Positions 1 through 64,000 of a DNA stretch of 64,000 nt are shown here, one piece after another. The stretch comes from Terriglobia bacterium. Lineage in GTDB: Bacteria; Acidobacteriota; Terriglobia; Terriglobales; Acidobacteriaceae. The translations under genes were made by a program, and so were the position numbers. The notes beneath the pieces were generated by a model that was given only the letters and a program-made list of their open reading frames with translations, searched no databases and was not told the origin of the DNA. The stretch spans positions 1 through 64,000 of the forward strand of contig JAJPJE010000012.1 of the NCBI GenBank assembly GCA_021324365.1. The letters run 5' to 3'. Every line of letters starts with the position of its first letter. Within the stretch, counting starts at the first letter, position 1.

Positions 1-987
1 GCGTACCTGGTCGTGCTTTCGCCGGGAGCTTTGAACTACTACACCTACGGATATCCATTGGGTCCGCAAGCATCTGCGATTCCGGTCACAGTGAGCAGTT
101 CCAACACCAACGTTGGCACGATCAGCTACGCGTCCGGCACCTCAACCAGTATCGCAGTGGGATTTTATGCAACGCCCAACCTCGGGGTCGTGTTCAATCC
201 GGTAACCGCTGGGACGACAAATCTGAATTTGACAATTCCGGCCGGATACAGCGCTCCCACGAATCAACCTACACAAATTGTCGCTACCGTGTCCGCTCCC
301 TCGATCACGGTGGGCGCTCCGATCGTTGGCAACAACTTGATAGTGCAAGGAGCCCTGACGCTGGCGGCCGCGCCACCCACGAATGAGACGTTAACGCTGA
401 CCAGCAGCGATCCCACTCACTTCCTGCTGACCTCTGATGCAACAAAAGTGGGAAGCGCCAGCATTACCTTGCCCTTGACGGCGAACAGCACCAACGTACC
501 GCCGTTCTATATCGAGGGCCAGAATTACGCGGGTACAGCAGCCATTACGGCAACCGTGACGGCCAGTGCTTCAGGGTACAGCGATGGGAATGTGACAGTA
601 ACTCTGTACCCGACCGGCTTGACATTCTTCGGATCAGGAACTTTGAGCACGACCACTACCTCGGGCGCGTCCAATGTATCTGTTTTTGCGATCGTGCTAA
701 GTCCGGGAACACTGACCTACTACACCTACGGCTACAACGTAGGACCGCAGGCCGGACCGGGCGGGATACCTGTCACGGTGAGCAGTTCCGCCCCTGCGGT
801 GGGAACTATCAGCTACCTCGGCGGAGGTACGTCAACCAGCATCGCCGTGGGATCGTATATAACTGCGAACTTGGGGGTTGCTTTCAACCCGCTGACAGCA
901 GGCACAACAGACCTGACAGTCGTTACGCCTACTGGGTATTTCGTACCGAGTAACGAGCCTGTGCAGATTGTCGCAACCGTCCAATAA
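1..987 (+). CDS. Repetitive Ig-like/beta-sandwich surface protein, 5'-truncated
   Basis: The reading frame is open from the first base of the window, so the N-terminus lies outside. The 328 visible residues are rich in Thr, Ser, Val and Gly and contain two copies of a module of about 100 residues that begins with LSPG-(A/T)-L and YYTYGY, continues through PVTVSSS and GTISY, and ends in QIVATV. A different beta-rich segment lies between the copies. This fits an extracellular bacterial Ig-like repeat protein of the kind acidobacteria encode in long repeat arrays. No catalytic motif is visible. A strong hairpin follows the stop. Function is not identified; adhesion or surface decoration is inference. 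Confidence 0.7.
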   Translation, partial: AYLVVLSPGALNYYTYGYPLGPQASAIPVTVSSSNTNVGTISYASGTSTSIAVGFYATPNLGVVFNPVTAGTTNLNLTIPAGYSAPTNQPTQIVATVSAPSITVGAPIVGNNLIVQGALTLAAAPPTNETLTLTSSDPTHFLLTSDATKVGSASITLPLTANSTNVPPFYIEGQNYAGTAAITATVTASASGYSDGNVTVTLYPTGLTFFGSGTLSTTTTSGASNVSVFAIVLSPGTLTYYTYGYNVGPQAGPGGIPVTVSSSAPAVGTISYLGGGTSTSIAVGSYITANLGVAFNPLTAGTTDLTVVTPTGYFVPSNEPVQIVATVQ

Positions 988-1010
988 CTCGCGTCGCAAA
1001 CTTGCTCGAG

Positions 1011-1036
1011 CGCGGATACCCTCCGGGGTGTCCGCG
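1011..1036 (+). terminator. Hairpin after the Ig-like repeat gene
   Basis: An 11-bp stem (one G-T wobble) closes on a TCCG loop, 24 bases after the stop of the repeat protein. There is no clear T-run behind it, so it may be a Rho-aided terminator or an mRNA 3' end stabiliser. Confidence 0.45.
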
Positions 1037-1241
1037 TGCTCAGAGACTTCATCCTAAACTGCTCGGGAATGTGGCAGGCGCTCGATAGTCCGTGGGCTGA
1101 TTCAGTTTACCCAGATGAGTGACCGGAATTTCCCGTCTACACCTTAGAGCGGGGAATTGCAAGAGGCTGGTAAAACATGCGTTACCTAAGCCTCCATGCT
1201 TCCAAAACCCGGAACTTTGACACCTAAACTGCCGCAGAACT

Positions 1242-1592
1242 ATGCTGAAGGAAACCGGCATAGTGTACCGCCTTCAAAAAAGTCGTGGGTGGAAGACGTG
1301 GGGATGGGCTTGTGTCCTGTTCCTGCTGCTGATGAATTCTGCCCAAGTGATGCACTTCTGTGGACTGCAAGGGGAGTTGCGTCCGCAACGTGGACATGAC
1401 GTCGCCGCCACCAGCATAGATCACACCTTTTGCGTGATCTGTGCCAGCATCCACTCTCCCTCCCTGGTTTCTCCGGTAGTTTCGCTTTTGTTCCTTGACG
1501 GTCCCGCTGCAATCCACTCCTCAACTCGTACGATAGAGCGCTCTGCTGCTCCGGTGTTCACCCTCTATATTCGCCCTCCGCCAGCCTGCTGA
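1242..1592 (+). CDS. Small Cys/His-containing putative membrane or exported protein next to metal efflux operon
   Basis: This 116-residue protein has one hydrophobic segment (about residues 20-36, WGWACVLFLLL), then HFCG and HTFCVICAS (Cys-X2-Cys), and a C-terminus ending RPPPAC. The arrangement recalls small DUF2946-like proteins encoded beside copper or other metal transport genes, but I only see the general pattern. It lies about 100 bases upstream of the TolC-like gene of the efflux operon and in the same direction, so a metal-related role is inferred from context. No strong ribosome binding site is visible, and the start could be the internal ATG at 1332. Confidence 0.5.
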   Translation: MLKETGIVYRLQKSRGWKTWGWACVLFLLLMNSAQVMHFCGLQGELRPQRGHDVAATSIDHTFCVICASIHSPSLVSPVVSLLFLDGPAAIHSSTRTIERSAAPVFTLYIRPPPAC

Positions 1593-1688
1593 TCCTCCTA
1601 TTGACGGTAACGGTTCCTCGGCTCTAAGTCTCAGTGCGTTTCCGGCCACCATCTCTGTGTTCATAGGAACCGCTCTCTTGGTGAACAC

Positions 1689-2966
1689 ATGCAGAACTTG
1701 CATTCGGAAATTAAATGCAGTCTCGCCATCGCAGTGGTCGTCGTGGCATTCGGCGGATTGGTGTCGGCGCAGACGCCTTTGCGACTGACCCTCGATGAAG
1801 CCATCGATCTGGCGCTTGCGCACAACCACGTGTTGAAGGCGACAAGAACACAGATCCAGCAAAGCCAGGCGCAAGAAGTCACCGCATCACTGCGACCGAA
1901 TCCCGCGCTGAATGGTGATGCATTCTACATCCCGATTTTTTCGCCATCGGCGTTCAGCTCCGAAAATCTTTCGAACGCTCAGGAATTTGACCTGGGCGTC
2001 AGCTACCTGTTCGAGCGGGGAAAGAAGCGCCAGCGTCGTGTCCAGGCTGCAAAGGACGCGACCGCTGTAACTCGTGACCAAGTCACCGATGCCGAGCGTA
2101 TGCTCATCTTCAATGTCGCCCAGCAGTTTATTCAGGCGCAGCTCGCGGAATCGACACTGGAATTTGCCAACCAGGATCTGGCAGGCTTCCAGCAAACCGT
2201 GAAGATCGGTGAGGAGCAGTATCGCGTCGGGGACATCAGTGAAAGTGACCTGCTGAAGATCAAAGTACAGTTGCTTCAGTTTCAGACCGATGTTGATGCG
2301 GCGCAGGTCGCGAAAGTGCAAGCGCTGGCCAGTCTCCGGCAGTTACTGGGTTACGACGCAGTTCCAGCCAATTATGAAATTGACGGGGAGTTCTCTTTTC
2401 AGCCGCTCAAACTCAATGTTGACGATCTGCAGATGAAGGCGCTGAAGTCGCGCCCCGATCTGCTCGCCGCGGTCGAAGGGGTACGTGCGGCGCAGAGCCA
2501 GTTCCTGCTCGCCAAGGCTAACGGCAAAATGGATCTGACGGCTGCCCTGACCTACACACACGTCACCAATGAGAATCAGATGGGCGCCTCGTTCTCCATA
2601 CCGCTGCCAATTTTTGACCGCAATCAGGGCGAGATCGCGCGGACGCGTTTCGCTCAGACACAGGCGCAGGAAACAGCGCTGGCGGCTAGCGACACCGTTA
2701 TGACTGACGTTCGCAACAACTACGAGGCCTTTCAGACTAACCAAAGCATCGTTCAGCTTTACTTGTCCGGGTATCTCCAGCAGGCAAAGGATTCGCGCGA
2801 TATCAGCGAATATGCGTACAAGCGCGGCGCCGCCAGCCTGCTTGACTTCCTGGACGCCGAACGCAGCTATCGCTCCACCCAGCTTTCTTATCGCCAGGCA
2901 CTCGCCAATTATCTGACTTCGGTGGAGCAGTTGAAGGAAGCGGTAGGCACGAGGACTTTGCCATGA
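1689..2966 (+). CDS. TolC/CzcC-type outer membrane efflux protein
   Basis: This is the outer-membrane channel of a tripartite RND pump. The 425-residue product begins with a signal peptide (hydrophobic core about residues 11-27 ending VSAQ). It then shows the OEP pattern of two related halves with long helical, Gln/Ala-rich segments, starting LTLDEAIDLALAHN and ending near SLLDFLDAERSYRSTQLSYR, the typical OEP C-terminal helix. Its stop overlaps the start of the next gene (ATGA), so it is translated with the adaptor and the pump. Length and order (C-B-A) match CzcCBA-type heavy-metal exporters. Confidence 0.9.
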   Translation: MQNLHSEIKCSLAIAVVVVAFGGLVSAQTPLRLTLDEAIDLALAHNHVLKATRTQIQQSQAQEVTASLRPNPALNGDAFYIPIFSPSAFSSENLSNAQEFDLGVSYLFERGKKRQRRVQAAKDATAVTRDQVTDAERMLIFNVAQQFIQAQLAESTLEFANQDLAGFQQTVKIGEEQYRVGDISESDLLKIKVQLLQFQTDVDAAQVAKVQALASLRQLLGYDAVPANYEIDGEFSFQPLKLNVDDLQMKALKSRPDLLAAVEGVRAAQSQFLLAKANGKMDLTAALTYTHVTNENQMGASFSIPLPIFDRNQGEIARTRFAQTQAQETALAASDTVMTDVRNNYEAFQTNQSIVQLYLSGYLQQAKDSRDISEYAYKRGAASLLDFLDAERSYRSTQLSYRQALANYLTSVEQLKEAVGTRTLP

Positions 2967-4120
2967 TCAACCATTACTCAAAGCGGATCGGGCGTGGGCT
3001 CCCGATAGTCCTAGCGGCTATCCCGATTGTGTTTTTCTCCGGGTGCAGTTCGTCGACGGGGCAAAAACCTGCAGAGTCCGCCGATAAGGCTGCTCTGTTT
3101 TCCATTCCGCAGGATCAGATGTCGCATATCCAGGTCGTCACCGTGGCTCCGTCATCGATCACGCGCAGTCTCCGTCTGACTGGCACTGTGGCGTTTAACG
3201 CGTTCGATACAACTCCGGTGATCACTCAGGTCAGCGGTCCGGTGACGCGCATCGTCGTCGCGCCTGGGCAACAGGTCCATCGCGGACAGCCGCTGCTTTA
3301 CGTAGCCAGCCCCGATTATTCGCAGACGCTCGCGACTTACCTGAAGGCGCGCGACGCGTATCAACTTGCCGACAAGAATTACGCGCGCTCACACGACCTG
3401 TACGAGCATCACGCCATTGCCGAGCGCGACCTTGAAGCTGCCGATTCGGTGCGCACGCAGGCTGCAGCCGACCTGCAAGCCGCCGAGGACTCGTTGAAAG
3501 TTCTGGGCATCACCAATCCCGAGTCGATGATCGGCAAGCCGGTCGCTGCGGAAGTGCCCGTACTCGCACCTATTTCCGGAGAGGCCGTGGAACGGCTGGC
3601 CGCGCCCGGCCAAGTGGTTCAGGCCGGCAACACGCAGGTATTCACCATTTCCAACACCAGCACAATGTGGGTGATGGCCAACATTTATCAGAATGACATG
3701 CCCTTTGTGAGAGTCGGGGATCCAGTGGCGATCACCACCGATTCTTATCCCGGCCTGGAATTTCGCGGAAAGATTGCCTACATCGCTGCTGCCCTCGATC
3801 CGAACACACGCACCCTGCAAGCTCGCATCGAGGTGCGGAATCCCAATGACAAGCTGAAGAAAGATATGTACGTGGTGGCAACGGTGAAGGGCGGAACCAT
3901 TCAAAACGCGCTCCTGGTTCCTAACGCTGCCGTTATGCGCGACGCCGAGAACCAACCGTTCGTATATGTCATGAAAAACGACAATCACTTCGCGCGCCGC
4001 TCCGTGACACTCGGAGAAACCAATGAGGCTGAGACGCAAATCGCCAGCGGAGTCGCACCAGGTGAGCATGTGGTCGGCGACGGTAGCCTATTCCTGCAAT
4101 TCGCGAACTCTCTGCAATGA
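2963..4120 (+). CDS. RND efflux periplasmic adaptor subunit (CzcB/CusB-like, lipoprotein)
   Basis: This membrane-fusion protein links the inner-membrane pump to the outer-membrane channel. Residues 1-30 form a signal with a lipobox-like FFSGC, so it is probably lipid-anchored. A lipoyl/barrel-sandwich half follows (VSGPVTRIVVAPGQQVHRGQPLLYV), then a helical hairpin (about residues 120-180), a second lipoyl half (VLAPISGEAVERLAAPGQVV), and a beta-barrel domain (TMWVMANIYQNDMPFVRVGD). The 385-residue length is normal. Start and stop overlap both neighbours by four bases (ATGA), which indicates a tightly coupled operon. Confidence 0.9.
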   Translation: MINHYSKRIGRGLPIVLAAIPIVFFSGCSSSTGQKPAESADKAALFSIPQDQMSHIQVVTVAPSSITRSLRLTGTVAFNAFDTTPVITQVSGPVTRIVVAPGQQVHRGQPLLYVASPDYSQTLATYLKARDAYQLADKNYARSHDLYEHHAIAERDLEAADSVRTQAAADLQAAEDSLKVLGITNPESMIGKPVAAEVPVLAPISGEAVERLAAPGQVVQAGNTQVFTISNTSTMWVMANIYQNDMPFVRVGDPVAITTDSYPGLEFRGKIAYIAAALDPNTRTLQARIEVRNPNDKLKKDMYVVATVKGGTIQNALLVPNAAVMRDAENQPFVYVMKNDNHFARRSVTLGETNEAETQIASGVAPGEHVVGDGSLFLQFANSLQ

Positions 4121-7100
4121 GCACTGAAAAGAACGAAGCCGCACAAAACGGAAGCAACGGCCGCGGTGGCATGATTCACCGGGTAGTGCAGATGGCCCTT
4201 CGGCAGCGCTTTCTGGTGCTCATGCTGGTGCTGTTCATGGCCATCTGGGGTGTGATCTCCTTCGAGCGTATGCCGGTGGACGCGTATCCCGACCTGGCAC
4301 CTCCAATGGTTGAGATTATTACGCAATGGCCCGGTCACGCCTCCGAGGAAATGGAGCGGCTGGTTACTATCCCGCTCGAAGTCGAGATGAACGGTGCGCC
4401 TGGCCTGGTGGTGATGCGATCCATCACACTGTACGGGTTGTCCGATATCCGCATGACGTTTGAGGACAGCAGCGACAATTATTTCGATCGCGAAGTTGTC
4501 TTCGAGCGACTGGGCGACGCGCAGCTTCCGACTGGTGTAGCGCCGTCGTTGGCGCCGTTGTCCAGTCCGAGCGGATTGGTCTATCGCTACGTGCTGGAGA
4601 GCCCCGATCGCACGCCACAGGAATTGAAGACCATCGAGGACTGGGTGGTCGAGCGCGGTTATAGATCCGTGCCCGGGGTAGCTGACGACTCTGGTTTTGG
4701 CGGCACAACCATGCAATACCAGGTGCTGCTCGATCCAGCGCGTCTGTACGGCTACCACCTGACTGTGCCGCAGGTGATGCAGGCTCTGTCGAACAACAAT
4801 TCCAATACCGGCGGCGGATTCTACTCGCAAGGCGGACAGTTCTATTACGTGCGCGGGCTCGGGCTGGTGCGTGACACCAACGACATCGAGAACGTCGTCG
4901 TTGGCGAGAACAAAGGTGTACCCGTGTTGGTGCGCGACATCGGGCAGGTGGTGATCGGCCACGCGCCTCGCCTGGGCGAGTTTGGGTTCCAGAAAAACGA
5001 TGATGCCGTCGAGGGCGTCATCCTCATGCGGCGCGGCGAGCAGACACAGAACGTGCTTAAGGGCGTGGAGCAGAAGACGCAGGAACTCAATCAGCTCGTG
5101 CTGCCAAAAGACGTAAAGATCCGGCCGTACTACGATCGGAGCGATCTGGTTGATCTGACGACACGGACGGTGGAAGACAACCTCCTCCGGGGCATGATCC
5201 TGGTTTTCATCGTGCTGATCTTCTTCCTCGTCAGCATCCGCGCCGCTGTGATCGTCTCCTTGACGATTCCATTATCGCTGCTATTCTCGTTCATCGTCCT
5301 GCATGCACGCGGGATTTCGGCGAATCTACTCTCCATCGGCGCTATCGATTTCGGCATCATCATCGACGGAACCGTGGTGATGATGGAGAACATCTATCGC
5401 GAGTTGGCGGAACGGTCGGAAACCGAGTACAAGCTGCAGGACGTGATTCTGCTGGCGGCCCGCGACGTGGACCGTCCGATTTTCTATTCGGTAGCGGTAA
5501 TTATTGCCGGCTACCTGCCAATTTACGCCTTGACTGGTCCGTCGGGCACGCTCTTCCATCCCATGGCGGACACGATGTCGTTCGCGCTGCTCGGTGGTTT
5601 AATCCTGACGTTGACTTTAGTACCGGTGCTGGCCTCGTACTGGTTCCGTCGCGGCGTGAAAGAAAAGGTGAACCGTCCGTATGAAGCGATCAAACGCGTT
5701 TACGCACGGCAACTGAACTGGTGCCTGGACAACCGCGCACTCACGCTCATCATTGCGGCAGCCATCTTCGGATTAACTCTCCTGCTCGTTCCCTTCATTG
5801 GAGGGGAATTCATGCCCCACCTCGACGAAGGCGCTCTGTGGGTACGTGCGACGATGCCGTACACCATTTCCTTCGATGAAGCCGCAAAGATTGCGCCGCA
5901 GATCCGCGACATCCTTATGTCATATCCCGAGGTGACCGTGGTCGGCTCGGAACTGGGAAGACCCGACGATGGTACCGATCCGACCGGCTTTTTCAACTGC
6001 GAGTTCTATGTAGGACTGAAGCCGTATGCCGACAAAGCTTGGAGTTCCGGCGATATTCGCGACAAAGAAGAGCTGATCAAATCGATTGACGGTCGATTGC
6101 GGGCCTTCCCCGGTATCATCTTCAACTACACGCAGCCTGCCGAAGACGCGGTGGACGAGGCGCTCACCGGGTTGAAGAGTTCGCTTGCGGTTAAGGTATA
6201 CGGTTCCGATCTGAATGTTTTGCAGGAACAGGCACTCCTGATCAAAAAGACGCTGCAACAGATTCCGGGCTTCACCGAACTGACAGTAGTCCGTGAACTG
6301 GGTCAGCCAAACCTGCAGATCAAGGTGGATCGCGACAAGATCGCTCGGTATGGCGTAAACGTATCGGACGTAGAAGCTGTGATCCAGGCGGCAGTTGGCG
6401 GGCAAGCCGCAACGCAGGTGATCCAGGGCGAGAAGTTGTTCGACCTGGTCGTCCGCATGCAACCACAATTCCGCAGTACGCCGCAACAAATTGGCGGACT
6501 GCTGGTGGGAACACCCGATGGACAGCAGATTCCCCTGAAAGAACTGGCCGACATCAGGGAAGAAAGCGGCGCATCCTTTATCTATCGCGAGAACAACTCG
6601 CGCTACATCGGCGTGCAGTACAGCATTGAAGGGCGCGACCTGGAGCACGCCGTGAGTGACGGTCAGGCAGCGGTCAATAAGGTGGTGCATCTGCCCCAGG
6701 GGTACTGGATGACATGGGGCGGAGAGTACAGCCAGTTTCTGGCGGCGAAGGCGCAGATGAAAGTTATCGGGCCGATAGCAGTGTTCATCATCTTCTTCAT
6801 CCTCTTCGCACTCTACGGGAACTTTAAATTCCCGATAACGATTGCGTTGGGTGTCATCATGACGGAGCCGGTGGGAGCCCTTATCGCGCTGAAACTGACC
6901 GACACGCCGTTCAGCGTTTCTTCGGTGCTCGGTCTTCTCGCCCTCATGGGAGTGTCAGTGGAGACGGCGGTCATTCTGGTTTCGTACATCAACAAGCTCC
7001 GACTGGAAGGAAAGAGTATTCGCGAAGCCACCTACGAAGCGTCCCTGCTGCGCCTCCGACCAATCATGATGACCGCGCTGGTGGCGTGCCTCGGACTGCT

Positions 7101-7257
7101 GCCGGCGGCGATGTCGCACGGCATCGGTTCAGACACCCAAAGGCCATTCGCGATCGTCATCGTTGCCGGATTGCTATCGCGGCTATTGCTGGGCTTCTTC
7201 GTGAATCCGGTGCTCTATGAAATCGTCGCACGTCCTGACGATGTCCTACAGGTTTAA
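4117..7257 (+). CDS. czcA: Heavy-metal RND efflux pump, CzcA type
   Basis: This proton-driven inner-membrane transporter has 1046 residues, the full RND length, with one N-terminal membrane helix, two large periplasmic loops and two blocks of membrane helices. In TM4 it carries DFGIIIDGTVVMMEN with acidic residues at D411 and D417. In the heavy-metal efflux subfamily the DFG...D pattern is typical of CzcA-like exporters of divalent cations (Zn, Co, Cd, Ni), whereas Cu/Ag pumps have a different TM4 signature. The metal choice is therefore inferred as divalent. It closes the three-gene operon. No metal-responsive regulator is visible next to it. Confidence 0.9.
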   Translation: MSTEKNEAAQNGSNGRGGMIHRVVQMALRQRFLVLMLVLFMAIWGVISFERMPVDAYPDLAPPMVEIITQWPGHASEEMERLVTIPLEVEMNGAPGLVVMRSITLYGLSDIRMTFEDSSDNYFDREVVFERLGDAQLPTGVAPSLAPLSSPSGLVYRYVLESPDRTPQELKTIEDWVVERGYRSVPGVADDSGFGGTTMQYQVLLDPARLYGYHLTVPQVMQALSNNNSNTGGGFYSQGGQFYYVRGLGLVRDTNDIENVVVGENKGVPVLVRDIGQVVIGHAPRLGEFGFQKNDDAVEGVILMRRGEQTQNVLKGVEQKTQELNQLVLPKDVKIRPYYDRSDLVDLTTRTVEDNLLRGMILVFIVLIFFLVSIRAAVIVSLTIPLSLLFSFIVLHARGISANLLSIGAIDFGIIIDGTVVMMENIYRELAERSETEYKLQDVILLAARDVDRPIFYSVAVIIAGYLPIYALTGPSGTLFHPMADTMSFALLGGLILTLTLVPVLASYWFRRGVKEKVNRPYEAIKRVYARQLNWCLDNRALTLIIAAAIFGLTLLLVPFIGGEFMPHLDEGALWVRATMPYTISFDEAAKIAPQIRDILMSYPEVTVVGSELGRPDDGTDPTGFFNCEFYVGLKPYADKAWSSGDIRDKEELIKSIDGRLRAFPGIIFNYTQPAEDAVDEALTGLKSSLAVKVYGSDLNVLQEQALLIKKTLQQIPGFTELTVVRELGQPNLQIKVDRDKIARYGVNVSDVEAVIQAAVGGQAATQVIQGEKLFDLVVRMQPQFRSTPQQIGGLLVGTPDGQQIPLKELADIREESGASFIYRENNSRYIGVQYSIEGRDLEHAVSDGQAAVNKVVHLPQGYWMTWGGEYSQFLAAKAQMKVIGPIAVFIIFFILFALYGNFKFPITIALGVIMTEPVGALIALKLTDTPFSVSSVLGLLALMGVSVETAVILVSYINKLRLEGKSIREATYEASLLRLRPIMMTALVACLGLLPAAMSHGIGSDTQRPFAIVIVAGLLSRLLLGFFVNPVLYEIVARPDDVLQV

Positions 7258-7423
7258 ATCAGATGTCAGCGGCGCGGGGAAACAGAGTACAGTTCCGCCC
7301 CGGCGGAGCTTATTATGTGATCCTGATTAGGCGCCACTGCGAAATCAACCGACTTGGCAGCGAAAACCAAAGCAGCAGGCGGAATCCCGTAAGCGAAGGT
7401 TTCGCAGAAGGTAGACAACCAAC

Positions 7424-7855
7424 TTGGAACTGATCCGTCCAATGTCGATTGACGATGCAGCTCCGGTGAGGGAACTCAGCGCGCAACTTGGTTACGAAGC
7501 TTCCCTTGAAACAACACGTACACGGATTGAGCAACTGACGGCGAATCGGCGCAATCAGGCGGCTTTCGTTGCCATTGTCAACGGTGATGTCGCCGGCTGG
7601 ATCGAAGTGGCTATCAATTTTCATCTTCAATCAGATCCGCATGCCGTTATTGGAGGACTGGTCGTCCGCGAAGACATGCGCAGCCAAGGAATAGGCCGTC
7701 GTCTTGTTGCCGAGGCAGAGAAGTGGAGTCGAAAGCAGGGAATCACGGTGCTCCGGGTGCGCTCGCAAATCAAGCGGGAGGACGCGCATCGTTTCTATTT
7801 GCGCGAGGGCTTCCGCCAGGTAAAAACGTCTGCGGTATTTGAGAAATCGTTGTGA
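7424..7855 (+). CDS. GNAT family N-acetyltransferase
   Basis: This 143-residue protein shows the GNAT fold: IRPMSIDDA at the N-terminal strand, and the acetyl-CoA pyrophosphate-binding motif A at VVREDMRSQGIGRRLV (the Q/R-x-x-G-x-G/A pattern as RSQGIG). Motif B contains DAHRFYLREGFRQ, including the common Tyr. I chose the TTG start at 7424 because it keeps the first strand; the ATG at 7442 would cut it. The gene stands alone between two unrelated genes. The substrate is not predictable from sequence. Confidence 0.85.
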   Translation: MELIRPMSIDDAAPVRELSAQLGYEASLETTRTRIEQLTANRRNQAAFVAIVNGDVAGWIEVAINFHLQSDPHAVIGGLVVREDMRSQGIGRRLVAEAEKWSRKQGITVLRVRSQIKREDAHRFYLREGFRQVKTSAVFEKSL

Positions 7856-8047
7856 TCACCGGCTTCTTAAAATTTCGGCGGTTCCGCTCGTAGCGTCACT
7901 GAGCGCTGGTGCGGGGATTTATGCAGCGTGCAACCCATTTGCAGAATCAATACAAACGTGATCGGCAAGATCACCGACGAGTAGTTTGAAGGACCTCTCG
8001 AGCACATCAGTTCGAAGCACGAGATTGCTAGCGAATAGGAGCGAGTT

Positions 8048-9487
8048 ATGTCTCGCGATATTACGGCTTCGCCAAAAGGCTGTTTGGTGAACGGAAAATG
8101 GCTTTCCAGGGGGCTGGTGACCGAAATCCGCTCGCCTTATGACGGCCGCGTGGTGGGAGCGGTACACCTCGCACATCGGGATGAAGTGGAACTCGCGATC
8201 GACGCTTCCGTACGCGCATTCGAAATCACGAAGAAGCTCGGCTCCTTTGAGCGTAAGGCAGTCCTGCAAAATATCGCAGCGATCATTGAGAATCGTCATG
8301 AGGAGTTTGCGCGCAGCATCGCTCTGGAAGCAGGGAAGCCAATCAGAACTTCACGCGCTGAGGTCGATCGCGCGGTCTTCACCTTCACCGTTGCTGCGGA
8401 AGAGGCAACACGAATCGGGGGCGAGTACCTTCCCTTAGACTGGCAGGAATTCACCGCTGGCCGATGGGGAATCGAAAAACGCTTTCCCCTGGGACCGGTA
8501 GCGGCCATTACGCCCTTCAATTTTCCGGTGAACCTCGTTGCGCACAAGATTGCACCTGCGATTGCTGCGGGCTGCACCATGGTCTTAAAACCGGCGCCGC
8601 AAACACCGCTCACGGCACTGATGCTGGCCGAAGCAGTCCACGAAGCCGGATGGCCTGCGGGAGCGCTGAATGTGCTTCCGATGTCGAACGAAGAAGCCTC
8701 CCTCATCGTCTCCGACGATCGCTTGAAGATGTTGAGCTTCACCGGCAGCGCGACTGTCGGCTGGCAGTTGAACGCAAAGTCGGGGAAAAAGCGGGTTGTA
8801 CTGGAACTTGGCGGTAATGCCGGTGTGCTGATCCATTCCGATGCTAACGTAGACTACGCGGTCGAGCGTTGCGTCACGGCCGGTTTCAGTTATTCCGGGC
8901 AGAGCTGTATCTCGGTGCAGCGCATTCTGGTTCATCGCCCGGTGTACGAACGTTTTCTGGAGAACTTCGTCGCTCACGTCCAAAAGCTGAAGTCCGGTGA
9001 CCCGCTCGATGAATCGACCGATGTCGGCCCGCTTATCCGTGAACAGGACGCAATTCGTGCCGTGGACTGGGTCGAGCGTGCGTTGCAGGCCGGAGCAAAA
9101 CTGCTTACCGGAGGCTCGCGCAAGGGATCGGTTGTCGAGCCAACCGTGCTGACAAAAACGACGCCGACCATGGCCGTAAATTGCGAAGAGGTGTTTGCAC
9201 CCGTCAAGACCGTCGAACCCTACGACGATTTCGACGATGCTATTGCCCAGATCAACGATTCTCGATATGGGCTGCAGGCGGGCATCTTCACCAACGATGC
9301 TCGTTTGCTTTTTCGCGCGTACAACGAATTGGAAGTGGGCGGCGTGATCGCCGGCGATGTACCGACATTTCGCATCGATCACATGCCATACGGCGGCGTA
9401 AAAGACTCCGGTAGGGGACGAGAGGGATTGCGATATGCGATCCAGGAAATGACTGAGCCCAAGCTGCTGGTAATGAATTTGCAGTAA
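8048..9487 (+). CDS. NAD(P)-dependent aldehyde dehydrogenase
   Basis: This soluble enzyme oxidises aldehydes to acids. The 479-residue length is normal for the family. The general base is E253 in ELGGN, and the nucleophile is C287 in GQSCISVQR. The nucleotide-binding FTGSATVG and the early PFNFP segment are also present. The C-terminal PYGGVKDSGRGREG is the usual oligomerisation/cofactor-loop region. The pattern resembles the lactaldehyde/non-phosphorylating glyceraldehyde-3-phosphate branch, but the substrate cannot be fixed. No operon partner is visible; about 190 bases upstream are non-coding. Confidence 0.9.
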   Translation: MSRDITASPKGCLVNGKWLSRGLVTEIRSPYDGRVVGAVHLAHRDEVELAIDASVRAFEITKKLGSFERKAVLQNIAAIIENRHEEFARSIALEAGKPIRTSRAEVDRAVFTFTVAAEEATRIGGEYLPLDWQEFTAGRWGIEKRFPLGPVAAITPFNFPVNLVAHKIAPAIAAGCTMVLKPAPQTPLTALMLAEAVHEAGWPAGALNVLPMSNEEASLIVSDDRLKMLSFTGSATVGWQLNAKSGKKRVVLELGGNAGVLIHSDANVDYAVERCVTAGFSYSGQSCISVQRILVHRPVYERFLENFVAHVQKLKSGDPLDESTDVGPLIREQDAIRAVDWVERALQAGAKLLTGGSRKGSVVEPTVLTKTTPTMAVNCEEVFAPVKTVEPYDDFDDAIAQINDSRYGLQAGIFTNDARLLFRAYNELEVGGVIAGDVPTFRIDHMPYGGVKDSGRGREGLRYAIQEMTEPKLLVMNLQ

Positions 9488-9503
9488 TCCCGAGGCGGGG
9501 GAC

Positions 9504-9953
9504 TTACGCGGTAGTCTGTTGCTCCGCCGCTTGCAAGAGCCATCGCTCCATCTGCTCGTGTCCGACTAGTCCGGCTTGCTGAAAAACTAGACGTCCATCA
9601 CGAAAGACAGCGAAATTCGGAATGCCCTGAACGCGAAATTGTGCTGCCAACTCCGGGTGGCGTTCCGTATCCACTTTCACGACGATTGCGCGCCCCGCGA
9701 GATCGGCGGCTGTTTGTGCAACCTCGGGTGCGGCCATTCGGCACGGGCCGCACCATGCCGCCCAGAAATCCACCAGCACGGGAACACGAGCATTGCTGAT
9801 AATTTGATCGAAAGACTCTCGATCGGCGGCAATCGGCTCGGCCATCGGAGGCAAAGTAGCCTTGCAAGCGCCGCAACGTCCGGTGTCACTCAGATGTTTT
9901 GCCGGAACTCGATTCTTCGCACCACATTTCTGACACGAACGGACAATGGCCAT
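9504..9953 (-). CDS. trxC: Thioredoxin with N-terminal zinc finger (TrxC/thioredoxin-2 type)
   Basis: This disulfide reductase of 149 residues has an N-terminal zinc ribbon with two Cys pairs (CQKCG and CGAC) and a thioredoxin fold with the active site WCGPC. That combination defines thioredoxin 2. The start at 9953 is supported by a GGGAGG ribosome binding site and by the fit of the zinc finger to the start; a longer frame upstream has no support. It lies 71 bases downstream of the peptidase gene of the RiPP-like locus on the same strand, so co-transcription is possible. The zinc-finger form often responds to oxidative stress. Confidence 0.92.
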   Translation of the reverse strand: MAIVRSCQKCGAKNRVPAKHLSDTGRCGACKATLPPMAEPIAADRESFDQIISNARVPVLVDFWAAWCGPCRMAAPEVAQTAADLAGRAIVVKVDTERHPELAAQFRVQGIPNFAVFRDGRLVFQQAGLVGHEQMERWLLQAAEQQTTA

Positions 9954-10024
9954 GACAGCCTCCCGTTGTGAAGATGCGAAATTAAGAGAAGGGGCGCAGG
10001 AAAATGTTCCCCATCTGTTTTGGC

Positions 10025-10462
10025 TCAGGAGCGGAGCCGTTCCAGAACGGGCGGAAGCAGCCGGAACTGGACTGCTTTTCGGATCCAGCTCAGCACTGTT
10101 CTGGGCACGCGTTCCGTCACCCGCGCGAGACCCAGTAACTCGGCGCAATTCACAGCAGGATCGTCATAGGCGAGGGCATCGCCACGAGTGATCAGGACGG
10201 GAACTCCGGCGACAAGGTCTTGGCGCAGCACGCGATGTACGAAGATGCGCTCGTCGCGGCTAAACGCCACAATGTCATTTACGTTAACCTCAGGTATTGT
10301 TGCCGTTCGAACCTCAACCACGTCACCCGGCCAGAGCGCCGGCAACATGCTGGTTCCTGTCACGCATAGAGATGCGCGTCCGTACGAACGCAATGCTGCT
10401 ATGAACAGCCGGCATTTCTGGCGATGGTCAGCGTTTACGACAACCTGCGGTTGAAGCGACAT
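10025..10462 (-). CDS. Soluble S24/S26 signal-peptidase-like protease of RiPP-like locus
   Basis: The 145-residue product matches the catalytic core of the signal-peptidase/LexA fold. The nucleophile region is GTSMLPALWPGD (S38), and a second box is NDIVAFSRDERIFVHRVL. H76 occupies the place where the Sec11-like branch uses His rather than Lys. It has no membrane helix, so unlike true signal peptidases it should work in the cytosol. The ATG at 10462 lies inside the 3' end of the small precursor gene (28-base overlap, different frame). From the family and the neighbours I infer leader removal from the modified peptide; this is not proven. Confidence 0.75.
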   Translation of the reverse strand: MSLQPQVVVNADHRQKCRLFIAALRSYGRASLCVTGTSMLPALWPGDVVEVRTATIPEVNVNDIVAFSRDERIFVHRVLRQDLVAGVPVLITRGDALAYDDPAVNCAELLGLARVTERVPRTVLSWIRKAVQFRLLPPVLERLRS

Positions 10463-10602
10463 TGTGCCTGTGTGGTCTGAACTTTTCCGCAAGCTAGAGC
10501 CATTGTCTCGAAGACCTTCTCATGACGGAATGAAGGCTTCTCGTAGGGACGCTTGGCCGGAACTGTCGGCTTGTCGTCGGACTGATTCGAATCACCCACC
10601 AT
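10435..10602 (-). CDS. Candidate RiPP precursor peptide (55 aa)
   Basis: This small frame lies between the radical SAM gene and the peptidase gene. ATG at 10602 follows GGAG closely, and an in-frame TGA sits four codons upstream, so the start is well constrained. The peptide has a polar, Asp-containing N-terminus, then PYEKPSF (residues 19-25), then VFETMALACGK (30-40) and a tail with C48 and TQAQC. YxxPx(L/F) is the leader motif recognised by PqqD-like RRE proteins in lasso-peptide systems, which fits the adjacent PqqD homologue. The likely core is the C-terminal part with two Cys (C38, C48) and Thr/Gln. Expression and modification are inference. Confidence 0.65.
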   Translation of the reverse strand: MVGDSNQSDDKPTVPAKRPYEKPSFRHEKVFETMALACGKVQTTQAQCRFNRRLS

Positions 10603-10696
10603 ACTCTCCGCTCAATCGTGACTTCAGCTTGCTTAAATATATGCTAGCGCCGCCTGCAGGAGTCGCAATTGGCGAGCCTGATTCCGTTGCGCAGCA

Positions 10697-11779
10697 TTAC
10701 CAGAGCGCTTGAATCTGGACGAGTGGAGCTTGCGCAACTTCTGGTCCAGAACTCATCTCCGCCAGCCCTGCTTTTATCAGAGACTTCTCGCAATCCGCGG
10801 ATGACGGCCCGCGCATGTCGCCTTCCATATACGCCAGGCCGGGGCAGCGCGTACAGCCAGACACATGATTGCATCCAGAACAGGTGTGCAGATCGCGAAC
10901 CCGGATGCTGCGAATCTGATTCATCTGCTTGGAGTGCAGCCAGACATCCTCGAGCGACTGCTGGCGTAGATTCCCGCAAGCTACCGGAAACTGCACGCAA
11001 GGGAACACATCGCCGTAAGGCGACACGTATACGGAAGTATGCCCCGCGCTGCACGGGACGCTCTCGAGCAGATCGTCCGTGACCGGACCGGAAGGTCTAC
11101 AGAACTCGTTCACATCTCCAACTAGAGTCGAATCCTGAAAAACTCTCGCAATGTCGGGCTGAGCGATTCGATGCTTCACGACTGACGCGTCGCCGTCCAT
11201 CTTTGGCGTGATCGTCGGGTCCATGGTGAACTTTACGCCCAGTTCCGCTGCTAGCGTTTGCACTTGGGGATAGTCGACGATATTCGCACGCATCAAGGGG
11301 CATGAGATCACCGTGTTCAGTCCCTGATCGCGCAAGAAACGTATCGCTTTAAGGGAACGATCGAGTGATCCGCCAACCTTGGTGATCGCATCATGCACGT
11401 CTGCGCGGTGCGAATAAATGCTGATCTGGACTTCGCCGATATGCAGTTCACGCAACCGTTCCGCCTGCTCCGGGCCGATGAGCATACCATTGGTCTTGAT
11501 TTTGACGGCGAACATCAACGAACGTGCGTAAGTCAGAATTTCAAAAAAATCTTTTCGCAGGAACGGCTCGCCGCCACTAAGAGTAAGAATCAGCGTGCCA
11601 GTCGCCGCGGCTTGCTGCAGCACTCGCTTGATCTCATCGGTGGTCATTTCGCCGTGGTCATCGTGGTCGAGATAACAGTGCACGCAGCGTTCGTTGCAGC
11701 GGTAAGTAACGTCGAGGTGCAGGCTAAAGGGGATGCCAAGTGAAAGTGCGCGCGCGGTGACTTCGTCCATCAAACTCAC
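10697..11779 (-). CDS. Radical SAM/SPASM peptide-modifying enzyme
   Basis: The iron-sulfur site that cleaves S-adenosylmethionine is seen in CNERCVHC (CX3CX2C), followed by GGEPFLR and the TNG motif. The C-terminal SPASM region is Cys-rich (PCSAGH, PCVQF, CSGC, CTRC, DCEKS) and should hold auxiliary clusters, as in enzymes that modify ribosomal peptides. I chose GTG at 11779: GGAG lies eight bases upstream, and GTG overlaps the PqqD stop as GTGA. ATG at 11770 has poorer spacing. The product is 360 residues. The chemistry (thioether, C-C link, epimerisation) cannot be told from sequence. Confidence 0.88.
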   Translation of the reverse strand: MSLMDEVTARALSLGIPFSLHLDVTYRCNERCVHCYLDHDDHGEMTTDEIKRVLQQAAATGTLILTLSGGEPFLRKDFFEILTYARSLMFAVKIKTNGMLIGPEQAERLRELHIGEVQISIYSHRADVHDAITKVGGSLDRSLKAIRFLRDQGLNTVISCPLMRANIVDYPQVQTLAAELGVKFTMDPTITPKMDGDASVVKHRIAQPDIARVFQDSTLVGDVNEFCRPSGPVTDDLLESVPCSAGHTSVYVSPYGDVFPCVQFPVACGNLRQQSLEDVWLHSKQMNQIRSIRVRDLHTCSGCNHVSGCTRCPGLAYMEGDMRGPSSADCEKSLIKAGLAEMSSGPEVAQAPLVQIQALW

Positions 11780-12105
11780 AGTTTCGTCTCCGGCGTCGGC
11801 AAAACAACCTGCGGATTTCGAGGCAGCGGCTGTTCCGAGACCTGCAGGATGCCGTGCTGCGAACCTTCCCTGACGAATGCCGCGGCGTCCTCCAGTGCAG
11901 CATCGAATCCCACTTCGAACTCCGCACACACTTGGTTACGAACAATCTGTTCCAAAGTGCTATCGCCATCCGCGGAATTCCATATGCAACTCGCCACCGC
12001 GTTTAACGTGAAGAGACTGGAATCTTCCGGGCTGATCACCACAATTTCGCCGCCCATCATGCGGGCTGCCACTGCCTCGCTGCGCCCTACGTAAAGCGAT
12101 CTCAT
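11776..12105 (-). CDS. PqqD-like RiPP recognition protein
   Basis: This is a 109-residue PqqD-family protein, the winged-helix RRE that holds a leader peptide for its modifying enzyme. The visible PqqD features are GGEIVVISPEDSSLFTLNAVASCIWNSADGDST (residues about 17-49) followed by a helix with DAALEDAAAFVREG. The ATG at 12105 overlaps the stop of the kinase-like gene (ATGA), and the gene overlaps the radical SAM start by four bases, so the three are translationally coupled. A longer start at 12120 is possible. The YxxPxF motif of the nearby small peptide is the probable ligand. Confidence 0.82.
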   Translation of the reverse strand: MRSLYVGRSEAVAARMMGGEIVVISPEDSSLFTLNAVASCIWNSADGDSTLEQIVRNQVCAEFEVGFDAALEDAAAFVREGSQHGILQVSEQPLPRNPQVVLPTPETKL

Positions 12106-12938
12106 GCGACTAGTTTCCATATCTCCGGATTCGGAAGGAATTCCATTTGCCTGACCGGCACGATTCTTATGAAGCGCAACGCCGCCGCGAGTACTCGCTC
12201 CAGCCAAAGCGGTTCTTTGGCAAAAAACAGAATATTACGCATTACCGCGTGAAGGGCCGATGATCTAACCATGGCGCTGATGCGATTCAGTGGCGCGTGT
12301 CGCAGAATGAACGTCGCGTCCAGCGGTGCCGAGATCGCCTCCCCGGGACGCGCCAATTCGCCATAGAACGGTGTTCCGAATGCACGGTACGCCTCGCCAT
12401 CCGGCAGCACAAAGGAAATCTCATCGCTGAGAAGATGTACGGAACTCCCGGCCAGCCGGCACATGGTTGTTTTGCCGGAACCGGACGGTCCGGCGAATAG
12501 ATACGCTTTATTCCCCGTTATGGCGCTTGCCGAGTGGACGAGAAAACCACCGCGTTCGACCAGGAGCAAGGAATATACGACACGCAAAACCGAATCAATC
12601 GCATATGGACTCGGCGCCTGCTCGATCCGGCCGCGCCCAGTCTTCATGTTCCAGTCGGCGCGAAAATCTCCGCGACGCATGTAGACAGATGAGCCAGTTG
12701 TCTGAACCGCAAGATCTTCGTCGGGATCCTCTGTCATCCGCTGCAAACTGATATCGAATGCCGCTACCGTGTTGCGGGTGCGAGATTGAAATCCGGCGTA
12801 ACGCTGCTCCAGCAGCTTCAGAAATTGCGGATCGTCTACGCGCAGACAGATAGCCAGACCGCCGACGTCGACCGTAAAGCTGGAGTTCGCGGCGTTGGTT
12901 GTCTTGCGCTCGGACTCTCGAGAGCAAAGGCTCGCCAT
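12102..12938 (-). CDS. HPr kinase/HprK-like P-loop ATPase
   Basis: The 278-residue protein has a Walker A loop GPSGSGKTT in the middle, preceded by LLLVERGGFLVHSAS and followed by SDEISFV as a Walker-B-like acidic pair. This is the layout of the HPr-Ser kinase C-terminal domain as found in RiPP loci, for example phosphorylated lasso peptides such as paeninodin. It starts the operon HprK-PqqD-rSAM. It may phosphorylate the precursor or use ATP in another step; this is inference. The start is uncertain: ATG at 12938 lacks a strong ribosome binding site and a TTG at 12968 is an alternative. Confidence 0.78.
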   Translation of the reverse strand: MASLCSRESERKTTNAANSSFTVDVGGLAICLRVDDPQFLKLLEQRYAGFQSRTRNTVAAFDISLQRMTEDPDEDLAVQTTGSSVYMRRGDFRADWNMKTGRGRIEQAPSPYAIDSVLRVVYSLLLVERGGFLVHSASAITGNKAYLFAGPSGSGKTTMCRLAGSSVHLLSDEISFVLPDGEAYRAFGTPFYGELARPGEAISAPLDATFILRHAPLNRISAMVRSSALHAVMRNILFFAKEPLWLERVLAAALRFIRIVPVRQMEFLPNPEIWKLVA

Positions 12939-13087
12939 TAAGGGTAGTTGAAGGGTACCCGAGGCCAAAACCTCATTGCAAAGGGAATATGTCGGGACGA
13001 ACCTGCGTATGCATGGGCGGTGGGCTGATGACAGTTATCCTTATCCATTCACCCCGTCTATGCCGGGCGGCGTAGAATTGTGCCGTT

Positions 13088-13618
13088 ATGAATATATACT
13101 TCCTGCGGCATGCAAGCGCCGGGTCTCACAAGGCAAGTCCAGCGGCAGACGAGAAGCGTCCGCTCGACGCAGAAGGAATCGAACAGTGCGGCATGGTCGG
13201 CCGCGCATTGGCGGCGATGGATGTGGAAGTCGAGGCGGTGATTTCCAGCCCGTTAAAACGCGCCAGCCAGACGGCTACTCTGGTTGCGCGGGAAATTGGT
13301 CATGAGAAGGAAATTGAGTTCTCGGATGCGCTTCGTCCCGAGGCGGACTACCGAGCCTTTCAACAGCTTCTGCAGAATCACGCTAATAAAGATGACATCA
13401 TGGTCGTAGGGCACAACCCTAACCTGAGCGAGTTTCTTAGCCTGCTGATTACTGATGGTGCCGCGCGTTCCGCTGTGGAGTTGCGCAAAGGTGCCGTCGC
13501 CAAGGTTCCGCTCGATGGCAACTCCTGGATGCTGCAATGGTGCTTTACACCAAAGGCGCTGCGTTCCGTTCAGGATGGTGGGGGGGCCAAATCGCGGCCG
13601 AAGACCTCTCGGAAGTAG
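13088..13618 (+). CDS. sixA: Phosphohistidine phosphatase SixA
   Basis: This histidine-phosphatase-superfamily enzyme has 176 residues. The phosphate-accepting His is H8 in FLRHASAG (RHG-type box), and the second His lies in VVGHNPNLSE. Family members remove phosphate from phosphohistidine in His-Asp relay or PTS proteins. The C-terminal 25 residues are basic and low in complexity, and their coding overlaps the 3' end of the opposite-strand ppx gene by 49 bases. The gene is divergent from the kinase-like gene, with a shared intergenic region of about 150 bases. Confidence 0.87.
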   Translation: MNIYFLRHASAGSHKASPAADEKRPLDAEGIEQCGMVGRALAAMDVEVEAVISSPLKRASQTATLVAREIGHEKEIEFSDALRPEADYRAFQQLLQNHANKDDIMVVGHNPNLSEFLSLLITDGAARSAVELRKGAVAKVPLDGNSWMLQWCFTPKALRSVQDGGGAKSRPKTSRK

Positions 13619-15096
13619 GCTGCTTCCTTCGAGAGACTCCACGACTCCAACTCTGCACCACCGCGTTTCGTTTCCAGCTTTATCAGCACGGTACCATCGT
13701 TCACCCGCGCTTTCACTCGCTTTACTGCTCCGCGTCTGCCCTGGTCCAAAGCCCGAGCCATTCTTAGCAGCACGACCGCCCGCGGGATCAGGCTTCGCTG
13801 CGACAGTGGCACAGACCGGATGGGACGATCAGTTGTAGAGGGTCTGGTTTTCCCTAGATAACGTGCGATCGCGGCGATGACTCGCCTCTGCTCCGTGGAG
13901 TAGCCGAATATCTCCGAGTTGGCGATCAGGTAATAGGTATGCCGGTGCCGCCCAGTACGATTGATAAAGGAACCAGCATCGCTTAGAACTGCGGCGGCCG
14001 AAATCCACTCGCGATAATCAGGCGGAAGCCGATGCACCTGCCGCAATTCGTGAAAAAGTTGCAAAGCGAGGTCCTGTACGTGTTCCGCCGTCGACATCTG
14101 TACGGCATACTTCGCCGCAGTCTCGCGTAATGCTGCAATTCGTTCCGACTCGATGCGCCGGTGAATGGACGCGCGCCGGTCGTATTCTGCCGCCATCTGC
14201 GCAAGCAATCCATCGCGCAATCCCAATGCTGAGTAGCGGAATCCCGGAAGTCCAATCCGCTCGATCAGTTCGCGATAGACAAACGCGCCGGCAATAATGA
14301 TTTCCGCGCGTCTTGGACCCAGGCCGGGAAGCTTCTTTCGCTGCTCCAGGCTCAGTTTGGAAAGCTTGCTGGTGATTCGGTTCAGCGCAGCACGCGGCAC
14401 CGTAACAGCCTTCCCATGCTCCACGTCTTCGCGGCCCGCTGCAATCCCGGCCAGCGCAGCCGCTGTCCCTGATGTCGCGATTGTCATTTGCACATCGCCT
14501 TTGCGCATTCGCCCGCGCAGCCGCGAGATCTCCTCGGCGATGAATTCCTGCATTCGCTCCAACTGCTTCTTCTTCGGAGGATCGTCGGGCAGAAACTCCT
14601 GCGTCAGACGAACGGCGCCGAGCGGCAAGCTGATCATGGACCGAATCTGTCCATCAACCGAGACGGTCACCTCGCAGCTGCCCCCTCCCAGATCTACTAG
14701 CATTAACCTTGACGCAGAGATGTGGCCGCGTGAGAGCACGCCCAGGTGGATCAGGCGTCCTTCCTCCAGCCCCGAGATAACCTCAACTCTCCAGCCCGTA
14801 ACGGAGCGTACCCACTCAACGAAACTGGCGGCGTTTTGCGCGTCACGCAGGGCGCTGGTTGCCACAACTTTAACCTGATCTGCATGAAATGTTTGCGTTG
14901 CTTTGTGAAAGCGCCGCAGCACTTTCACCGTCGCATCAATCGCTTGTGGATCGAGAATGCCGGAAGAGAACACTGTGCCGCCCAGGCGTGTGACTTCGCG
15001 ATCTTCGTGGATCACGCGCAGGCGATGTGTCTCAAGGGCGGCAATTTTCAATCGACAGGAGTTGGCGCCGATATCAACCGCTGCAAAAATTGGCAT
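13570..15096 (-). CDS. ppx: Ppx/GppA exopolyphosphatase family protein with C-terminal HD-like domain
   Basis: This enzyme of 508 residues degrades polyphosphate or (p)ppGpp-related substrates. The actin-like ATPase fold begins AAVDIGANSCRLKI; a second phosphate loop is LVDLGGGSCEVTV, and ATSGTAAALAG is also typical. The C-terminal part (about residues 320-490) contains the HD-like helical region with HELRQVHRLPPDYREWISAAAVLSDAGSF split around further His residues. The start ATG at 15096 fits the beginning of the ATPase fold, although start codons at 15144-15153 are possible. The 3' end overlaps sixA tail to tail. Confidence 0.88.
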   Translation of the reverse strand: MPIFAAVDIGANSCRLKIAALETHRLRVIHEDREVTRLGGTVFSSGILDPQAIDATVKVLRRFHKATQTFHADQVKVVATSALRDAQNAASFVEWVRSVTGWRVEVISGLEEGRLIHLGVLSRGHISASRLMLVDLGGGSCEVTVSVDGQIRSMISLPLGAVRLTQEFLPDDPPKKKQLERMQEFIAEEISRLRGRMRKGDVQMTIATSGTAAALAGIAAGREDVEHGKAVTVPRAALNRITSKLSKLSLEQRKKLPGLGPRRAEIIIAGAFVYRELIERIGLPGFRYSALGLRDGLLAQMAAEYDRRASIHRRIESERIAALRETAAKYAVQMSTAEHVQDLALQLFHELRQVHRLPPDYREWISAAAVLSDAGSFINRTGRHRHTYYLIANSEIFGYSTEQRRVIAAIARYLGKTRPSTTDRPIRSVPLSQRSLIPRAVVLLRMARALDQGRRGAVKRVKARVNDGTVLIKLETKRGGAELESWSLSKEAAYFREVFGRDLAPPPS

Positions 15097-15490
15097 CTTT
15101 GGCTCTGTAGGTGGAGTGGCAGGAAGTTTCGGCGAAACCTGCACCCCTTCCAATGTTTCACGTAAAGTCGTGCCGTCGCAAGCCTTTCATGCCGGCAAGT
15201 TCGGCAATGCCAGCAACTTACACGGAATGTATGAGCTCGCTTGCCGCAGACTGCATTAGAGGCGCTCCCATCTGGGTCGAATCGTGCCCAACCTGTTGAT
15301 AATTAACAATCCGGGAGGTCGCCTCCCAAAATCGAATGGTACAAGCCTCTCATTTACAGTAGCTTAGGATCAATTATTAACGGAGTATTAAATATCGCTC
15401 CCCATGCGGGTTTTCGACAGCGCTTCGCTTTACTTCCTCTCGCCGCGCAGTTTAGTCTCTAGGTTGAACGACTGACCAGGAGCAGATTCT
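15097..15490. other. Non-coding region between ppx and the 66-aa gene, with a perfect small hairpin
   Basis: No convincing coding frame is seen in these about 390 bases. The region separates divergent transcripts and should hold both promoters, but I could not fix -35/-10 boxes. At 15313-15327 there is a perfect 6-bp hairpin, GGGAGG-TCG-CCTCCC, in an AT-rich flank. It could be an operator or 5' leader structure; no regulator is known. Confidence 0.4.
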
Positions 15491-15691
15491 GTGACAGAAC
15501 AGCAACATCGCGAACGCATTTGGATTTCTCCGCAGAAGTTCTGGGCCGTTACCAAGAACATGTCTTCGGAAGAAACCGAGAAGCTAATGGATACGGTTTA
15601 CAAACTTGCTCAGGAAGAGCGGTTGGATTTGCTCAAGAAGTTTGAATTCATCTCTGTTGGCGACCCCTATCAACGTCGCCAAGCCTGCTGA
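15491..15691 (+). CDS. Small conserved-looking hypothetical protein (66 aa)
   Basis: GTG start at 15491 with a clear AGGAG eight bases upstream supports this gene despite its length. The product is charged and helical, with WISPQKFWAVTKNM followed by SSEETEKLMDTVYKLAQEERLDLLKKFEF. There is no signal peptide, Cys cluster or known motif. It could be a small regulatory or adaptor protein; I do not recognise the family. An 8-bp hairpin spans its stop codon. Confidence 0.6.
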   Translation: MTEQQHRERIWISPQKFWAVTKNMSSEETEKLMDTVYKLAQEERLDLLKKFEFISVGDPYQRRQAC

Positions 15692-15703
15692 TCTGCAGCA
15701 GGC
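15683..15703 (+). terminator. Perfect 8-bp hairpin across the stop of the 66-aa gene
   Basis: GCCTGCTG pairs with CAGCAGGC around a five-base loop; the TGA stop lies in the stem. It stands between two convergent genes, so it may end transcription from either side. No T-run follows, which makes a simple intrinsic terminator less certain. Confidence 0.45.
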
Positions 15704-15739
15704 ACACCGGCCCGCGGCCGAGTCCAGTCATTCCAGAGT

Positions 15740-16432
15740 TCATTTTGGCAGGACGAACCGATAGCCTGCACCCCTCACTGTACGCAGGAACTTGGGGTGG
15801 TTTGGATCGCGCTCGATCTTGTCCCGTAGCTTGCTGACGTAAACATCCACCGAGCGTGGGCTGACGAAGCGGCTGTTTCCCCATATTGCCTGCAACAGCC
15901 GGTCTCGGCTGAAAACTAGCCCCGGCGATCGTGCGAGAAACTCAAGCAGCCGGAATTCGAGCGTGGTCGTCTTCACCTCTTTGTCGCCCACGCGCAGAAC
16001 CATCGCGGAGAGATCCAATTCGACCTCGCCAAACCGGATTACCGTTCCTGGAACGCTACCGCTCGTCCGCCTGAGCACCGCCTCGATCCGCGCCAACACT
16101 TCTCGCGGACTGAACGGCTTCGTAATGTAGTCGTCGGCACCGCACTCCAATCCGATCACGCGGTCGTCTTCGCTGATCCGTGCTGTAATGAAGATCACAG
16201 GAATTGAAGCTATTTGCGCAAGACTGCGAATCCTCCGGCAAGCATCCAATCCGCTCTCCCCCGGCAACATGATGTCGAGCAAGAACAGTGCCGGGGGCTC
16301 TGCCTGCGCCCGTGCCAGCGCCGGTTCCACCCGCTCGAAAACCGACGCTTCGTAGCCGGCTGCATCGAGGTGAAACTTCAGAAGCCCGGAGATGTCGGCC
16401 TCGTCTTCGACGACAAAAATCGACTGCTTCAT
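15740..16432 (-). CDS. OmpR/PhoB-type response regulator
   Basis: The 230-residue two-domain regulator has a receiver domain (residues 1-120) with the acidic pair in VVEDEAD, the phospho-acceptor Asp in LLDIMLPG, Thr in VIFITAR and Lys in DYITKPFSP. The C-terminal winged-helix DNA-binding domain (about 130-228) contains LLEFLARSPGLVFSRDRLLQAIWG and the recognition region RSVDVYVSKLRDKIE. No sensor kinase is encoded beside it, so it is an orphan in this window. Target genes are unknown. Confidence 0.92.
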   Translation of the reverse strand: MKQSIFVVEDEADISGLLKFHLDAAGYEASVFERVEPALARAQAEPPALFLLDIMLPGESGLDACRRIRSLAQIASIPVIFITARISEDDRVIGLECGADDYITKPFSPREVLARIEAVLRRTSGSVPGTVIRFGEVELDLSAMVLRVGDKEVKTTTLEFRLLEFLARSPGLVFSRDRLLQAIWGNSRFVSPRSVDVYVSKLRDKIERDPNHPKFLRTVRGAGYRFVLPK

Positions 16433-16603
16433 GCGTTTCCCGGCCCTTAACCGTAAGTTCGTGGCGCGAGTCTGAAACTAGCTTGCGACTGTGAATTCGC
16501 GGTTAATGCCATGTAAAAACGCGTTTACAGGAAGCGGTTCACCTGGGTACAGCTCTTGATTTGGAGGTTCGCTTCATCATCCTTTAACCGGTGACACGTA
16601 TAA

Positions 16604-16746
16604 ATGGCTCGAATGGAGCCGATTTTCGATACCCTGATTCTCTCGGATCTCCACATGGGATCGGAACTCAACCGTGCTAGTGATGCGGTTCGCATGTTAA
16701 AGCGCATGCGTTCCAACGGCTGATCTTGCTGGGCAACGTCAAATAA
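16604..16746 (+). pseudogene. Remnant of a calcineurin-like metallophosphoesterase (LpxH/UDP-diacylglucosamine hydrolase-like)
   Basis: Between the regulator and galE an ATG at 16604 opens a 39-codon frame reading MEPIFDTLILSDLHMGSEL, with the metal-binding D-x-H of metallophosphoesterases. It stops at TGA (16721-16723). A shifted frame from 16711 reads FQRLILLGNV, which is the next expected block (LLGD...), and stops at TAA (16744-16746). So a frameshift, a GD-to-GN change and loss of the rest indicate a decayed gene. I see no further motif between it and galE. The remainder of 16433-16905 holds nothing else I can support. Confidence 0.55.
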
Positions 16747-16905
16747 TCCTTCAGCGAAGACCATGCCACGCGCATAAGCTGATCTGGCGAATTCCGGTCC
16801 ATTCAAGCGCTCTTCTTGCTTGAGTGGGGCAGTTCCTTACTTCATTTACGGTCCGTTCTCGACCACCATTTACAATCTTCGGTTGCTTTTTGCGCGGGAG
16901 AAATT

Positions 16906-17886
16906 GTGAAAGTTCTTGTCACCGGGGGCGCCGGATACATCGGCAGTGTAGTCGCGCACGAGCTGGTTAAATCCGGACATCGCGTTGTCGTCTACGATAA
17001 CCTCAGCCACGGGTATCGCGCCGCTGTTCCGAACCAGGCCGAATTCGTTCAGGCAGACGTCGGCGATAGAAGCGCCATCACGAAGGCACTTCGCGATCAC
17101 AAAATCGAAGCGGTAATGCACTTCGCCGCCATGATCGAAGTCGGCGAGTCGATGCGCGTGCCCGAACGCTACTTCCAGAACAACACGGCAGCGACCCTGA
17201 CGCTGCTGGAAGCGATGATTGCGCACCGCATCGATCGCTTCGTCTTCTCCTCGACCGCCGCGCTCTATGGGGAGCCTGAACATACCCCAATCCGGGAATC
17301 CGACACGCTCAAGCCAACTAACGCCTACGGTGAGTCGAAGCTGCTGGTCGAACGAATGCTCGACTGGTTCCATCGCATCCATGGCTTCCGCTATGCGACA
17401 CTCCGCTACTTCAATGCCGCTGGAGCTGCCGGCGAACTGGGTGAGTCGCACGAGCCCGAGTCGCACCTGATACCCCTTGTATTACAGGTTGCGCTGGGCA
17501 AGCGCCAGTCGGTTTCTATTTTCGGCAGCGACTATGCCACTCCCGATGGCACTTGCGTCCGCGACTATATCCATCTGCTCGATCTCGCACAGGCTCACCT
17601 GCTCGCGCTTAATGCGCTGAGTGAAAGAGATAAGTTGATCTTCAATCTTGGCAATGGACTTGGCTTCAGCGTACGCCAAGTAATCGAGACCGCACGCAAA
17701 ATTACAGGACACCCGATACCAGCGATCGAGTCGCCGCGGCGCTCCGGAGATCCGGCAGTTTTGGTTGCCAGTTCCGAAAAGATTCGCTCCGAATTGAATT
17801 GGCAGCCACGGCACGCTGGCCTTGAAGACATCATCGGCAGCGCGTGGGAGTGGCATCGCAAGCACCCGAACGGATATAAGAAGTAA
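16906..17886 (+). CDS. galE: UDP-glucose 4-epimerase GalE
   Basis: This NAD-dependent epimerase interconverts UDP-glucose and UDP-galactose for surface polysaccharides. The Rossmann loop is TGGAGYIGS near the N-terminus; the SSTAALYG segment and the catalytic Tyr-Lys pair NAYGESK follow. The C-terminal part contains DYATPDGTCVRDYIHLLDLAQAH, typical of bacterial GalE. I set the start at GTG 16906, which has GGGAG six bases upstream and begins right at the nucleotide-binding strand; earlier starts would add an unrelated tail. The length is 326 residues, normal for the family. Confidence 0.93.
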   Translation: MKVLVTGGAGYIGSVVAHELVKSGHRVVVYDNLSHGYRAAVPNQAEFVQADVGDRSAITKALRDHKIEAVMHFAAMIEVGESMRVPERYFQNNTAATLTLLEAMIAHRIDRFVFSSTAALYGEPEHTPIRESDTLKPTNAYGESKLLVERMLDWFHRIHGFRYATLRYFNAAGAAGELGESHEPESHLIPLVLQVALGKRQSVSIFGSDYATPDGTCVRDYIHLLDLAQAHLLALNALSERDKLIFNLGNGLGFSVRQVIETARKITGHPIPAIESPRRSGDPAVLVASSEKIRSELNWQPRHAGLEDIIGSAWEWHRKHPNGYKK

Positions 17887-17905
17887 GAAGTCGGAAGTCA
17901 GAATT
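17879..17905 (+). repeat. Heptamer micro-repeat at the galE stop
   Basis: Three imperfect units of seven bases (AGAAGTA, AGAAGTC, GGAAGTC) and a partial fourth run across and beyond the galE stop. Comparable 7-mer runs occur at 19274 and 26993, also at gene junctions. Confidence 0.6.
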
Positions 17906-17960
17906 GGCGAGTGACCGGAGAGCTGCGATACCAACAGACCTGATCGACTGAAAGACTTAC

Positions 17961-19277
17961 ATGCTGAATACACTTCGAAGCACGTGCTGCATTGTTGGCG
18001 GCGGTCCGGCAGGGATCATGCTGGGCTACCTTCTAGCCCGCAAAGGCGTCGAAGTCACCGTCCTTGAAAAACACAAGGACTTCTTTCGGGATTTTCGCGG
18101 CGATACCGTTCATCCCTCAACCCTGGAGGTTATGTACGAACTCGGGATTCTCGAGGACTTTCTGCGCGTACCTCATCAGGAACTCCACCAACTCGTCGGT
18201 ACGGTGGGAGGTTTCACTTTCAAAGCGGTCGATTTACGTCATGTCCCCATGCACTGCAAGTTCGTTGCACTTATGCCGCAGTGGGACTTTCTGAACTTCC
18301 TTTCGGAGAAAGCAAAAGGCTATCCCAACTTCGCACTGCGTCTCGAGCATGAGGTCACCGGATTGATCCAGAGCGATAGCCGCATTTCCGGCGTCATCGC
18401 CAATACTCCCGGCGGTCCCATAGAAGTTCAGGCCGACCTTATAGTCGGCTGCGATGGTCGCAATTCCATCGTGCGCCGGGCGGCAGAATTGCCGGTGCTG
18501 GAGTTCGGAGTGCCGATCGATGTCTTGTGGTTTCGTATTGGCCGTAGCGGTGACGATCCCGAGCAGCTTTTCGGCAACATCAATTACGGCAGCGTGCTCG
18601 TCCTGATCAATCGCGGAGATTACTTCCAGTCTGGTCTAATCATCCGCAAAGGATCGTTTGAAGATATAAAGCGGGAGGGACTCGAAGCCTTTCGCCGCAA
18701 CGTCGTACGCATTGCGCCATACCTTGCCAGCCGTGTTCACGAGCTGCAGGACTGGAACCAGATCAAATTGCTCACCGTGCGGCTGAACCGCTTGCGTCGT
18801 TGGTACGTTTCCGGTCTGCTGTGCATTGGAGACGCGGCACACGCCATGTCGCCTGCAGGCGGCGTAGGTATCAATCTCGCCATTCAGGATGCGGTCGCGA
18901 CTGCAAACGTGCTCTCCGGAGCACTACGGGAGCGCCGCGTGACGGAAAGCCTCCTTGCGCGGCTTCAATGTCGCCGCGAGTTTCCCACGCGGGTTACACA
19001 GGCAATGCAGGCAAATGCTCACAAGGCCTTGGAGGCATTGTTCCGCAATCCCGGTCCCGTGAAAGCACCGTGGCAACTGAAGGTGGCCGTAAAGATTCCG
19101 GGCATCAGCCACGTGCTCGCGCGTGCTGTGGGAGTGGGCGTCCGTCCGGAACATATCGCAGGGGCGCGCCGTAGCCGTGCCTACCGCAATGATCGTATGG
19201 CTAAGTTTGCGATTGCCCTTGGTGTTGCCGGCGGTTTTCTGAGCGTATTGGTCATGCGCCGGAAGCCAGCAAGTTAG
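17961..19277 (+). CDS. FAD-dependent monooxygenase (UbiH/PHBH class)
   Basis: The 438-residue flavoprotein begins with the dinucleotide-binding fold CCIVGGGPAGIMLGYLLARKG and VLEKHKDFFRDFRGDTVHPSTLEVM. The middle shows the conserved DG motif at LIVGCDGRNSIVR, and the second FAD motif is CIGDAAHAMSPAGGVGINLAIQDA. This is the aromatic-ring hydroxylase type. A hydrophobic C-terminal stretch (AIALGVAGGFLSVLVM) may anchor it to the membrane. It has no enzyme partners of an aromatic or quinone pathway beside it, so the substrate is unknown. Confidence 0.88.
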   Translation: MLNTLRSTCCIVGGGPAGIMLGYLLARKGVEVTVLEKHKDFFRDFRGDTVHPSTLEVMYELGILEDFLRVPHQELHQLVGTVGGFTFKAVDLRHVPMHCKFVALMPQWDFLNFLSEKAKGYPNFALRLEHEVTGLIQSDSRISGVIANTPGGPIEVQADLIVGCDGRNSIVRRAAELPVLEFGVPIDVLWFRIGRSGDDPEQLFGNINYGSVLVLINRGDYFQSGLIIRKGSFEDIKREGLEAFRRNVVRIAPYLASRVHELQDWNQIKLLTVRLNRLRRWYVSGLLCIGDAAHAMSPAGGVGINLAIQDAVATANVLSGALRERRVTESLLARLQCRREFPTRVTQAMQANAHKALEALFRNPGPVKAPWQLKVAVKIPGISHVLARAVGVGVRPEHIAGARRSRAYRNDRMAKFAIALGVAGGFLSVLVMRRKPAS

Positions 19278-19322
19278 TTGTTAGTTACTGAAGAACTGAA
19301 TGACCGAATGACTCATGACTGA
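19274..19322 (+). repeat. 7-8 base micro-repeats after the monooxygenase gene
   Basis: TTAGTTG/TTAGTTA is followed by ACTGAAG, AACTGAA, TGACCGAA, TGACTCA and TGACTGA, starting at the monooxygenase stop and reaching the leader of the next gene. It looks like slipped-strand micro-repeat DNA rather than coding sequence. Confidence 0.5.
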
Positions 19323-19344
19323 AACATTTCATCCCGGAGGATCG

Positions 19345-20280
19345 ATGCGCACACTTCGAAGTTTAGTTGTCGTTGCTGTAGTCGTTGCTGTAGCCGCAAT
19401 TTCTTCTGCCCAACTTACCCCAGAGGAGCGCGCCGCGGTGCTGATCGCGCAGGGTTATGATGTCATTCCCAACATCATTTACGGAACCGCCAACAACTAT
19501 CAGCTCAGGCTCGATGTCATGCGTCCGCACGCGGCGAAGGCTCCGACCCCCGTGGTCATGGTGATCCACGGTGGTGGCTGGGTGGCCGGTAGCAAAGAAG
19601 ACCGTGTACTCGAAGGACTTCCTTACCTTCAGATGGGCTTCGCGGTCGTAAATGTCGAATACCGTCTCGGACCGGTTTCGCTGGCTCCGGCCGCCGTCGA
19701 AGACTGCCTTTGCGCGTTGCATTGGGTTGCGCAGAACGCCGCCAAGTACAACTTTGACGTGTCGAAAATCGTCGCCAGCGGTGGTTCCGCAGGAGGTCAC
19801 CTTGCGCTCACTACGGGAATGATTCCCTCGTCGGCGGGACTCGACGCGCAGTGCGCGTCGGAGAACAATGGCTGGGGCACTCCTGATATGAAGCCGCTGC
19901 CCAAGGTGGCGGCGATCGTCAATTGGTTTGGCATTACCGATGTCGGCGACATGCTGCATGGCCCGGACACGCGCTCCTATGTCATTTCGTGGTTCGGTTC
20001 CCAACCGGATCGCGACGAAATTGCCCGTCGCGTGTCACCGATCAACTACGTTCGTGCGGGACTGCCACCGATCATCACCATTCACGGCGATCACGACCCG
20101 CTGGTCCCATATTCCCAAGCGGTTCATTTACATCAAGCACTCGACAAAGCCGGCGTACGCAACCAACTGCTGACCATGCCTGGAGCCGGACATGGCGGCT
20201 TCACCGGCGAGCAAATGTTAAAGGGATATGAAGCAATTAAAGCTTTCTTGCTCGGCGCCGGAATTGCGCCGGTGAAGTAA
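19345..20280 (+). CDS. Exported alpha/beta hydrolase (esterase/lipase, BD-FAE-like)
   Basis: This secreted serine hydrolase of 311 residues starts at ATG 19345, which follows GGAGG; the preceding codons are leader. A signal peptide runs to about residue 23 (VAAISSAQ). The oxyanion motif is HGGGW, the nucleophile elbow is GGSAGGH, the acid lies in HGDHDPLVPY and the His in GAGHGGF. These are hormone-sensitive-lipase-like features. The substrate is probably a carboxylic ester, possibly an acylated sugar; this is inference. Confidence 0.88.
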   Translation: MRTLRSLVVVAVVVAVAAISSAQLTPEERAAVLIAQGYDVIPNIIYGTANNYQLRLDVMRPHAAKAPTPVVMVIHGGGWVAGSKEDRVLEGLPYLQMGFAVVNVEYRLGPVSLAPAAVEDCLCALHWVAQNAAKYNFDVSKIVASGGSAGGHLALTTGMIPSSAGLDAQCASENNGWGTPDMKPLPKVAAIVNWFGITDVGDMLHGPDTRSYVISWFGSQPDRDEIARRVSPINYVRAGLPPIITIHGDHDPLVPYSQAVHLHQALDKAGVRNQLLTMPGAGHGGFTGEQMLKGYEAIKAFLLGAGIAPVK

Positions 20281-20358
20281 ACCCAAGGAGGTGTCGTTCA
20301 GAAACGATAGACGCGGGCAGCATCCGACAAGATGTAGAGCTAAACTGCCAAATCACTG

Positions 20359-20688
20359 CTATTTCAGCAGTCCGAACCCGACTGCAGCTGCGGCGAACAG
20401 TAGCAGAAAAATAGAAAGCGACGGCAAGGATGGGAATCCTAGAAGTCGCCCCCTCGCGCGAGCCGGTTTTGCTAAGCCCTCGCGCTGCAAATTTTCCTGG
20501 ATGCCGTCCCAAACCTTGGGGCTGGGATCATGCATTGGCAATAAAAGTTTGGCCTGTTCGGCAATATACCGGAGATCCTGCACCAGGTCGGAGCAGACGT
20601 CACACTCTCGCAGGTGCGCTTCTTCCTCGGCATTGCCGCCAGACTCGATGATGTAGGGCAGAACCTTCTGAAATTCTGCGCAGTTCAT
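20359..20688 (-). CDS. Anti-sigma factor with zinc-finger (zf-HC2) domain
   Basis: This 109-residue protein is encoded 31 bases downstream of an ECF sigma gene. The N-terminal domain has the H-x3-C-x2-C core as AHLRECDVCSDL, and a membrane helix closes the C-terminus (FPSLPSLSIFLLLFAAAAVGFGLL). That is the layout of a ZAS-type membrane anti-sigma. It should hold the sigma factor inactive until a signal acts at the envelope. The start at ATG 20688 has AGAGGAAG just upstream. A 6-bp hairpin (20355-20371) covers the stop and may help end transcription. Confidence 0.87.
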   Translation of the reverse strand: MNCAEFQKVLPYIIESGGNAEEEAHLRECDVCSDLVQDLRYIAEQAKLLLPMHDPSPKVWDGIQENLQREGLAKPARARGRLLGFPSLPSLSIFLLLFAAAAVGFGLLK

Positions 20689-20719
20689 AACTTCCTCTCT
20701 CTGAAACACCTTGATCTCC

Positions 20720-21340
20720 TCAGCGCTTGGCGGCCTTTTCGGCTCTGCTGGTCTTAAGGAGATCGCGCAACTTCATTCGGGCTTTGTGCAACTGAGACTT
20801 GCTGTTGCCGATCGAGCAGCCCATCATTTCGGCAATTTCGTTGTGTTCGTATCCCTCAATGTCATGCAATACAAAGATGATGCGATAGCCCGGCGGAAGG
20901 CTTTCGATAGCGCGTTCTAAATTGACGCGATCGATCGATCCTGCCAGAACATTGTCACGGGCGCCAATATCTTTTCGCGGACCGTCCTCCTGCTGCGGTT
21001 CCATGGTCTCCTCGAGCGAAACCTCGGGTAGACCTTTCTTTCGCAAGTGCATCAGCACCACGTTCACTGCCAGCCGATGCAACCACGTGGAAAAGGCGGA
21101 CTCGCCCCGGAACGTCGCGATCTTGCGATAGAGCTGCAGGAAAGCTTCCTGGGTAAGGTCCTCGGCCTCGGCGGTGTTGCCGGTCATTCGCAGGCACAAC
21201 GAATAAACCCGCCGTTTATGCAGCCCGTAAAGCAGTTCAAAACAGACGGCATCGCCCTGCTTGGCTCGATCGATGGCCTCCGCTTCGGACATCCCTGGCG
21301 CTACTTGTTTTCTCGCTGTAGTCAAGGTACGAGCCGGCAT
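20720..21340 (-). CDS. ECF-type RNA polymerase sigma factor (RpoE-like)
   Basis: This 206-residue sigma-70-family protein has region 2 with [48 protein letters not shown] split by short turns, and region 4 with [41 protein letters not shown]. No region 1 or 3 is seen. It forms a two-gene unit with the zinc-finger anti-sigma downstream. Promoter targets cannot be read from here. Confidence 0.92.
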
Positions 21341-21497
21341 AATTGTGAGATGCAGCTAAGTGCCTGAATGTTGTAAGACAGGCCCCAGTTTCTTCACAAA
21401 AGTCGGTATCCAGACATCAGAAGCCAACCGGAGCACTTTGGTTGCTTTTGTGGCGCGGATGCCCTCGTATGCGGAGTCTTGTTCGGAATGACAGTAA

Positions 21498-22805
21498 TCA
21501 CCCTTTTGCCGTGATCGTCTCCAGCCCATGTCCGTGAGGTCCGGTTTCGCGCTGTCGGAGAAGTAATGCCAGCACCAGCCCGATGCAGCCCAAAGTTGTC
21601 AGAATTTTCAGCATTGGCAGGTAGCCCGCAGGATTCGATGCGCTTGCGCCTGCCAAGTCATTGGCTCTGCCTAATCCCCAATTCAGACCGGCCATGCCCA
21701 TATTCTCGATCATGGTCATCAGTCCCAGGGCAGTTCCGAGCGTCCGTTGTGGCACGAGGTACGCCACGGATGGCCAGATGATCGCCGGTACAAGAGTAAA
21801 TGCGAGTCCGAGCATTGCCATGGGAACATAAAGACTGACGTTGGTGTATGCCATCATCAGAAACACCGGGATAAGCAGCAATGTTCCGAGCAACATGATG
21901 GTCGCGCGACGCCCTACTTTGTCGGAGTACAGGCCGATGATCGGCGTGCCAATCATCGTGAACCCGGTCAGCACGCTCAGCAGAAATCCGCCCAGTTGAA
22001 GCGACGTCCCCTTGGCGTCGACAAAGTATTTCACCGCGAAGGTCTCGAACGGAAAGATTGCCGAGTAGAAGACGACGCAAAGACCTACCACGTACCAATA
22101 GGACAGACTGAAATTCTTGAGATCAGAGAAAACGATTTTGTCCGCTTCACCCGCTTGCCCGAGAGAGAATCTTCGTTCGGCGCGAAGTTCCAGGATCCAG
22201 TAAACAACCGGACCTATTACGCACAACGTAACAAAACCAACTCCGATGAGCCACGGGAGCTGCCAGTTGCTGTAAGCGCCCTTTGCCCAACTCGGTGAAT
22301 TCTGCGCGAGCCAAGTGCCGCCGCGCGCAAACGTCAGGTTCACTCCAAGCGCGAAACTCAGCTCTTTCCCTTTGAACCACTTCGCCACTGCAGCGGTGCA
22401 GGCGACAATCAGCGACTCGGCGCCCATGCCAAACACGAAACGGCCCGCAGCCATCAAGGGAAACTTTGCGCCAAAGGCGGTCATCAGTGAGCCGATCAGG
22501 CAGATCACGCCGAACAACAGCAGTCCCCGGCGGACCCCGACACGATCAATAAGAATTCCGCCGATTAAAACCGTTGCGATGGGCGCAATGGAATAAAAGG
22601 AGTTCAGTAGGCCAATATTCTGATCAGTAAAGTGGAGTTGCGCCTGAAGGAGTTTGGCGAGAGGTTCGAGCGCATCGTAGAAGTAGTAATTGCCGAACAT
22701 CGCCAGGCTGACGAAGCACAAGACAATCCAGCGATAAGCACGAGAGGGTTCAGGACGAGTTTGCGTCTGCGAAGAAGCGGCAGGCGCGTTAGTTGATTCA
22801 GCCAT
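21498..22805 (-). CDS. Major facilitator superfamily transporter
   Basis: The 435-residue integral membrane protein has about twelve hydrophobic helices. Between TM2 and TM3 it carries GGILIDRVGVRRGLL, the MFS motif A (G-x3-D-R-x-G-R-R), and a second copy lies in the C-half (LYSDKVGRRATI). The first helix region YYFYDALEPLAKLL is unusual and recalls the MFSD1-like branch, but I would not assign a substrate. The amidase gene follows upstream on the same strand after about 260 bases; a link with peptide or amide use is possible but not shown. Confidence 0.88.
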   Translation of the reverse strand: MAESTNAPAASSQTQTRPEPSRAYRWIVLCFVSLAMFGNYYFYDALEPLAKLLQAQLHFTDQNIGLLNSFYSIAPIATVLIGGILIDRVGVRRGLLLFGVICLIGSLMTAFGAKFPLMAAGRFVFGMGAESLIVACTAAVAKWFKGKELSFALGVNLTFARGGTWLAQNSPSWAKGAYSNWQLPWLIGVGFVTLCVIGPVVYWILELRAERRFSLGQAGEADKIVFSDLKNFSLSYWYVVGLCVVFYSAIFPFETFAVKYFVDAKGTSLQLGGFLLSVLTGFTMIGTPIIGLYSDKVGRRATIMLLGTLLLIPVFLMMAYTNVSLYVPMAMLGLAFTLVPAIIWPSVAYLVPQRTLGTALGLMTMIENMGMAGLNWGLGRANDLAGASASNPAGYLPMLKILTTLGCIGLVLALLLRQRETGPHGHGLETITAKG

Positions 22806-23063
22806 TCAGGGGACCTCGTGGCGTGGGCCAGAGCTTCGCGCAACAACCTGTCCTTTGCTTTTGCTCAGGGCTGGCGTGGCGCTAGAACATATTTGGTGTT
22901 AGCGACAGGGAAGCATATCAGAGGCGACTAGCTTGTGCTCTACCTGGCTCCGTGGCACGTAGAAGCGTGCGGGCCTTATCGCTACCTGCAGAGGACATTC
23001 TGACTCCGGTCATTCCGAGCCGACTCATCAGCGCGGAAGCCTCATCCGCGCTACGCAACTCCT

Positions 23064-24707
23064 TCACGCCTTCAACTCCAGTGTTTGCAGGAACCACGGC
23101 TTCTTCCTCGCCTGGATTGCCTGCTCGAATCCCGACGCAATCTTAATCAGCTTCGGCTCGCTCCATGCACGGCCAAAGAACGAAATCCCCACAGGTAATC
23201 CGAAGAGCATCCCGGCCGGAACGTTGATGTTCGGATATCCTGCAACTGCCGCGAAATTCGAACTGCCACCTGGCGCGTGGTCGCCATTCACCAGATCCGT
23301 CGTCCATGCGGGACTGCCGGTAGGCGCGACCAAGGCATCAAGTTGCAGGCGATCCATTACTGCATCGATCCCATCACCGCGCGAGAGCTGCTGGTTCTTT
23401 GCCAGGGCATCGATGTACTCGGTCTCAGTCAGCGGTCCTTTTTCCTGCGCCTTGAGGAAGATGTCCTGTCCGAAATACTTCATCTCCTGCTCGTGATGGC
23501 GGTCGTTGAAGTCGATGGCATCTTTCAATGAATGGATTGGCGCGCTCGGGCCAAGCCGTGCCAGGTACACCGCGAGATCGGCCTTCAACTCGTACTGTAG
23601 AACCTTAAGCTCGGTGTCATCGAACTTGCCGAATGTGGGGATGTCGACCGGATCGACGACGGCCGCGCCTGCGCGCTTCATCTCGTCGATCACCTCGTTT
23701 ATCAGCCTATCGACGTTCTCGCTGAAGCCGAAATACTTGCGCACGATCCCGAGGCGCGCACCCTTCAGGCCGAGAGGGTCGAGAAACCGCGTATAGTCGG
23801 ACCGGGATTTGCCACGGCTGGCGGCAGTTGCAGCATCTTCCGCATCGACGCTAGTGATCGCGCCCAGCAGGATCGCGGCATCGCGAACCGTGCGCGCCAT
23901 CGGGCCGGGCGTGTCCTGGCTGTGCGAAATCGGCACGATTCCCGAGCGGCTCGCAAGACCGACCGTCGGCTTGATGCCAACAATCCCGTTCGCCGATGAC
24001 GGGCAGACGATCGATCCATCGGTTTCGGTACCGATCGCAACGGTGCAGAGGTTCGCAGAAACGGAGGCGCCGGAGCCGGAACTCGATCCGCAGGGATTGC
24101 GGTCGAGCGCATACGGATTGCGCGTCAGCCCGCCGCGACCGCTCCAGCCGCTCGTCGAATGACTCGAGCGAATGTTAGCCCATTCGCTCAGGTTAGTCTT
24201 GCCGAGAATGACTGCGCCTGCCGCGCGCAGCCTCTGCACGATGAACGCATCTTTCGGCGGTTTGGCGCCGACTAGGGCCAGCGATCCCGCAGTCGTGGCC
24301 ATGCGGTCGGCAGTATCGATATTATCTTTGATCAGCACCGGAATGCCGTGCATCGGCCCGCGCGAGCCTTTTGACTTGCGCTCGCGGTCGAGTTCGTTGG
24401 CGATGGCGAGCGCCTCGGGATTTTGCTCGATGATGCTGTTGATCGCCGGACCATGCTTGTCGACCGCGACGATGCGATCGAGATATTTCTGCACAACTGA
24501 ATGCGCGGTGTATTTACCGGATTCCATGCCCTTTTGCAGATCGCCAATGGTGACCTCATCGAACTCGAATGCCGCGACAGGTTGGGACTCGTTCTGCGCT
24601 TCGGCCGTGCGTGTTGACGAAAGTGCGGGAGCCAGGGCAGCCGCGCCGGTGTACGCGGAGGTCTTAAGGAATTGTCGTCGTCCGAGATTGTTGGAATCGA
24701 TTGCCAC
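23064..24707 (-). CDS. Tat-exported amidase (amidase signature family)
   Basis: This amidohydrolase of 547 residues has a twin-arginine signal (GRRQFLKTSAYTGAAALAPAL). The catalytic Lys lies in GIPVLIKDNIDT, and the Ser-Ser pair and loop in CGSSSGSGASVSA with GTETDGSIVCPSS, the amidase-signature block. I prefer GTG at 24707 as start, because CGGAG lies six bases upstream; the ATG at 24713 sits directly on that site. It should hydrolyse amide bonds in the periplasm. The natural substrate is unknown. Confidence 0.9.
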   Translation of the reverse strand: MAIDSNNLGRRQFLKTSAYTGAAALAPALSSTRTAEAQNESQPVAAFEFDEVTIGDLQKGMESGKYTAHSVVQKYLDRIVAVDKHGPAINSIIEQNPEALAIANELDRERKSKGSRGPMHGIPVLIKDNIDTADRMATTAGSLALVGAKPPKDAFIVQRLRAAGAVILGKTNLSEWANIRSSHSTSGWSGRGGLTRNPYALDRNPCGSSSGSGASVSANLCTVAIGTETDGSIVCPSSANGIVGIKPTVGLASRSGIVPISHSQDTPGPMARTVRDAAILLGAITSVDAEDAATAASRGKSRSDYTRFLDPLGLKGARLGIVRKYFGFSENVDRLINEVIDEMKRAGAAVVDPVDIPTFGKFDDTELKVLQYELKADLAVYLARLGPSAPIHSLKDAIDFNDRHHEQEMKYFGQDIFLKAQEKGPLTETEYIDALAKNQQLSRGDGIDAVMDRLQLDALVAPTGSPAWTTDLVNGDHAPGGSSNFAAVAGYPNINVPAGMLFGLPVGISFFGRAWSEPKLIKIASGFEQAIQARKKPWFLQTLELKA

Positions 24708-24866
24708 GCGCATCTCCGGAGGGTGAGTTGCCGAATCGGACCACGATAGTAGCAGAGAAGCTTTCGCTTTTGTCATCCCAAGCGTGCGCGAGGGATCTGC
24801 AGTTGCTGTTTGTGTGGAGGGGACATTCCTGTCCGCCCGACCGTGTAGCGGCGCTTGTGGTTAGTT

Positions 24867-24896
24867 TGGTGCCCACGTTCGCGAAGCTAACACGGG
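24867..24896 (-). repeat. Dispersed palindromic element, variant copy
   Basis: On the minus strand this reads CCCGTGTTAGC, a short loop, then GCGAACGTGGGCACC. It is the same design as the copies at 25099, 37159 and 47475. The arms differ from the others but can still pair by G-T wobbles (CCCGTGTT against AACGTGGG). Confidence 0.5.
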
Positions 24897-25098
24897 CCAG
24901 CCGTCTCGCAGACACACACGTAGACGGGCGCGTAAGCATGGCTGGTCCAGTGTGAGTTTCCCCGTTCTTCCTACCGGATATGGGTCAGTTACGTAGATAT
25001 GTGTTCAGTTGTCTTCACTCTGGGTGGCGCTCTCCAACATCCCTGCCTATGCTCTGCTTGGATTGTAATCGAAGTGTTGCGGCAACTATCCACTCGAG

Positions 25099-25136
25099 CC
25101 CAGGTTAGCCAAAAAGAACGCGAACCTGTGGTACCA
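25099..25136 (+). repeat. Dispersed palindromic element, copy A
   Basis: Arms CCCAGGTTAGC and GCGAACCTGTG enclose a short A-rich loop and are followed by GTACCA. It lies 26 bases upstream of moaDE. Near-identical elements occur at 37159 and 47475. Confidence 0.65.
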
Positions 25137-25162
25137 CCCAGCACTCTTGTTATGCTTGTGGC

Positions 25163-25903
25163 ATGCAGGTGCGGGTTCTCTTCTTTGGGGCGCTTCGGGA
25201 CTGGAGCGGTTGTGCCAGCGATTCTCTTTCTTTACCCGAAGGTGCCACGCTCGGCGACGTGGTCTCGCATTACGAGCAGCGCATCCCTAAGCTGAAGCAG
25301 TTCTTGCCCTCGATAGCCCTGTCATTGAATCAGCAGTATGCCCAAACGGATTCCGTTCTCCACGATAAGGACGAAGTGGCGCTGCTGCCCCCGGTGAGTG
25401 GCGGGAATTCTGCCGCGGAGAGAGAGATTCTTCCGCAGCGAGGGTTCTTAGTGCGCGAGCGGATACTTACGGACGAACTGGCTCGTGCTCTGCGGCGGCC
25501 TGAGGATGGCGCAGTCGTCGTCTTCGAGGGCGTGGTTCGCAACAATACTCGTGGACGCCTGACTTTATACCTGGATTACGAGGCGTACGAGGCAATGGCC
25601 GCGCAGGAGTTGCACAAGCTTGCCGTTCAGGCGTGCGAGAGGTTCGCAGTGCGCGAGGTGCAGATCGTACACCGGCTAGGGCGAATGGAGATCGGCGAAA
25701 CGAGCGTGGCGATCATCGTCTGTTCGGCGCATCGGGGAGCTGCGTTCGACGCGTGCCGCTGGACTATCGATACTCTGAAAAAGATTGTTCCGATCTGGAA
25801 GAAGGAGTACTTCGAGGATGGCGCTGTTTGGGCTGATGGCGAGCCATTTCCCGATGAGATTCGCGCGAGTGTCAAGGAACACGCCAAAAATGGAGTAGAT
25901 TGA
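25163..25903 (+). CDS. moaDE: Fused MoaD-MoaE molybdopterin synthase
   Basis: One 246-residue protein holds both subunits of molybdopterin synthase, which adds two sulfurs to precursor Z (cPMP). Residues 1-81 are MoaD, a ubiquitin-like sulfur carrier ending in Gly80-Gly81 (PPVSGG). Residues about 95-240 are MoaE with the catalytic Lys cluster LKKIVPIWKKE (K206/K207, K213/K214). In a normal MoaD the Gly-Gly is the free C-terminus that becomes a thiocarboxylate; here it is internal. The mycobacterial MoaX fusion is known to need cleavage after this site, so the same is expected here. The stop overlaps the next start (TTGA). Confidence 0.92.
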   Translation: MQVRVLFFGALRDWSGCASDSLSLPEGATLGDVVSHYEQRIPKLKQFLPSIALSLNQQYAQTDSVLHDKDEVALLPPVSGGNSAAEREILPQRGFLVRERILTDELARALRRPEDGAVVVFEGVVRNNTRGRLTLYLDYEAYEAMAAQELHKLAVQACERFAVREVQIVHRLGRMEIGETSVAIIVCSAHRGAAFDACRWTIDTLKKIVPIWKKEYFEDGAVWADGEPFPDEIRASVKEHAKNGVD

Positions 25904-26910
25904 AGAAGGCTCTACAACTCACAGTCTTCGCTCTGATCGCGATTCTTGCCGTCGCGCAGGACGCGCCTGTGAAGTATCCGCGTCCGCCGATCAAGGGCAG
26001 CCAGCCGCCGCCAAAGCCAAATCAGCCTGCCGCTCAACCCAACAATTCCGGTGATCCTCCTGCGAGCGACCAGACGTACAAAGTCGACGTCAAGCTGGTG
26101 AGCGTTTATGTCACCGTACAGGACCAGCACGGGTCGCCAGTTGGCGGCCTGACCAAGGATGACTTCAAGGTCTTCGAAGATGGCGTGCCACAAAGCATAG
26201 CGGTGTTCGGACGCGAATCGGAGCTGCCACTGTCGATTCTGCTCTCCATCGACGCCAGCCTGAGCACCAAGAAGGACATGCACCTGGAACTGGATTCCGC
26301 GCGCAGGTTCGCGCACGACATTGTACGGCCTAATGACCGGCTTGCAGTGTTCCAGTTTTCCGAGCGCGTCGATCAGCTTACGGGATTCACCTCGAACGAG
26401 CGGCAGATCGATGAAGGTATCGCGCGGGTGCATACCGGTGCGGCGACGGCGCTCTACGATGCGATTTACCTGGGTGCACGCGCGCTGCAGGGACGGCAGG
26501 GCAGGAAGGTGATGGTTGTCGTCACGGATGGCGGCGACACCATGAGCCAGGAGGATTACCAGACTGCGCTGCGAGCGGCGCAACAGGCCGAGGTGATGGT
26601 GTACAGCATCATCATCGTGCCTATCGAATCGAGCGCCGGACGCGACATTGGCGGAGAGCATGCGCTGATCCAGATATCAAATGACACCGGCGGTAAGTTT
26701 TTCTATGCCAGCGGCATAGCTCAACTGGATGACGCCTTCCACAAAGTGTCGGAGGAACTGCGCACGCAGTATCTGCTGGGCTACTACCCTGTGAAACGGT
26801 TTGCCGCATCGGACTTCCGGCGCCTTGAGGTAGATGTGAAACAGGACACGCCGGCAGGACCGCTGCAGGCAAGGCATCGTACGGGGTATTACACATCGAA
26901 GGATGAATGA
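25900..26910 (+). CDS. Exported VWFA-domain protein of acidobacterial type
   Basis: The 336-residue protein has a signal peptide (residues 1-19, ending AVAQ) and a Pro/Gln-rich spacer. A beta domain follows (KVDVKLVSVYVTVQDQHG and GLTKDDFKVFEDG), then a von Willebrand A domain with the metal site DASLS in LSILLSIDASLS and VVVTDGGDTMS. This is the layout of the 'VWFA-related Acidobacterial' protein family, a strong taxon marker. It starts at TTG 25900, overlapping moaDE by four bases, with GGAG just upstream. The partner is unknown. Confidence 0.88.
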   Translation: MKKALQLTVFALIAILAVAQDAPVKYPRPPIKGSQPPPKPNQPAAQPNNSGDPPASDQTYKVDVKLVSVYVTVQDQHGSPVGGLTKDDFKVFEDGVPQSIAVFGRESELPLSILLSIDASLSTKKDMHLELDSARRFAHDIVRPNDRLAVFQFSERVDQLTGFTSNERQIDEGIARVHTGAATALYDAIYLGARALQGRQGRKVMVVVTDGGDTMSQEDYQTALRAAQQAEVMVYSIIIVPIESSAGRDIGGEHALIQISNDTGGKFFYASGIAQLDDAFHKVSEELRTQYLLGYYPVKRFAASDFRRLEVDVKQDTPAGPLQARHRTGYYTSKDE

Positions 26911-26992
26911 CGGTAAGCAATTGGCACTCATTCAGTCCATAAAACATACATGCGTCAGCCAGCGAGGGTTTAAGTAGTAGCTGAACGGCTAC

Positions 26993-27023
26993 TGCTGATT
27001 GCTGATTGCTGAATGCTGATTGC
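26993..27023 (+). repeat. Heptamer micro-repeat TGCTGAT (four copies)
   Basis: Three exact copies and one with one change stand head to tail just upstream of the Hfq-like gene, in its leader. It is the clearest of the three 7-mer runs in the window. Confidence 0.75.
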
Positions 27024-27040
27024 CGTGTAGAATGAGGAAC

Positions 27041-27313
27041 ATGAGCTTCCGAGCGCCTGTCAATCATCATGGAAAGAAGACCAAGTCTCCGCCACCCGAG
27101 GACACTTTTGAAGAGGTCGGTTTCTTAAAAGCATTGGGCGAAAAGCAGAAGCCGGTCACCGTTAAACTGATGGACGGTGAGACCGTTCGCGGTTGGGTCG
27201 AGTATTACGACAAGAACATGATCCGGCTTACGCGTGAAGGCGCACCCAATCTGTTTATCTTCAAGCATGAAATCATGTACATCGCGGAAGAAGGACAGGC
27301 ACGCCGGCGATAA
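27041..27313 (+). CDS. hfq: Hfq-like Sm-fold RNA-binding protein
   Basis: The 90-residue protein has a basic N-terminal tail and an Sm-like body: FLKALGEKQKPVTVKLMDG (Sm1-like), then GWVEYYDKNMIRLTR, and NLFIFKHEIMYIAEE, where KHEIMYI takes the place of the YKHA motif (Sm2) of Hfq. It thus looks like a divergent Hfq that could chaperone small RNAs. The start is uncertain: ATG at 27041 is favoured by GAGGAAC before it; 27032 is an alternative. A 7-mer repeat lies just upstream. I am fairly sure of the fold, less of the exact Hfq role. Confidence 0.75.
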   Translation: MSFRAPVNHHGKKTKSPPPEDTFEEVGFLKALGEKQKPVTVKLMDGETVRGWVEYYDKNMIRLTREGAPNLFIFKHEIMYIAEEGQARRR

Positions 27314-27379
27314 TCTGAGAAACTGAAGATCGCTGAACTCACACATCCACGCAGAGGATATGTGGGGTACCCGCCACCC

Positions 27380-28219
27380 ATGAGCACCGAAAACAAATTC
27401 GAATTCCTGCCTGCAATGGAGGAAATTGCGCGGGAGGCGGGAGCCCTCCTGATGGACCGCTTCCGCAAACGGATCGGATTTGAGTACAAGGGCGACGTAG
27501 ATCTGGTGACGGAGGCAGACCGCTCTTCGGAAAAGCTGATCATGCAGCGTATCGTGGAGCGTTGGCCTGGACACGATCTCTTCGGAGAAGAGGGGACGCG
27601 TACCGCAAAAGGCAGTGAATACCGGTGGTATATCGATCCGCTGGACGGGACGACAAATTTCGCGCACGGGTTTCCGGTGTTTTGCGTATCCATGGCGCTG
27701 GAACGTCGAGGGGAGCGCATTGCAGCCACGATTTACGATCCCACGCGCGACGAATTGTTTGCTGCAGAGAAGGGAAGCAGTGCGTGGCTGAATGGGAAGC
27801 GCATTCATGTCTCAAAGGTGGGGAACCTCCACGAGTCTTTAAATGCAACGGGATTTCCGAGCCATAAGCGGCATGCGAATCCGAACATTTACTTCTACCA
27901 CGTGATCACGCTGAAGACGCATGGAGTGCGGCGCGCTGGATCGGCAGCGCTTGATCTCGCATCGGTTGCCGCGGGACGTCTGGATGCGTTCTGGGAGTTC
28001 AATCTGAATTCCTGGGACACCGCAGCCGGTGTTCTGCTGGTGCAGGAAGCCGGTGGCGTCGTCACACGCTTTGACAATTCTGCGTGGCGGCTATCGAGTG
28101 AGGAAACGCTGGCCAGCAACGGGTTAGTCCATCAGTCGTTTCTCGATCTATTTGACGGAATCTTTTCCGGCCGTGAACTGGAAGGGCTGCCCAGCCCAAT
28201 GGTATACCAGGGACGGTAA
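27380..28219 (+). CDS. suhB: Inositol-1-monophosphatase family protein (SuhB-like)
   Basis: This Mg-dependent phosphatase of 279 residues has the metal sites DLVTEADRSSE, FGEEGT, the core DPLDGTTNFAHG and, near the C-terminus, WDTAAGVLLVQEAGG. This set defines IMPases. The family acts on inositol phosphate or related sugar phosphates, and SuhB also binds RNA polymerase in some bacteria. The start at ATG 27380 leaves out a short, unconserved lead-in. It follows the Hfq-like gene by 66 bases on the same strand. Confidence 0.92.
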   Translation: MSTENKFEFLPAMEEIAREAGALLMDRFRKRIGFEYKGDVDLVTEADRSSEKLIMQRIVERWPGHDLFGEEGTRTAKGSEYRWYIDPLDGTTNFAHGFPVFCVSMALERRGERIAATIYDPTRDELFAAEKGSSAWLNGKRIHVSKVGNLHESLNATGFPSHKRHANPNIYFYHVITLKTHGVRRAGSAALDLASVAAGRLDAFWEFNLNSWDTAAGVLLVQEAGGVVTRFDNSAWRLSSEETLASNGLVHQSFLDLFDGIFSGRELEGLPSPMVYQGR

Positions 28220-28306
28220 CGGCACATCCCGCCGCCGGCGAATTTGCCATCCGCAGTGAAAACCTGAGATGCTTTTCGTCACCAATTAATGGCCCGGAGT
28301 CCAACA

Positions 28307-29269
28307 TTGAAACGTTTAACCATGCTCCTGATTGCGGTGATTTCAAGCGCTTTGGTTTCGGCGCAGAGTCAGAAATCGGTTGCCGAGCGCCTCGGCTATC
28401 CTGCCAATTCGCGGCTGCTAGTCATCCACGCTGACGATTTGGGCATGATGCACACGGTGAACACCGCTATCGAAGAAGCGCTCGAGAAGGGCTGGGTCAC
28501 TTCGGCAAGCATCATGGTTCCATGCCCTTGGTTTCCTGAGGTCGCGGAATGGGCGAAGGCACATCCGAATGCCGACTTGGGTATTCACATTACGCTCAAC
28601 GCTGACTGGACCACGTATCGGTGGCGACCGGTTTCTGGGCAGGGCAAGGGTTCTAGCCTGTTGGATAAAACCGGTTATCTACCATTGCTGACCGAGTATG
28701 TCGACAGCCACGCGAAGATGAGCGATGTGGAGACCGAAGCGCGGGCGCAGATTGATCAGGCGCAAGCTGCCGGCATTCGACCGTCCCACCTTGATCCGCA
28801 CATGGGAACGATTGCCAGCACGGCGGATCTGCTGGGTGTCTATGTAGGCCTGGGTAATCACTACAAGCTTCCCGTGTTGCTGGAGCCGAAGTCCGGCCGT
28901 GGCATCAATGCAGGCAATAACATGCCGGTTGGGATTGACGGTTTTTTTAGTACGACGCAACTGACGCGAGGATCGGTGCTCGTCGATCGCATCCTGCAAA
29001 TGATGCCGGGAGTGCCGCAGTCGCAATGGTTCGATGCGTATAAGAAAATGCTGGCACCGCTGCCACCGGGCACTTATGAACTAATCGTTCATCTCGCGCA
29101 CAACGACGCCGAGATTCAGGGGGCAACGGCGGACCATCCAGATTGGGGTGGCCAGTGGCGGCAGAACGATCTGGACACAGTCAGCAATCCAGAGTTTCAG
29201 AAATTCCTGAGAGATCAGGGCTTCATCCTGGTCACGTGGAAACAACTGTCAAGGGCACTTTCTCAATAA
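28307..29269 (+). CDS. Exported YdjC/ChbG-family carbohydrate deacetylase-like protein
   Basis: This 320-residue protein starts at TTG 28307, which has GGAG seven bases upstream and gives a clean signal peptide (MKRLTMLLIAVISSALVSAQ). The mature part has the metal-binding HADDLGMMHTVN, NADLGIHITLNADW and SHLDPHMG motifs of the YdjC/ChbG fold, whose members remove acetyl groups from chito-sugars. Most relatives are cytosolic; export suggests action on periplasmic sugars. The direct substrate is unknown. An ATG at 28289 is an alternative start. Confidence 0.8.
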   Translation: MKRLTMLLIAVISSALVSAQSQKSVAERLGYPANSRLLVIHADDLGMMHTVNTAIEEALEKGWVTSASIMVPCPWFPEVAEWAKAHPNADLGIHITLNADWTTYRWRPVSGQGKGSSLLDKTGYLPLLTEYVDSHAKMSDVETEARAQIDQAQAAGIRPSHLDPHMGTIASTADLLGVYVGLGNHYKLPVLLEPKSGRGINAGNNMPVGIDGFFSTTQLTRGSVLVDRILQMMPGVPQSQWFDAYKKMLAPLPPGTYELIVHLAHNDAEIQGATADHPDWGGQWRQNDLDTVSNPEFQKFLRDQGFILVTWKQLSRALSQ

Positions 29270-29273
29270 ACGA

Positions 29274-29822
29274 TCAGAGAGCGCTGAATTCCACCCAAGC
29301 CTTGGTTGAGCCGAAATCCACATTGAGCTCGCATTTCGTCGGAGCGATATGCCCGAATGTGACGCGCAACTCAGGGGCCTTGTGCTTCAGCTTGGCGATG
29401 GTCATTGAGGCACGTGCCAGGTCATGCTGCCGATCGTATTGACGATCGACGTCGACGTTCTTGCTTACGATGAGCGTCCAATCCTTTTTGCCGGGAACAA
29501 GATACATCGTGTATGCACCGACAGCGAGAGACTGATTGCCAATGGTGAGGCTGCTCTCGGTAAACAAGGTGATGGCGGCTCCTCCTGGAGCCCATACTTT
29601 ATCTTGCGGGAGGTTGCTTGTGGCCTCGACGGGGATGTATCGGGCGCTGACCTGCTTTCCATTGTCGAGCGTGCACGTTGTGGTGCCAGACTGCCTCTCC
29701 TCGATCTGGGCGCTGGCGGATGAGGCAAAGAATGCTACCGTCAGGCATGCAGCGAGCAGGAGCGCAGCAACCCGAGAAAGATCACCGATGCGCTGGGGTA
29801 CTTTAGAGTGATTCTGTTTCAT
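29274..29822 (-). CDS. Exported DUF2911 protein
   Basis: This 182-residue protein has an N-terminal signal (LLLAACLTVAFFASSASAQ) and a compact beta-rich domain with VWAPGGAAITLFTESSLTIGN and the conserved block KKDWTLIVSKNVD. The pattern fits DUF2911 proteins of unknown function, common in Acidobacteria and Bacteroidota. Its 3' end is only four bases from the converging deacetylase gene. No catalytic residues stand out. Confidence 0.7.
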   Translation of the reverse strand: MKQNHSKVPQRIGDLSRVAALLLAACLTVAFFASSASAQIEERQSGTTTCTLDNGKQVSARYIPVEATSNLPQDKVWAPGGAAITLFTESSLTIGNQSLAVGAYTMYLVPGKKDWTLIVSKNVDVDRQYDRQHDLARASMTIAKLKHKAPELRVTFGHIAPTKCELNVDFGSTKAWVEFSAL

Positions 29823-29872
29823 TAGCTAGGCCTCGTGCGTCCTCAGGACGCCTAAAATTTGGCGGCGGGTGC

Positions 29873-29995
29873 CTAAGTCATTCCGATTGCGACCAATAAC
29901 AATCCGATCAACAGCACGTTGAGGACTCCGAAGAGTACCAGCGCGAACGGGTTCCACAATATTTGCGTGTGAATGGGGTTTACGACTGGCCGCAT
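29873..29995 (-). CDS. Small membrane protein (40 aa)
   Basis: ATG at 29995 is preceded by GGAGGAGG four bases upstream, a near-perfect ribosome binding site. The 40-residue product has a short polar start (MRPVVNPIHTQ), then one hydrophobic helix (FALVLFGVLNVLLIGLLLVA) up to the end. It lies upstream of the DUF2911 gene on the same strand and could be co-transcribed with it. I do not know the family. Single-helix proteins of this size often modulate membrane complexes, but that is only a possibility. Confidence 0.65.
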   Translation of the reverse strand: MRPVVNPIHTQILWNPFALVLFGVLNVLLIGLLLVAIGMT

Positions 29996-30083
29996 AACGC
30001 CTCCTCCAAAAACCGAGACGTTCTAACCCATAATAAGGCTAGTGCGGAATTGAACCGAAATCAGTGACTGAGATCACGCGACC

Positions 30084-31385
<1,302 letters not shown>

Positions 31386-31634
31386 TCAACCGCCTTATGA
31401 AAGCAATGTTCATTGTACGGAAAAATCTTGCCGGGAAATCAGAACCGAGGTGCATGGACGCCGGAAAAAACACCTAGACTATTTCCAATGGAGGTTCGTC
31501 GAAGAAAAATTTTCCGGCAAACCAATCCCTCCCGACTAGAGTCGGCTCGATGTGCCCAAAACAACGAACTTGCTTTGGCGCGGCTGAAGCGGCGCTCCTT
31601 CGAGGCAACTTCGCGGCAAATCTTTCCGCCGTTT

Positions 31635-32585
31635 CTAGAGCTGCGCCCCTTTTAATCCACTCGCGTTTCTAATAATCTCGATTGCTTTTCGCACTTGGCC
31701 ACCAGAGGCATTGAGTGCGCGCTCAGCCTCGGCCTTCGAGGCGGAGGTCTTTAGCATCACCAGCGCTACCGGAATCCGGCCGCTTGCCGTCTTCAGGGCA
31801 TGTGCCGCTTTCTCATGATTCACACCAGTGACTTTCTCGACTATCGTGATACCGCGTTCGCGCAGCTTCTTATTGCGGGGCAGAACGTTTACCATCAGAT
31901 TGTCATAGACGTAGCCGAGACGGACCATCGCGCCAGTGCTGATCATATTCAGCACCATCTTCTGCGCCGTGCCGGCCTTCATGCGCGTTGAACCCGATAA
32001 CACTTCGGCGCCGACATCGACGACGATTGCAAGGTCGGCGACCTCCTCGAGTGGTGATTTGGCGTTGCAGACGACGGCGACGGTCCTGGCGCCCTTCTTT
32101 TTTGCATAGGCGAGCGCTGCCAGGGTGTACGGCGTTCGGCCACTGGCCGCAATACCGATGACCACATCTTTCTTACTGGGCTTCTGCCGGGCGATGTCTT
32201 TTTGACCGAGGTGGAGAGAGTCTTCTTCGTCTTCGACAGCCGAGTACAGCGCCTTCTTTCCGCCGGCGATAAGGTGCAGCACCTGCTTGGCACTGATGTC
32301 GAAAGTTGGCGGAATCTCGGCTGCATCAAGCGCGCCCAGACGTCCGCTGGTTCCGGCACCGACGTAAATGAGGCGACCAGCGTTCGCGAGAACGCCGGCA
32401 ACGAGATCGATTGTCTTTGCGATCTCCGGTAATGCCTGAGTGACGCAGTCAGCCACTTTACGGTCTTCGCGATTGATGACCTCTGCAATTTCAAGGGCCG
32501 TCATCTCGTCTAGATGAAGTGTGCGAGGATTCTGCTGTTCGGTAACAAGCTTCGACAGATCCGAATCGCGCAGCTTCGATTTCAT
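31635..32585 (-). CDS. murQ: N-acetylmuramic acid 6-phosphate etherase MurQ
   Basis: This SIS-domain enzyme splits MurNAc-6-phosphate into GlcNAc-6-phosphate and lactate in peptidoglycan recycling. Of its 316 residues, the SIS fold shows LIYVGAGTSGRLGALDAAEIPPTF split over the sugar-phosphate loop, with VVIGIAASGRTPYTLAAL and STRMKAGTAQKMVLNMIST, all MurQ hallmarks. ATG at 32585 is eight bases from the stop of the upstream serine hydrolase gene, so the two form an operon. The NamZ fusion on the other strand would supply MurNAc. Confidence 0.94.
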   Translation of the reverse strand: MKSKLRDSDLSKLVTEQQNPRTLHLDEMTALEIAEVINREDRKVADCVTQALPEIAKTIDLVAGVLANAGRLIYVGAGTSGRLGALDAAEIPPTFDISAKQVLHLIAGGKKALYSAVEDEEDSLHLGQKDIARQKPSKKDVVIGIAASGRTPYTLAALAYAKKKGARTVAVVCNAKSPLEEVADLAIVVDVGAEVLSGSTRMKAGTAQKMVLNMISTGAMVRLGYVYDNLMVNVLPRNKKLRERGITIVEKVTGVNHEKAAHALKTASGRIPVALVMLKTSASKAEAERALNASGGQVRKAIEIIRNASGLKGAQL

Positions 32586-32593
32586 GCCCTGTC

Positions 32594-33703
32594 TCACGAC
32601 TGGAGAGCCTCGACGATCGCATCGTGAAAAGCTGGGCGAATCTCTTTGATTTTCTGCGAACTGCGGTCGGGCCACGTGCGGTTCGTCAGAAGAATAACGG
32701 CGAGTTGCCTTTGGGGGTCGATCCAGAGCGAAGTACCCGTGAAACCGAGATGTCCGTAGGACTCCGGCGAGAAGTATTGCCCGGATTGTGAAGGCGCAGT
32801 GGGTTTATCCCAGCCGAGAGCGAAGCGCGTGCTCCCGGGATAGGTGTGGTCCTGAATGGTGAATCGCTCGGTGGTGTCGTGCGAGATCAGGCCGCAGCCC
32901 CCGGCCAGCATGCATTGAGCGAAGCGAGCGAGATCGCCAGCGGTCGAGAAGAGTCCCGCATGCCCGCCGACACCGCCGAGGATCCAGGCGTTTTCGTCAT
33001 TTACCGCGCCTTGCACGATGCCGTTGCGGAAATCGCGGTCTTCTTCGGTGGGCGGAATACGGGCCAGCCAGTTTGTTTGCGGGCGAAACATCGTTTCTTC
33101 CATTCCGAGTGGACGAAAAACCTCGCGCACGCAGAAGGAATCGAGACTCTCGCCAGCCAGGCGCGACAGAATCTCGCCCACAAGAATGAAGCCGATGTCG
33201 CTGTACTCAGTGGCTCGCCCGGGATCGTGTACGAGAGGCACTCTAGCGGCTCCGGCCAGCAGCCTGTCACGCGTGTGAAAGCGAAGGAAAAGACGCTCGT
33301 AGGCCGGCAGTCCCGAAGTATGGGTCAGGAGCATGCGCACCGTGACTTCCGCCCGGCGGTGGTCTTCGCCCGCGAATTCGGGCAGAAGGCCCACCACGAG
33401 GGAATCGAGATGCAGGGCGCCGCGATCGAACAGAAGCATGGCCATCGCTGTTGTGGCGACCACCTTGGTGAGCGAGGCGAGGTCGTAGATGGCGTCGCGG
33501 GAAACGCGAGTGGCATTTCTCTCATAAGAAAAACGACCGGTGCCGTGGAGCGCTACAAGCTTACCGCCATGGACGATCGCAAGCGACGCGCCAGGGAAAG
33601 CCTTGGCTGCGATTGCCTGCTCAAGGATGGCAAAAGCCCGCGAAAAACGACGCTCCTGTCCATCGAACGCCGGGGTCAACAGCTCTGGGGTGATTCGAGT
33701 CAT
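32594..33703 (-). CDS. Class C beta-lactamase-like serine hydrolase
   Basis: The 369-residue protein has the Ser-x-x-Lys motif SLTK in YDLASLTKVV, a Tyr box in ATEYSDIGFIL, and a C-terminal HLGFTGTSLWIDP in the place of the K-T-G box. This is the beta-lactamase/penicillin-binding fold acting on D-amino-acid or ester substrates. I see no clear signal peptide, so it may be cytosolic. It is a close paralogue of the N-terminal half of the divergently encoded NamZ fusion. It heads the murQ operon, which suggests a recycling role. Confidence 0.83.
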   Translation of the reverse strand: MTRITPELLTPAFDGQERRFSRAFAILEQAIAAKAFPGASLAIVHGGKLVALHGTGRFSYERNATRVSRDAIYDLASLTKVVATTAMAMLLFDRGALHLDSLVVGLLPEFAGEDHRRAEVTVRMLLTHTSGLPAYERLFLRFHTRDRLLAGAARVPLVHDPGRATEYSDIGFILVGEILSRLAGESLDSFCVREVFRPLGMEETMFRPQTNWLARIPPTEEDRDFRNGIVQGAVNDENAWILGGVGGHAGLFSTAGDLARFAQCMLAGGCGLISHDTTERFTIQDHTYPGSTRFALGWDKPTAPSQSGQYFSPESYGHLGFTGTSLWIDPQRQLAVILLTNRTWPDRSSQKIKEIRPAFHDAIVEALQS

Positions 33704-33882
33704 CGGTAAGGATCGCTGCTCGGTAAAGAAACTTCTCGTATAGCAGAACATCGCTCGCGGAGCAAAACAATGCCGTCGCTGTTACCGAAGTATGCACTCC
33801 AAAAGTTGGGGGAGCACTTTTCCCGGAGCCGAGGGGATATGCTGGTACGTCAGCAAATTTGCCAAGTTTGGTTGATCATAGA

Positions 33883-36264
33883 ATGCGACTGCGCGATCGG
33901 GCAGAAATCCGGCTCTTCTTCTTTCTCATCTTTATAGCCGCAAGTTGTTACGCACAGGTTTCGGCTGCGGGTTCATCATCGGCGACAGTCAATCGCTTTG
34001 CCGCACTGGATCAGATCCTGGAAAAGGCGGTTCAGCAGCAAAATCCGCCAGGCGTGGTGGTACTCGTCTGGCATAACGGCGAGACAGTGTATCGGAAAGC
34101 ATTCGGGTATCGCAGTCTGGAGCCGCAACGCGAGCCGATGACGATGGACACGATCTTCGACATGGCGTCGCTGACGAAATGCATGGTGACGGCAACGGGG
34201 ATCATGCAACTGGTGCAGTCGGGACAGGTAAGGCTGAACGATCCGGTGGCGAAGTACATCCCAGAGTTCACGCAGAACGGAAAACAGGACATTACCGTAC
34301 GGCAGTTGCTGATCCATTATTCCGGGTTGCCGGACGATCTGGATCTGAAATCGAAATGGGAAGGATATGACACAGCAATCCGCATGGCGATGGAAAGTAC
34401 GCCGGTGTTTCCGCCCGGGTCGCGCTTCTTTTACAGCGACGTCAATTACATCGTCCTGGGGGAATTGATACATCGAGTGACTGGGCAGCCCCTGGATGAA
34501 TATGCGGCCAAAAATATCTTTGAACCCCTGGGAATGAGCTGGACCCGTTTCAACCCGCCTGCCTATTGGCGCGAGCGCATTGAGTCGACGGAATATGATG
34601 AACATGGAGTCATGTTGCGAGGAGTGGTTCATGATCCCACCGCACGTCGCATGGGCGGGGTTGCCGGACATGCGGGGCTATTTTCGTCGGCAGATGACAC
34701 AGCAAAGTTTGCGAAGGCGATGCTGGCCGGCGGTGCGCCGATCCTCTCTGCGCTAAGCGTAGAAAAGATGACGACGCCTCAGCAGCCGCCGAATGATGTC
34801 GCGGTACGAGGGATCGGATGGGATATCGATTCCCCTTTATCTAGCAATCGGGGTGAGTTTCTGCCGGTTGGATCGTATGGGCACACCGGGTTTACAGGCA
34901 CATCGCTGTGGATCGACCCGACCACGGATACGTACATCATTATTCTGGCGAACGGGGTTCATCCGCGAGGAGGGAGCGTGGTTTCGTTGCGCTCGCGCGT
35001 GGCGACGGCCGTAGCCGCCGCGCTTGACCTTACTCCAAGCGAGCAGGACAAACTGCGTATGAAGCAGATCACGGGTTACAGCGAACTTGCGACGGCGGCA
35101 CGGAGGATCGCGGTTCGCAACGGGACAGTGCGTACGGGCATCGACGTGTTAGAGGATGACAAGTTCGCGCAATTGAAAGGGAAGCATCGGATCGGCCTGC
35201 TTACCAACCAGACCGGGATTGATTCGCAGGGCCGCCGCACGATAGACGTTCTCGCACATGTGCCGGGAGTGCAGCTGACAGCAATCTTCAGTCCGGAACA
35301 TGGAATTGTGGGTACGCTCGATCAGCTGAACGTTGGCAACACGAAAGATGCCGCGACAAGTATTCCGGTATACAGCGTTTACGGCGGCACGGATGCGAAG
35401 CGGCGTCCGCCAGCCGATATCGTGAAGAGCTTGGACGCGATTGTTTTCGATATACAGGACGTGGGCGTTCGTTACTGGACTTACGAAACAACGCTAGGGT
35501 ATTTCCTGGAGGCGGCTGCCGCGAACAACGTGGAGTTAATCGTGCTGGACCGGCCAAATCCGATCACGGGTGCGTACGTTCAGGGACCACTTCTCGATCC
35601 GGGAATGGAAAGCTTTACCGGCTATTACCCGCTGCCGGTGCGCCATGGAATGACGATCGGCGAGCTGGCAAAGCTGTTTAATTCGGAGCGGCACATCAAC
35701 GCCCGGTTGACGGTGATTCCGATGCGCGGCTGGTATCGAGGGGACTGGTTCGACTCAACGGGCCTGCTGTGGGTTGACGGATCACCGAACATGCGCAGTC
35801 TGAACGAGGCGACGCTCTACCCTGGGATTGGGCTGATTGAAGGTACAAACATTTCAGTGGGGCGCGGCACGGATACGCCGTTTGAAGTAGTTGGCGCCCC
35901 CTGGATCAACGCGCAACAGTTCGCCAGTTATCTGAATAACCGTGGAATCGCAGGTGTGCGCTTCGTCCCGGTGATCTTTACCCCGAATTCCAGCGAATAT
36001 CCCAACCAGCTTTGCGGTGGGGTGAATATCTTTGTGCTGGATCGAAATGTCGTGGATGCGCCGGAGTTGGGCATGGAGGTAGCAGCGGCTCTGCGGCAGC
36101 TATATCCGCAGAAGTGGCAGATGAACAAGATGCTGGAGCTCTACGGCAATAAGGCAAGCTTCGACCGGCTGGCAGCGGGAGAAGATCCGCGAAGAGTTAA
36201 TGCAGACCTGCTGGATGGAATCCAGGCATTTGAGCAGGTGAGAAAGCAATACTTGATGTATTGA
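33883..36264 (+). CDS. Serine hydrolase-NamZ (DUF1343) fusion: exported muropeptide-degrading enzyme
   Basis: The 793-residue exported protein (signal near LFFFLIFIAASCYAQ) has two enzymes in a row. Residues about 40-370 are a beta-lactamase-like hydrolase with SLTK in FDMASLTKCM, FFYSDVNYIVLGE and HTGFTGTSLWIDP. Residues about 410-790 are DUF1343, the NamZ exo-beta-N-acetylmuramidase family: RIGLLTNQTGID, IFSPEHGI, FDIQDVGVRYWTYETT, VLDRPNPI. NamZ enzymes release MurNAc from peptidoglycan ends. The fused hydrolase may trim the peptide or amide first. With MurQ nearby this makes a recycling path from wall sugar to GlcNAc-6-phosphate. Confidence 0.88.
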   Translation: MRLRDRAEIRLFFFLIFIAASCYAQVSAAGSSSATVNRFAALDQILEKAVQQQNPPGVVVLVWHNGETVYRKAFGYRSLEPQREPMTMDTIFDMASLTKCMVTATGIMQLVQSGQVRLNDPVAKYIPEFTQNGKQDITVRQLLIHYSGLPDDLDLKSKWEGYDTAIRMAMESTPVFPPGSRFFYSDVNYIVLGELIHRVTGQPLDEYAAKNIFEPLGMSWTRFNPPAYWRERIESTEYDEHGVMLRGVVHDPTARRMGGVAGHAGLFSSADDTAKFAKAMLAGGAPILSALSVEKMTTPQQPPNDVAVRGIGWDIDSPLSSNRGEFLPVGSYGHTGFTGTSLWIDPTTDTYIIILANGVHPRGGSVVSLRSRVATAVAAALDLTPSEQDKLRMKQITGYSELATAARRIAVRNGTVRTGIDVLEDDKFAQLKGKHRIGLLTNQTGIDSQGRRTIDVLAHVPGVQLTAIFSPEHGIVGTLDQLNVGNTKDAATSIPVYSVYGGTDAKRRPPADIVKSLDAIVFDIQDVGVRYWTYETTLGYFLEAAAANNVELIVLDRPNPITGAYVQGPLLDPGMESFTGYYPLPVRHGMTIGELAKLFNSERHINARLTVIPMRGWYRGDWFDSTGLLWVDGSPNMRSLNEATLYPGIGLIEGTNISVGRGTDTPFEVVGAPWINAQQFASYLNNRGIAGVRFVPVIFTPNSSEYPNQLCGGVNIFVLDRNVVDAPELGMEVAAALRQLYPQKWQMNKMLELYGNKASFDRLAAGEDPRRVNADLLDGIQAFEQVRKQYLMY

Positions 36265-36426
36265 CAAGTCTTAGAATTTTCAGGGCGTAGTGTTCGCCTG
36301 AAGAGTTCCACGTCCGCTGAACAAAGTCCATGCCTTTCCGTGACGGTCGGTAATTCGAGAGTTCTGATGTGGGGCGGGGTTCTATACTGCACACGGAAAC
36401 GCATCTGAGTGCACCAGGAGGCCGAA

Positions 36427-37146
36427 ATGACCCCCAAATTCGCTGTCCTCGTGCTGCTGTCGGGAGTCGTACTTCTGGCGCAGCAACCGGCGGCTCAGGA
36501 CAACAAGGCGAGCTCTCCTCCGGCGCTTACGACAATGGGGCACGTAAGCAAGTCCGTGCTGACGATCCCAGCTGGGACGCAGGTGCCCTTGCGGCTGAAA
36601 CAGGCAATCTCGACCAAGAACGCAAAGCCGGGCGATGCAGTTTACGCGGAGACGGTTTTTCCCGTGGTCCTGAATGATCGCATCATGATTCCCGCCGGAA
36701 CCTATGTGCAGGGGCGCATATCCGAGGTCAAGAGGCCCGGAAGAGTGAAGGGTCGAGCCGAAATCCTTATGCACTTCACGAGCCTGATCTTCCCGAATGG
36801 CTATACCGCTCTGCTGCCTGGATCGGTGCAGAATGTGCCCGGGTCGGGGAATGAGCACGTCAAAGGACAAGAGGGCACGATTGAGCAGAACGGAGATAAG
36901 ACGAAAGATGCGGGAACAATCGCCACGACGGCTGGAACCGGAGCCGCCATTGGAGGGCTTGCCGGGCAGAGCATTAAGGATGCTGCCATCGGCGGAGGCG
37001 TCGGCGCAGCAGCGGGTTTGATTGCCACGCTCGTCACGCGCGGACCCGACGTGATGCTGCCAGAAGGAACGTCGGTGCAGATGGTATTGCAACGGCCTCT
37101 CACGCTGGATGAGGCGAAGTTGAGCAGGAAGCTAGTGGGATATTGA
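36427..37146 (+). CDS. Exported protein with beta domain and glycine-zipper segment
   Basis: The 239-residue protein starts at ATG 36427, behind AGGAGG. It has a signal peptide (VLVLLSGVVLLAQ), then a beta-rich domain with IPAGTQVPLRLKQAIST, KPGDAVYAETVFPV and IMIPAGTYVQGRI, which resembles the repeat seen in TrbI/VirB10-type proteins. A glycine-rich helix pair, GTGAAIGGLAGQSIKDAAIG and GGVGAAAGLIATLV, follows. The C-terminal part returns to beta structure (LPEGTSVQMVLQRPL). It may sit at the outer membrane. The function is unknown, and no secretion genes are adjacent. Confidence 0.72.
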   Translation: MTPKFAVLVLLSGVVLLAQQPAAQDNKASSPPALTTMGHVSKSVLTIPAGTQVPLRLKQAISTKNAKPGDAVYAETVFPVVLNDRIMIPAGTYVQGRISEVKRPGRVKGRAEILMHFTSLIFPNGYTALLPGSVQNVPGSGNEHVKGQEGTIEQNGDKTKDAGTIATTAGTGAAIGGLAGQSIKDAAIGGGVGAAAGLIATLVTRGPDVMLPEGTSVQMVLQRPLTLDEAKLSRKLVGY

Positions 37147-37158
37147 GCATCGTTCTAT

Positions 37159-37198
37159 CCCAGGTTGGCGGCAAAGGCGGCCGCGAACCTGGGCACCA
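37159..37198 (+). repeat. Dispersed palindromic element, copy B
   Basis: Arms CCCAGGTTGGC and GCGAACCTGGG enclose a GC-rich inner stem and are followed by CACCA. It lies right after the glycine-zipper gene and before thrC; a partial second arm (GAACCTGGGCACC) follows at about 37205. It can fold into a strong hairpin and may end transcription. Confidence 0.65.
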
Positions 37199-37245
37199 CA
37201 GGTCGAACCTGGGCACCTGCCACCCTGTTACACTCTTCTGTTCTT

Positions 37246-38460
37246 ATGCCTGCGATTCTGCATTTTGAGTGCTCCAAATGTGGCGAGCACATCTCTTCTG
37301 AGAAACCTCAAACGATTTGTCCGAAAGACGGCGGTTCGCTCTACGTTCGCTACGATCTGCAAAAGATGCGCGCCAACGCATCGCGGGACGAGATTGCGCG
37401 CGGTCCCGCAACGATGTGGCGTTATGCGGCGATGCTACCTGCCGTGCAGCCAGTGACACTGGGCGAAGGCTTCACGCCGATGTTGGTGAGCTGCCACGAC
37501 GCGAATGTGTGGATCAAGGACGAAGGCCTGAATCCCACAGGATCGTTCAAGGCGCGCGGGCTGTGCATGGCGGTCACCATGGCGAAGGCATATGGAATTA
37601 ACAAGGTAGCGGTGCCTTCTGCCGGAAATGCGGCGAGCGCGCTGGCAGCGTATTCGGCGGCGGCGGGAATCGAAGCACACATCTTCATGCCCAAAGACGT
37701 CCCGCGCGCTAACTTGGTCGAATGCCAATCCTATGGAGCGAAGGTCACGCTGGTAGATGGACTGATCAGCGACTGCGCACGGATGGTCAATGAACGCAAA
37801 CAGGCGGAGGGCTGGTTTGACATTTCGACACTGAAAGAGCCTTTTCGGGTCGAAGGCAAGAAGACGATGGGCTACGAGATCGCCGAGCAGATGGGATGGA
37901 CGCTGCCGGATGCGGTGATCTACCCGACCGGCGGTGGCGTTGGAATGATCGGCATGTGGAAGGCCTTCGACGAGATGGAACAGTTGGGTTGGATCGGCAG
38001 CGCGCGTCCAAAGATGATCGCTGTGCAGGCCGCCGGTTGCGCTCCGATTCCGAAAGCGTGGCAAGAGCACAAGCCCGTTTCCGAGATGTGGCAGAACGCG
38101 CAAACATTGGCGGCGGGATTGCGAGTGCCGAAGGCCTATGGCGACTACATCATCCTCGACATCCTGAAGAAAAGTGGCGGCGCGGCTATCGAAGCGACGG
38201 ACAACGAGATTATGGAAGGATTCCGCGATTGGGCAGAGCACGAAGGTGTTTTTGCCGCACCCGAGGGAGCCGCATCACTGGCTGCATATCGGAAACTCCG
38301 TTCAATTGGCTTCCTGAAACCCAGCGACAAAGTAGTGCTGTTCAACACGGGATCGGGGCTCAAGTACATCGATGTGATTGCCGAGTACGCGAGCAGGGAA
38401 CAAGGCAAAGCGGCATTGCCCAAGTCGAGGCAGATCGGCGGGATCATTGGTCCGTATTAA
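37246..38460 (+). CDS. thrC: Threonine synthase ThrC
   Basis: This PLP enzyme converts O-phosphohomoserine to threonine. Its 404 residues start at ATG 37246 with a zinc-ribbon-like N-terminus (CSKCGEHISSEK, then CPKDGG). The PLP Lys lies in NPTGSFKARGL and the phosphate loop in YPTGGGVGMIGMW. The C-terminal FNTGSGLKYIDV is also typical. The zinc-ribbon type is the one seen in many soil bacteria. No other threonine genes are adjacent. The palindromic element just upstream separates it from the previous gene. Confidence 0.92.
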   Translation: MPAILHFECSKCGEHISSEKPQTICPKDGGSLYVRYDLQKMRANASRDEIARGPATMWRYAAMLPAVQPVTLGEGFTPMLVSCHDANVWIKDEGLNPTGSFKARGLCMAVTMAKAYGINKVAVPSAGNAASALAAYSAAAGIEAHIFMPKDVPRANLVECQSYGAKVTLVDGLISDCARMVNERKQAEGWFDISTLKEPFRVEGKKTMGYEIAEQMGWTLPDAVIYPTGGGVGMIGMWKAFDEMEQLGWIGSARPKMIAVQAAGCAPIPKAWQEHKPVSEMWQNAQTLAAGLRVPKAYGDYIILDILKKSGGAAIEATDNEIMEGFRDWAEHEGVFAAPEGAASLAAYRKLRSIGFLKPSDKVVLFNTGSGLKYIDVIAEYASREQGKAALPKSRQIGGIIGPY

Positions 38461-38488
38461 CCGAATTGGCGTTTTCTAAGGCAGATCA

Positions 38489-39700
38489 ATGACGCAGAGG
38501 CTCTACTACACAGATTCATTCCTTTGTAACTTCGACGCAGAGGTCGCGCAGGTGATCCCGGGCGAGCGGACGGCAGTTGTGCTCGATCGTACGGCGTTCT
38601 ATCCGACCAGCGGTGGTCAGGTTTTCGATACAGGATTACTCAGCGCGAATGGCACCTCAGCACGCGTCGTCGAGGTCGCGGAAGATGAGAGCGGCCGCAT
38701 TCTTCATTACATCGAATCAACTGCGCAGGCACTGGCTGCGGGGCAAAAGGTCAGCGGAACGATAGATGCAGATCGGCGCCGTGATCACATGCAGCAGCAC
38801 TCCGGGCAGCATGTGCTGTCGGCGGGATTCATTGAACTGTTCCAGATGCCTACGGTTTCGTTCCACATGGGAAATGAGAGCTGCACGATTGATCTGAGCA
38901 CTAAGGCAGTTACTGCCGAGCAGATCGTCAAGGCTGAGGAGTTGGCAAATCGTGTGGTGTTTGAGAACCGTCCGGTAACCGTTCGTTTCGTCAGCGTGGA
39001 CGAGGCACGCACCTTGGGATTGCACAAATTGCCGGAGCTGCAAAAAGATGAAATGCGATTGGTGGAGATAAAAGACCTCGACCTGTGCGCGTGTGGTGGT
39101 ACGCACGTCGCGCATACGAGCCAGATCGGTCCAATTCTGATTCGCAAGACAGAAAAGGTGAAGCAGGGGGTTCGCGTGGAATTCGTATGCGGCGATCGTG
39201 CGCTGAAAACCTCGCAGAAGGATTTCGCAGTGCTCACCGAAGCCGCAGCCTTGTTTTCATCGCACATCTACGACATTCCGCAACAGATTCGGAAAACCTT
39301 GGACGAGGCGAAAGCTGGACAGAAGAGGCAGCATGCGCTGCTGGAGGAAATCGCGGAATTGCAAGCAGCCGATCTCGCAGCGAATGCACAGAAGGCTGGA
39401 GGGTTCAGGGTCGTGAAGCAGGTTTTCACGGATCGTGATCTGGCGTTCATCAAGCTGCTGGCACAGAAGCTGACGAAATGTCACGGACTGCTGGCGTTAC
39501 TCGGGTCAACGGTATTGCCGCCTGCAGTGGTGTTCGCAAGGTCTGCTGATGTCGATGTGGATGTCCGAGCATTGATGAAGCAGGCCATGGACGATTGTGG
39601 CGGCCGTGGTGGTGGATCGAACGATCTGGCGCAAGGAGGAGTGCCGGATGCGGCCGCGGTTGCGCCATTGGTAGAGAAGATGGCGTCAGAGTTGCAATAG
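38489..39700 (+). CDS. AlaX-type trans-editing protein with DHHA1 domain
   Basis: The 403-residue protein resembles the editing and C-terminal parts of alanyl-tRNA synthetase without the synthetase core. The second-additional-domain zinc motif appears as HMQQHSGQHVLS and CACGGTH (HxxxH and CxxxH). The N-terminal barrel begins YYTDSFLCNFDAEV with FYPTSGGQ. The C-terminal DHHA1 domain ends near CGGRGGGSNDLAQGGVPD. It should deacylate mischarged tRNA-Ala carrying Ser or Gly. It follows thrC by 28 bases, so the two are likely co-transcribed. Confidence 0.9.
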   Translation: MTQRLYYTDSFLCNFDAEVAQVIPGERTAVVLDRTAFYPTSGGQVFDTGLLSANGTSARVVEVAEDESGRILHYIESTAQALAAGQKVSGTIDADRRRDHMQQHSGQHVLSAGFIELFQMPTVSFHMGNESCTIDLSTKAVTAEQIVKAEELANRVVFENRPVTVRFVSVDEARTLGLHKLPELQKDEMRLVEIKDLDLCACGGTHVAHTSQIGPILIRKTEKVKQGVRVEFVCGDRALKTSQKDFAVLTEAAALFSSHIYDIPQQIRKTLDEAKAGQKRQHALLEEIAELQAADLAANAQKAGGFRVVKQVFTDRDLAFIKLLAQKLTKCHGLLALLGSTVLPPAVVFARSADVDVDVRALMKQAMDDCGGRGGGSNDLAQGGVPDAAAVAPLVEKMASELQ

Positions 39701-39845
39701 TGGAGTTCGCAAAAGCCTGCCCATTAACGAATGGTTAGCGTCCAACGGCGGGAAACGAACCGGCGGCAGCTACCGGCCCTTGCTCGCGAGCATCACCGCC
39801 CCATTTAACCGTGCTACAGTAACTTTCTGATAGGGCCTTCTTGCG

Positions 39846-41201
39846 ATGGATAGACTGGTTCTGATCTCTTTGCTGGTGAAGCTCGGCGTAGCTGCCGCCG
39901 TCGCCAGCACGCTGGCGCGTTCGCGTGAGTTTCAGAAGCTGCTATTCCGGGAAGAACGGACCCTCAAGCAAAAAATCTATCTCACCATGTGGATTGCGAT
40001 CCCATTTGCGCTCGGGATCGTGGTGCGCGTCGTAACTCCACGATTTATTGCGGCTGACCTGTCGTTTGAGGCAGTGATGCTGATTGGTGTGGTGGGAGGA
40101 CGGTTCGCAGGCGTGCTCGGAGGAATTCTCATCGCCGTGCCCGCTGCGGTGCACGGCGAGCTGCTAAGCCTGCCGTTCAACGTGTTCTGCGGATTAATTG
40201 CCGGCATGCTGCGCGACGCGGCAAGCGAACGCGAGATGATCTGGTCTTTTTCGCCTTTTGTGGATCTGAGCCTCTACCGTTGGGTTCGCAAAGTGATCCC
40301 GCGCCCGAAGGTGGACTGGCAGATCAGTTTCTTCCTTGTAATCGTTGGCCTGGAATTTGTCCGCCTGGAGCTGACGCGGTCCCGCTGGTTTCGCCCTTAT
40401 ATATTCTCTGTTGACAGTCAGAACGTCTGGATCATCGTTGCGATTTTTGCAACGGTACTGATGTGTATCGGCATCCCCCTGAAGATCTGGAACAACACGC
40501 GCATCGAGATGAAACTCGAACAGCAGGAGCGCCTGCTGATGCAGGCGCGCATGGAAGCTCTACAGAGCCAGATCAATCCGCACTTCCTGTTCAACACCCT
40601 GAATTCGGTTTCCTCTCTGGTGCGCTTTGATCCGGATACGGCTCGCGAGCTGATCGTGAAACTGGCGAACATTCTGCGTCGGTTGCTGCGGAAGACCGAT
40701 GCATTCGTGCCGCTCAGCGAAGAGATTCAATTCATCGACGATTATCTCGATATCGAGGTCGTGCGCTTCGGGCGCGACAAGCTGAAGGTTGTGAAGGACC
40801 TGGATCCCCTTTCACTGGACATGATGGTGCCGAGCATGCTGCTGCAGCCCTTGGTAGAGAATTCGATCAAGCACGGATTGAGTCCGAAGATCGAAGGTGG
40901 CGCCATCGTGCTGAAGAGCGCGGTGAGGCATAAGCGGCTGATCATCGAAGTGGAAGACGATGGGGTAGGCATGTCGGATGGCTTACTGGACAGGCCGACC
41001 GGCATTGGCGGCACTGGAATCGGAATGGCGAATGTGGCGGAGCGCCTCCGGGTGCTCTACGGAGACGATGCCAAGATGGTCGTCAGCAACCGGCCGAATG
41101 GCGGTACGCTGGTTCAACTGCAGATTCCACTGCAATCGGCCGAAGCCGCACAGGATTTTGCGGCGGCGCTTCAGGAAGCGCGCTCCAACACCTTGCGGTA
41201 A
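39846..41201 (+). CDS. LytS/YehU-type sensor histidine kinase
   Basis: The 451-residue membrane kinase has several N-terminal helices (about residues 1-205; 5TM-LYT-like region with GGRFAGVLGGILIAVPAAVHG). The dimerisation/phospho-acceptor His box QSQINPHFLFNTLNS contains H246. The ATPase part has LQPLVENSIKHGL, EVEDDGVGMSDG and GTGIGMANVAERL. This is the LytS family, which usually pairs with a LytTR regulator, but none is encoded here. Its 3' end overlaps the converging bshA gene by 31 bases. Confidence 0.9.
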   Translation: MDRLVLISLLVKLGVAAAVASTLARSREFQKLLFREERTLKQKIYLTMWIAIPFALGIVVRVVTPRFIAADLSFEAVMLIGVVGGRFAGVLGGILIAVPAAVHGELLSLPFNVFCGLIAGMLRDAASEREMIWSFSPFVDLSLYRWVRKVIPRPKVDWQISFFLVIVGLEFVRLELTRSRWFRPYIFSVDSQNVWIIVAIFATVLMCIGIPLKIWNNTRIEMKLEQQERLLMQARMEALQSQINPHFLFNTLNSVSSLVRFDPDTARELIVKLANILRRLLRKTDAFVPLSEEIQFIDDYLDIEVVRFGRDKLKVVKDLDPLSLDMMVPSMLLQPLVENSIKHGLSPKIEGGAIVLKSAVRHKRLIIEVEDDGVGMSDGLLDRPTGIGGTGIGMANVAERLRVLYGDDAKMVVSNRPNGGTLVQLQIPLQSAEAAQDFAAALQEARSNTLR

Positions 41202-42313
41202 AAATCTTCGTACGTGGGAATAATTTTGCTGGCACAGAAACGCGCGCGCGCGGCATTGCGTGCCTGAAGTCCCATTTGCTTCAGGCGATCGGAGTCGGAG
41301 AGCAGTTCGACGGCGCAGCGCGCCATGGTGGCGACGTCCCGTACATCGGCCATGTAGCCGGAGATACCGTGTTCGATCACTTCTGGAATCCCTCCAACTC
41401 GGGTGGCGATGGGCACTACTTCGCAGGCCATAGCTTCCAGAGCCGCCAGGCCGAATGATTCAAGTTCACTGGGCAGCAACATGACATCGGCCAGTGCAAG
41501 CTTTTCGTGAACGAGGTCCTGCTTGCCAAGAAAGATCACGCGCTCATGGATGCCTTTTTCGACCGCGAGCCACTCAGCCTGAGAGCGGTCAGGTCCGTCC
41601 CCAATTAGCATCAGCCGTGAAGGAACCTGTTTCTGCACGCGATCGAAAATCTCGATAACGTCGCACACGCGTTTTACCGGACGGAAGTTGGAGAGGTGTA
41701 CCAGTAAGCGCTCGTCGTCGGAGGCAAACTCGCTGCGCTTGGCCATAATCTCAGGCGTGCGATGGTACACATCGCAATTAACGAAGTTGTAGATCACATC
41801 AATCTCATTGCGAACGTTGAATTCTTTGTACGTGCGGTCGCGCAGATATTTGGAGATGGCGGTCACGCCATCGCTTTCTTCAATGGAGAAACGCGTGATT
41901 GGGAGATAAGAGCGGTCTGCGCCGACAAGAGTGATGTCGGTTCCGTGCAGCGTAGTAACAAACGGCAGCTTGTGCGGGTTACGCGCTTTAGCTAGCATCT
42001 GCTTCGCGAGCATCGCGCTGACGGAATGCGGAATGGCATAGTGGACGTGGAGGAGATCGAGCGAATAGATCTGCGCAACTTCCGCCATGCGAGTGGCGAG
42101 GGCAAGGTCGTAGGGCGGATATTCGAACAGCGGATAAGAAGAGACTTCGACTTCGTGAAAATTGATGTTGGGCTGAGCCTCGCGGAGCCGAAACGGCTGG
42201 GAGTAAGTGATGAAATGAACTTCGTGGCCCCGCTGCGCCAGTTCGATGCCGAGTTCGGTGGCTACCACACCACTGCCGCCATATGTGGGATAACAGGTGA
42301 TCCCAATCTTCAT
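41171..42313 (-). CDS. bshA: N-acetyl-alpha-D-glucosaminyl L-malate synthase BshA
   Basis: This GT4 glycosyltransferase of 380 residues starts the bacillithiol pathway by joining GlcNAc to malate. The N-terminal MKIGITCYPTYGGSGVVATELG, the block LLHVHYAIPHSVSAML, and the C-terminal donor site ESFGLAALEAMACEVVPIATRVGGIPEV match BshA more closely than a generic GT4. BshB and BshC are not in this window. The next gene upstream on the same strand is a YdjC-type protein, not the usual BshB fold. Sulfate-assimilation genes lie about 2 kb away, which fits a thiol theme. Confidence 0.85.
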   Translation of the reverse strand: MKIGITCYPTYGGSGVVATELGIELAQRGHEVHFITYSQPFRLREAQPNINFHEVEVSSYPLFEYPPYDLALATRMAEVAQIYSLDLLHVHYAIPHSVSAMLAKQMLAKARNPHKLPFVTTLHGTDITLVGADRSYLPITRFSIEESDGVTAISKYLRDRTYKEFNVRNEIDVIYNFVNCDVYHRTPEIMAKRSEFASDDERLLVHLSNFRPVKRVCDVIEIFDRVQKQVPSRLMLIGDGPDRSQAEWLAVEKGIHERVIFLGKQDLVHEKLALADVMLLPSELESFGLAALEAMACEVVPIATRVGGIPEVIEHGISGYMADVRDVATMARCAVELLSDSDRLKQMGLQARNAARARFCASKIIPTYEDFYRKVLERAS

Positions 42314-42383
42314 TAAGCCCTCAATTGTTTACGGACTTCTATTCGATTCTCTTCGATGGACGAAGATTCACAGCGAAAGTTAC

Positions 42384-43262
42384 TCAGCCAGTCAGGTGAT
42401 GATACGAAATCAATTGAACGCTATGTTTCGTCAGCAGTTCGCGAGAATGGGGCGAAGTGAGAACAGCCAGTTCCTTTTCCCGCGAATCGCGCAGGCGAGT
42501 GCGCACGCTATCGAGTTCTGCGTCGTTGTATCCGGGATGACAGACGAATTCCCAAGTGCCCTCTGGAATGGACCCGACGATGGCTTCGAAGAGCGATTCG
42601 TCGAGCGCACCGGTGACGAGCACGCCAAAGCTGCCATCGGTCGTGACCATACCCTCGGCGGCAACCATGTTGCGGAAGGCGTCTTCGTATCGGCGAAGGA
42701 CTTTGACCTCGGTGTAACGGGTCCACAGCTTTGGGCGGCGCAGCAGATGGGCGAAGGCAAGCGGCTTGAGAGGCACGAACGGATTGCGAACGGCCTTGAC
42801 TCCGCAGGCGCGCGCAGCGCGAAGAAGAGCGCTGCAGACAGAAGGCAACATATGCACGTGCTTGTGGCTGTCGATGTGAGAGACACGGATTCCGGCTGCC
42901 TGTAGGGCTCGGATCTGGGCGATGACCTCAGCCTCGACTTCCTCGGCTCGGATGCGGTGCCGGTAGTTGTCGCGGGCCAATTCAAGGAAGCCATCACGCA
43001 GCCGTGTGCAGCCGTTGTTTCCCTTGACGAGGGTTAGGACTTGATCCCAGGGCAGCAAGGGTTGGCCGTCGACCAGAACCGCGTGGCAGCCGACGCTCAG
43101 ATTCGGAGCGGAGTGTGCGGCACGGGCCGCTGAGGAGAACTGCTTACCATTTGCCATCAGCGTGGTGGACGTGATCACACCGGCGCGATGACCCTGCAGA
43201 ATGCCACGGTTTATACCCTCGGTAAGTCCGAAATCGTCGGCATTAATGACGAGGCGCCGCAT
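42384..43262 (-). CDS. YdjC/ChbG/HpnK-family deacetylase-like protein
   Basis: The 292-residue protein begins RRLVINADDFGLTEGINRG with the metal-binding Asp pair, then VGCHAVLVDGQPLLP, and HIDSHKHVHMLPSVCSALL with further ligands. This is the YdjC fold; the fit recalls HpnK, which is linked to hopanoid loci, but no hopanoid gene is nearby. The gene lies 70 bases upstream of bshA on the same strand. An N-deacetylase is exactly what follows BshA chemically, so it might serve the pathway, but known BshB enzymes are of another fold. I keep the substrate open. Confidence 0.82.
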   Translation of the reverse strand: MRRLVINADDFGLTEGINRGILQGHRAGVITSTTLMANGKQFSSAARAAHSAPNLSVGCHAVLVDGQPLLPWDQVLTLVKGNNGCTRLRDGFLELARDNYRHRIRAEEVEAEVIAQIRALQAAGIRVSHIDSHKHVHMLPSVCSALLRAARACGVKAVRNPFVPLKPLAFAHLLRRPKLWTRYTEVKVLRRYEDAFRNMVAAEGMVTTDGSFGVLVTGALDESLFEAIVGSIPEGTWEFVCHPGYNDAELDSVRTRLRDSREKELAVLTSPHSRELLTKHSVQLISYHHLTG

Positions 43263-43304
43263 TGGCGCCAGTTTATCAGGTAGGAGGGGACGGATTCGCT
43301 CAAT

Positions 43305-43694
43305 TCAGTTCTGGCGCCGGGTGCTCGCCAGTTCTGCGGGAGCATGTTCGGCTTGCTCCAGATAGAACTTGATCTGGTCCAGCAGGCCGGGGAAAAGGTC
43401 TTCTTTGGACAGACAGGCGCTGGCGTCGGAACCAGTATCAATGGGCCCGTATCCAGTCACAATAATTACCGGGACGTCGGGGTGCTTGGCGTGGATTTTG
43501 CGGGCGAGTTCAAGTCCGTTCATGCCATCCATTTTGAAGTCGGTAACCAGCAGGTCGAAGCGTTCTTTTTCGAACTTTCGGAGCGCCTCTTCGCCATTGT
43601 AGGCAGAGACGGCACGATACCCCTGCATTTCGAGGATTTCGCAGCTCAAACGAGCCAAAACCTCGTGGTCGTCAACAAAGAGAATGGCCTTCAT
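43305..43694 (-). CDS. Single-domain response regulator (CheY-like)
   Basis: The 129-residue receiver starts at ATG 43694 with AILFVDDHEVLARL (acidic pair), the phospho-acceptor Asp in LLVTDFKMDGMNG, Thr in VIIVTGYG, and Lys in ACLSKEDLFPGLL. No output domain follows. It is an orphan receiver that probably works by protein contact. It lies 42 bases upstream of the YdjC-type gene on the same strand. Confidence 0.87.
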   Translation of the reverse strand: MKAILFVDDHEVLARLSCEILEMQGYRAVSAYNGEEALRKFEKERFDLLVTDFKMDGMNGLELARKIHAKHPDVPVIIVTGYGPIDTGSDASACLSKEDLFPGLLDQIKFYLEQAEHAPAELASTRRQN

Positions 43695-43912
43695 GGAATG
43701 GAACTCCCACGCAGGCACAGAGATGCACCTGCGTTCTGAGCTTCTCGCTTTCAGAGGGTTTGTTTCCAAAAAGAGGGAAAAAGATGCCCAACCAGGTAAA
43801 AAGCCGAATAGAAAGCCACCACAGAAGGCAATGCACCATTTAAGGTGCCGCGAAGCTGCCGATGTTGGCGGCGTGCATCGGAAATCGTGATTGTCGTGAT
43901 TGGAAACTGGAA

Positions 43913-43941
43913 TTGATCGGACGCTCGGGCTCCGGTATATT
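43913..43941 (+). promoter_or_regulatory. Sigma-70-type promoter of the cys operon
   Basis: A -35 box TTGATC (43913-43918) and a -10 box TATATT (43936-43941) are separated by 17 bases, the optimum. The start of transcription is expected near 43948, only about five bases before the leader-peptide ATG. Confidence 0.65.
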
Positions 43942-43952
43942 CCTTAGTGGAA

Positions 43953-44039
43953 ATGAGCTACCGTTGCGGAACGCGGCTGTGTTGTTGTCGAATGGCGGCC
44001 CACAAGACTGTCTTCCGGACGGGTGCGACGATGCGCTAA
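43953..44039 (+). CDS. Cysteine-codon leader peptide of the cysDNH operon (28 aa)
   Basis: The short frame ATG...TAA encodes MSYRCGTRLCCCRM and then 14 further residues. Four of the first twelve codons are Cys, with three TGT codons in a row (43980-43988). It stands between a good promoter and an intrinsic terminator that precedes cysD, the classic set-up of translation-dependent attenuation. If charged tRNA-Cys is low, ribosomes would stall on the TGT run and favour read-through. The ribosome binding site is weak and the expected 5' leader is only about five bases, so initiation may be nearly leaderless. It is not conserved coding for an enzyme; its role is inferred from the codons and layout. 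Confidence 0.72.
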   Translation: MSYRCGTRLCCCRMAAHKTVFRTGATMR

Positions 44040-44066
44040 AGCTCTAAACAAGTTCAGATCGAACAC

Positions 44067-44109
44067 AAGAGCCACCGCCGGAATAACCGGTTGGTGGCTT
44101 TTGCTTTTT
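44067..44109 (+). terminator. Intrinsic terminator/attenuator upstream of cysD
   Basis: The stem pairs AAGAGCCACC with GGTGGCTTTT and, inside, CCGG with CCGG around an AATAA loop; T-rich sequence (TTTTGCTTTTT) follows. It ends 13 bases before the cysD start, so it must be read through to express the operon. A GGCGG at 43994-43998 inside the leader-peptide gene can pair with the CCGCC of its 5' arm and is a candidate antiterminator contact. Confidence 0.8.
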
Positions 44110-44122
44110 ACGGAAAGGACCC

Positions 44123-45097
44123 ATGGCGAGCTTTTCGGAGGTAGTTCTGAATGGTGCCCCTGCTCCGAATGTGGCAGAGGCGGCCCCCACTTATGGTGAG
44201 CGGCGACTCAGCCATCTGCGCACATTGGAGGCGGAGAGCATTTACATCCTGCGCGAAGCGGTTGCCGAGTTCGCGCATCCGGTAATGCTCTATTCCATCG
44301 GCAAAGACTCTTCTGTGATGCTGCGATTAGCGCAGAAGGCGTTTTATCCAGGAAAGATTCCGTTCCCGCTGCTGCATATAGATACCAGCTACAAGTTCCC
44401 GGAAATGATCGAGTTCCGCGATCGTTACACGCGAGAGATTGGTGCGGAATTGATCGTGCACCAGAACCGTGAGGCCCTTGCACAGGGGGCGAATCCGTTC
44501 GCACTGGGGACGCAGAAGTGCTGCGGCCTGTTGAAGACAAAGTCGCTGCTGGACGGTCTTGCAGAGGGCGGTTTCGATGCAGCGTTTGGAGGCGCCCGGC
44601 GCGACGAGGAGAAGTCGCGCGCAAAGGAGCGCATTTACTCCTTTCGCGACGCAGCGGGACAGTGGGATCCGAAGACTCAGAGGCCGGAACTGTGGAACAT
44701 CTTCAATTCACGGATCGATAAAGGCGAAAGCATACGCGTTTTTCCGCTCTCGAATTGGACGGAATTGGACGTCTGGCTTTATATCCTGCTGGAAAACATT
44801 CCGATCGTACCGCTGTATTTCGCTCAGGAGCGCGACGTGGTAGTGCGCGGTGGATCGATAGTGGTGATCTACAGCAAAGATCAATTGCTGCCCGGAGAGA
44901 AAACACAACGAATGAAGATACGGATGCGGTCGCTGGGATGCGTGCCGTGTACGGGGGCGATCCGGTCGGACGCGGATACGGTACCAAAGATCATTGAGGA
45001 GATGATCCAGTTCCGCCGCTCGGAACGCGAGAACCGCGCCATCGATCACGATGAAGAGGGCTCGATGGAGCTGAAGAAGCGCGAGGGATACTTCTGA
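44123..45097 (+). CDS. cysD: Sulfate adenylyltransferase subunit CysD
   Basis: CysD is the small, catalytic subunit of ATP sulfurylase and makes APS from sulfate and ATP with CysN. The 324-residue PAPS-reductase-like fold has the PP-loop region [34 protein letters not shown] and [16 protein letters not shown], all typical of CysD. The start ATG is preceded by AAGGA. The stop overlaps the cysN start (TGATG). Expression should be governed by the cysteine leader and terminator upstream. Confidence 0.95.
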
Positions 45098-46788
45098 TGA
45101 ACCTGGCGTTCGCTCCTTCCGAGGCACATTCCGAGCTATTGCGACAGAACCTGCGGGCGGAACTGCTGCGCTTCACCACAGCAGGCAGCGTGGATGATGG
45201 CAAGTCGACGCTGATTGGCCGGCTGCTGCATGATTCGAAGTCCGTGTACGAGGATCAACTGGCATCGGTGAAAAAGAGCCGCATAAACCGATCGAGCGGA
45301 CCAATCGATTTTTCGCTGCTGACCGACGGACTGCGTGCCGAGCGCGAACAGGGCATCACGATCGACGTCGCTTACCGTTACTTCGCCACGGCGCGGCGGA
45401 AATTCATCATCGCCGACACGCCGGGTCATGAGCAATACACGCGCAATATGGCCACTGGCGCATCTACCGCCGATCTGGCGATCATTCTCATCGATGCCAG
45501 CAAGGGACTATTGCCGCAGACACACCGGCACGCCTATATTGCGTCGCTACTAGGCATTCCAAATTTACTGGCGGCTGTCAACAAGATGGACCTGGTGGAT
45601 TTTAGTGAGGCGCGTTTCCTGGAACTCGAACAGGCATTCGGGGAGCTGGCTGCGCAACTCGGTACCGCGAATGTGCAGGCTATCCCGATCAGCGCGCTGG
45701 ACGGGGACAACGTCGTCGATCGTAGTGAGCGAACGCAGTGGTATGGCGGACCAACGCTGCTGGAGCATTTAGAGACGGTCCCGATCCGACGCGTAGTTAC
45801 AACTGGGGCACTGCGGTTTCCGATCCAGTATGTGATTCGCCCGGACGCGAACTTCCGCGGATTTGCAGGGCAGATTGCCGCCGGCACATTGCGTCCGGGA
45901 GATGAGGTGATGGCCTTACCGTCGAAGCAAAGCACGCGCGTAAAAGCAATCATCGGCCACGACGGTGATCTCGCTGAGGCGTATCCGCCTATGTCGGTCA
46001 CCGTCACACTAGAGGATGAGATCGATCTTAGTCGCGGTGACATGCTGGTGAACCCGTCCAAATCGCCGGAGATCTCAACCCGATTGGAAGCAATGCTGGT
46101 GTGGATGCATGCGCAACCTCTGCAGCTCTCCCAAAGGTTTCTGCTCAAACACACGGGGAAGACGGTACGAGCGCAGGCGTTGCGGATCGTGCATCGCGTG
46201 AACGTCTCGAATTTGCAGAAGGAGCCGGCGCGACAGTTGCAGATGAATGATATTGCGGCCGTGGAACTCCAGACTACGGCACCGCTCTTCTTCGATGCCT
46301 ATGAGTCGAATAGGATTACCGGCAGTTTCATCCTGATCGACCCGATCTCGAATGCAACGGTCGCCGCCGGCATGATCCGAAGGCCGGTTGCGGAGAATGC
46401 AACCTATGGTTCGCCGGTAACCCTGGCCGAGAGAGAGATGCGCAATGGCCATCGGCCGGCTGTGATTCTCGTGAATGATGCGAAGCTTGCCAAGATGGTC
46501 GAACGGAATCTGTTTGATGATGGTTTCCAGGTGCTCGCCCTTGAGGCAGAGGCAGTTTCAAGGGATCATCTCCCAAAGCTGATTGGAATGACGACAGAGG
46601 CTGGAGTGGTAACAATCCTCTCTGGCGTCACTGCGGACGCCAAGAAGTTGCTGGTTAAGCACACTGAGGACAGCAGCTCTTTCTTTGATCTTTCTTCAAT
46701 AAACAGTACAGATGACAACGAAGTCCTGCAGCGGGTCGCGTCGCTCGCGCGAAGCCTGCGCAATCTAGGGGATGCAAATGACATTTGA
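45097..46788 (+). CDS. cysN: Sulfate adenylyltransferase GTPase subunit CysN with a degenerate APS-kinase tail
   Basis: This EF-Tu-like GTPase of 563 residues couples GTP hydrolysis to APS formation. The P-loop is GSVDDGKSTLIG, and ADTPGHEQYTRNM and NKMDLVDF complete the G boxes. The GTPase and barrel parts end near residue 430. About 130 more residues follow that align in pattern with the CysC (APS kinase) part of CysNC fusions: VTLAEREMRNGHRPAVILV, then directly AKLAKMVERNLFDDGFQVLAL. The kinase P-loop that should lie between them is missing. So APS kinase activity is not expected. It overlaps cysD and cysH. Confidence 0.92.
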   Translation: MNLAFAPSEAHSELLRQNLRAELLRFTTAGSVDDGKSTLIGRLLHDSKSVYEDQLASVKKSRINRSSGPIDFSLLTDGLRAEREQGITIDVAYRYFATARRKFIIADTPGHEQYTRNMATGASTADLAIILIDASKGLLPQTHRHAYIASLLGIPNLLAAVNKMDLVDFSEARFLELEQAFGELAAQLGTANVQAIPISALDGDNVVDRSERTQWYGGPTLLEHLETVPIRRVVTTGALRFPIQYVIRPDANFRGFAGQIAAGTLRPGDEVMALPSKQSTRVKAIIGHDGDLAEAYPPMSVTVTLEDEIDLSRGDMLVNPSKSPEISTRLEAMLVWMHAQPLQLSQRFLLKHTGKTVRAQALRIVHRVNVSNLQKEPARQLQMNDIAAVELQTTAPLFFDAYESNRITGSFILIDPISNATVAAGMIRRPVAENATYGSPVTLAEREMRNGHRPAVILVNDAKLAKMVERNLFDDGFQVLALEAEAVSRDHLPKLIGMTTEAGVVTILSGVTADAKKLLVKHTEDSSSFFDLSSINSTDDNEVLQRVASLARSLRNLGDANDI

Positions 46789-47467
46789 AGCGCAGCTTGC
46801 AGAGGAACTGAGCGCCGATCAGATCATTGACGAAATCCTTCATAAGAATGAGACAGCCCGGGCTTGCTTGACGTGCAGCTTTCAAGCCGAAGACATGATC
46901 GTACTCGACCTGCTTCGCAAGAGAGTACCCGATATTCCGGTGCTGTTTTTGGAAACCGGTTATCACTTCGCTGAGACGTATGAGTACCGATCTCGGATGG
47001 GGCAAAAATGGTCGCTGAATCTGGTGAATGTAATTCCGGAAAAAACGGTGAAGCAGCAGGAATCGGAGCTCGGAATTCTTTACCGGATCGATCCGACGCA
47101 GTGTTGCCAGCTGCGAAAAGTCGAGCCGCTGATGTTGTCCTTGGAGCCGTATCGCGTGTGGTTCACGGGATTGCGACGAGAGCAGTCTCCAACTCGGCGC
47201 AATCTCAAGCAGGTTGAGAATCATCGATTGCCGAGTGGAACGGAGCTGTTGAAGGTGAGTCCGTTGGCAGCATGGGACTGGAAACAAGTGTGGCGGTACA
47301 CCGTCGATAACGAGATTGATTATCTGCCGTTATACGATCGCGGTTATCTCAGCATCGGGTGTGAGCCGTGCACGAAAATTCCACATGCTGGTGCAGATCC
47401 CCGTTCCGGGCGATGGGGTGGAGCGAAGCTGGAATGCGGGATACACACGTTCTCGAAACCGGAGTGA
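46778..47467 (+). CDS. cysH: Assimilatory APS reductase CysH (iron-sulfur type)
   Basis: This enzyme reduces activated sulfate to sulfite using thioredoxin. The 229-residue protein carries the two Cys pairs that bind a 4Fe-4S cluster, CCQLRK and GCEPC, and the catalytic ECGIH at the C-terminus. These mark the plant/bacterial APS-reductase branch rather than the cluster-free PAPS reductase. The start at 46778 has GGGG six bases upstream; ATG 46772 sits directly on it. It overlaps the cysN end by 11 bases. A strong palindromic element follows the stop and may end the operon. Confidence 0.93.
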   Translation: MTFEAQLAEELSADQIIDEILHKNETARACLTCSFQAEDMIVLDLLRKRVPDIPVLFLETGYHFAETYEYRSRMGQKWSLNLVNVIPEKTVKQQESELGILYRIDPTQCCQLRKVEPLMLSLEPYRVWFTGLRREQSPTRRNLKQVENHRLPSGTELLKVSPLAAWDWKQVWRYTVDNEIDYLPLYDRGYLSIGCEPCTKIPHAGADPRSGRWGGAKLECGIHTFSKPE

Positions 47468-47474
47468 TTGGGAA

Positions 47475-47516
47475 CCCAGGTTAGCAGCCAAAAGCGGCTG
47501 CGAACCTGGGGTACCA
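47475..47516 (+). repeat. Dispersed palindromic element, copy C
   Basis: Arms CCCAGGTTAGCAGCC and GGCTGCGAACCTGGG pair over 15 positions with one mismatch around an AAAAGC loop, followed by GTACCA. It begins seven bases after the cysH stop and lies between convergent genes, so it may act as a transcript end. Confidence 0.7.
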
Positions 47517-47551
47517 GAAACGAACCTCGGACACTGAGCGGAACAGGCGCT

Positions 47552-48088
47552 CTATTTCGGCGCGCCGCTCTGAATTGTCCCATTCGGAGCAGTCGACTGG
47601 GGCGTCGGAGTAGCATTCCACTGTTGCTGAATTCTCTGAATGTCACTGTTCGTAAAGGTTTTCGCACTCATGGATTCCTTCTGCTCTTTCAGCTTGCGCG
47701 CGACCTCTGCGAGATCGGGTCTGGCTTGGTGCATAGTCGGATAAGTCGAATATTGTGCCATCCCGAAATTGAAAGGCGGTTCGACGGCCTGATTCCCAGC
47801 CATCTGCGGCGTGACCTGTTGAGGAGCAACGACCACCACGGCAGGCGGAGGCGCGGGTGCCCCTTCAGATTCCGCCAATGCAGTCGCTGTTCCGGCTACG
47901 GGGTAGGGGGCCGTGGAAGCATCGCCCAGATGAACGATGGGCGTATACAACAACGGCGGCGAAGCCACGACAACCGGCACCACCGGCCCTTGTTGCGTTC
48001 CATACCCATAAGGAGTTACGGCTACTTGTGCGCTCAACAGCGCAGCAGAAGCCAGGACGAGCAGAACAACCAGGAGATAACGCGGCAT
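47552..48088 (-). CDS. Exported hypothetical protein rich in Pro, Ala and Val
   Basis: The 178-residue protein starts at ATG 48088, behind a GGGGG box, with a signal peptide (YLLVVLLVLASAALLSAQ). The next 90 residues are low-complexity, with PPAVVVVAPQQV and several Pro-rich runs. The C-terminal third is more helical: DLAEVARKLKEQKESMSAKTFTNSDIQRIQQQW. No known domain is visible. It stands between the cys operon and the E1-like gene, converging on cysH. Confidence 0.6.
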   Translation of the reverse strand: MPRYLLVVLLVLASAALLSAQVAVTPYGYGTQQGPVVPVVVASPPLLYTPIVHLGDASTAPYPVAGTATALAESEGAPAPPPAVVVVAPQQVTPQMAGNQAVEPPFNFGMAQYSTYPTMHQARPDLAEVARKLKEQKESMSAKTFTNSDIQRIQQQWNATPTPQSTAPNGTIQSGAPK

Positions 48089-48167
48089 AAGCGCCCCCGA
48101 TATCAAATTCACGGTTTCGACTGACACCGTGAAACGGAAAATGCCCAACATCTGATTTGTTAGATGC

Positions 48168-49190
48168 TCAACTGCCTATGAAACGTGCATAAAGACTGCG
48201 GGCAATTGCCGTATCGGTAGTGCCCTTGATGATGGCGCGGCCGTCGGGGAAGAGCGTCAGCTCATACGGCTCACGCCAAAATTTTAGGACAAAATCATTA
48301 TGGCGAACAAGCCCGTGCGGTTTCAGGCGTGTGCTCATTTCCCCGAAGTTGATGGCCCGGTGCATTTCATGAATCTGAACGGAGTTTCTACCACAGAGCG
48401 TCACATGCGGGCGCGATTTGCCTTCAAGGTGAATGAAGTCGTGTTTGCCGCACGTGCGGCAGTCAGGCTTTGGGCGCGCCGCCCGAACTTCGGAGGTCTC
48501 ATTTGCCCAGATGTCCCAGGATAGCAAGGTACGACGCATTTTATCCCTGGCCCCGACTAAGAACTTGAGCGCCTCTGTGGCCGAGATGGAGGCCATCAGG
48601 TTCACGGCCGAATTGAGAATACCGGAGGTATCGCAGGTTTCCACCACGCCGGTTGGCGAATCCGGGAAAATGCACGCGAGGCAGGCAGTTTCGGCGGGAA
48701 GGACGTTCATAGCAACGCCATAGCTGCCCACAGCAGCTGTATAAATCCACGGTACGTTATGAGAAACCGAGAAGTCGTTGATCAGGTAACGGGTTTCAAA
48801 GTTGTCGGTACCGTCCAGGATCAGTTCCACATCCGACAGCAACTCTTCCGCGTTATCGGGTGTCAGGTCGACGACGTGTGGTTCTATGCGGACGTCGGAA
48901 TTGAACGTGGCGATCTGCCGCGCTGCCGCGATAGCCTTCGGCAGGGATTCGACGGCATCCGCCTCCTCGAAAAGCGATTGCCGCTGCAGATTACTGGCCT
49001 CGACGTAGTCGCGGTCGATGAGCCGAACAAAACCCACCCCCGCGCGAGCTAGAAGGCTGACCAGAGCCGAGCCAGTTGCGCCGCACCCGATGACTGCGAT
49101 TCGGGCAGTCGCAAGCCTTTTCTGGCCTTCCGGTCCAATCGGCTTGAACAGCACTTGCCGGGAATAACGGTCTTCCGAAGAGAGAGGCAT
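48168..49190 (-). CDS. ThiF/MoeB-family E1-like adenylyltransferase
   Basis: This 340-residue enzyme adenylates the C-terminus of a ubiquitin-like sulfur carrier. It shows the ATP-binding ARIAVIGCGATGSALVSLLA, the Arg/Asp segment RLIDRDYVEASNLQRQ and DGTDNFETRYLIND. The possible active-site Cys lies in VVETCDTSGIL, and zinc Cys pairs appear as CLACIF and CRTCG. A C-terminal extension (about residues 255-340) is not of the rhodanese type. The partner could be MoaD or ThiS. The neighbouring cys genes suggest a sulfur link, but the specific partner is open. Confidence 0.87.
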   Translation of the reverse strand: MPLSSEDRYSRQVLFKPIGPEGQKRLATARIAVIGCGATGSALVSLLARAGVGFVRLIDRDYVEASNLQRQSLFEEADAVESLPKAIAAARQIATFNSDVRIEPHVVDLTPDNAEELLSDVELILDGTDNFETRYLINDFSVSHNVPWIYTAAVGSYGVAMNVLPAETACLACIFPDSPTGVVETCDTSGILNSAVNLMASISATEALKFLVGARDKMRRTLLSWDIWANETSEVRAARPKPDCRTCGKHDFIHLEGKSRPHVTLCGRNSVQIHEMHRAINFGEMSTRLKPHGLVRHNDFVLKFWREPYELTLFPDGRAIIKGTTDTAIARSLYARFIGS

Positions 49191-49476
49191 AAGTCATTCG
49201 GCGCCAGAGACATAGGTGACCAAAACTGGTCAGTAGGTACCCGGGGCACGATGCAGCTATTATAGAAGCCGCTCACAACTTTCTCAGTCACCATGTGCGT
49301 TTCGCTCCTCGTATCAGTTCCGCGAATTGAGGCGGATCCAGAAGGAGATGAGTGCACGGGCGCAGCGCCGGCTGATTTCGTCAACTGCCGAGATCATGAT
49401 GCCCGGCAATGTCGGTATGACTTCGTCCTGGTACGAGGCGGCGAACTGAAGCTGAGCCGGTTTTGATGTCATAAGC

Positions 49477-52400
49477 GTGCGCAGACACTTTTCTCTTTCT
49501 AAGTTCGTGTTCGTGCTGGTGCTGTTCGTCGTTGCGCCCGCGTGGGGACAAGTTGCGCCTGTCTCAGAGCCGACCAAGGCCCCAACTCACGATGAATTGA
49601 CTTCGAAAAGCTTGATAGGCGCACGCGTGAGTGACATCCAGTTCCGCGGTCTGACTCTGGATCCGCGTTCTCTGACCCAGTTGCAACAACTGGTGAAACT
49701 CGCAGTCGGGCAACCTCTGGACCGCCAAAAGCTCCGCGCCAGCATTCAGGCGCTGTATGCAAGCGGGAAGTTCGCGAATCTGCAAGCCGAAGCCGAGCGG
49801 CAGCCGTCGGGCGACATAACTCTCATTTTCCGTGCAGTGCCTAATTATTTTGTAGGAAGCGTTCTCGCTGATGGCGCGCCGAAGAAGCCCACCGATGTTC
49901 AGCTTGCGGACGCCTCGAAGCTGCAACTGGGAGAGGTCTTCACGCAACAGAAGGTGGACCAAGCCGTCTCTCGTATTTTGACTGTTCTGGCGGACAACGG
50001 CTTCTACAAAGCCGAGGTTACGTTCACCGAAACCCGGCACGACGACACGCAGTTGGTCGATGTTGCCTTCCATGTGCGTTCCGGCCCCCAGGCCCGAATC
50101 GGCGCCGTCAGCGTGAATCCCGAGTCGGGCTACACGGCGCAGCAGGTCGCACAGATTTCGAAACTGAAAGCTGGAAAGCAAGTTAGCGCTGGCACGCTCA
50201 CCGCTGGTATTGGCCGCCTTCGCAATAAGCTGGCGAAGAACGATCATCTCGAAGCGCAGATCGCACTTGCCAATCGTACCTACAATAAGGACACGAATAC
50301 GCTCGACTACGACTTCAAGATCGATCGTGGACCGCAGGTAAAGATCATCGTTGAAGGGTCGAAACTTAGCCGCCGCAAGCTGAAAAAGTATGTACCGATT
50401 TTTCAGGAGCACTCGGTTGACGAAGACCTGTTGAATGAAGGAGTGCGTAACCTGCGGGACTACCTCCAGACGGAGGGTTATTTCGACGCGCAAGTCAGCT
50501 ACACGAAGGATCTGAAAGACTCCGGTCACCTCGACGTTACCTACACCATCGATCGCGGAGCAAGGCATGATCTTGTCGAAGTGAAAGTGGATGGGAACAA
50601 GTATCTGAACACGGAATTTAGTATTCGTCCGATACTGCAGGTACAGAAAGAGAGTACCGTACTGCCTCATGGGAGGTTCAGCCAGCAGTTAGCGGCGCAA
50701 GACGTGGAGAACATCAAGAATCAATATCGAGCGAACGGCTATCAGCAGGTGCAGGTGCAGTGGGAACTGAAGGACAACTACGAAAACCAGGCCAATAAGA
50801 TGGCGGTGTTCTATCACATCGTGGAGGGTCCGCAGACGAAGGTAGGTTCGCTGACGATCGAAGGTGCCTCTGTAGCCAACCGCAGCGATTTTCCTCCGCT
50901 GACCATAGTCGAGGGCGAACCATATTCGCAGGCCGGAGTGGATTCAGATCGCGAGTCGATCCTCACGTACTACTTCAATAACGGGTATCCCAACGCGGAA
51001 TTGGATGCAACTTCGACAGCGGCAACCGATGCTCCAGACCGCATAAACGTGACGTACAAAATCGTGGAAGGAGACCAGGTATTCGTCGATCGCGTGATTC
51101 GTGCGCACCTGACCTATACCCGGCCCAAGTACGTGCTCCGGGAATTGCAGATTCACCCCGGCGATCCGTTGAGCCAGCAGAAGATTTACGACACGCAAAG
51201 CAAGCTGTACAGCCTGGGAGTATTCAATGCAGTAAATATCGCGGTAAAAAACCCGGATGGGCAGGAACAGTACAAAGATGTGCTCATGGAATTCCAGGAA
51301 GCAAGACGCTGGATCTTCGATTATGGATTTGGCATTGAAGCCAGCACCGGGCAGCCCTCCGCGCCGTCGACGACCACAAACAGCAGCGGCCAGACCGTTA
51401 ACACAACGTCGTCTCCTGAAGGCGTGACAGGAGTGAGCCCGCGAGTATCGTTCGACGTTACGCGGCTGAACTTCTTGGGAGCAACCCACACGCTGGCGCT
51501 GAAAAGTCAGTACGGAAAATTAGAGAAGTTGGGTCTGGTTCGCTTCGATGCTCCGCGGTGGTTCGACAATCCGAACCTGACGTTTTCCATCACAGCTTTC
51601 TACGACGATGCAATCAATGTAACGACATTTACATCGGAACGTTTGGAAGGCTCGGTTGGAATCGATCAGGTAGTGTCGCGGCGCGCGAATGGTAATCCCG
51701 TTACGACTCTGTCTTACCGATTTACCTACCGCCGGGTGAAAGCCAGCAACCTGGTGGTTACACCTGATGAGATTCCGATTCTATCACAGCCGGTGAGAGT
51801 AGGTATTCCCTCATTCACATATAGCCGGGACAAGCGGAACGATCCGATCGACGCCACGAATGGGAATTTCACTACCCTCGACTTTGGACTCGCGTCGCAC
51901 TACTTCGGTTCAGAGGCTGACTTCGGGCGCATGGTGGGCCAGAATTCGACATACGTGCCGTTCCGCAGGAAGCCGAACACCAAAGTGAGCTGGGTATTTG
52001 CGCGGACGTTGCGCCTGGGGCTGGCGGAGCCATTCAACAATACGGTGATTCCGCTTCCGGAAAGGTTCCTTGCCGGCGGCCCTAACTCATTGCGTGGTTT
52101 CGCATTGAACCAGGCTGGGCCACGAGATTTGACCACCGGCGCGCCGCTTGGAGGCAATTCGCTGATCGTGAATAGCCTTGAACTGCGGTTTCCTCCTCTG
52201 GCGCTGCCCTTCGTCGGCGACAGCTTGAGTCTGGTGGCGTTCAATGACATCGGCAACGTGTTTGCGGATAACACCACGATGTTCAAAAGTCTGTTCCGGT
52301 TTTACCAGCCAAATCGCGCGGCATGTCAAAATCAAAGCACGGAGCAGCAGTGCCGTTTCGATTACATGGCGAATACCGTGGGTGCCGGAATTCGGTACAA

Positions 52401-52557
52401 GACGCCAATCGGACCTGTTCGCCTCGATTTGGGGTACAACACCAATCCTCCGGCGTACCCGTACTTCAGTGCCGATTCTTCCGGCAACCTCACCGTGTTT
52501 AATACTCGTGTGAGCCGCCGGATTAATTTCTTCTTCAGCATTGGGCAGGCATTCTGA
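49477..52557 (+). CDS. Omp85-family outer membrane assembly protein (BamA/TamA-like)
   Basis: The 1026-residue protein has a signal peptide (FVFVLVLFVVAPAWGQ) and about six POTRA-type repeats (for example the segments ending VEVKVDGNKYLNTEF and VRNLRDYLQTEGYFDAQVSY). A C-terminal 16-strand barrel follows, with GPNSLRGF, LEL-RFPP and VRLDLGYNTNPPAYPYF; the last residue is Phe. The GTG start at 49477 fits the signal peptide. Proteobacterial TamA has three POTRAs, so this longer form resembles BamA in length, but its operon with TamB points to a TamA-like role. The 286 bases before it hold no gene I can support. Confidence 0.88.
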   Translation: MRRHFSLSKFVFVLVLFVVAPAWGQVAPVSEPTKAPTHDELTSKSLIGARVSDIQFRGLTLDPRSLTQLQQLVKLAVGQPLDRQKLRASIQALYASGKFANLQAEAERQPSGDITLIFRAVPNYFVGSVLADGAPKKPTDVQLADASKLQLGEVFTQQKVDQAVSRILTVLADNGFYKAEVTFTETRHDDTQLVDVAFHVRSGPQARIGAVSVNPESGYTAQQVAQISKLKAGKQVSAGTLTAGIGRLRNKLAKNDHLEAQIALANRTYNKDTNTLDYDFKIDRGPQVKIIVEGSKLSRRKLKKYVPIFQEHSVDEDLLNEGVRNLRDYLQTEGYFDAQVSYTKDLKDSGHLDVTYTIDRGARHDLVEVKVDGNKYLNTEFSIRPILQVQKESTVLPHGRFSQQLAAQDVENIKNQYRANGYQQVQVQWELKDNYENQANKMAVFYHIVEGPQTKVGSLTIEGASVANRSDFPPLTIVEGEPYSQAGVDSDRESILTYYFNNGYPNAELDATSTAATDAPDRINVTYKIVEGDQVFVDRVIRAHLTYTRPKYVLRELQIHPGDPLSQQKIYDTQSKLYSLGVFNAVNIAVKNPDGQEQYKDVLMEFQEARRWIFDYGFGIEASTGQPSAPSTTTNSSGQTVNTTSSPEGVTGVSPRVSFDVTRLNFLGATHTLALKSQYGKLEKLGLVRFDAPRWFDNPNLTFSITAFYDDAINVTTFTSERLEGSVGIDQVVSRRANGNPVTTLSYRFTYRRVKASNLVVTPDEIPILSQPVRVGIPSFTYSRDKRNDPIDATNGNFTTLDFGLASHYFGSEADFGRMVGQNSTYVPFRRKPNTKVSWVFARTLRLGLAEPFNNTVIPLPERFLAGGPNSLRGFALNQAGPRDLTTGAPLGGNSLIVNSLELRFPPLALPFVGDSLSLVAFNDIGNVFADNTTMFKSLFRFYQPNRAACQNQSTEQQCRFDYMANTVGAGIRYKTPIGPVRLDLGYNTNPPAYPYFSADSSGNLTVFNTRVSRRINFFFSIGQAF

Positions 52558-53255
52558 TGAAACGTGCACTGGCGATCCTTTTCTTGCTTTTGTTTACGTG
52601 GGCTGCACGGGGGCGCGCCACCGAAGTGATCGACCGCATCGTGGCTGTGGTGAACGGGAAACTGATCCTGCAAAGCGATGTGGAACAGGAAGCGCGTCTG
52701 GAAGCGTTTTTAGCCGGCGACAGAGTCTCCGAAGTCGAGAGTTCCGAAGCCGATGCTGTACTTCAGAGAATGATCGATCGCCAGTTGATCCATGAGCAGA
52801 TGCATGGTGCTACAACCATTTCGACCTCGGCCCCGCCGGTTGAGCGCAGGGTGAAGGAATTGCGCACCAGTATCGGCAAATCGGTTGAGAGTGACGAAGG
52901 GTGGCACAACGCGCTTGGAGACGCCGGTTTAACAGAAGAAGAGGTTCGGCAGCACTTTGCGGATGAAGTGCAAACCATGAGGTTTGTGGAAACACGGTTG
53001 CGGCCTCGGATACAGGTCGACGAAAAGAGCATCGAGACGTACTACCGAGAGGAGTTGCTGCCAGAACTGCAGAAGTCGGGAGGGCCCACGGTTTCGCTGC
53101 CAGACGTTTCGCGCAAAATTCGCGACGTCCTGATCGAACGAGAACTTGACGCGTCTCTCTCGGAGTGGCTCAAGTCACTACGCCAGCAAAGCGAAATTCG
53201 CTTGCTCTCACCCATCCAAAAGACTCAATCGTTGCCGGCACCTCAGGGAAAATAA
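52557..53255 (+). CDS. SurA-like periplasmic chaperone without PPIase domain
   Basis: The 232-residue protein has a signal peptide and the SurA N-terminal helical domain: VIDRIVAVVNGKLILQSDVEQEARL, LQRMIDRQLIHEQM, and LTEEEVRQHFADEVQTMRFVETRLRPRIQV. The parvulin isomerase domain of full SurA is absent; a short helical end (VSLPDVSRKIRDVLIERELDASLSEWL) closes the fold. It should chaperone outer-membrane proteins. It overlaps the Omp85 stop and the TamB start (TAATG), so the three genes are one transcription unit. Confidence 0.82.
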   Translation: MKRALAILFLLLFTWAARGRATEVIDRIVAVVNGKLILQSDVEQEARLEAFLAGDRVSEVESSEADAVLQRMIDRQLIHEQMHGATTISTSAPPVERRVKELRTSIGKSVESDEGWHNALGDAGLTEEEVRQHFADEVQTMRFVETRLRPRIQVDEKSIETYYREELLPELQKSGGPTVSLPDVSRKIRDVLIERELDASLSEWLKSLRQQSEIRLLSPIQKTQSLPAPQGK

Positions 53256-56200
53256 TGGGAACAGCACCGCAGACGGCACCAGAACGGAAATCGCGGCGGC
53301 GATTTGTAGCTGCCGTGGTTGCAATGGCGCTGCTGTTTGTGGGCACGATTAGTTCTGTTCTGTATCTCACCAGCGACAGCTTCCGAAGCTATGTTCGCGG
53401 ACGCGTTGTATCACAACTGGAGGAGATGACCGGTGGACGCGTAGAGCTTGGTCGGCTCGACTGGAATCTGTCGAAGCTTCAAGTGGAAGCGCAGGATCTG
53501 ACGATCCACGGACTGGAGGCGCCGGGCGACACGCCGTATGTGCATATCGGCCGCATGCGGCTGCAATTGAAGATTTTCTCGCTTCTAGAGCAGGACCTGG
53601 GCATCCGCGATCTTCTGCTCGACAGGCCAGTTGTTCACCTGATCGTTTATCCCGACGGACGCACGAATCAGCCGGTACCACGGAAGGCTCGTACATTACC
53701 CAGACCAAACCTGCAGCAACTGTTTCATGTTGAGTTGGACCGCACAGAGTTGCGGGATGGGCTGCTAATCGTGAACGAGCAGCGGATAGAGTTGAACGGT
53801 AATGCGCAGAATGTAATGGCAGAGATGTTTTACGCTGCCCGAACCGACGAGTACAAGGGAAGGGTGAAGGTTGGCAGCGTTGCTGTTCGATATGGAAATT
53901 ACCTTCCGACGCAACTGAGCACCGATTTTGAATTCGCGCTCAGACACGACCAGTTGGAGGTGAAGTCGGCAAAACTCAGCACGCCTAAGTCATCGGTGAC
54001 ACTCTCCGGATCAGTAAACAAGTTTTCCTCGCCTGTGGTGGAAGTGAGGTTTGAGGGGTCTGGTGATCTTGCAGAATTGGGCACAATTTCGCGCAATTCT
54101 GAACTGCGTAAAGGCTTTGTAGGAATATCCGGATCAGTCCAGTACTCGGCCGGGAACTACACTTCCAGCGGCAAGATAATTCTACGCGCGTTCCAGTATC
54201 AGGATCCGCAGCTTTCTCTAGAGAACGTAGATGCCACGGCGGACTACAACCTGAATCCCAAGCGGCTGATGCTTCGTAATCTAGTCACGCATGCGTTCGG
54301 AGGATCCCTCCGAGGAGAGGGTACGGTGGACAATTGGCTCGCCTCCCCGCAGATTCAACCCTCTGGGGAGAAGGCGCCTCTGCGGCCGCAGGTGGGGTCT
54401 GCGCAATTCCGTTTGGATGGTATTTCGCTCGCACAATTCATGAAAGCGGTCTCCACGCGCACTCTACCGCTGGACCGATTGAATGCAGCGGGCGCGATCT
54501 ACGGGACAATGAATCTTCACTGGCGCGCAACTCTTTCGAGTGCAACGGTCGGCTTTGACACAACGATAAGTCCTCCGGCGACGGTGGCTCCGGGCGTGCT
54601 GGCGGTTTCAGGAGAGGCTCACGGCAGCTATGAAGTCGCACGGAATCGCATCATGCTGACACAGGCGAGGGTTGATGCACCGGGGTTGCAGGCTACGGCT
54701 GCAGGCCCGATCGGAATCCGCAATCAGCAGATGGCTGTGAGCATCTCTGTACAAGACCTTTCCAGGGTGCAGCCGATTTTGAGTGCTCTCGGCCAGCATG
54801 TCCCGTGGCTGAGCGGCATTGCGGGCGGGGGAACGTTCCGGGGAAATATAAGCGGAACGTTGAACGCGCCCAGCGTGAGCGGACACGTCGAATTGCGTGC
54901 TGCGAGCTTGCCTGTCTCGGCGATTAAGCCGCAGAGCGCTCCCACACTTCCGGGCGCAAACATGCAACCTGCCGAGCGCCTGGAGTTCGACGCTATCTCC
55001 GGAGACGTTTCTCTCTCGCCGGATAACCTGGTGATTCACAACGGGACGGCCCGGCATAAGCAGACTAACGTTGAGTTCGATTTTTCGGCAGGCTTGAGCA
55101 ATGGCGCGTTACTCCCGAATTCGAGGATCTCCGGGCGCATTAATCTGGAGAACGAAGATGCCGCCGAGTTGGAGAGGGTGGTGGGTTATTCGTATCCAGT
55201 GCAGGGAAAAGTGGCCGCGAACCTGCAGATTGCCGGAACCGAAGCCATGCCGCAAGCCTCTTGTCACGTACAGGTGAGCGATCCGGTGTTTGGTGCAGAA
55301 GCGGCGAAGCTGCTGACCGCCGACATCACGCTTTCACCCGACCGCGTGAGCGCTTCGCGGTTCACCATCATTCAGAATGGCGGCCGCATCAGTGGCACCG
55401 GATATTACGAAGTGGATTCCACGGCCTTCCAGTTCCGGGCTGACGGTCAGAATCTTGACATTTCGAAAATCCACTACCTCCAACGCCCGAATATGCGGAT
55501 TGCCGGAAAATTTAATTTCGTGGCAGACGGGTCAGGTAACACGAGAGAGCCGGTGATCAACGCCGATGTACACGCAACTAAGCTGGCGTTGAACGACCAA
55601 AGCATTGGTGATCTAAACCTGAGTGCGGACACCAAAGGAGAGGTGCTGCAACTAACCGCGCATTCTGATTTTGAGAGAGCGCTCGTCAATCTGGACGGAA
55701 CAGTGCGCCTGCGAAGAGATTTTCCCGCACAAGTGAAACTGACATTTTCCGAATTCAATCTAGCGCCATTTATCCCTAGCCGTGCCGCCACGACCACGCG
55801 GATGGCAGGAACGCTGATGGCGAGCGGACCGCTTCGCGATCCGAAGCAATTCATGGCGACGTTGGAGCTTTCGCAATTGGCGGCCACCATGCACAGAATC
55901 AACTTAACGAACAGCGGTCCGGTGCGAATGGGGATCAACGCGCAGGAGCTGCGAATAGAAAGCCTGAAGCTGCAGGGTGAAGATACGGAACTGTCGGCGG
56001 CCGGCACCGTATCGCTCACGGGGAGGAAGCAGGTCCGGGTCGCGGCCAGCGGCCATGTGAACTTGCGAATCGCGCAGACGCTCGACCCCGATCTGGTGAC
56101 GTCCGGGAGTATGACACTGAACGTCGATATTGCCGGAACGGTGGCGCGTCCGCGCGTGCTGGGGCAGGTGACGGTTGCGAATGGTGCAATTGCTCTCATC

Positions 56201-57310
56201 GATCTGCCTAATGGCCTGAGCAACATCAATGGAACCTTGATCTTCGACCAGGATCAGTTGAGCGTGCAGTCGATGACCGCGCGTACCGGGGGCGGAAGCA
56301 TTCAGGTGGGAGGTTATATTGCGTACAGGAATGAGCTTTCGTTCAACCTGACCGCCTTGGGAAATGATGTCCGATTGCGCTATCCGCAGGGGGTCAGTTC
56401 GACGGCAGACATGACCCTGAGGTTGGCAGGAACGCTGAAGAACTCGACGCTCTCCGGCGACATCACGGTGACGCGCTTCGGCATTACTCCTCAGTTCGAC
56501 CTGGCGTTGTACCTGGCGAGAAGCAAGATGGCGCCGCAGGCTCCGAATCCGGATTCTCCAACCTATAACCTGCATTTAGATATGCATGTAGTGTCGACGC
56601 CCGAGCTGCAAGTGCAGACTACGGTCGGCAAACTGGCGGGCGATGTTGACCTGCGTGTGCGTGGCACAGCCGCCAAACCCGTGGTGCTGGGACGGATCAA
56701 CATCACGGAAGGGCAAATCGCATTTAACGGCACCGATTATGAGTTGCGGCGCGGCGACATCACCTTCACAAACCCGGTCGGCATCGTTCCGGTGCTGAAT
56801 GTCGAAGCAGCGACACGAATCCGTAATTACGACATCACGCTGACATTTCATGGCGACGTGAACCACCTGGCCACGAATTATCGTTCCGATCCACCGTTGC
56901 CGGAAGGCGATGTCGTCAGCCTGCTGGCGTTCGGGCGTACGCGGGAAGAAACAGACCTGAGCAGTACCAGCAGTTTCGGGCTGAACGGAACCGTCTCTAA
57001 TGCGTTGTTGGGCGAGGCGCTGAATTCCGCGGTTGGAGATCGTGTACAGAAGCTGTTCGGAGTGAGCCGAATCAAGATCTCTCCAGATTACGCGACAACA
57101 ACGACGAACCCGACAGCTCAGGTCACAATCGAACAGCAGGTCTCGAAGAAGATTACGGTCACGTACATCACCAGCCTCACGCAGACCACATATTCTCAAC
57201 AGGCAATCCAGGTGGAGTACAACATCAACCGTGACGTTTCCGTTATCGGCGGCAGGGACCTGTACGGCATCGTATCTTTCGACGTAAAAATTAGGCAACG
57301 CAGGAAGTAA
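53255..57310 (+). CDS. tamB: TamB-family translocation/lipid-transfer protein
   Basis: The 1351-residue protein starts at ATG 53255, overlapping the SurA-like stop. One membrane helix near the N-terminus (FVAAVVAMALLFVGTISSVLYL) anchors it to the inner membrane. The long rest is the repetitive beta structure of the AsmA/TamB group, and the C-terminal DUF490 part contains GRINITEGQIAFNGTDYELRRGDI split by short loops and DPPLPEGDVVSLLAFGRTREE, both TamB hallmarks. It should span the periplasm and work with the Omp85 partner in outer-membrane protein or phospholipid transport. Confidence 0.92.
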   Translation: MGTAPQTAPERKSRRRFVAAVVAMALLFVGTISSVLYLTSDSFRSYVRGRVVSQLEEMTGGRVELGRLDWNLSKLQVEAQDLTIHGLEAPGDTPYVHIGRMRLQLKIFSLLEQDLGIRDLLLDRPVVHLIVYPDGRTNQPVPRKARTLPRPNLQQLFHVELDRTELRDGLLIVNEQRIELNGNAQNVMAEMFYAARTDEYKGRVKVGSVAVRYGNYLPTQLSTDFEFALRHDQLEVKSAKLSTPKSSVTLSGSVNKFSSPVVEVRFEGSGDLAELGTISRNSELRKGFVGISGSVQYSAGNYTSSGKIILRAFQYQDPQLSLENVDATADYNLNPKRLMLRNLVTHAFGGSLRGEGTVDNWLASPQIQPSGEKAPLRPQVGSAQFRLDGISLAQFMKAVSTRTLPLDRLNAAGAIYGTMNLHWRATLSSATVGFDTTISPPATVAPGVLAVSGEAHGSYEVARNRIMLTQARVDAPGLQATAAGPIGIRNQQMAVSISVQDLSRVQPILSALGQHVPWLSGIAGGGTFRGNISGTLNAPSVSGHVELRAASLPVSAIKPQSAPTLPGANMQPAERLEFDAISGDVSLSPDNLVIHNGTARHKQTNVEFDFSAGLSNGALLPNSRISGRINLENEDAAELERVVGYSYPVQGKVAANLQIAGTEAMPQASCHVQVSDPVFGAEAAKLLTADITLSPDRVSASRFTIIQNGGRISGTGYYEVDSTAFQFRADGQNLDISKIHYLQRPNMRIAGKFNFVADGSGNTREPVINADVHATKLALNDQSIGDLNLSADTKGEVLQLTAHSDFERALVNLDGTVRLRRDFPAQVKLTFSEFNLAPFIPSRAATTTRMAGTLMASGPLRDPKQFMATLELSQLAATMHRINLTNSGPVRMGINAQELRIESLKLQGEDTELSAAGTVSLTGRKQVRVAASGHVNLRIAQTLDPDLVTSGSMTLNVDIAGTVARPRVLGQVTVANGAIALIDLPNGLSNINGTLIFDQDQLSVQSMTARTGGGSIQVGGYIAYRNELSFNLTALGNDVRLRYPQGVSSTADMTLRLAGTLKNSTLSGDITVTRFGITPQFDLALYLARSKMAPQAPNPDSPTYNLHLDMHVVSTPELQVQTTVGKLAGDVDLRVRGTAAKPVVLGRINITEGQIAFNGTDYELRRGDITFTNPVGIVPVLNVEAATRIRNYDITLTFHGDVNHLATNYRSDPPLPEGDVVSLLAFGRTREETDLSSTSSFGLNGTVSNALLGEALNSAVGDRVQKLFGVSRIKISPDYATTTTNPTAQVTIEQQVSKKITVTYITSLTQTTYSQQAIQVEYNINRDVSVIGGRDLYGIVSFDVKIRQRRK

Positions 57311-57326
57311 CATCCTCTCGAGTGAA

Positions 57327-57992
57327 ATGCCGACCGATTTCGAAAGCGAGCTGCTACGACAGCGTAACGAGATGGTGCAAATCCAGCTCAGGAAACGCGG
57401 CATTCACGACGAACGAGTCCTCAACGCCATGGCGATGGTGCCGCGCCACGAGTTCGTTCCGTGGCAACTGCAGCGAGAAGCGTACAGAGACTCACCGGTT
57501 CCGATTGGCGAAGGGCAGACAATTTCGCAACCCTATATCGTCGCGTACATGTTGCAGGCACTACGATTACATTTCGAAGATGAGGTGCTCGAAGTAGGGA
57601 CGGGGACTGGCTACGCGGCGGCCGTGATGAGCCGGATTGTGCGTGAGGTGTACACCATCGAACGGTTCGAGACATTGGCTGGCGATGCAAGAAAAATGTT
57701 TGCGCAATTGGGTTATGAGAACGTCCATGTGATCGTGGGCGACGGAAGCGAAGGATATGCTTCAGCGGCTCCGTATGACGCTATCGTAGTGGCCGCGGCC
57801 GCTCCAAGGGTTCCGGAAGCACTGTTATCGCAGCTGAAAAAAGGCAGCCGCATGGTACTTCCGGTTGGCTCGTCGGAACTGCAGCAGTTGCTGCTAGTCA
57901 CGAAGCACGACGGAGAAGTAGACAGACGATACCTGGATGCGTGCCGCTTTGTGCCTCTGATCGGAAAGCAAGGCTACGCCGTGGAACACTGA
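57327..57992 (+). CDS. pcm: Protein-L-isoaspartate O-methyltransferase Pcm
   Basis: This SAM-dependent repair enzyme of 221 residues methylates isoaspartyl residues in damaged proteins. Motif I is EVGTGTGYAAAVMSR, the pre-motif region is GEGQTISQPYIVAYML, and the post motif is YDAIVVAAAAPRVPEALLSQL; all match Pcm. The length is normal. It follows tamB by 16 bases and could be read from the same transcript. Proteins of long-lived envelope complexes are plausible substrates but this is only context. Confidence 0.94.
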   Translation: MPTDFESELLRQRNEMVQIQLRKRGIHDERVLNAMAMVPRHEFVPWQLQREAYRDSPVPIGEGQTISQPYIVAYMLQALRLHFEDEVLEVGTGTGYAAAVMSRIVREVYTIERFETLAGDARKMFAQLGYENVHVIVGDGSEGYASAAPYDAIVVAAAAPRVPEALLSQLKKGSRMVLPVGSSELQQLLLVTKHDGEVDRRYLDACRFVPLIGKQGYAVEH

Positions 57993-58027
57993 GCTCGAAG
58001 CGAGCACACCTGCTTTAGAATGTTGGT

Positions 58028-58891
58028 GTGGCGCTGATTCGAAGTCTGGGGACGACCCTCGAAATGATCAAGTGGGAGCATTCGGTTTTTGCGCTCCCCT
58101 TTGCGCTTTGCGGTGCCATGCTCGCGGCCGGCGGCTTTCCTACCATTCATCAGCTGCTCTGGATCGTGATTGCGATGGTTTCTGCGCGCTCCGCAGCGAT
58201 GGCATTCAATCGTCTGGCTGATGCAACCATCGATGCGGCGAATCCACGCACCAGGATGAGGGCGCTTCCCGCCGGCACTCTTTCCCGGGAGTTCGTCGCA
58301 CTATTTACGGTGGCCTCGTGTGCGGTATTTGTATTTGCGGCTTCGCGATTGAATCATCTGGCACTCTGGCTGTCGCCAGTAGCGCTTGCTGTTCTGCTTT
58401 CCTATTCCTATACGAAGCGATTCACGCGATGGTCGCACCTAATGCTCGGTTTTGCTCTCGGAATTGCACCGGCGGCGGCGTGGATCGCGATCCGTGGATC
58501 GCTCGATCCAAGAATCCTCATCCTGACAGGTGCGGTCACGTTTTGGGTTGGCGGATTCGATGTGCTGTACGCGTGCCAGGACTACGACTTCGATTGCAAG
58601 TACGGCCTGCATTCGGTTCCACGATACCTGGGGATTTCGAGAGCATTGCTATTTGCTCGAGTCCTGCATGCTGCGATGATCGGACTGCTGATCTGGCTGG
58701 TCGTTGCGTTTCACCTGGGAATTCTGGCCGCCGTGGGAATCGCGGCCGTGGTCATTCTGCTCGGCTACGAGCACTCACTGGTATCACATGACGATCTGAG
58801 CAAATTGAACGCTGCTTTCTTCACGATGAACGGAGTCATTTCCGTGGCGTTCTTCGCGTTTGTGGCGGCGGATTTGCTGGTGCGCCGATAG
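58028..58891 (+). CDS. mqnP: UbiA-family prenyltransferase, probably menaquinone MqnP-type
   Basis: The 287-residue membrane protein has about eight helices and the two Asp-rich prenyl-diphosphate sites as NRLADATIDAANPRTRMRAL and DVLYACQDYDFDCKYGLHS. This is UbiA-like. The aminofutalosine synthase MqnE about 1.3 kb downstream shows that the organism uses the futalosine route, so the likely reaction is prenylation of 1,4-dihydroxy-6-naphthoate (MqnP) rather than ubiquinone synthesis. The GTG start at 58028 is the first in frame. The assignment to MqnP is inference from context. Confidence 0.8.
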   Translation: MALIRSLGTTLEMIKWEHSVFALPFALCGAMLAAGGFPTIHQLLWIVIAMVSARSAAMAFNRLADATIDAANPRTRMRALPAGTLSREFVALFTVASCAVFVFAASRLNHLALWLSPVALAVLLSYSYTKRFTRWSHLMLGFALGIAPAAAWIAIRGSLDPRILILTGAVTFWVGGFDVLYACQDYDFDCKYGLHSVPRYLGISRALLFARVLHAAMIGLLIWLVVAFHLGILAAVGIAAVVILLGYEHSLVSHDDLSKLNAAFFTMNGVISVAFFAFVAADLLVRR

Positions 58892-58896
58892 GCAGC

Positions 58897-60087
58897 CTAC
58901 TTCAACTGCATCATCAGTACGCGGCCGTCGGAGTGGAAGCTGCCGCCGGTCGCGGTAAACGCGGTCTGGATTGGGTCCTTCGGCAGGACGTAGGTGCTGG
59001 CTGCGATTAAGCCCGTCTCGCCGAGGGTTGAGCCAACGAAGTCGCGCTCCAGATCAACGTTGGGATCGATCTTGTGAGTGATGCTGCCATTTCGATTGTC
59101 TTTTTCGAAGCCGATGTCGTGTGTCGCGGCGCCTACCCAGACAGTCTGCCCTTCGAAGTCGAACGGCGCTTTCCAGACTCGCAAGTGATTTCGGCTCTCG
59201 ACCACCTGCACCGGCTCCGCCCGGGCAAATCCGTAATCCTGAGAACGGCCGAATAGCATCAACTCACTCATCGGCATGGCCGTATAGGTTTTGTTCGAGA
59301 GTGTAGATACAACGGCGTGTAGCACTGCATCCTGCTTGGTTTTGTCTACCTGCACCCATCCAGCCTGCTCAAAAGCGTTCTTCATTTTGTCTTCGGGGCC
59401 AATGATCACAAAGTTGACCATGTCACCCTTATTGCCCTGGGCATCGGTTACACGGCGGGGTATCTTGCCAAAAATATCCGCGGGAATAATGAGAGGTTTT
59501 GCCGTGGTGACCGCATTCGCAACAGCTCTGGCCGGCACAATCTTTACTGAGACGCTGAAGTACCCAGAACCAGCCTCATCGGATGCCTCGTTAATGCCGA
59601 GGAAGAGGCGCCCCGAGTGAGTTGCTTCAAAGGTCTTGCTATCGCCGATCAGAAAGGGAACTGCAGCCTGACTATTGCTGATGCGAGCAATCAGGGCGCC
59701 GCGCCCCGCGTCGTTTACAGGAAGAGCACGCAGAGCATCCCTCAACGTGCGCGCAGTGCCCTGAGGGCCGACGTTTGAATCCTCCATATACTTGAGCGTC
59801 CCTTGGCTGTTGACTGTGACTTTGTCTCCGACGAGCAGATCGATTCCGGTGTCGGTCCAGGGCTGCTGCGCCGAGATTTTTAACTGCTTTCGTTTCACCT
59901 TCGGTGGCGCCGAAGTTTTCTCGACAGGGGCAACGTCGTTTGGTGCGGGTGTGGTGCTCGGATTGTTGACCGCAGGCTTTGTTGACTGCACGTTCTGCTG
60001 CCCTGCGGGCTGGATCTGTTGTTGCGGAACCTGGAATTGTACAAAAGGAGCCGACCCTAATAGAACGATGAGGACAGAGAAAACCAT
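58897..60087 (-). CDS. Exported LssY_C-domain protein with lectin-like N-terminal domain
   Basis: The 396-residue protein has a signal (FSVLIVLLGSAPFVQ), a Gln/Pro-rich spacer, then a beta domain with QQPWTDTGIDLLVGDKVTVNSQGTLKY split over turns, PFLIGDSKTF and GRLFLGINEASD. This looks like the PA-IL-type sugar-binding fold. The C-terminal half is LssY_C: MVNFVIIGPEDKMKNAFEQAGW, KTYTAMPMSELMLFGRSQDYGFARA. It is read opposite to the menaquinone genes and stands between them. Its role is unknown; the outer surface or periplasm is expected. Confidence 0.78.
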   Translation of the reverse strand: MVFSVLIVLLGSAPFVQFQVPQQQIQPAGQQNVQSTKPAVNNPSTTPAPNDVAPVEKTSAPPKVKRKQLKISAQQPWTDTGIDLLVGDKVTVNSQGTLKYMEDSNVGPQGTARTLRDALRALPVNDAGRGALIARISNSQAAVPFLIGDSKTFEATHSGRLFLGINEASDEAGSGYFSVSVKIVPARAVANAVTTAKPLIIPADIFGKIPRRVTDAQGNKGDMVNFVIIGPEDKMKNAFEQAGWVQVDKTKQDAVLHAVVSTLSNKTYTAMPMSELMLFGRSQDYGFARAEPVQVVESRNHLRVWKAPFDFEGQTVWVGAATHDIGFEKDNRNGSITHKIDPNVDLERDFVGSTLGETGLIAASTYVLPKDPIQTAFTATGGSFHSDGRVLMMQLK

Positions 60088-60234
60088 GGCTCATTGGGTA
60101 TCCGACTTCGGATGCCTTCCACAATTTTATGCCGAGTTGAGCGGCAGCAAAACTAGAGTGGCCACGCGGCCTGTTGAAATCGACTCGGCAATGGTTTGTG
60201 ACGTCGAGCGGTACCTACGGTATCATCATAGATT

Positions 60235-61371
60235 ATGGCTCAAGCCGTGATGCATGCCTTCCAGACCGATGATCCGCGACTGAAGCCGCTGTTCGAGAAA
60301 GTTCTCGCCGGTATCCGTTTGAGTGCTGAGGACGCTCTCACTCTATACCAGTCGAAGGACATACTGGCGCTGGGCTGGCTGGCGAACCATGTACGCGAAC
60401 GCATGCACGGCGATCGTGCCTATTTTAATGTTAATCGGCATATCAATCCCACGAACGTTTGTGTCGCCTATTGCCGCCTGTGTGCCTTCGGACGAAAGAA
60501 AGATGCTCCGGGCGCATACACCATGGCATTGGAAGAGGCGTGGCAATCGGCAGCTTCGGGCTATTCAGAAGCGGTAACCGAGTTTCATATCGTTGGTGGA
60601 CTCCATCCCGACCTGCCGTTCGAGTATTTTCTCGACCTTGTGTCCGGTCTGAAGCAGCGCTTTCCGCAGGTACACCTGAAAGCGTTCACCATGGTGGAAG
60701 TCGCGTTCCTGGCCAAACGCGCAAAGCTTTCGATACGCGAGACCCTGCAGAAATTGAAAGCGGCGGGCGTGGATTCGCTTCCGGGCGGTGGCGCCGAAAT
60801 TTTTGCAGAACGTGTGCGGCACATTATCTGCGATCACAAGATTGACGGCAGCCAATGGCTGGAGACGGCGCACATCGCACATGAGCTCGGGTTGAAGTCC
60901 AATGCGACAATGCTGTACGGTCACATCGAGAACGACGAGGATCGCGTCGATCATCTGATGAAACTGCGAGCGCTACAGGACGAAACCCACGGGTTTCAGA
61001 CTTTCATCCCGCTTGCATTTCATCCGGATAATACGCCGCTGAGTCATCTACCGTGGACAACCGGATTTGACGACATCAAGCAGATCGCGGTTTCGCGACT
61101 GACACTTGACAATTTTCCGCACATAAAATCTTACTGGCAGATGATGACACCAAAGATCGCGCAGATCTCGTTGCGCTTTGGGGCTGATGACATCGACGGC
61201 ACCGTGGTTGAAGAGAAGATCTATCATGATGCGGGAGCGGACACGCCGCAAGGACTGCGAAGGCAGGAACTCGTTCGGTTGATCAAAGAAGCAGGCCGCG
61301 AGCCAATCGAGCGCGACACTCTCTACCGTCCGGTCACTCGAACCGAAACCACGTTCACCATTTCTGTCTAA
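60235..61371 (+). CDS. mqnE: Aminofutalosine synthase MqnE
   Basis: This radical SAM enzyme of 378 residues joins the enolpyruvyl benzoate unit to the SAM-derived adenosyl part in the futalosine menaquinone pathway. The cluster motif is CVAYCRLC (CX3CX2C), preceded by NVNRHINPTNV. The segments EFHIVGGLHPDLPFEYFLDL, GVDSLPGGGAEIF and LGLKSNATMLYGHIE are the MqnE/MqnC-family signature, and the details fit MqnE. MqnP is nearby. A 9-bp hairpin follows the stop. Confidence 0.92.
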   Translation: MAQAVMHAFQTDDPRLKPLFEKVLAGIRLSAEDALTLYQSKDILALGWLANHVRERMHGDRAYFNVNRHINPTNVCVAYCRLCAFGRKKDAPGAYTMALEEAWQSAASGYSEAVTEFHIVGGLHPDLPFEYFLDLVSGLKQRFPQVHLKAFTMVEVAFLAKRAKLSIRETLQKLKAAGVDSLPGGGAEIFAERVRHIICDHKIDGSQWLETAHIAHELGLKSNATMLYGHIENDEDRVDHLMKLRALQDETHGFQTFIPLAFHPDNTPLSHLPWTTGFDDIKQIAVSRLTLDNFPHIKSYWQMMTPKIAQISLRFGADDIDGTVVEEKIYHDAGADTPQGLRRQELVRLIKEAGREPIERDTLYRPVTRTETTFTISV

Positions 61372-61387
61372 GGTCGCGAAAGTGCCA

Positions 61388-61413
61388 CAAAAGCGGTGTG
61401 GTTGCCGCTTTTG
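61388..61413 (+). terminator. Terminator-like hairpin after mqnE
   Basis: CAAAAGCGG pairs perfectly with CCGCTTTTG around an eight-base loop, 16 bases after the mqnE stop. The T-run is part of the stem, so efficiency is uncertain. It separates mqnE from the next gene. Confidence 0.5.
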
Positions 61414-61573
61414 GAACCGCGTCCAAGTTCAACTGTAACAGCATGTTGCGAGCCAAGTTATTCGTGTTGTGAAGCAACGCATAGAAGGCGCTCTTGCTTC
61501 TTATCGTTCAGGTGTAAAATTCCAGTTAATCAAGGTGTGCTGGGCGGGGCAAGCTCCTGCTTTCGAGGCTTGA

Positions 61574-62623
61574 ATGAATGTCCACGTCAGCTACAAGCTT
61601 CTTAAAACTTCCGATCTTGAACACGAAATCAATCAACAAATTCATAAACTTGAGAAACGGCTGCAGGTTTTTCGCCCCGATTTGATTCATCTGCATGCGA
61701 TCATCGAAGAGAAGCCTGCCCGGGCGGGTATAGAGGCACGCCTGGACCTGCGGCTTCCGTCGGGAGATATTGCAGCACGAGAACTTGCATCCAGCGCAGA
61801 AGCTGCCATCAAAGGCGCATTTGAAGATCTGCTTGAGAGACTCGGCAAACACAAAGATAAACTTCGTGCGCAGCACAAATGGCCAAACAGGAGGCGCGTG
61901 GCGAGAACGCGTCCGGTGCCGGAAACGCCATTCGAGGAGACGGTTGCAGCGGTACAGATTCCACAGGCTTCAGAGGAGGACATCAGCTCGTATTTGAATG
62001 CGAATCTGCCGCGCCTGCGCAGGTTTGTCGAACGAGAGATTACCTATCGAGAAAATAACGACGAATTGACTCCCGGCCAATTAGGCACTGATGAGGTCAT
62101 CGACGAAGCGATTGCGAATGCCCTCGACCATCACGAGAAACCGGAGAAACTCTCGCTGGAACCGTGGCTATATCGACTTGCACTTCGCGCTATCAGTGAT
62201 CTCGGACGACGCAGCCGGGAAGACGAGTCGTCATTGAGTCTGGATCAGCCAGCCAGGGTTTACGACATGTCCGCTACCATCCATGACGAACTGCGAACGG
62301 AATACCATCAGCCGGACGAAGTAACCTCGCGCGAGAGCCTGATTGCGAATCGTGGTTTGTCATCGCCAGAGGATACGGCCGCGCAGAGCGAAGTCATTAC
62401 TCTGATCGAGCGCGCACTTCACGGCACAAAGCCTGAGGATCGTGAAGCGTTTCTTCTGTTTACGATTGAAGGTTTCACGGTCGACGAAATCGTTGCCATC
62501 AGCAGCCGCCCCGTCGATGCAGTGCGCAATTCGATTAATTCGGCACGGGAATATTTGCGACGCAATCTGCCTGTCCCCAGTCATCTAAAAGATAAACTAC
62601 TCGAGCACTCCAAAGCTGTTTAG
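61574..62623 (+). CDS. Ribosome-hibernation (HPF/RaiA) domain fused to sigma-70-like domain
   Basis: Residues 1 to about 105 form an S30AE/HPF fold: MNVHVSYKLLKTSDLEHEI, then HLHAIIEEKP, and AAIKGAFEDLLERLGKHKDKLRAQ, where GKHKDKLR is the typical end. Residues about 135-345 look like an ECF-type sigma: a region-2-like helix block (EEDISSYLNANLPRLRRFVER, EPWLYRLALRAISDLGRRSRE) and a region-4-like block (EDREAFLLFTIEGFTVDEIV, DAVRNSINSAREYLRRNL). GAGG precedes the ATG. So one protein joins ribosome binding and possible promoter or RNA binding. The next gene is eRF1-like. I cannot tell if the sigma part still binds RNA polymerase. Confidence 0.78.
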   Translation: MNVHVSYKLLKTSDLEHEINQQIHKLEKRLQVFRPDLIHLHAIIEEKPARAGIEARLDLRLPSGDIAARELASSAEAAIKGAFEDLLERLGKHKDKLRAQHKWPNRRRVARTRPVPETPFEETVAAVQIPQASEEDISSYLNANLPRLRRFVEREITYRENNDELTPGQLGTDEVIDEAIANALDHHEKPEKLSLEPWLYRLALRAISDLGRRSREDESSLSLDQPARVYDMSATIHDELRTEYHQPDEVTSRESLIANRGLSSPEDTAAQSEVITLIERALHGTKPEDREAFLLFTIEGFTVDEIVAISSRPVDAVRNSINSAREYLRRNLPVPSHLKDKLLEHSKAV

Positions 62624-62650
62624 GCCCCCGGCCATTTTCAGGAGATGTCC

Positions 62651-63817
62651 ATGATTACACGCGATACTCTTCGCGAACTTGCTGCGTTTCAGTCACCGGC
62701 GGAAGACGCCGTAACCTTCTACTTTCAGCCTGGGGTGCCGCAGGACAAGTCACATCGGCAGGAAGCTATTTTGGTGAAGGATCTGGTGCGGAATGCGATC
62801 GCCTCCGCTGAGAAGGTCGGCAAGAATGGGAACGTTCGCGCGAGCCTGGAGCACATTCTGGAATTGTCGGAACAGCTTCATGGCAACCGTGGTAAAGGAA
62901 AAGCCGTTTTCGCCTCCGAATCAAAGAAACTCTGGCGCGAGTTCGACGTGCCGCCACATCTCCCGTCGACGCAGCTGATCGTGAATCGGCGCTTTCATCT
63001 CACGCCGCTTACTTGCTTGAGCGAGGTGCTGGGTAAGGTGTCGATTGCCCTTGTGGATCGCACGCGCGCACGGCTGTTCGAGATGTCGATGGACGACGTA
63101 AAGGAAGTCGCCGACTTTATTAACGAGTTGACCCGCCGCGGACGCAGCGACGGCTTCTTCGGATACGATGCCGGCCATGCGGAGCGGCGTGTTGATAACG
63201 AGACGACCGGACATTATCGGCGCGTGGGCGAACGCCTGATGGAATTGTATGGAACTGGGGGAATTGAGGCCTTCATTCTCGGGTGCCACGAGGAAGCGCG
63301 TAACTACATCGAGAAAGAGCTCCATCCTTATACGTTGCAGCGCCTGATCGGACACTTTGTCGCAGATCCTGCGACTACTTCGCCGGATGAAGTTCGGCAG
63401 CAGGCGCATCGAATTCTTCGTGAACATCGAGCACGCCAGCGCGAACAGTTGGTGGCGGAGGTACTGAACGAAGCCAATGCAGAGAATCGTGGTGCCCTGG
63501 GATTGCGACGAGTACTGAAATCATTGCAACTTGGCGAAGTTCAAACCTTGGTGTTGGAGCGAAGTTTCTGCGCGACCGGTACGGAGTGCCCTAACTGCAG
63601 TTCGCTGGATATGGCACGGGTGAAGTATTGTTCATTCTGCAGCTACGAAGTGCAGCCCATCACCGACTTGGCCGACGCAATCATCGGGCGCGCGCTTGGT
63701 AATGGAGCTGACATCGTTTATGTCCCCAACAATGCGCAACTCCAACGGCACGGGAACATTGCCGCATTGTTGCGATTCCGCGCAGAACGAAATATTGCAG
63801 GAAGAGTAGCAGTTTGA
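62651..63817 (+). CDS. Bacterial eRF1-like protein (baeRF family)
   Basis: The 388-residue protein has three parts as in archaeo-eukaryotic release factor 1. The N-terminal part covers residues 1-120. The middle RNase-H-like domain contains VSIALVDRTRARLFEMSMDDVKE and the loop DAGHAERRVDNETTGHYRRVGERLM, the place of the GGQ loop but without GGQ. The C-terminal L7Ae-like domain holds a zinc ribbon (CPNC and CSFC) and ADAIIGRALGNGADIVYV. It should bind ribosomes in rescue or hibernation. The start at ATG 62651 has AGGAG six bases upstream; 62645 sits on that site. It follows the HPF-sigma fusion by 27 bases. Confidence 0.83.
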   Translation: MITRDTLRELAAFQSPAEDAVTFYFQPGVPQDKSHRQEAILVKDLVRNAIASAEKVGKNGNVRASLEHILELSEQLHGNRGKGKAVFASESKKLWREFDVPPHLPSTQLIVNRRFHLTPLTCLSEVLGKVSIALVDRTRARLFEMSMDDVKEVADFINELTRRGRSDGFFGYDAGHAERRVDNETTGHYRRVGERLMELYGTGGIEAFILGCHEEARNYIEKELHPYTLQRLIGHFVADPATTSPDEVRQQAHRILREHRARQREQLVAEVLNEANAENRGALGLRRVLKSLQLGEVQTLVLERSFCATGTECPNCSSLDMARVKYCSFCSYEVQPITDLADAIIGRALGNGADIVYVPNNAQLQRHGNIAALLRFRAERNIAGRVAV

Positions 63818-63830
63818 TGTCCGACTGAGA

Positions 63831-63995
63831 TCATCCCATGCCGAGTTCGTCGGGGGATTCCAGCGGAGTTCCGCAAACGCGACATATCACGGCAGAGCAA
63901 TCGCCGCAGGTGAGCGGGTCGGTGACCTCTTGCGCACACCTGGGGCAGTAGAGCAAAGGCATTTGCTGCGACTCCGGCTGCTTTGCGTCTGCCAT
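63831..63995 (-). CDS. Small zinc-ribbon protein (54 aa)
   Basis: ATG at 63995 is directly preceded by an in-frame TGA, so the start is well fixed. The product has three CxxC pairs, CPRC (17-20), CGDC (30-33) and CRVC (38-41), in a 54-residue protein that begins MADAKQPESQ and ends LGMG. This is a double zinc-ribbon-like peptide with no other domain. It converges on the baeRF gene, 13 bases away. It may act with a nucleic acid or ribosome partner, but that is not shown. Confidence 0.68.
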   Translation of the reverse strand: MADAKQPESQQMPLLYCPRCAQEVTDPLTCGDCSAVICRVCGTPLESPDELGMG

Positions 63996-64000
63996 TCAGC

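Follow-up and report, generated by a model that had tools for sequence, protein, structure and literature searches.

Which substrate is served by a radical SAM enzyme, a PqqD-like protein and an HprK-like kinase whose genes stand side by side, as they do in the 64,000-nucleotide stretch of a Terriglobia bacterium analyzed here (the window, meaning the whole stretch)? An original prediction had pointed at a short open frame next to these genes as a candidate RiPP precursor. Our analysis supports this reading, with the modification itself being predicted, and adds three features missed at the time: an invariant C-terminal serine, a kinase link and a propeller partner. We consider it probable that the peptide, referred to below as PEP, is a RiPP precursor of a class without description in the open literature searched, which would be gripped by PqqD, modified by the radical SAM enzyme, phosphorylated at Ser55, cut by an S26-type peptidase and partnered with a secreted propeller.

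The short frame and its gene neighborhood

The PEP frame runs on the minus strand, a detail the original prediction had not given, from an ATG at 10602 to a stop at 10437-10435, and encodes the 55 residues MVGDSNQSDDKPTVPAKRPYEKPSFRHEKVFETMALACGKVQTTQAQCRFNRRLS. The GGAG box claimed near the ATG is present at 10609-10606, with a short spacing of 3 nt; the two cysteines occupy residues 38 and 48, as described, and the PqqD homologue said to lie two genes away is found upstream, with the radical SAM gene in between. The reported overlap with the S24/S26-type peptidase gene amounts to 28 nt for an ATG start at 10462, or 58 nt for a TTG start at 10492. On the minus strand the genes are lined up as in an operon, in the order HprK-like kinase, PqqD, radical SAM/SPASM enzyme, 55-residue peptide and S24/S26-type peptidase; a thioredoxin comes next. 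The features discussed are the following.

10025 to 10492, minus strand: S26/S24-type peptidase, apparently soluble, predicted leader peptidase, likely ATG 10462 (TIGR02228 and PF00717, sub-threshold)
10435 to 10602, minus strand: PEP, 55-residue precursor peptide, stop codon included (homologue searches, conservation, codon comparison)
10438 to 10440, minus strand: codon of the C-terminal Ser55, predicted phosphorylation site (Ser-ended peptides, distant relatives included; HprK-like kinase)
10438 to 10491, minus strand: predicted core, residues 38-55, CGKVQTTQAQCRFNRRLS (conservation of both Cys, of K3 of the core and of the C-terminal Ser)
10492 to 10602, minus strand: predicted leader, residues 1-37, ending in VFETMALA (conserved YxxP and ET.AL.C blocks)
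10534 to 10545, minus strand: YEKP, residues 20-23, YxxP leader motif (conserved at a fixed distance to ET)
10697 to 11929, minus strand: radical SAM/SPASM enzyme, likely ATG 11770 (PF04055 2e-24, PF13186 3e-12)
11776 to 12207, minus strand: PqqD-like RRE protein (PF05402 4e-12)
12102 to 12968, minus strand: HprK/PEPCK-fold kinase, ScmC-like (TIGR04249 2e-10, below cut-off)

The thioredoxin (9504-10148) was rejected as a cassette member, having no relative among the neighbors of other loci. PEP is without a match in Pfam, NCBIfam or PHROGs and without a description in the open literature searched; radical SAM RiPP surveys may include parts of it.

Homologues of PEP were found by tblastn at 10 places in 60 related genomes, with E values of 4e-16 to 3e-6, far beyond chance. 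Cassette genes lie close by at all ten places, and at seven of them relatives of the S26 peptidase, HprK, PqqD and the radical SAM enzyme are all near PEP. Locus L026 has S26, HprK and radical SAM relatives, with the PqqD match alone absent; at L029 PqqD is the only cassette gene near PEP within the stretch read, and the distant locus L031 carries all four genes in a different order. Eight aligned peptides share the invariant residues Y20, P23, E28, E32, T33, A35, L36, C38, K40, C48 and S55.

A profile scan of GTDB genomes yielded 70 distinct PEP loci. Homologues occur in Acidobacteriota, Pseudomonadota, Rokubacteria, Myxococcota, Armatimonadota and Elusimicrobia, the loci being distributed over Acidobacteriota, Burkholderiales, Thermomonas (with the cultured carriers T. 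beijingensis, L069, and T. flagellata, L087) and other Lysobacterales, Rokuibacteriota, Myxococcales, Chthonomonadia/HR16 and Elusimicrobia, and the gene order PEP-S26-HprK-PqqD-radical SAM recurs across phyla. Recurrence of the small frame at other loci and conservation of its amino acids had been set beforehand as the test of the idea, which the outcome did not refute: at 52 of the 70 loci at least two cassette genes lie within 6 kb of the frame. The scan used the pattern [VI][FY]ET[MT]AL[ASH]C, so that conservation within these nine residues, C38 included, is conditioned by the search, while conservation outside them is unconditioned. The four residues singled out by the original prediction are indeed conserved: among 75 distinct peptides, G39 is found in 67, K40 in 74, C48 in 75 and C38, conditioned by the pattern, in 75. 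C38 is also invariant in the eight homologues from the whole-length search, which is free of the pattern. Outside the pattern, every one of the 75 peptides ends in Ser; the last Cys stands seven residues from the C-terminal end in 66 of them. Profile searching also reached more distant peptides, MKKPYEKPAIVHTEKIEARAVSCSKSNDACGTGPLTS among them, in which YxxP, C-x-K, the second Cys and the Ser at the end are retained. A set of distant relatives (L039-L046, L050) follows the form MKKxYEKPxIxHTExxEARAVxCxKxxxxCxxGPxxS, again Ser-ended, and several adjoin radical SAM and PqqD genes. At L047 (G130:C29), a second peptide copy is without the second Cys and the final Ser in its C-terminal half and looks decayed.

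Codon evolution of PEP shows purifying selection. Across 54 homologous coding sequences pN is 0.29 and pS about 0.76, the latter near saturation, and pN/pS is 0.24 in the leader part and 0.53 in the core. The frame is short and overlaps the next gene, as a chance open frame without product might, but homologues, synteny and purifying selection rule this out to the point of practical certainty and establish the frame as genuine.

From leader to predicted mature peptide

As judged from sequence, PEP is the precursor of a four-enzyme cassette composed of the HprK-like kinase, PqqD, the radical SAM/SPASM enzyme and the S26-type peptidase, all of which have intact catalytic motifs. The PqqD gene gives the sole PqqD match in the genome and therefore most likely serves the PEP leader. 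By the precedent of lasso B1 proteins, YEKP is the predicted contact of PqqD as the RRE, which would grip the leader at Y20xxP23. YxxP is found in 72 of the 75 distinct peptides, always 11 residues ahead of the ET pair; of the YxxPxF motif originally proposed this part stands, whereas conservation is absent at the position following PxF.

The likely start of the radical SAM gene, ATG 11770, sits just past the PqqD stop. Its CxxxCxxC motif (C78/C82/C85) and its SPASM cysteines are conserved, and a relative of the enzyme is present in all nine genomes with PEP. Among proteins of solved structure, sequence comparison relates the enzyme to SkfB and PqqE (6c8v), and the mycofactocin maturase is among the best NCBIfam matches in the cassette search. 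The invariant C38, K40 and C48 are candidates for the radical SAM reaction. The enzyme would act on the part of the core near C38-G-K40 and C48, where the simplest product would be a crosslink of the thioether or carbon-carbon type.

The peptidase hints at where the leader ends. Its residues Ser48, His86 and Asp105 are invariant in 20 of 20 aligned relatives, in an order that fits the S26 Ser/His (SEC11, archaeal) type, and in profile comparison its match to SEC11C (E 4e-8) ranks above that to LexA. A 19-residue hydrophobic stretch above 1.6 is lacking in 18 of the 20 sequences, by simple hydropathy only. In 74 of the 75 peptides A-L-A or A-L-S precedes C38, one peptide having His there. This reads as an A-x-A signal-peptidase site, which would fit an S26-type enzyme, although the match of enzyme to site is one of resemblance only. 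Because A35-L36-[AS]37 precedes C38 and an S26-type peptidase is encoded next to PEP, we infer cleavage after A37. The core, placed after residue 35 in the original prediction, thus likely starts at C38, following A-L-A. The apparently soluble Ser/His peptidase would cut A35-L36-A37|C38 and release a basic peptide, the predicted 18-residue core CGKVQTTQAQCRFNRRLS; the core has this length in 57 of the 75 distinct peptides.

The kinase has an invariant Walker A (residues 160-168), His145 and D182-E183. Sequence and profile searches gave no HprK relative of known structure for it, and this relationship emerged from fold comparison: the AlphaFold model (pLDDT 88.6) matches PEPCK (Z 15) and HprK/P, which make up nearly all of its best Foldseek matches. 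The modeled fold, Walker A and catalytic residues are those of the HprK/PEPCK kinase superfamily. The lasso peptide paeninodin offers a precedent: its precursor is phosphorylated at the C-terminal Ser by an HPr-kinase homologue that shows little length specificity (PMC8498205). An invariant C-terminal Ser next to a kinase of this fold leads us to predict the same here, so that the HprK-like kinase would phosphorylate Ser55. The pseudomycoidin system goes one step further, with a nucleotidyltransferase that attaches hexoses to this phosphate (PMC8498205). Nucleotidyltransferase-type genes are found near PEP in about 19 loci, with PF14907 detected in the three members tested (L054:2846-4054(-), L093:2913-4112(-) and L107:2192-3448), and these proteins may extend the phosphoserine in the manner of pseudomycoidin. 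No HprK was seen within reach in the Armatimonadota loci, though their peptides are also Ser-ended. At the loci of this type with C-G-K-C peptides (L103, L110, L115-L117), S26 and PqqD genes adjoin PEP and a kinase was not seen within reach; of four genomes searched, three carry the radical SAM gene at another place, and in that of L116 it was not found.

A secreted propeller and the fate of the product

Many PEP loci share a further gene, which encodes a secreted protein of 600-1000 residues with an N-terminal hydrophobic stretch in most members and no Pfam match for most. Such neighbors of about 620 residues, entertained as asparagine synthetases, likewise had no Pfam match and proved to be propellers. 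Members of the family include L061:3002-4903, L064:6478-8328, L123 at G000:C123:40374-42263 and L124 at G000:C70:1885-3678. In profile comparison, the family matches BamB and, at E 8e-21, designed PQQ-like propellers. Its model is of moderate quality (pTM 0.73, mean pLDDT 65.6); structural alignment gives Z 29.5 for Cake8, 25.7-25.9 for YxaL and about 25 for BamB. On this model, the protein is an eight-bladed propeller of PQQ/BamB-like fold. Its C-terminus is conserved as AVKLTQSGLQ or similar.

At 44 of the 70 loci a propeller gene stands no more than 6 kb from PEP, with a second, Rokubacteria-type set counted in, and 63 loci have a propeller gene, two or more cassette genes, or both. In 61 genomes the peptide occurs in 9, the propeller in 10 and both in 8 (Fisher p=1.3e-7, within family 1.2e-6, genome relatedness being ignored). 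Both propellers of the present genome are on contigs other than that of PEP, so the association is not one of linkage alone. It is statistical and genomic, not physical. At L061, L064, L067, L070, L071 and L086, PEP is directly upstream of the propeller without a local cassette; the cassette is elsewhere in these genomes, and such propeller-adjacent peptides would therefore be modified in trans. Genome G009 (L147, L148) has a complete cassette and a propeller with no recognizable peptide found; either the peptide has diverged too far or the assembly does not contain it. At L149 (G014:C6) the radical SAM gene is split by a frameshift, the kinase is truncated and the peptide was not found, which fits joint decay.

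In our reading, the mature peptide would leave the cell and work with the secreted propeller as a bound small subunit, ligand or cofactor. More specifically, and tentatively, the phosphorylated, radical SAM-crosslinked peptide might, instead of being released as an antibiotic, be a built-in small subunit or cofactor of this new family of secreted eight-bladed propellers, one cassette acting in trans on peptides whose genes adjoin those of the propellers. As a covalent peptide link, free propeller cysteines were rejected, since mature Cys counts are even in most members and apparently paired.

A secreted antimicrobial or signal peptide, with the propeller as receptor, carrier or immunity protein and not as a stable partner, is in our view a rather unlikely product. 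The small, basic core with two Cys would suit such a role, as would the relationship of the radical SAM enzyme to the sactipeptide maturase SkfB. At eight acidobacterial loci (L054, L077, L085, L089, L091-L094) genes for an ABC ATPase and an ABC-2 permease lie directly upstream of PEP, a possible exporter that is not in all carriers. However, the permease is absent from the present genome and found in genomes without PEP, which excludes it as an obligate partner; in contrast to the propeller, it does not track the peptide across genomes. PEP carriers have neither a dedicated exporter in common nor, across loci, a common immunity gene, and the core is highly conserved across phyla, unlike most bacteriocins. 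Elsewhere in the window (2963-7257), genes for an HlyD-type adaptor and an RND-type efflux pump were read from translation.

We regard it as improbable that PEP is a scaffold out of which a redox cofactor or other small molecule is cut, in the manner of PQQ or mycofactocin, for use by the PQQ-like propeller. PqqD, the PqqE-like radical SAM enzyme with its match to 6c8v, the mycofactocin maturase match and the eight-bladed PQQ-like propeller all point in this direction. Yet none of the 75 cores contains Tyr or Trp, so there is no aromatic quinone precursor; the core is conserved in its full length and at its far C-terminal end, and the cassette is without further cofactor enzymes.

Relation to known systems

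Short precursors with a leader motif beside an RRE protein and a modifying enzyme are common to PEP and RRE-dependent RiPPs. Lasso peptides also combine a YxxP leader with a standalone RRE; that of PEP is close to lasso PqqD models, and the kinase and C-terminal Ser recall paeninodin-like clusters. Still, the B2 protease (PF13471) is absent genome-wide, and no asparagine-synthetase-like cyclase is found among the cassette proteins of the window or the conserved neighbors, so PEP is not a lasso peptide; a radical SAM enzyme stands in the cassette instead, and with Asp or Glu for a macrolactam in only 19 of the 75 cores, we give the lasso assignment very little credence. The paeninodin and pseudomycoidin systems (PMC8498205) share with PEP the HPr-kinase homologue, the C-terminal Ser and, in some loci, the nucleotidyltransferase, whereas the PEP cassette has a radical SAM/SPASM enzyme and an S26-type peptidase and is without B2 protease and cyclase.

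The SynChlorMet system (ScmC, ScmD, ScmE, ScmF; TIGR04248-04251) likewise combines an HprK-like kinase (ScmC), a PqqD-like protein (ScmD) and radical SAM/SPASM proteins, of which it has two, unlike the PEP cassette. Among NCBIfam models, the PEP kinase matches ScmC best. Although the parts are similar, an assignment to SynChlorMet was rejected, all scores falling far below the curated cut-offs (bits/cut-off: ScmC 40.6/125, ScmD 27.3/100, ScmE 105.7/400, ScmF 80/400). To our knowledge, the SynChlorMet precursor was left unnamed by its authors. PEP, in turn, would supply the substrate so far missing from a widespread radical SAM/PqqD/HprK cassette.

Sactipeptides, ranthipeptides and streptococcal WGK peptides (SkfB, AlbA, WgkB) share with PEP a radical SAM/SPASM maturase and a Cys-containing core, in which PEP has two invariant Cys. 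The X-G-K motif is reminiscent of streptococcal WGK, but reads CGK; the radical SAM enzyme scores far under the cut-offs of the SkfB, AlbA and WgkB models, and a kinase and an S26-type peptidase are present. The PEP-linked propeller shares its fold with BamB, YxaL and designed PQQ-like propellers (Z 25-29.5, profile E 8e-21), from which it differs by an identity of 12-16% and by its tie to a peptide cassette. The product of PEP is in this way linked, on genomic grounds, to a secreted propeller family without annotation.

In quinohemoprotein amine dehydrogenase (QHNDH), the beta subunit is a propeller. Its gamma subunit QhpC, a small leader-bearing peptide, is crosslinked by the radical SAM enzyme QhpD, cut by a dedicated protease and built into an extracytoplasmic complex, a maturation that the PEP system resembles in plan (PMC7876137). 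In contrast, the PEP core is without Trp (0/75), the residue that gives rise to the CTQ cofactor of QHNDH, cytochrome subunit and flavoprotein have no counterpart, and an RRE and a kinase are added. PEP represents an unfamiliar kind of predicted enzyme-modified peptide of soil Acidobacteria and several other phyla, encoded by a previously overlooked gene. Its system unites radical SAM chemistry and an unusual, apparently soluble enzyme resembling signal peptidases with the kinase logic of lasso-type clusters, directed at a C-terminal Ser.
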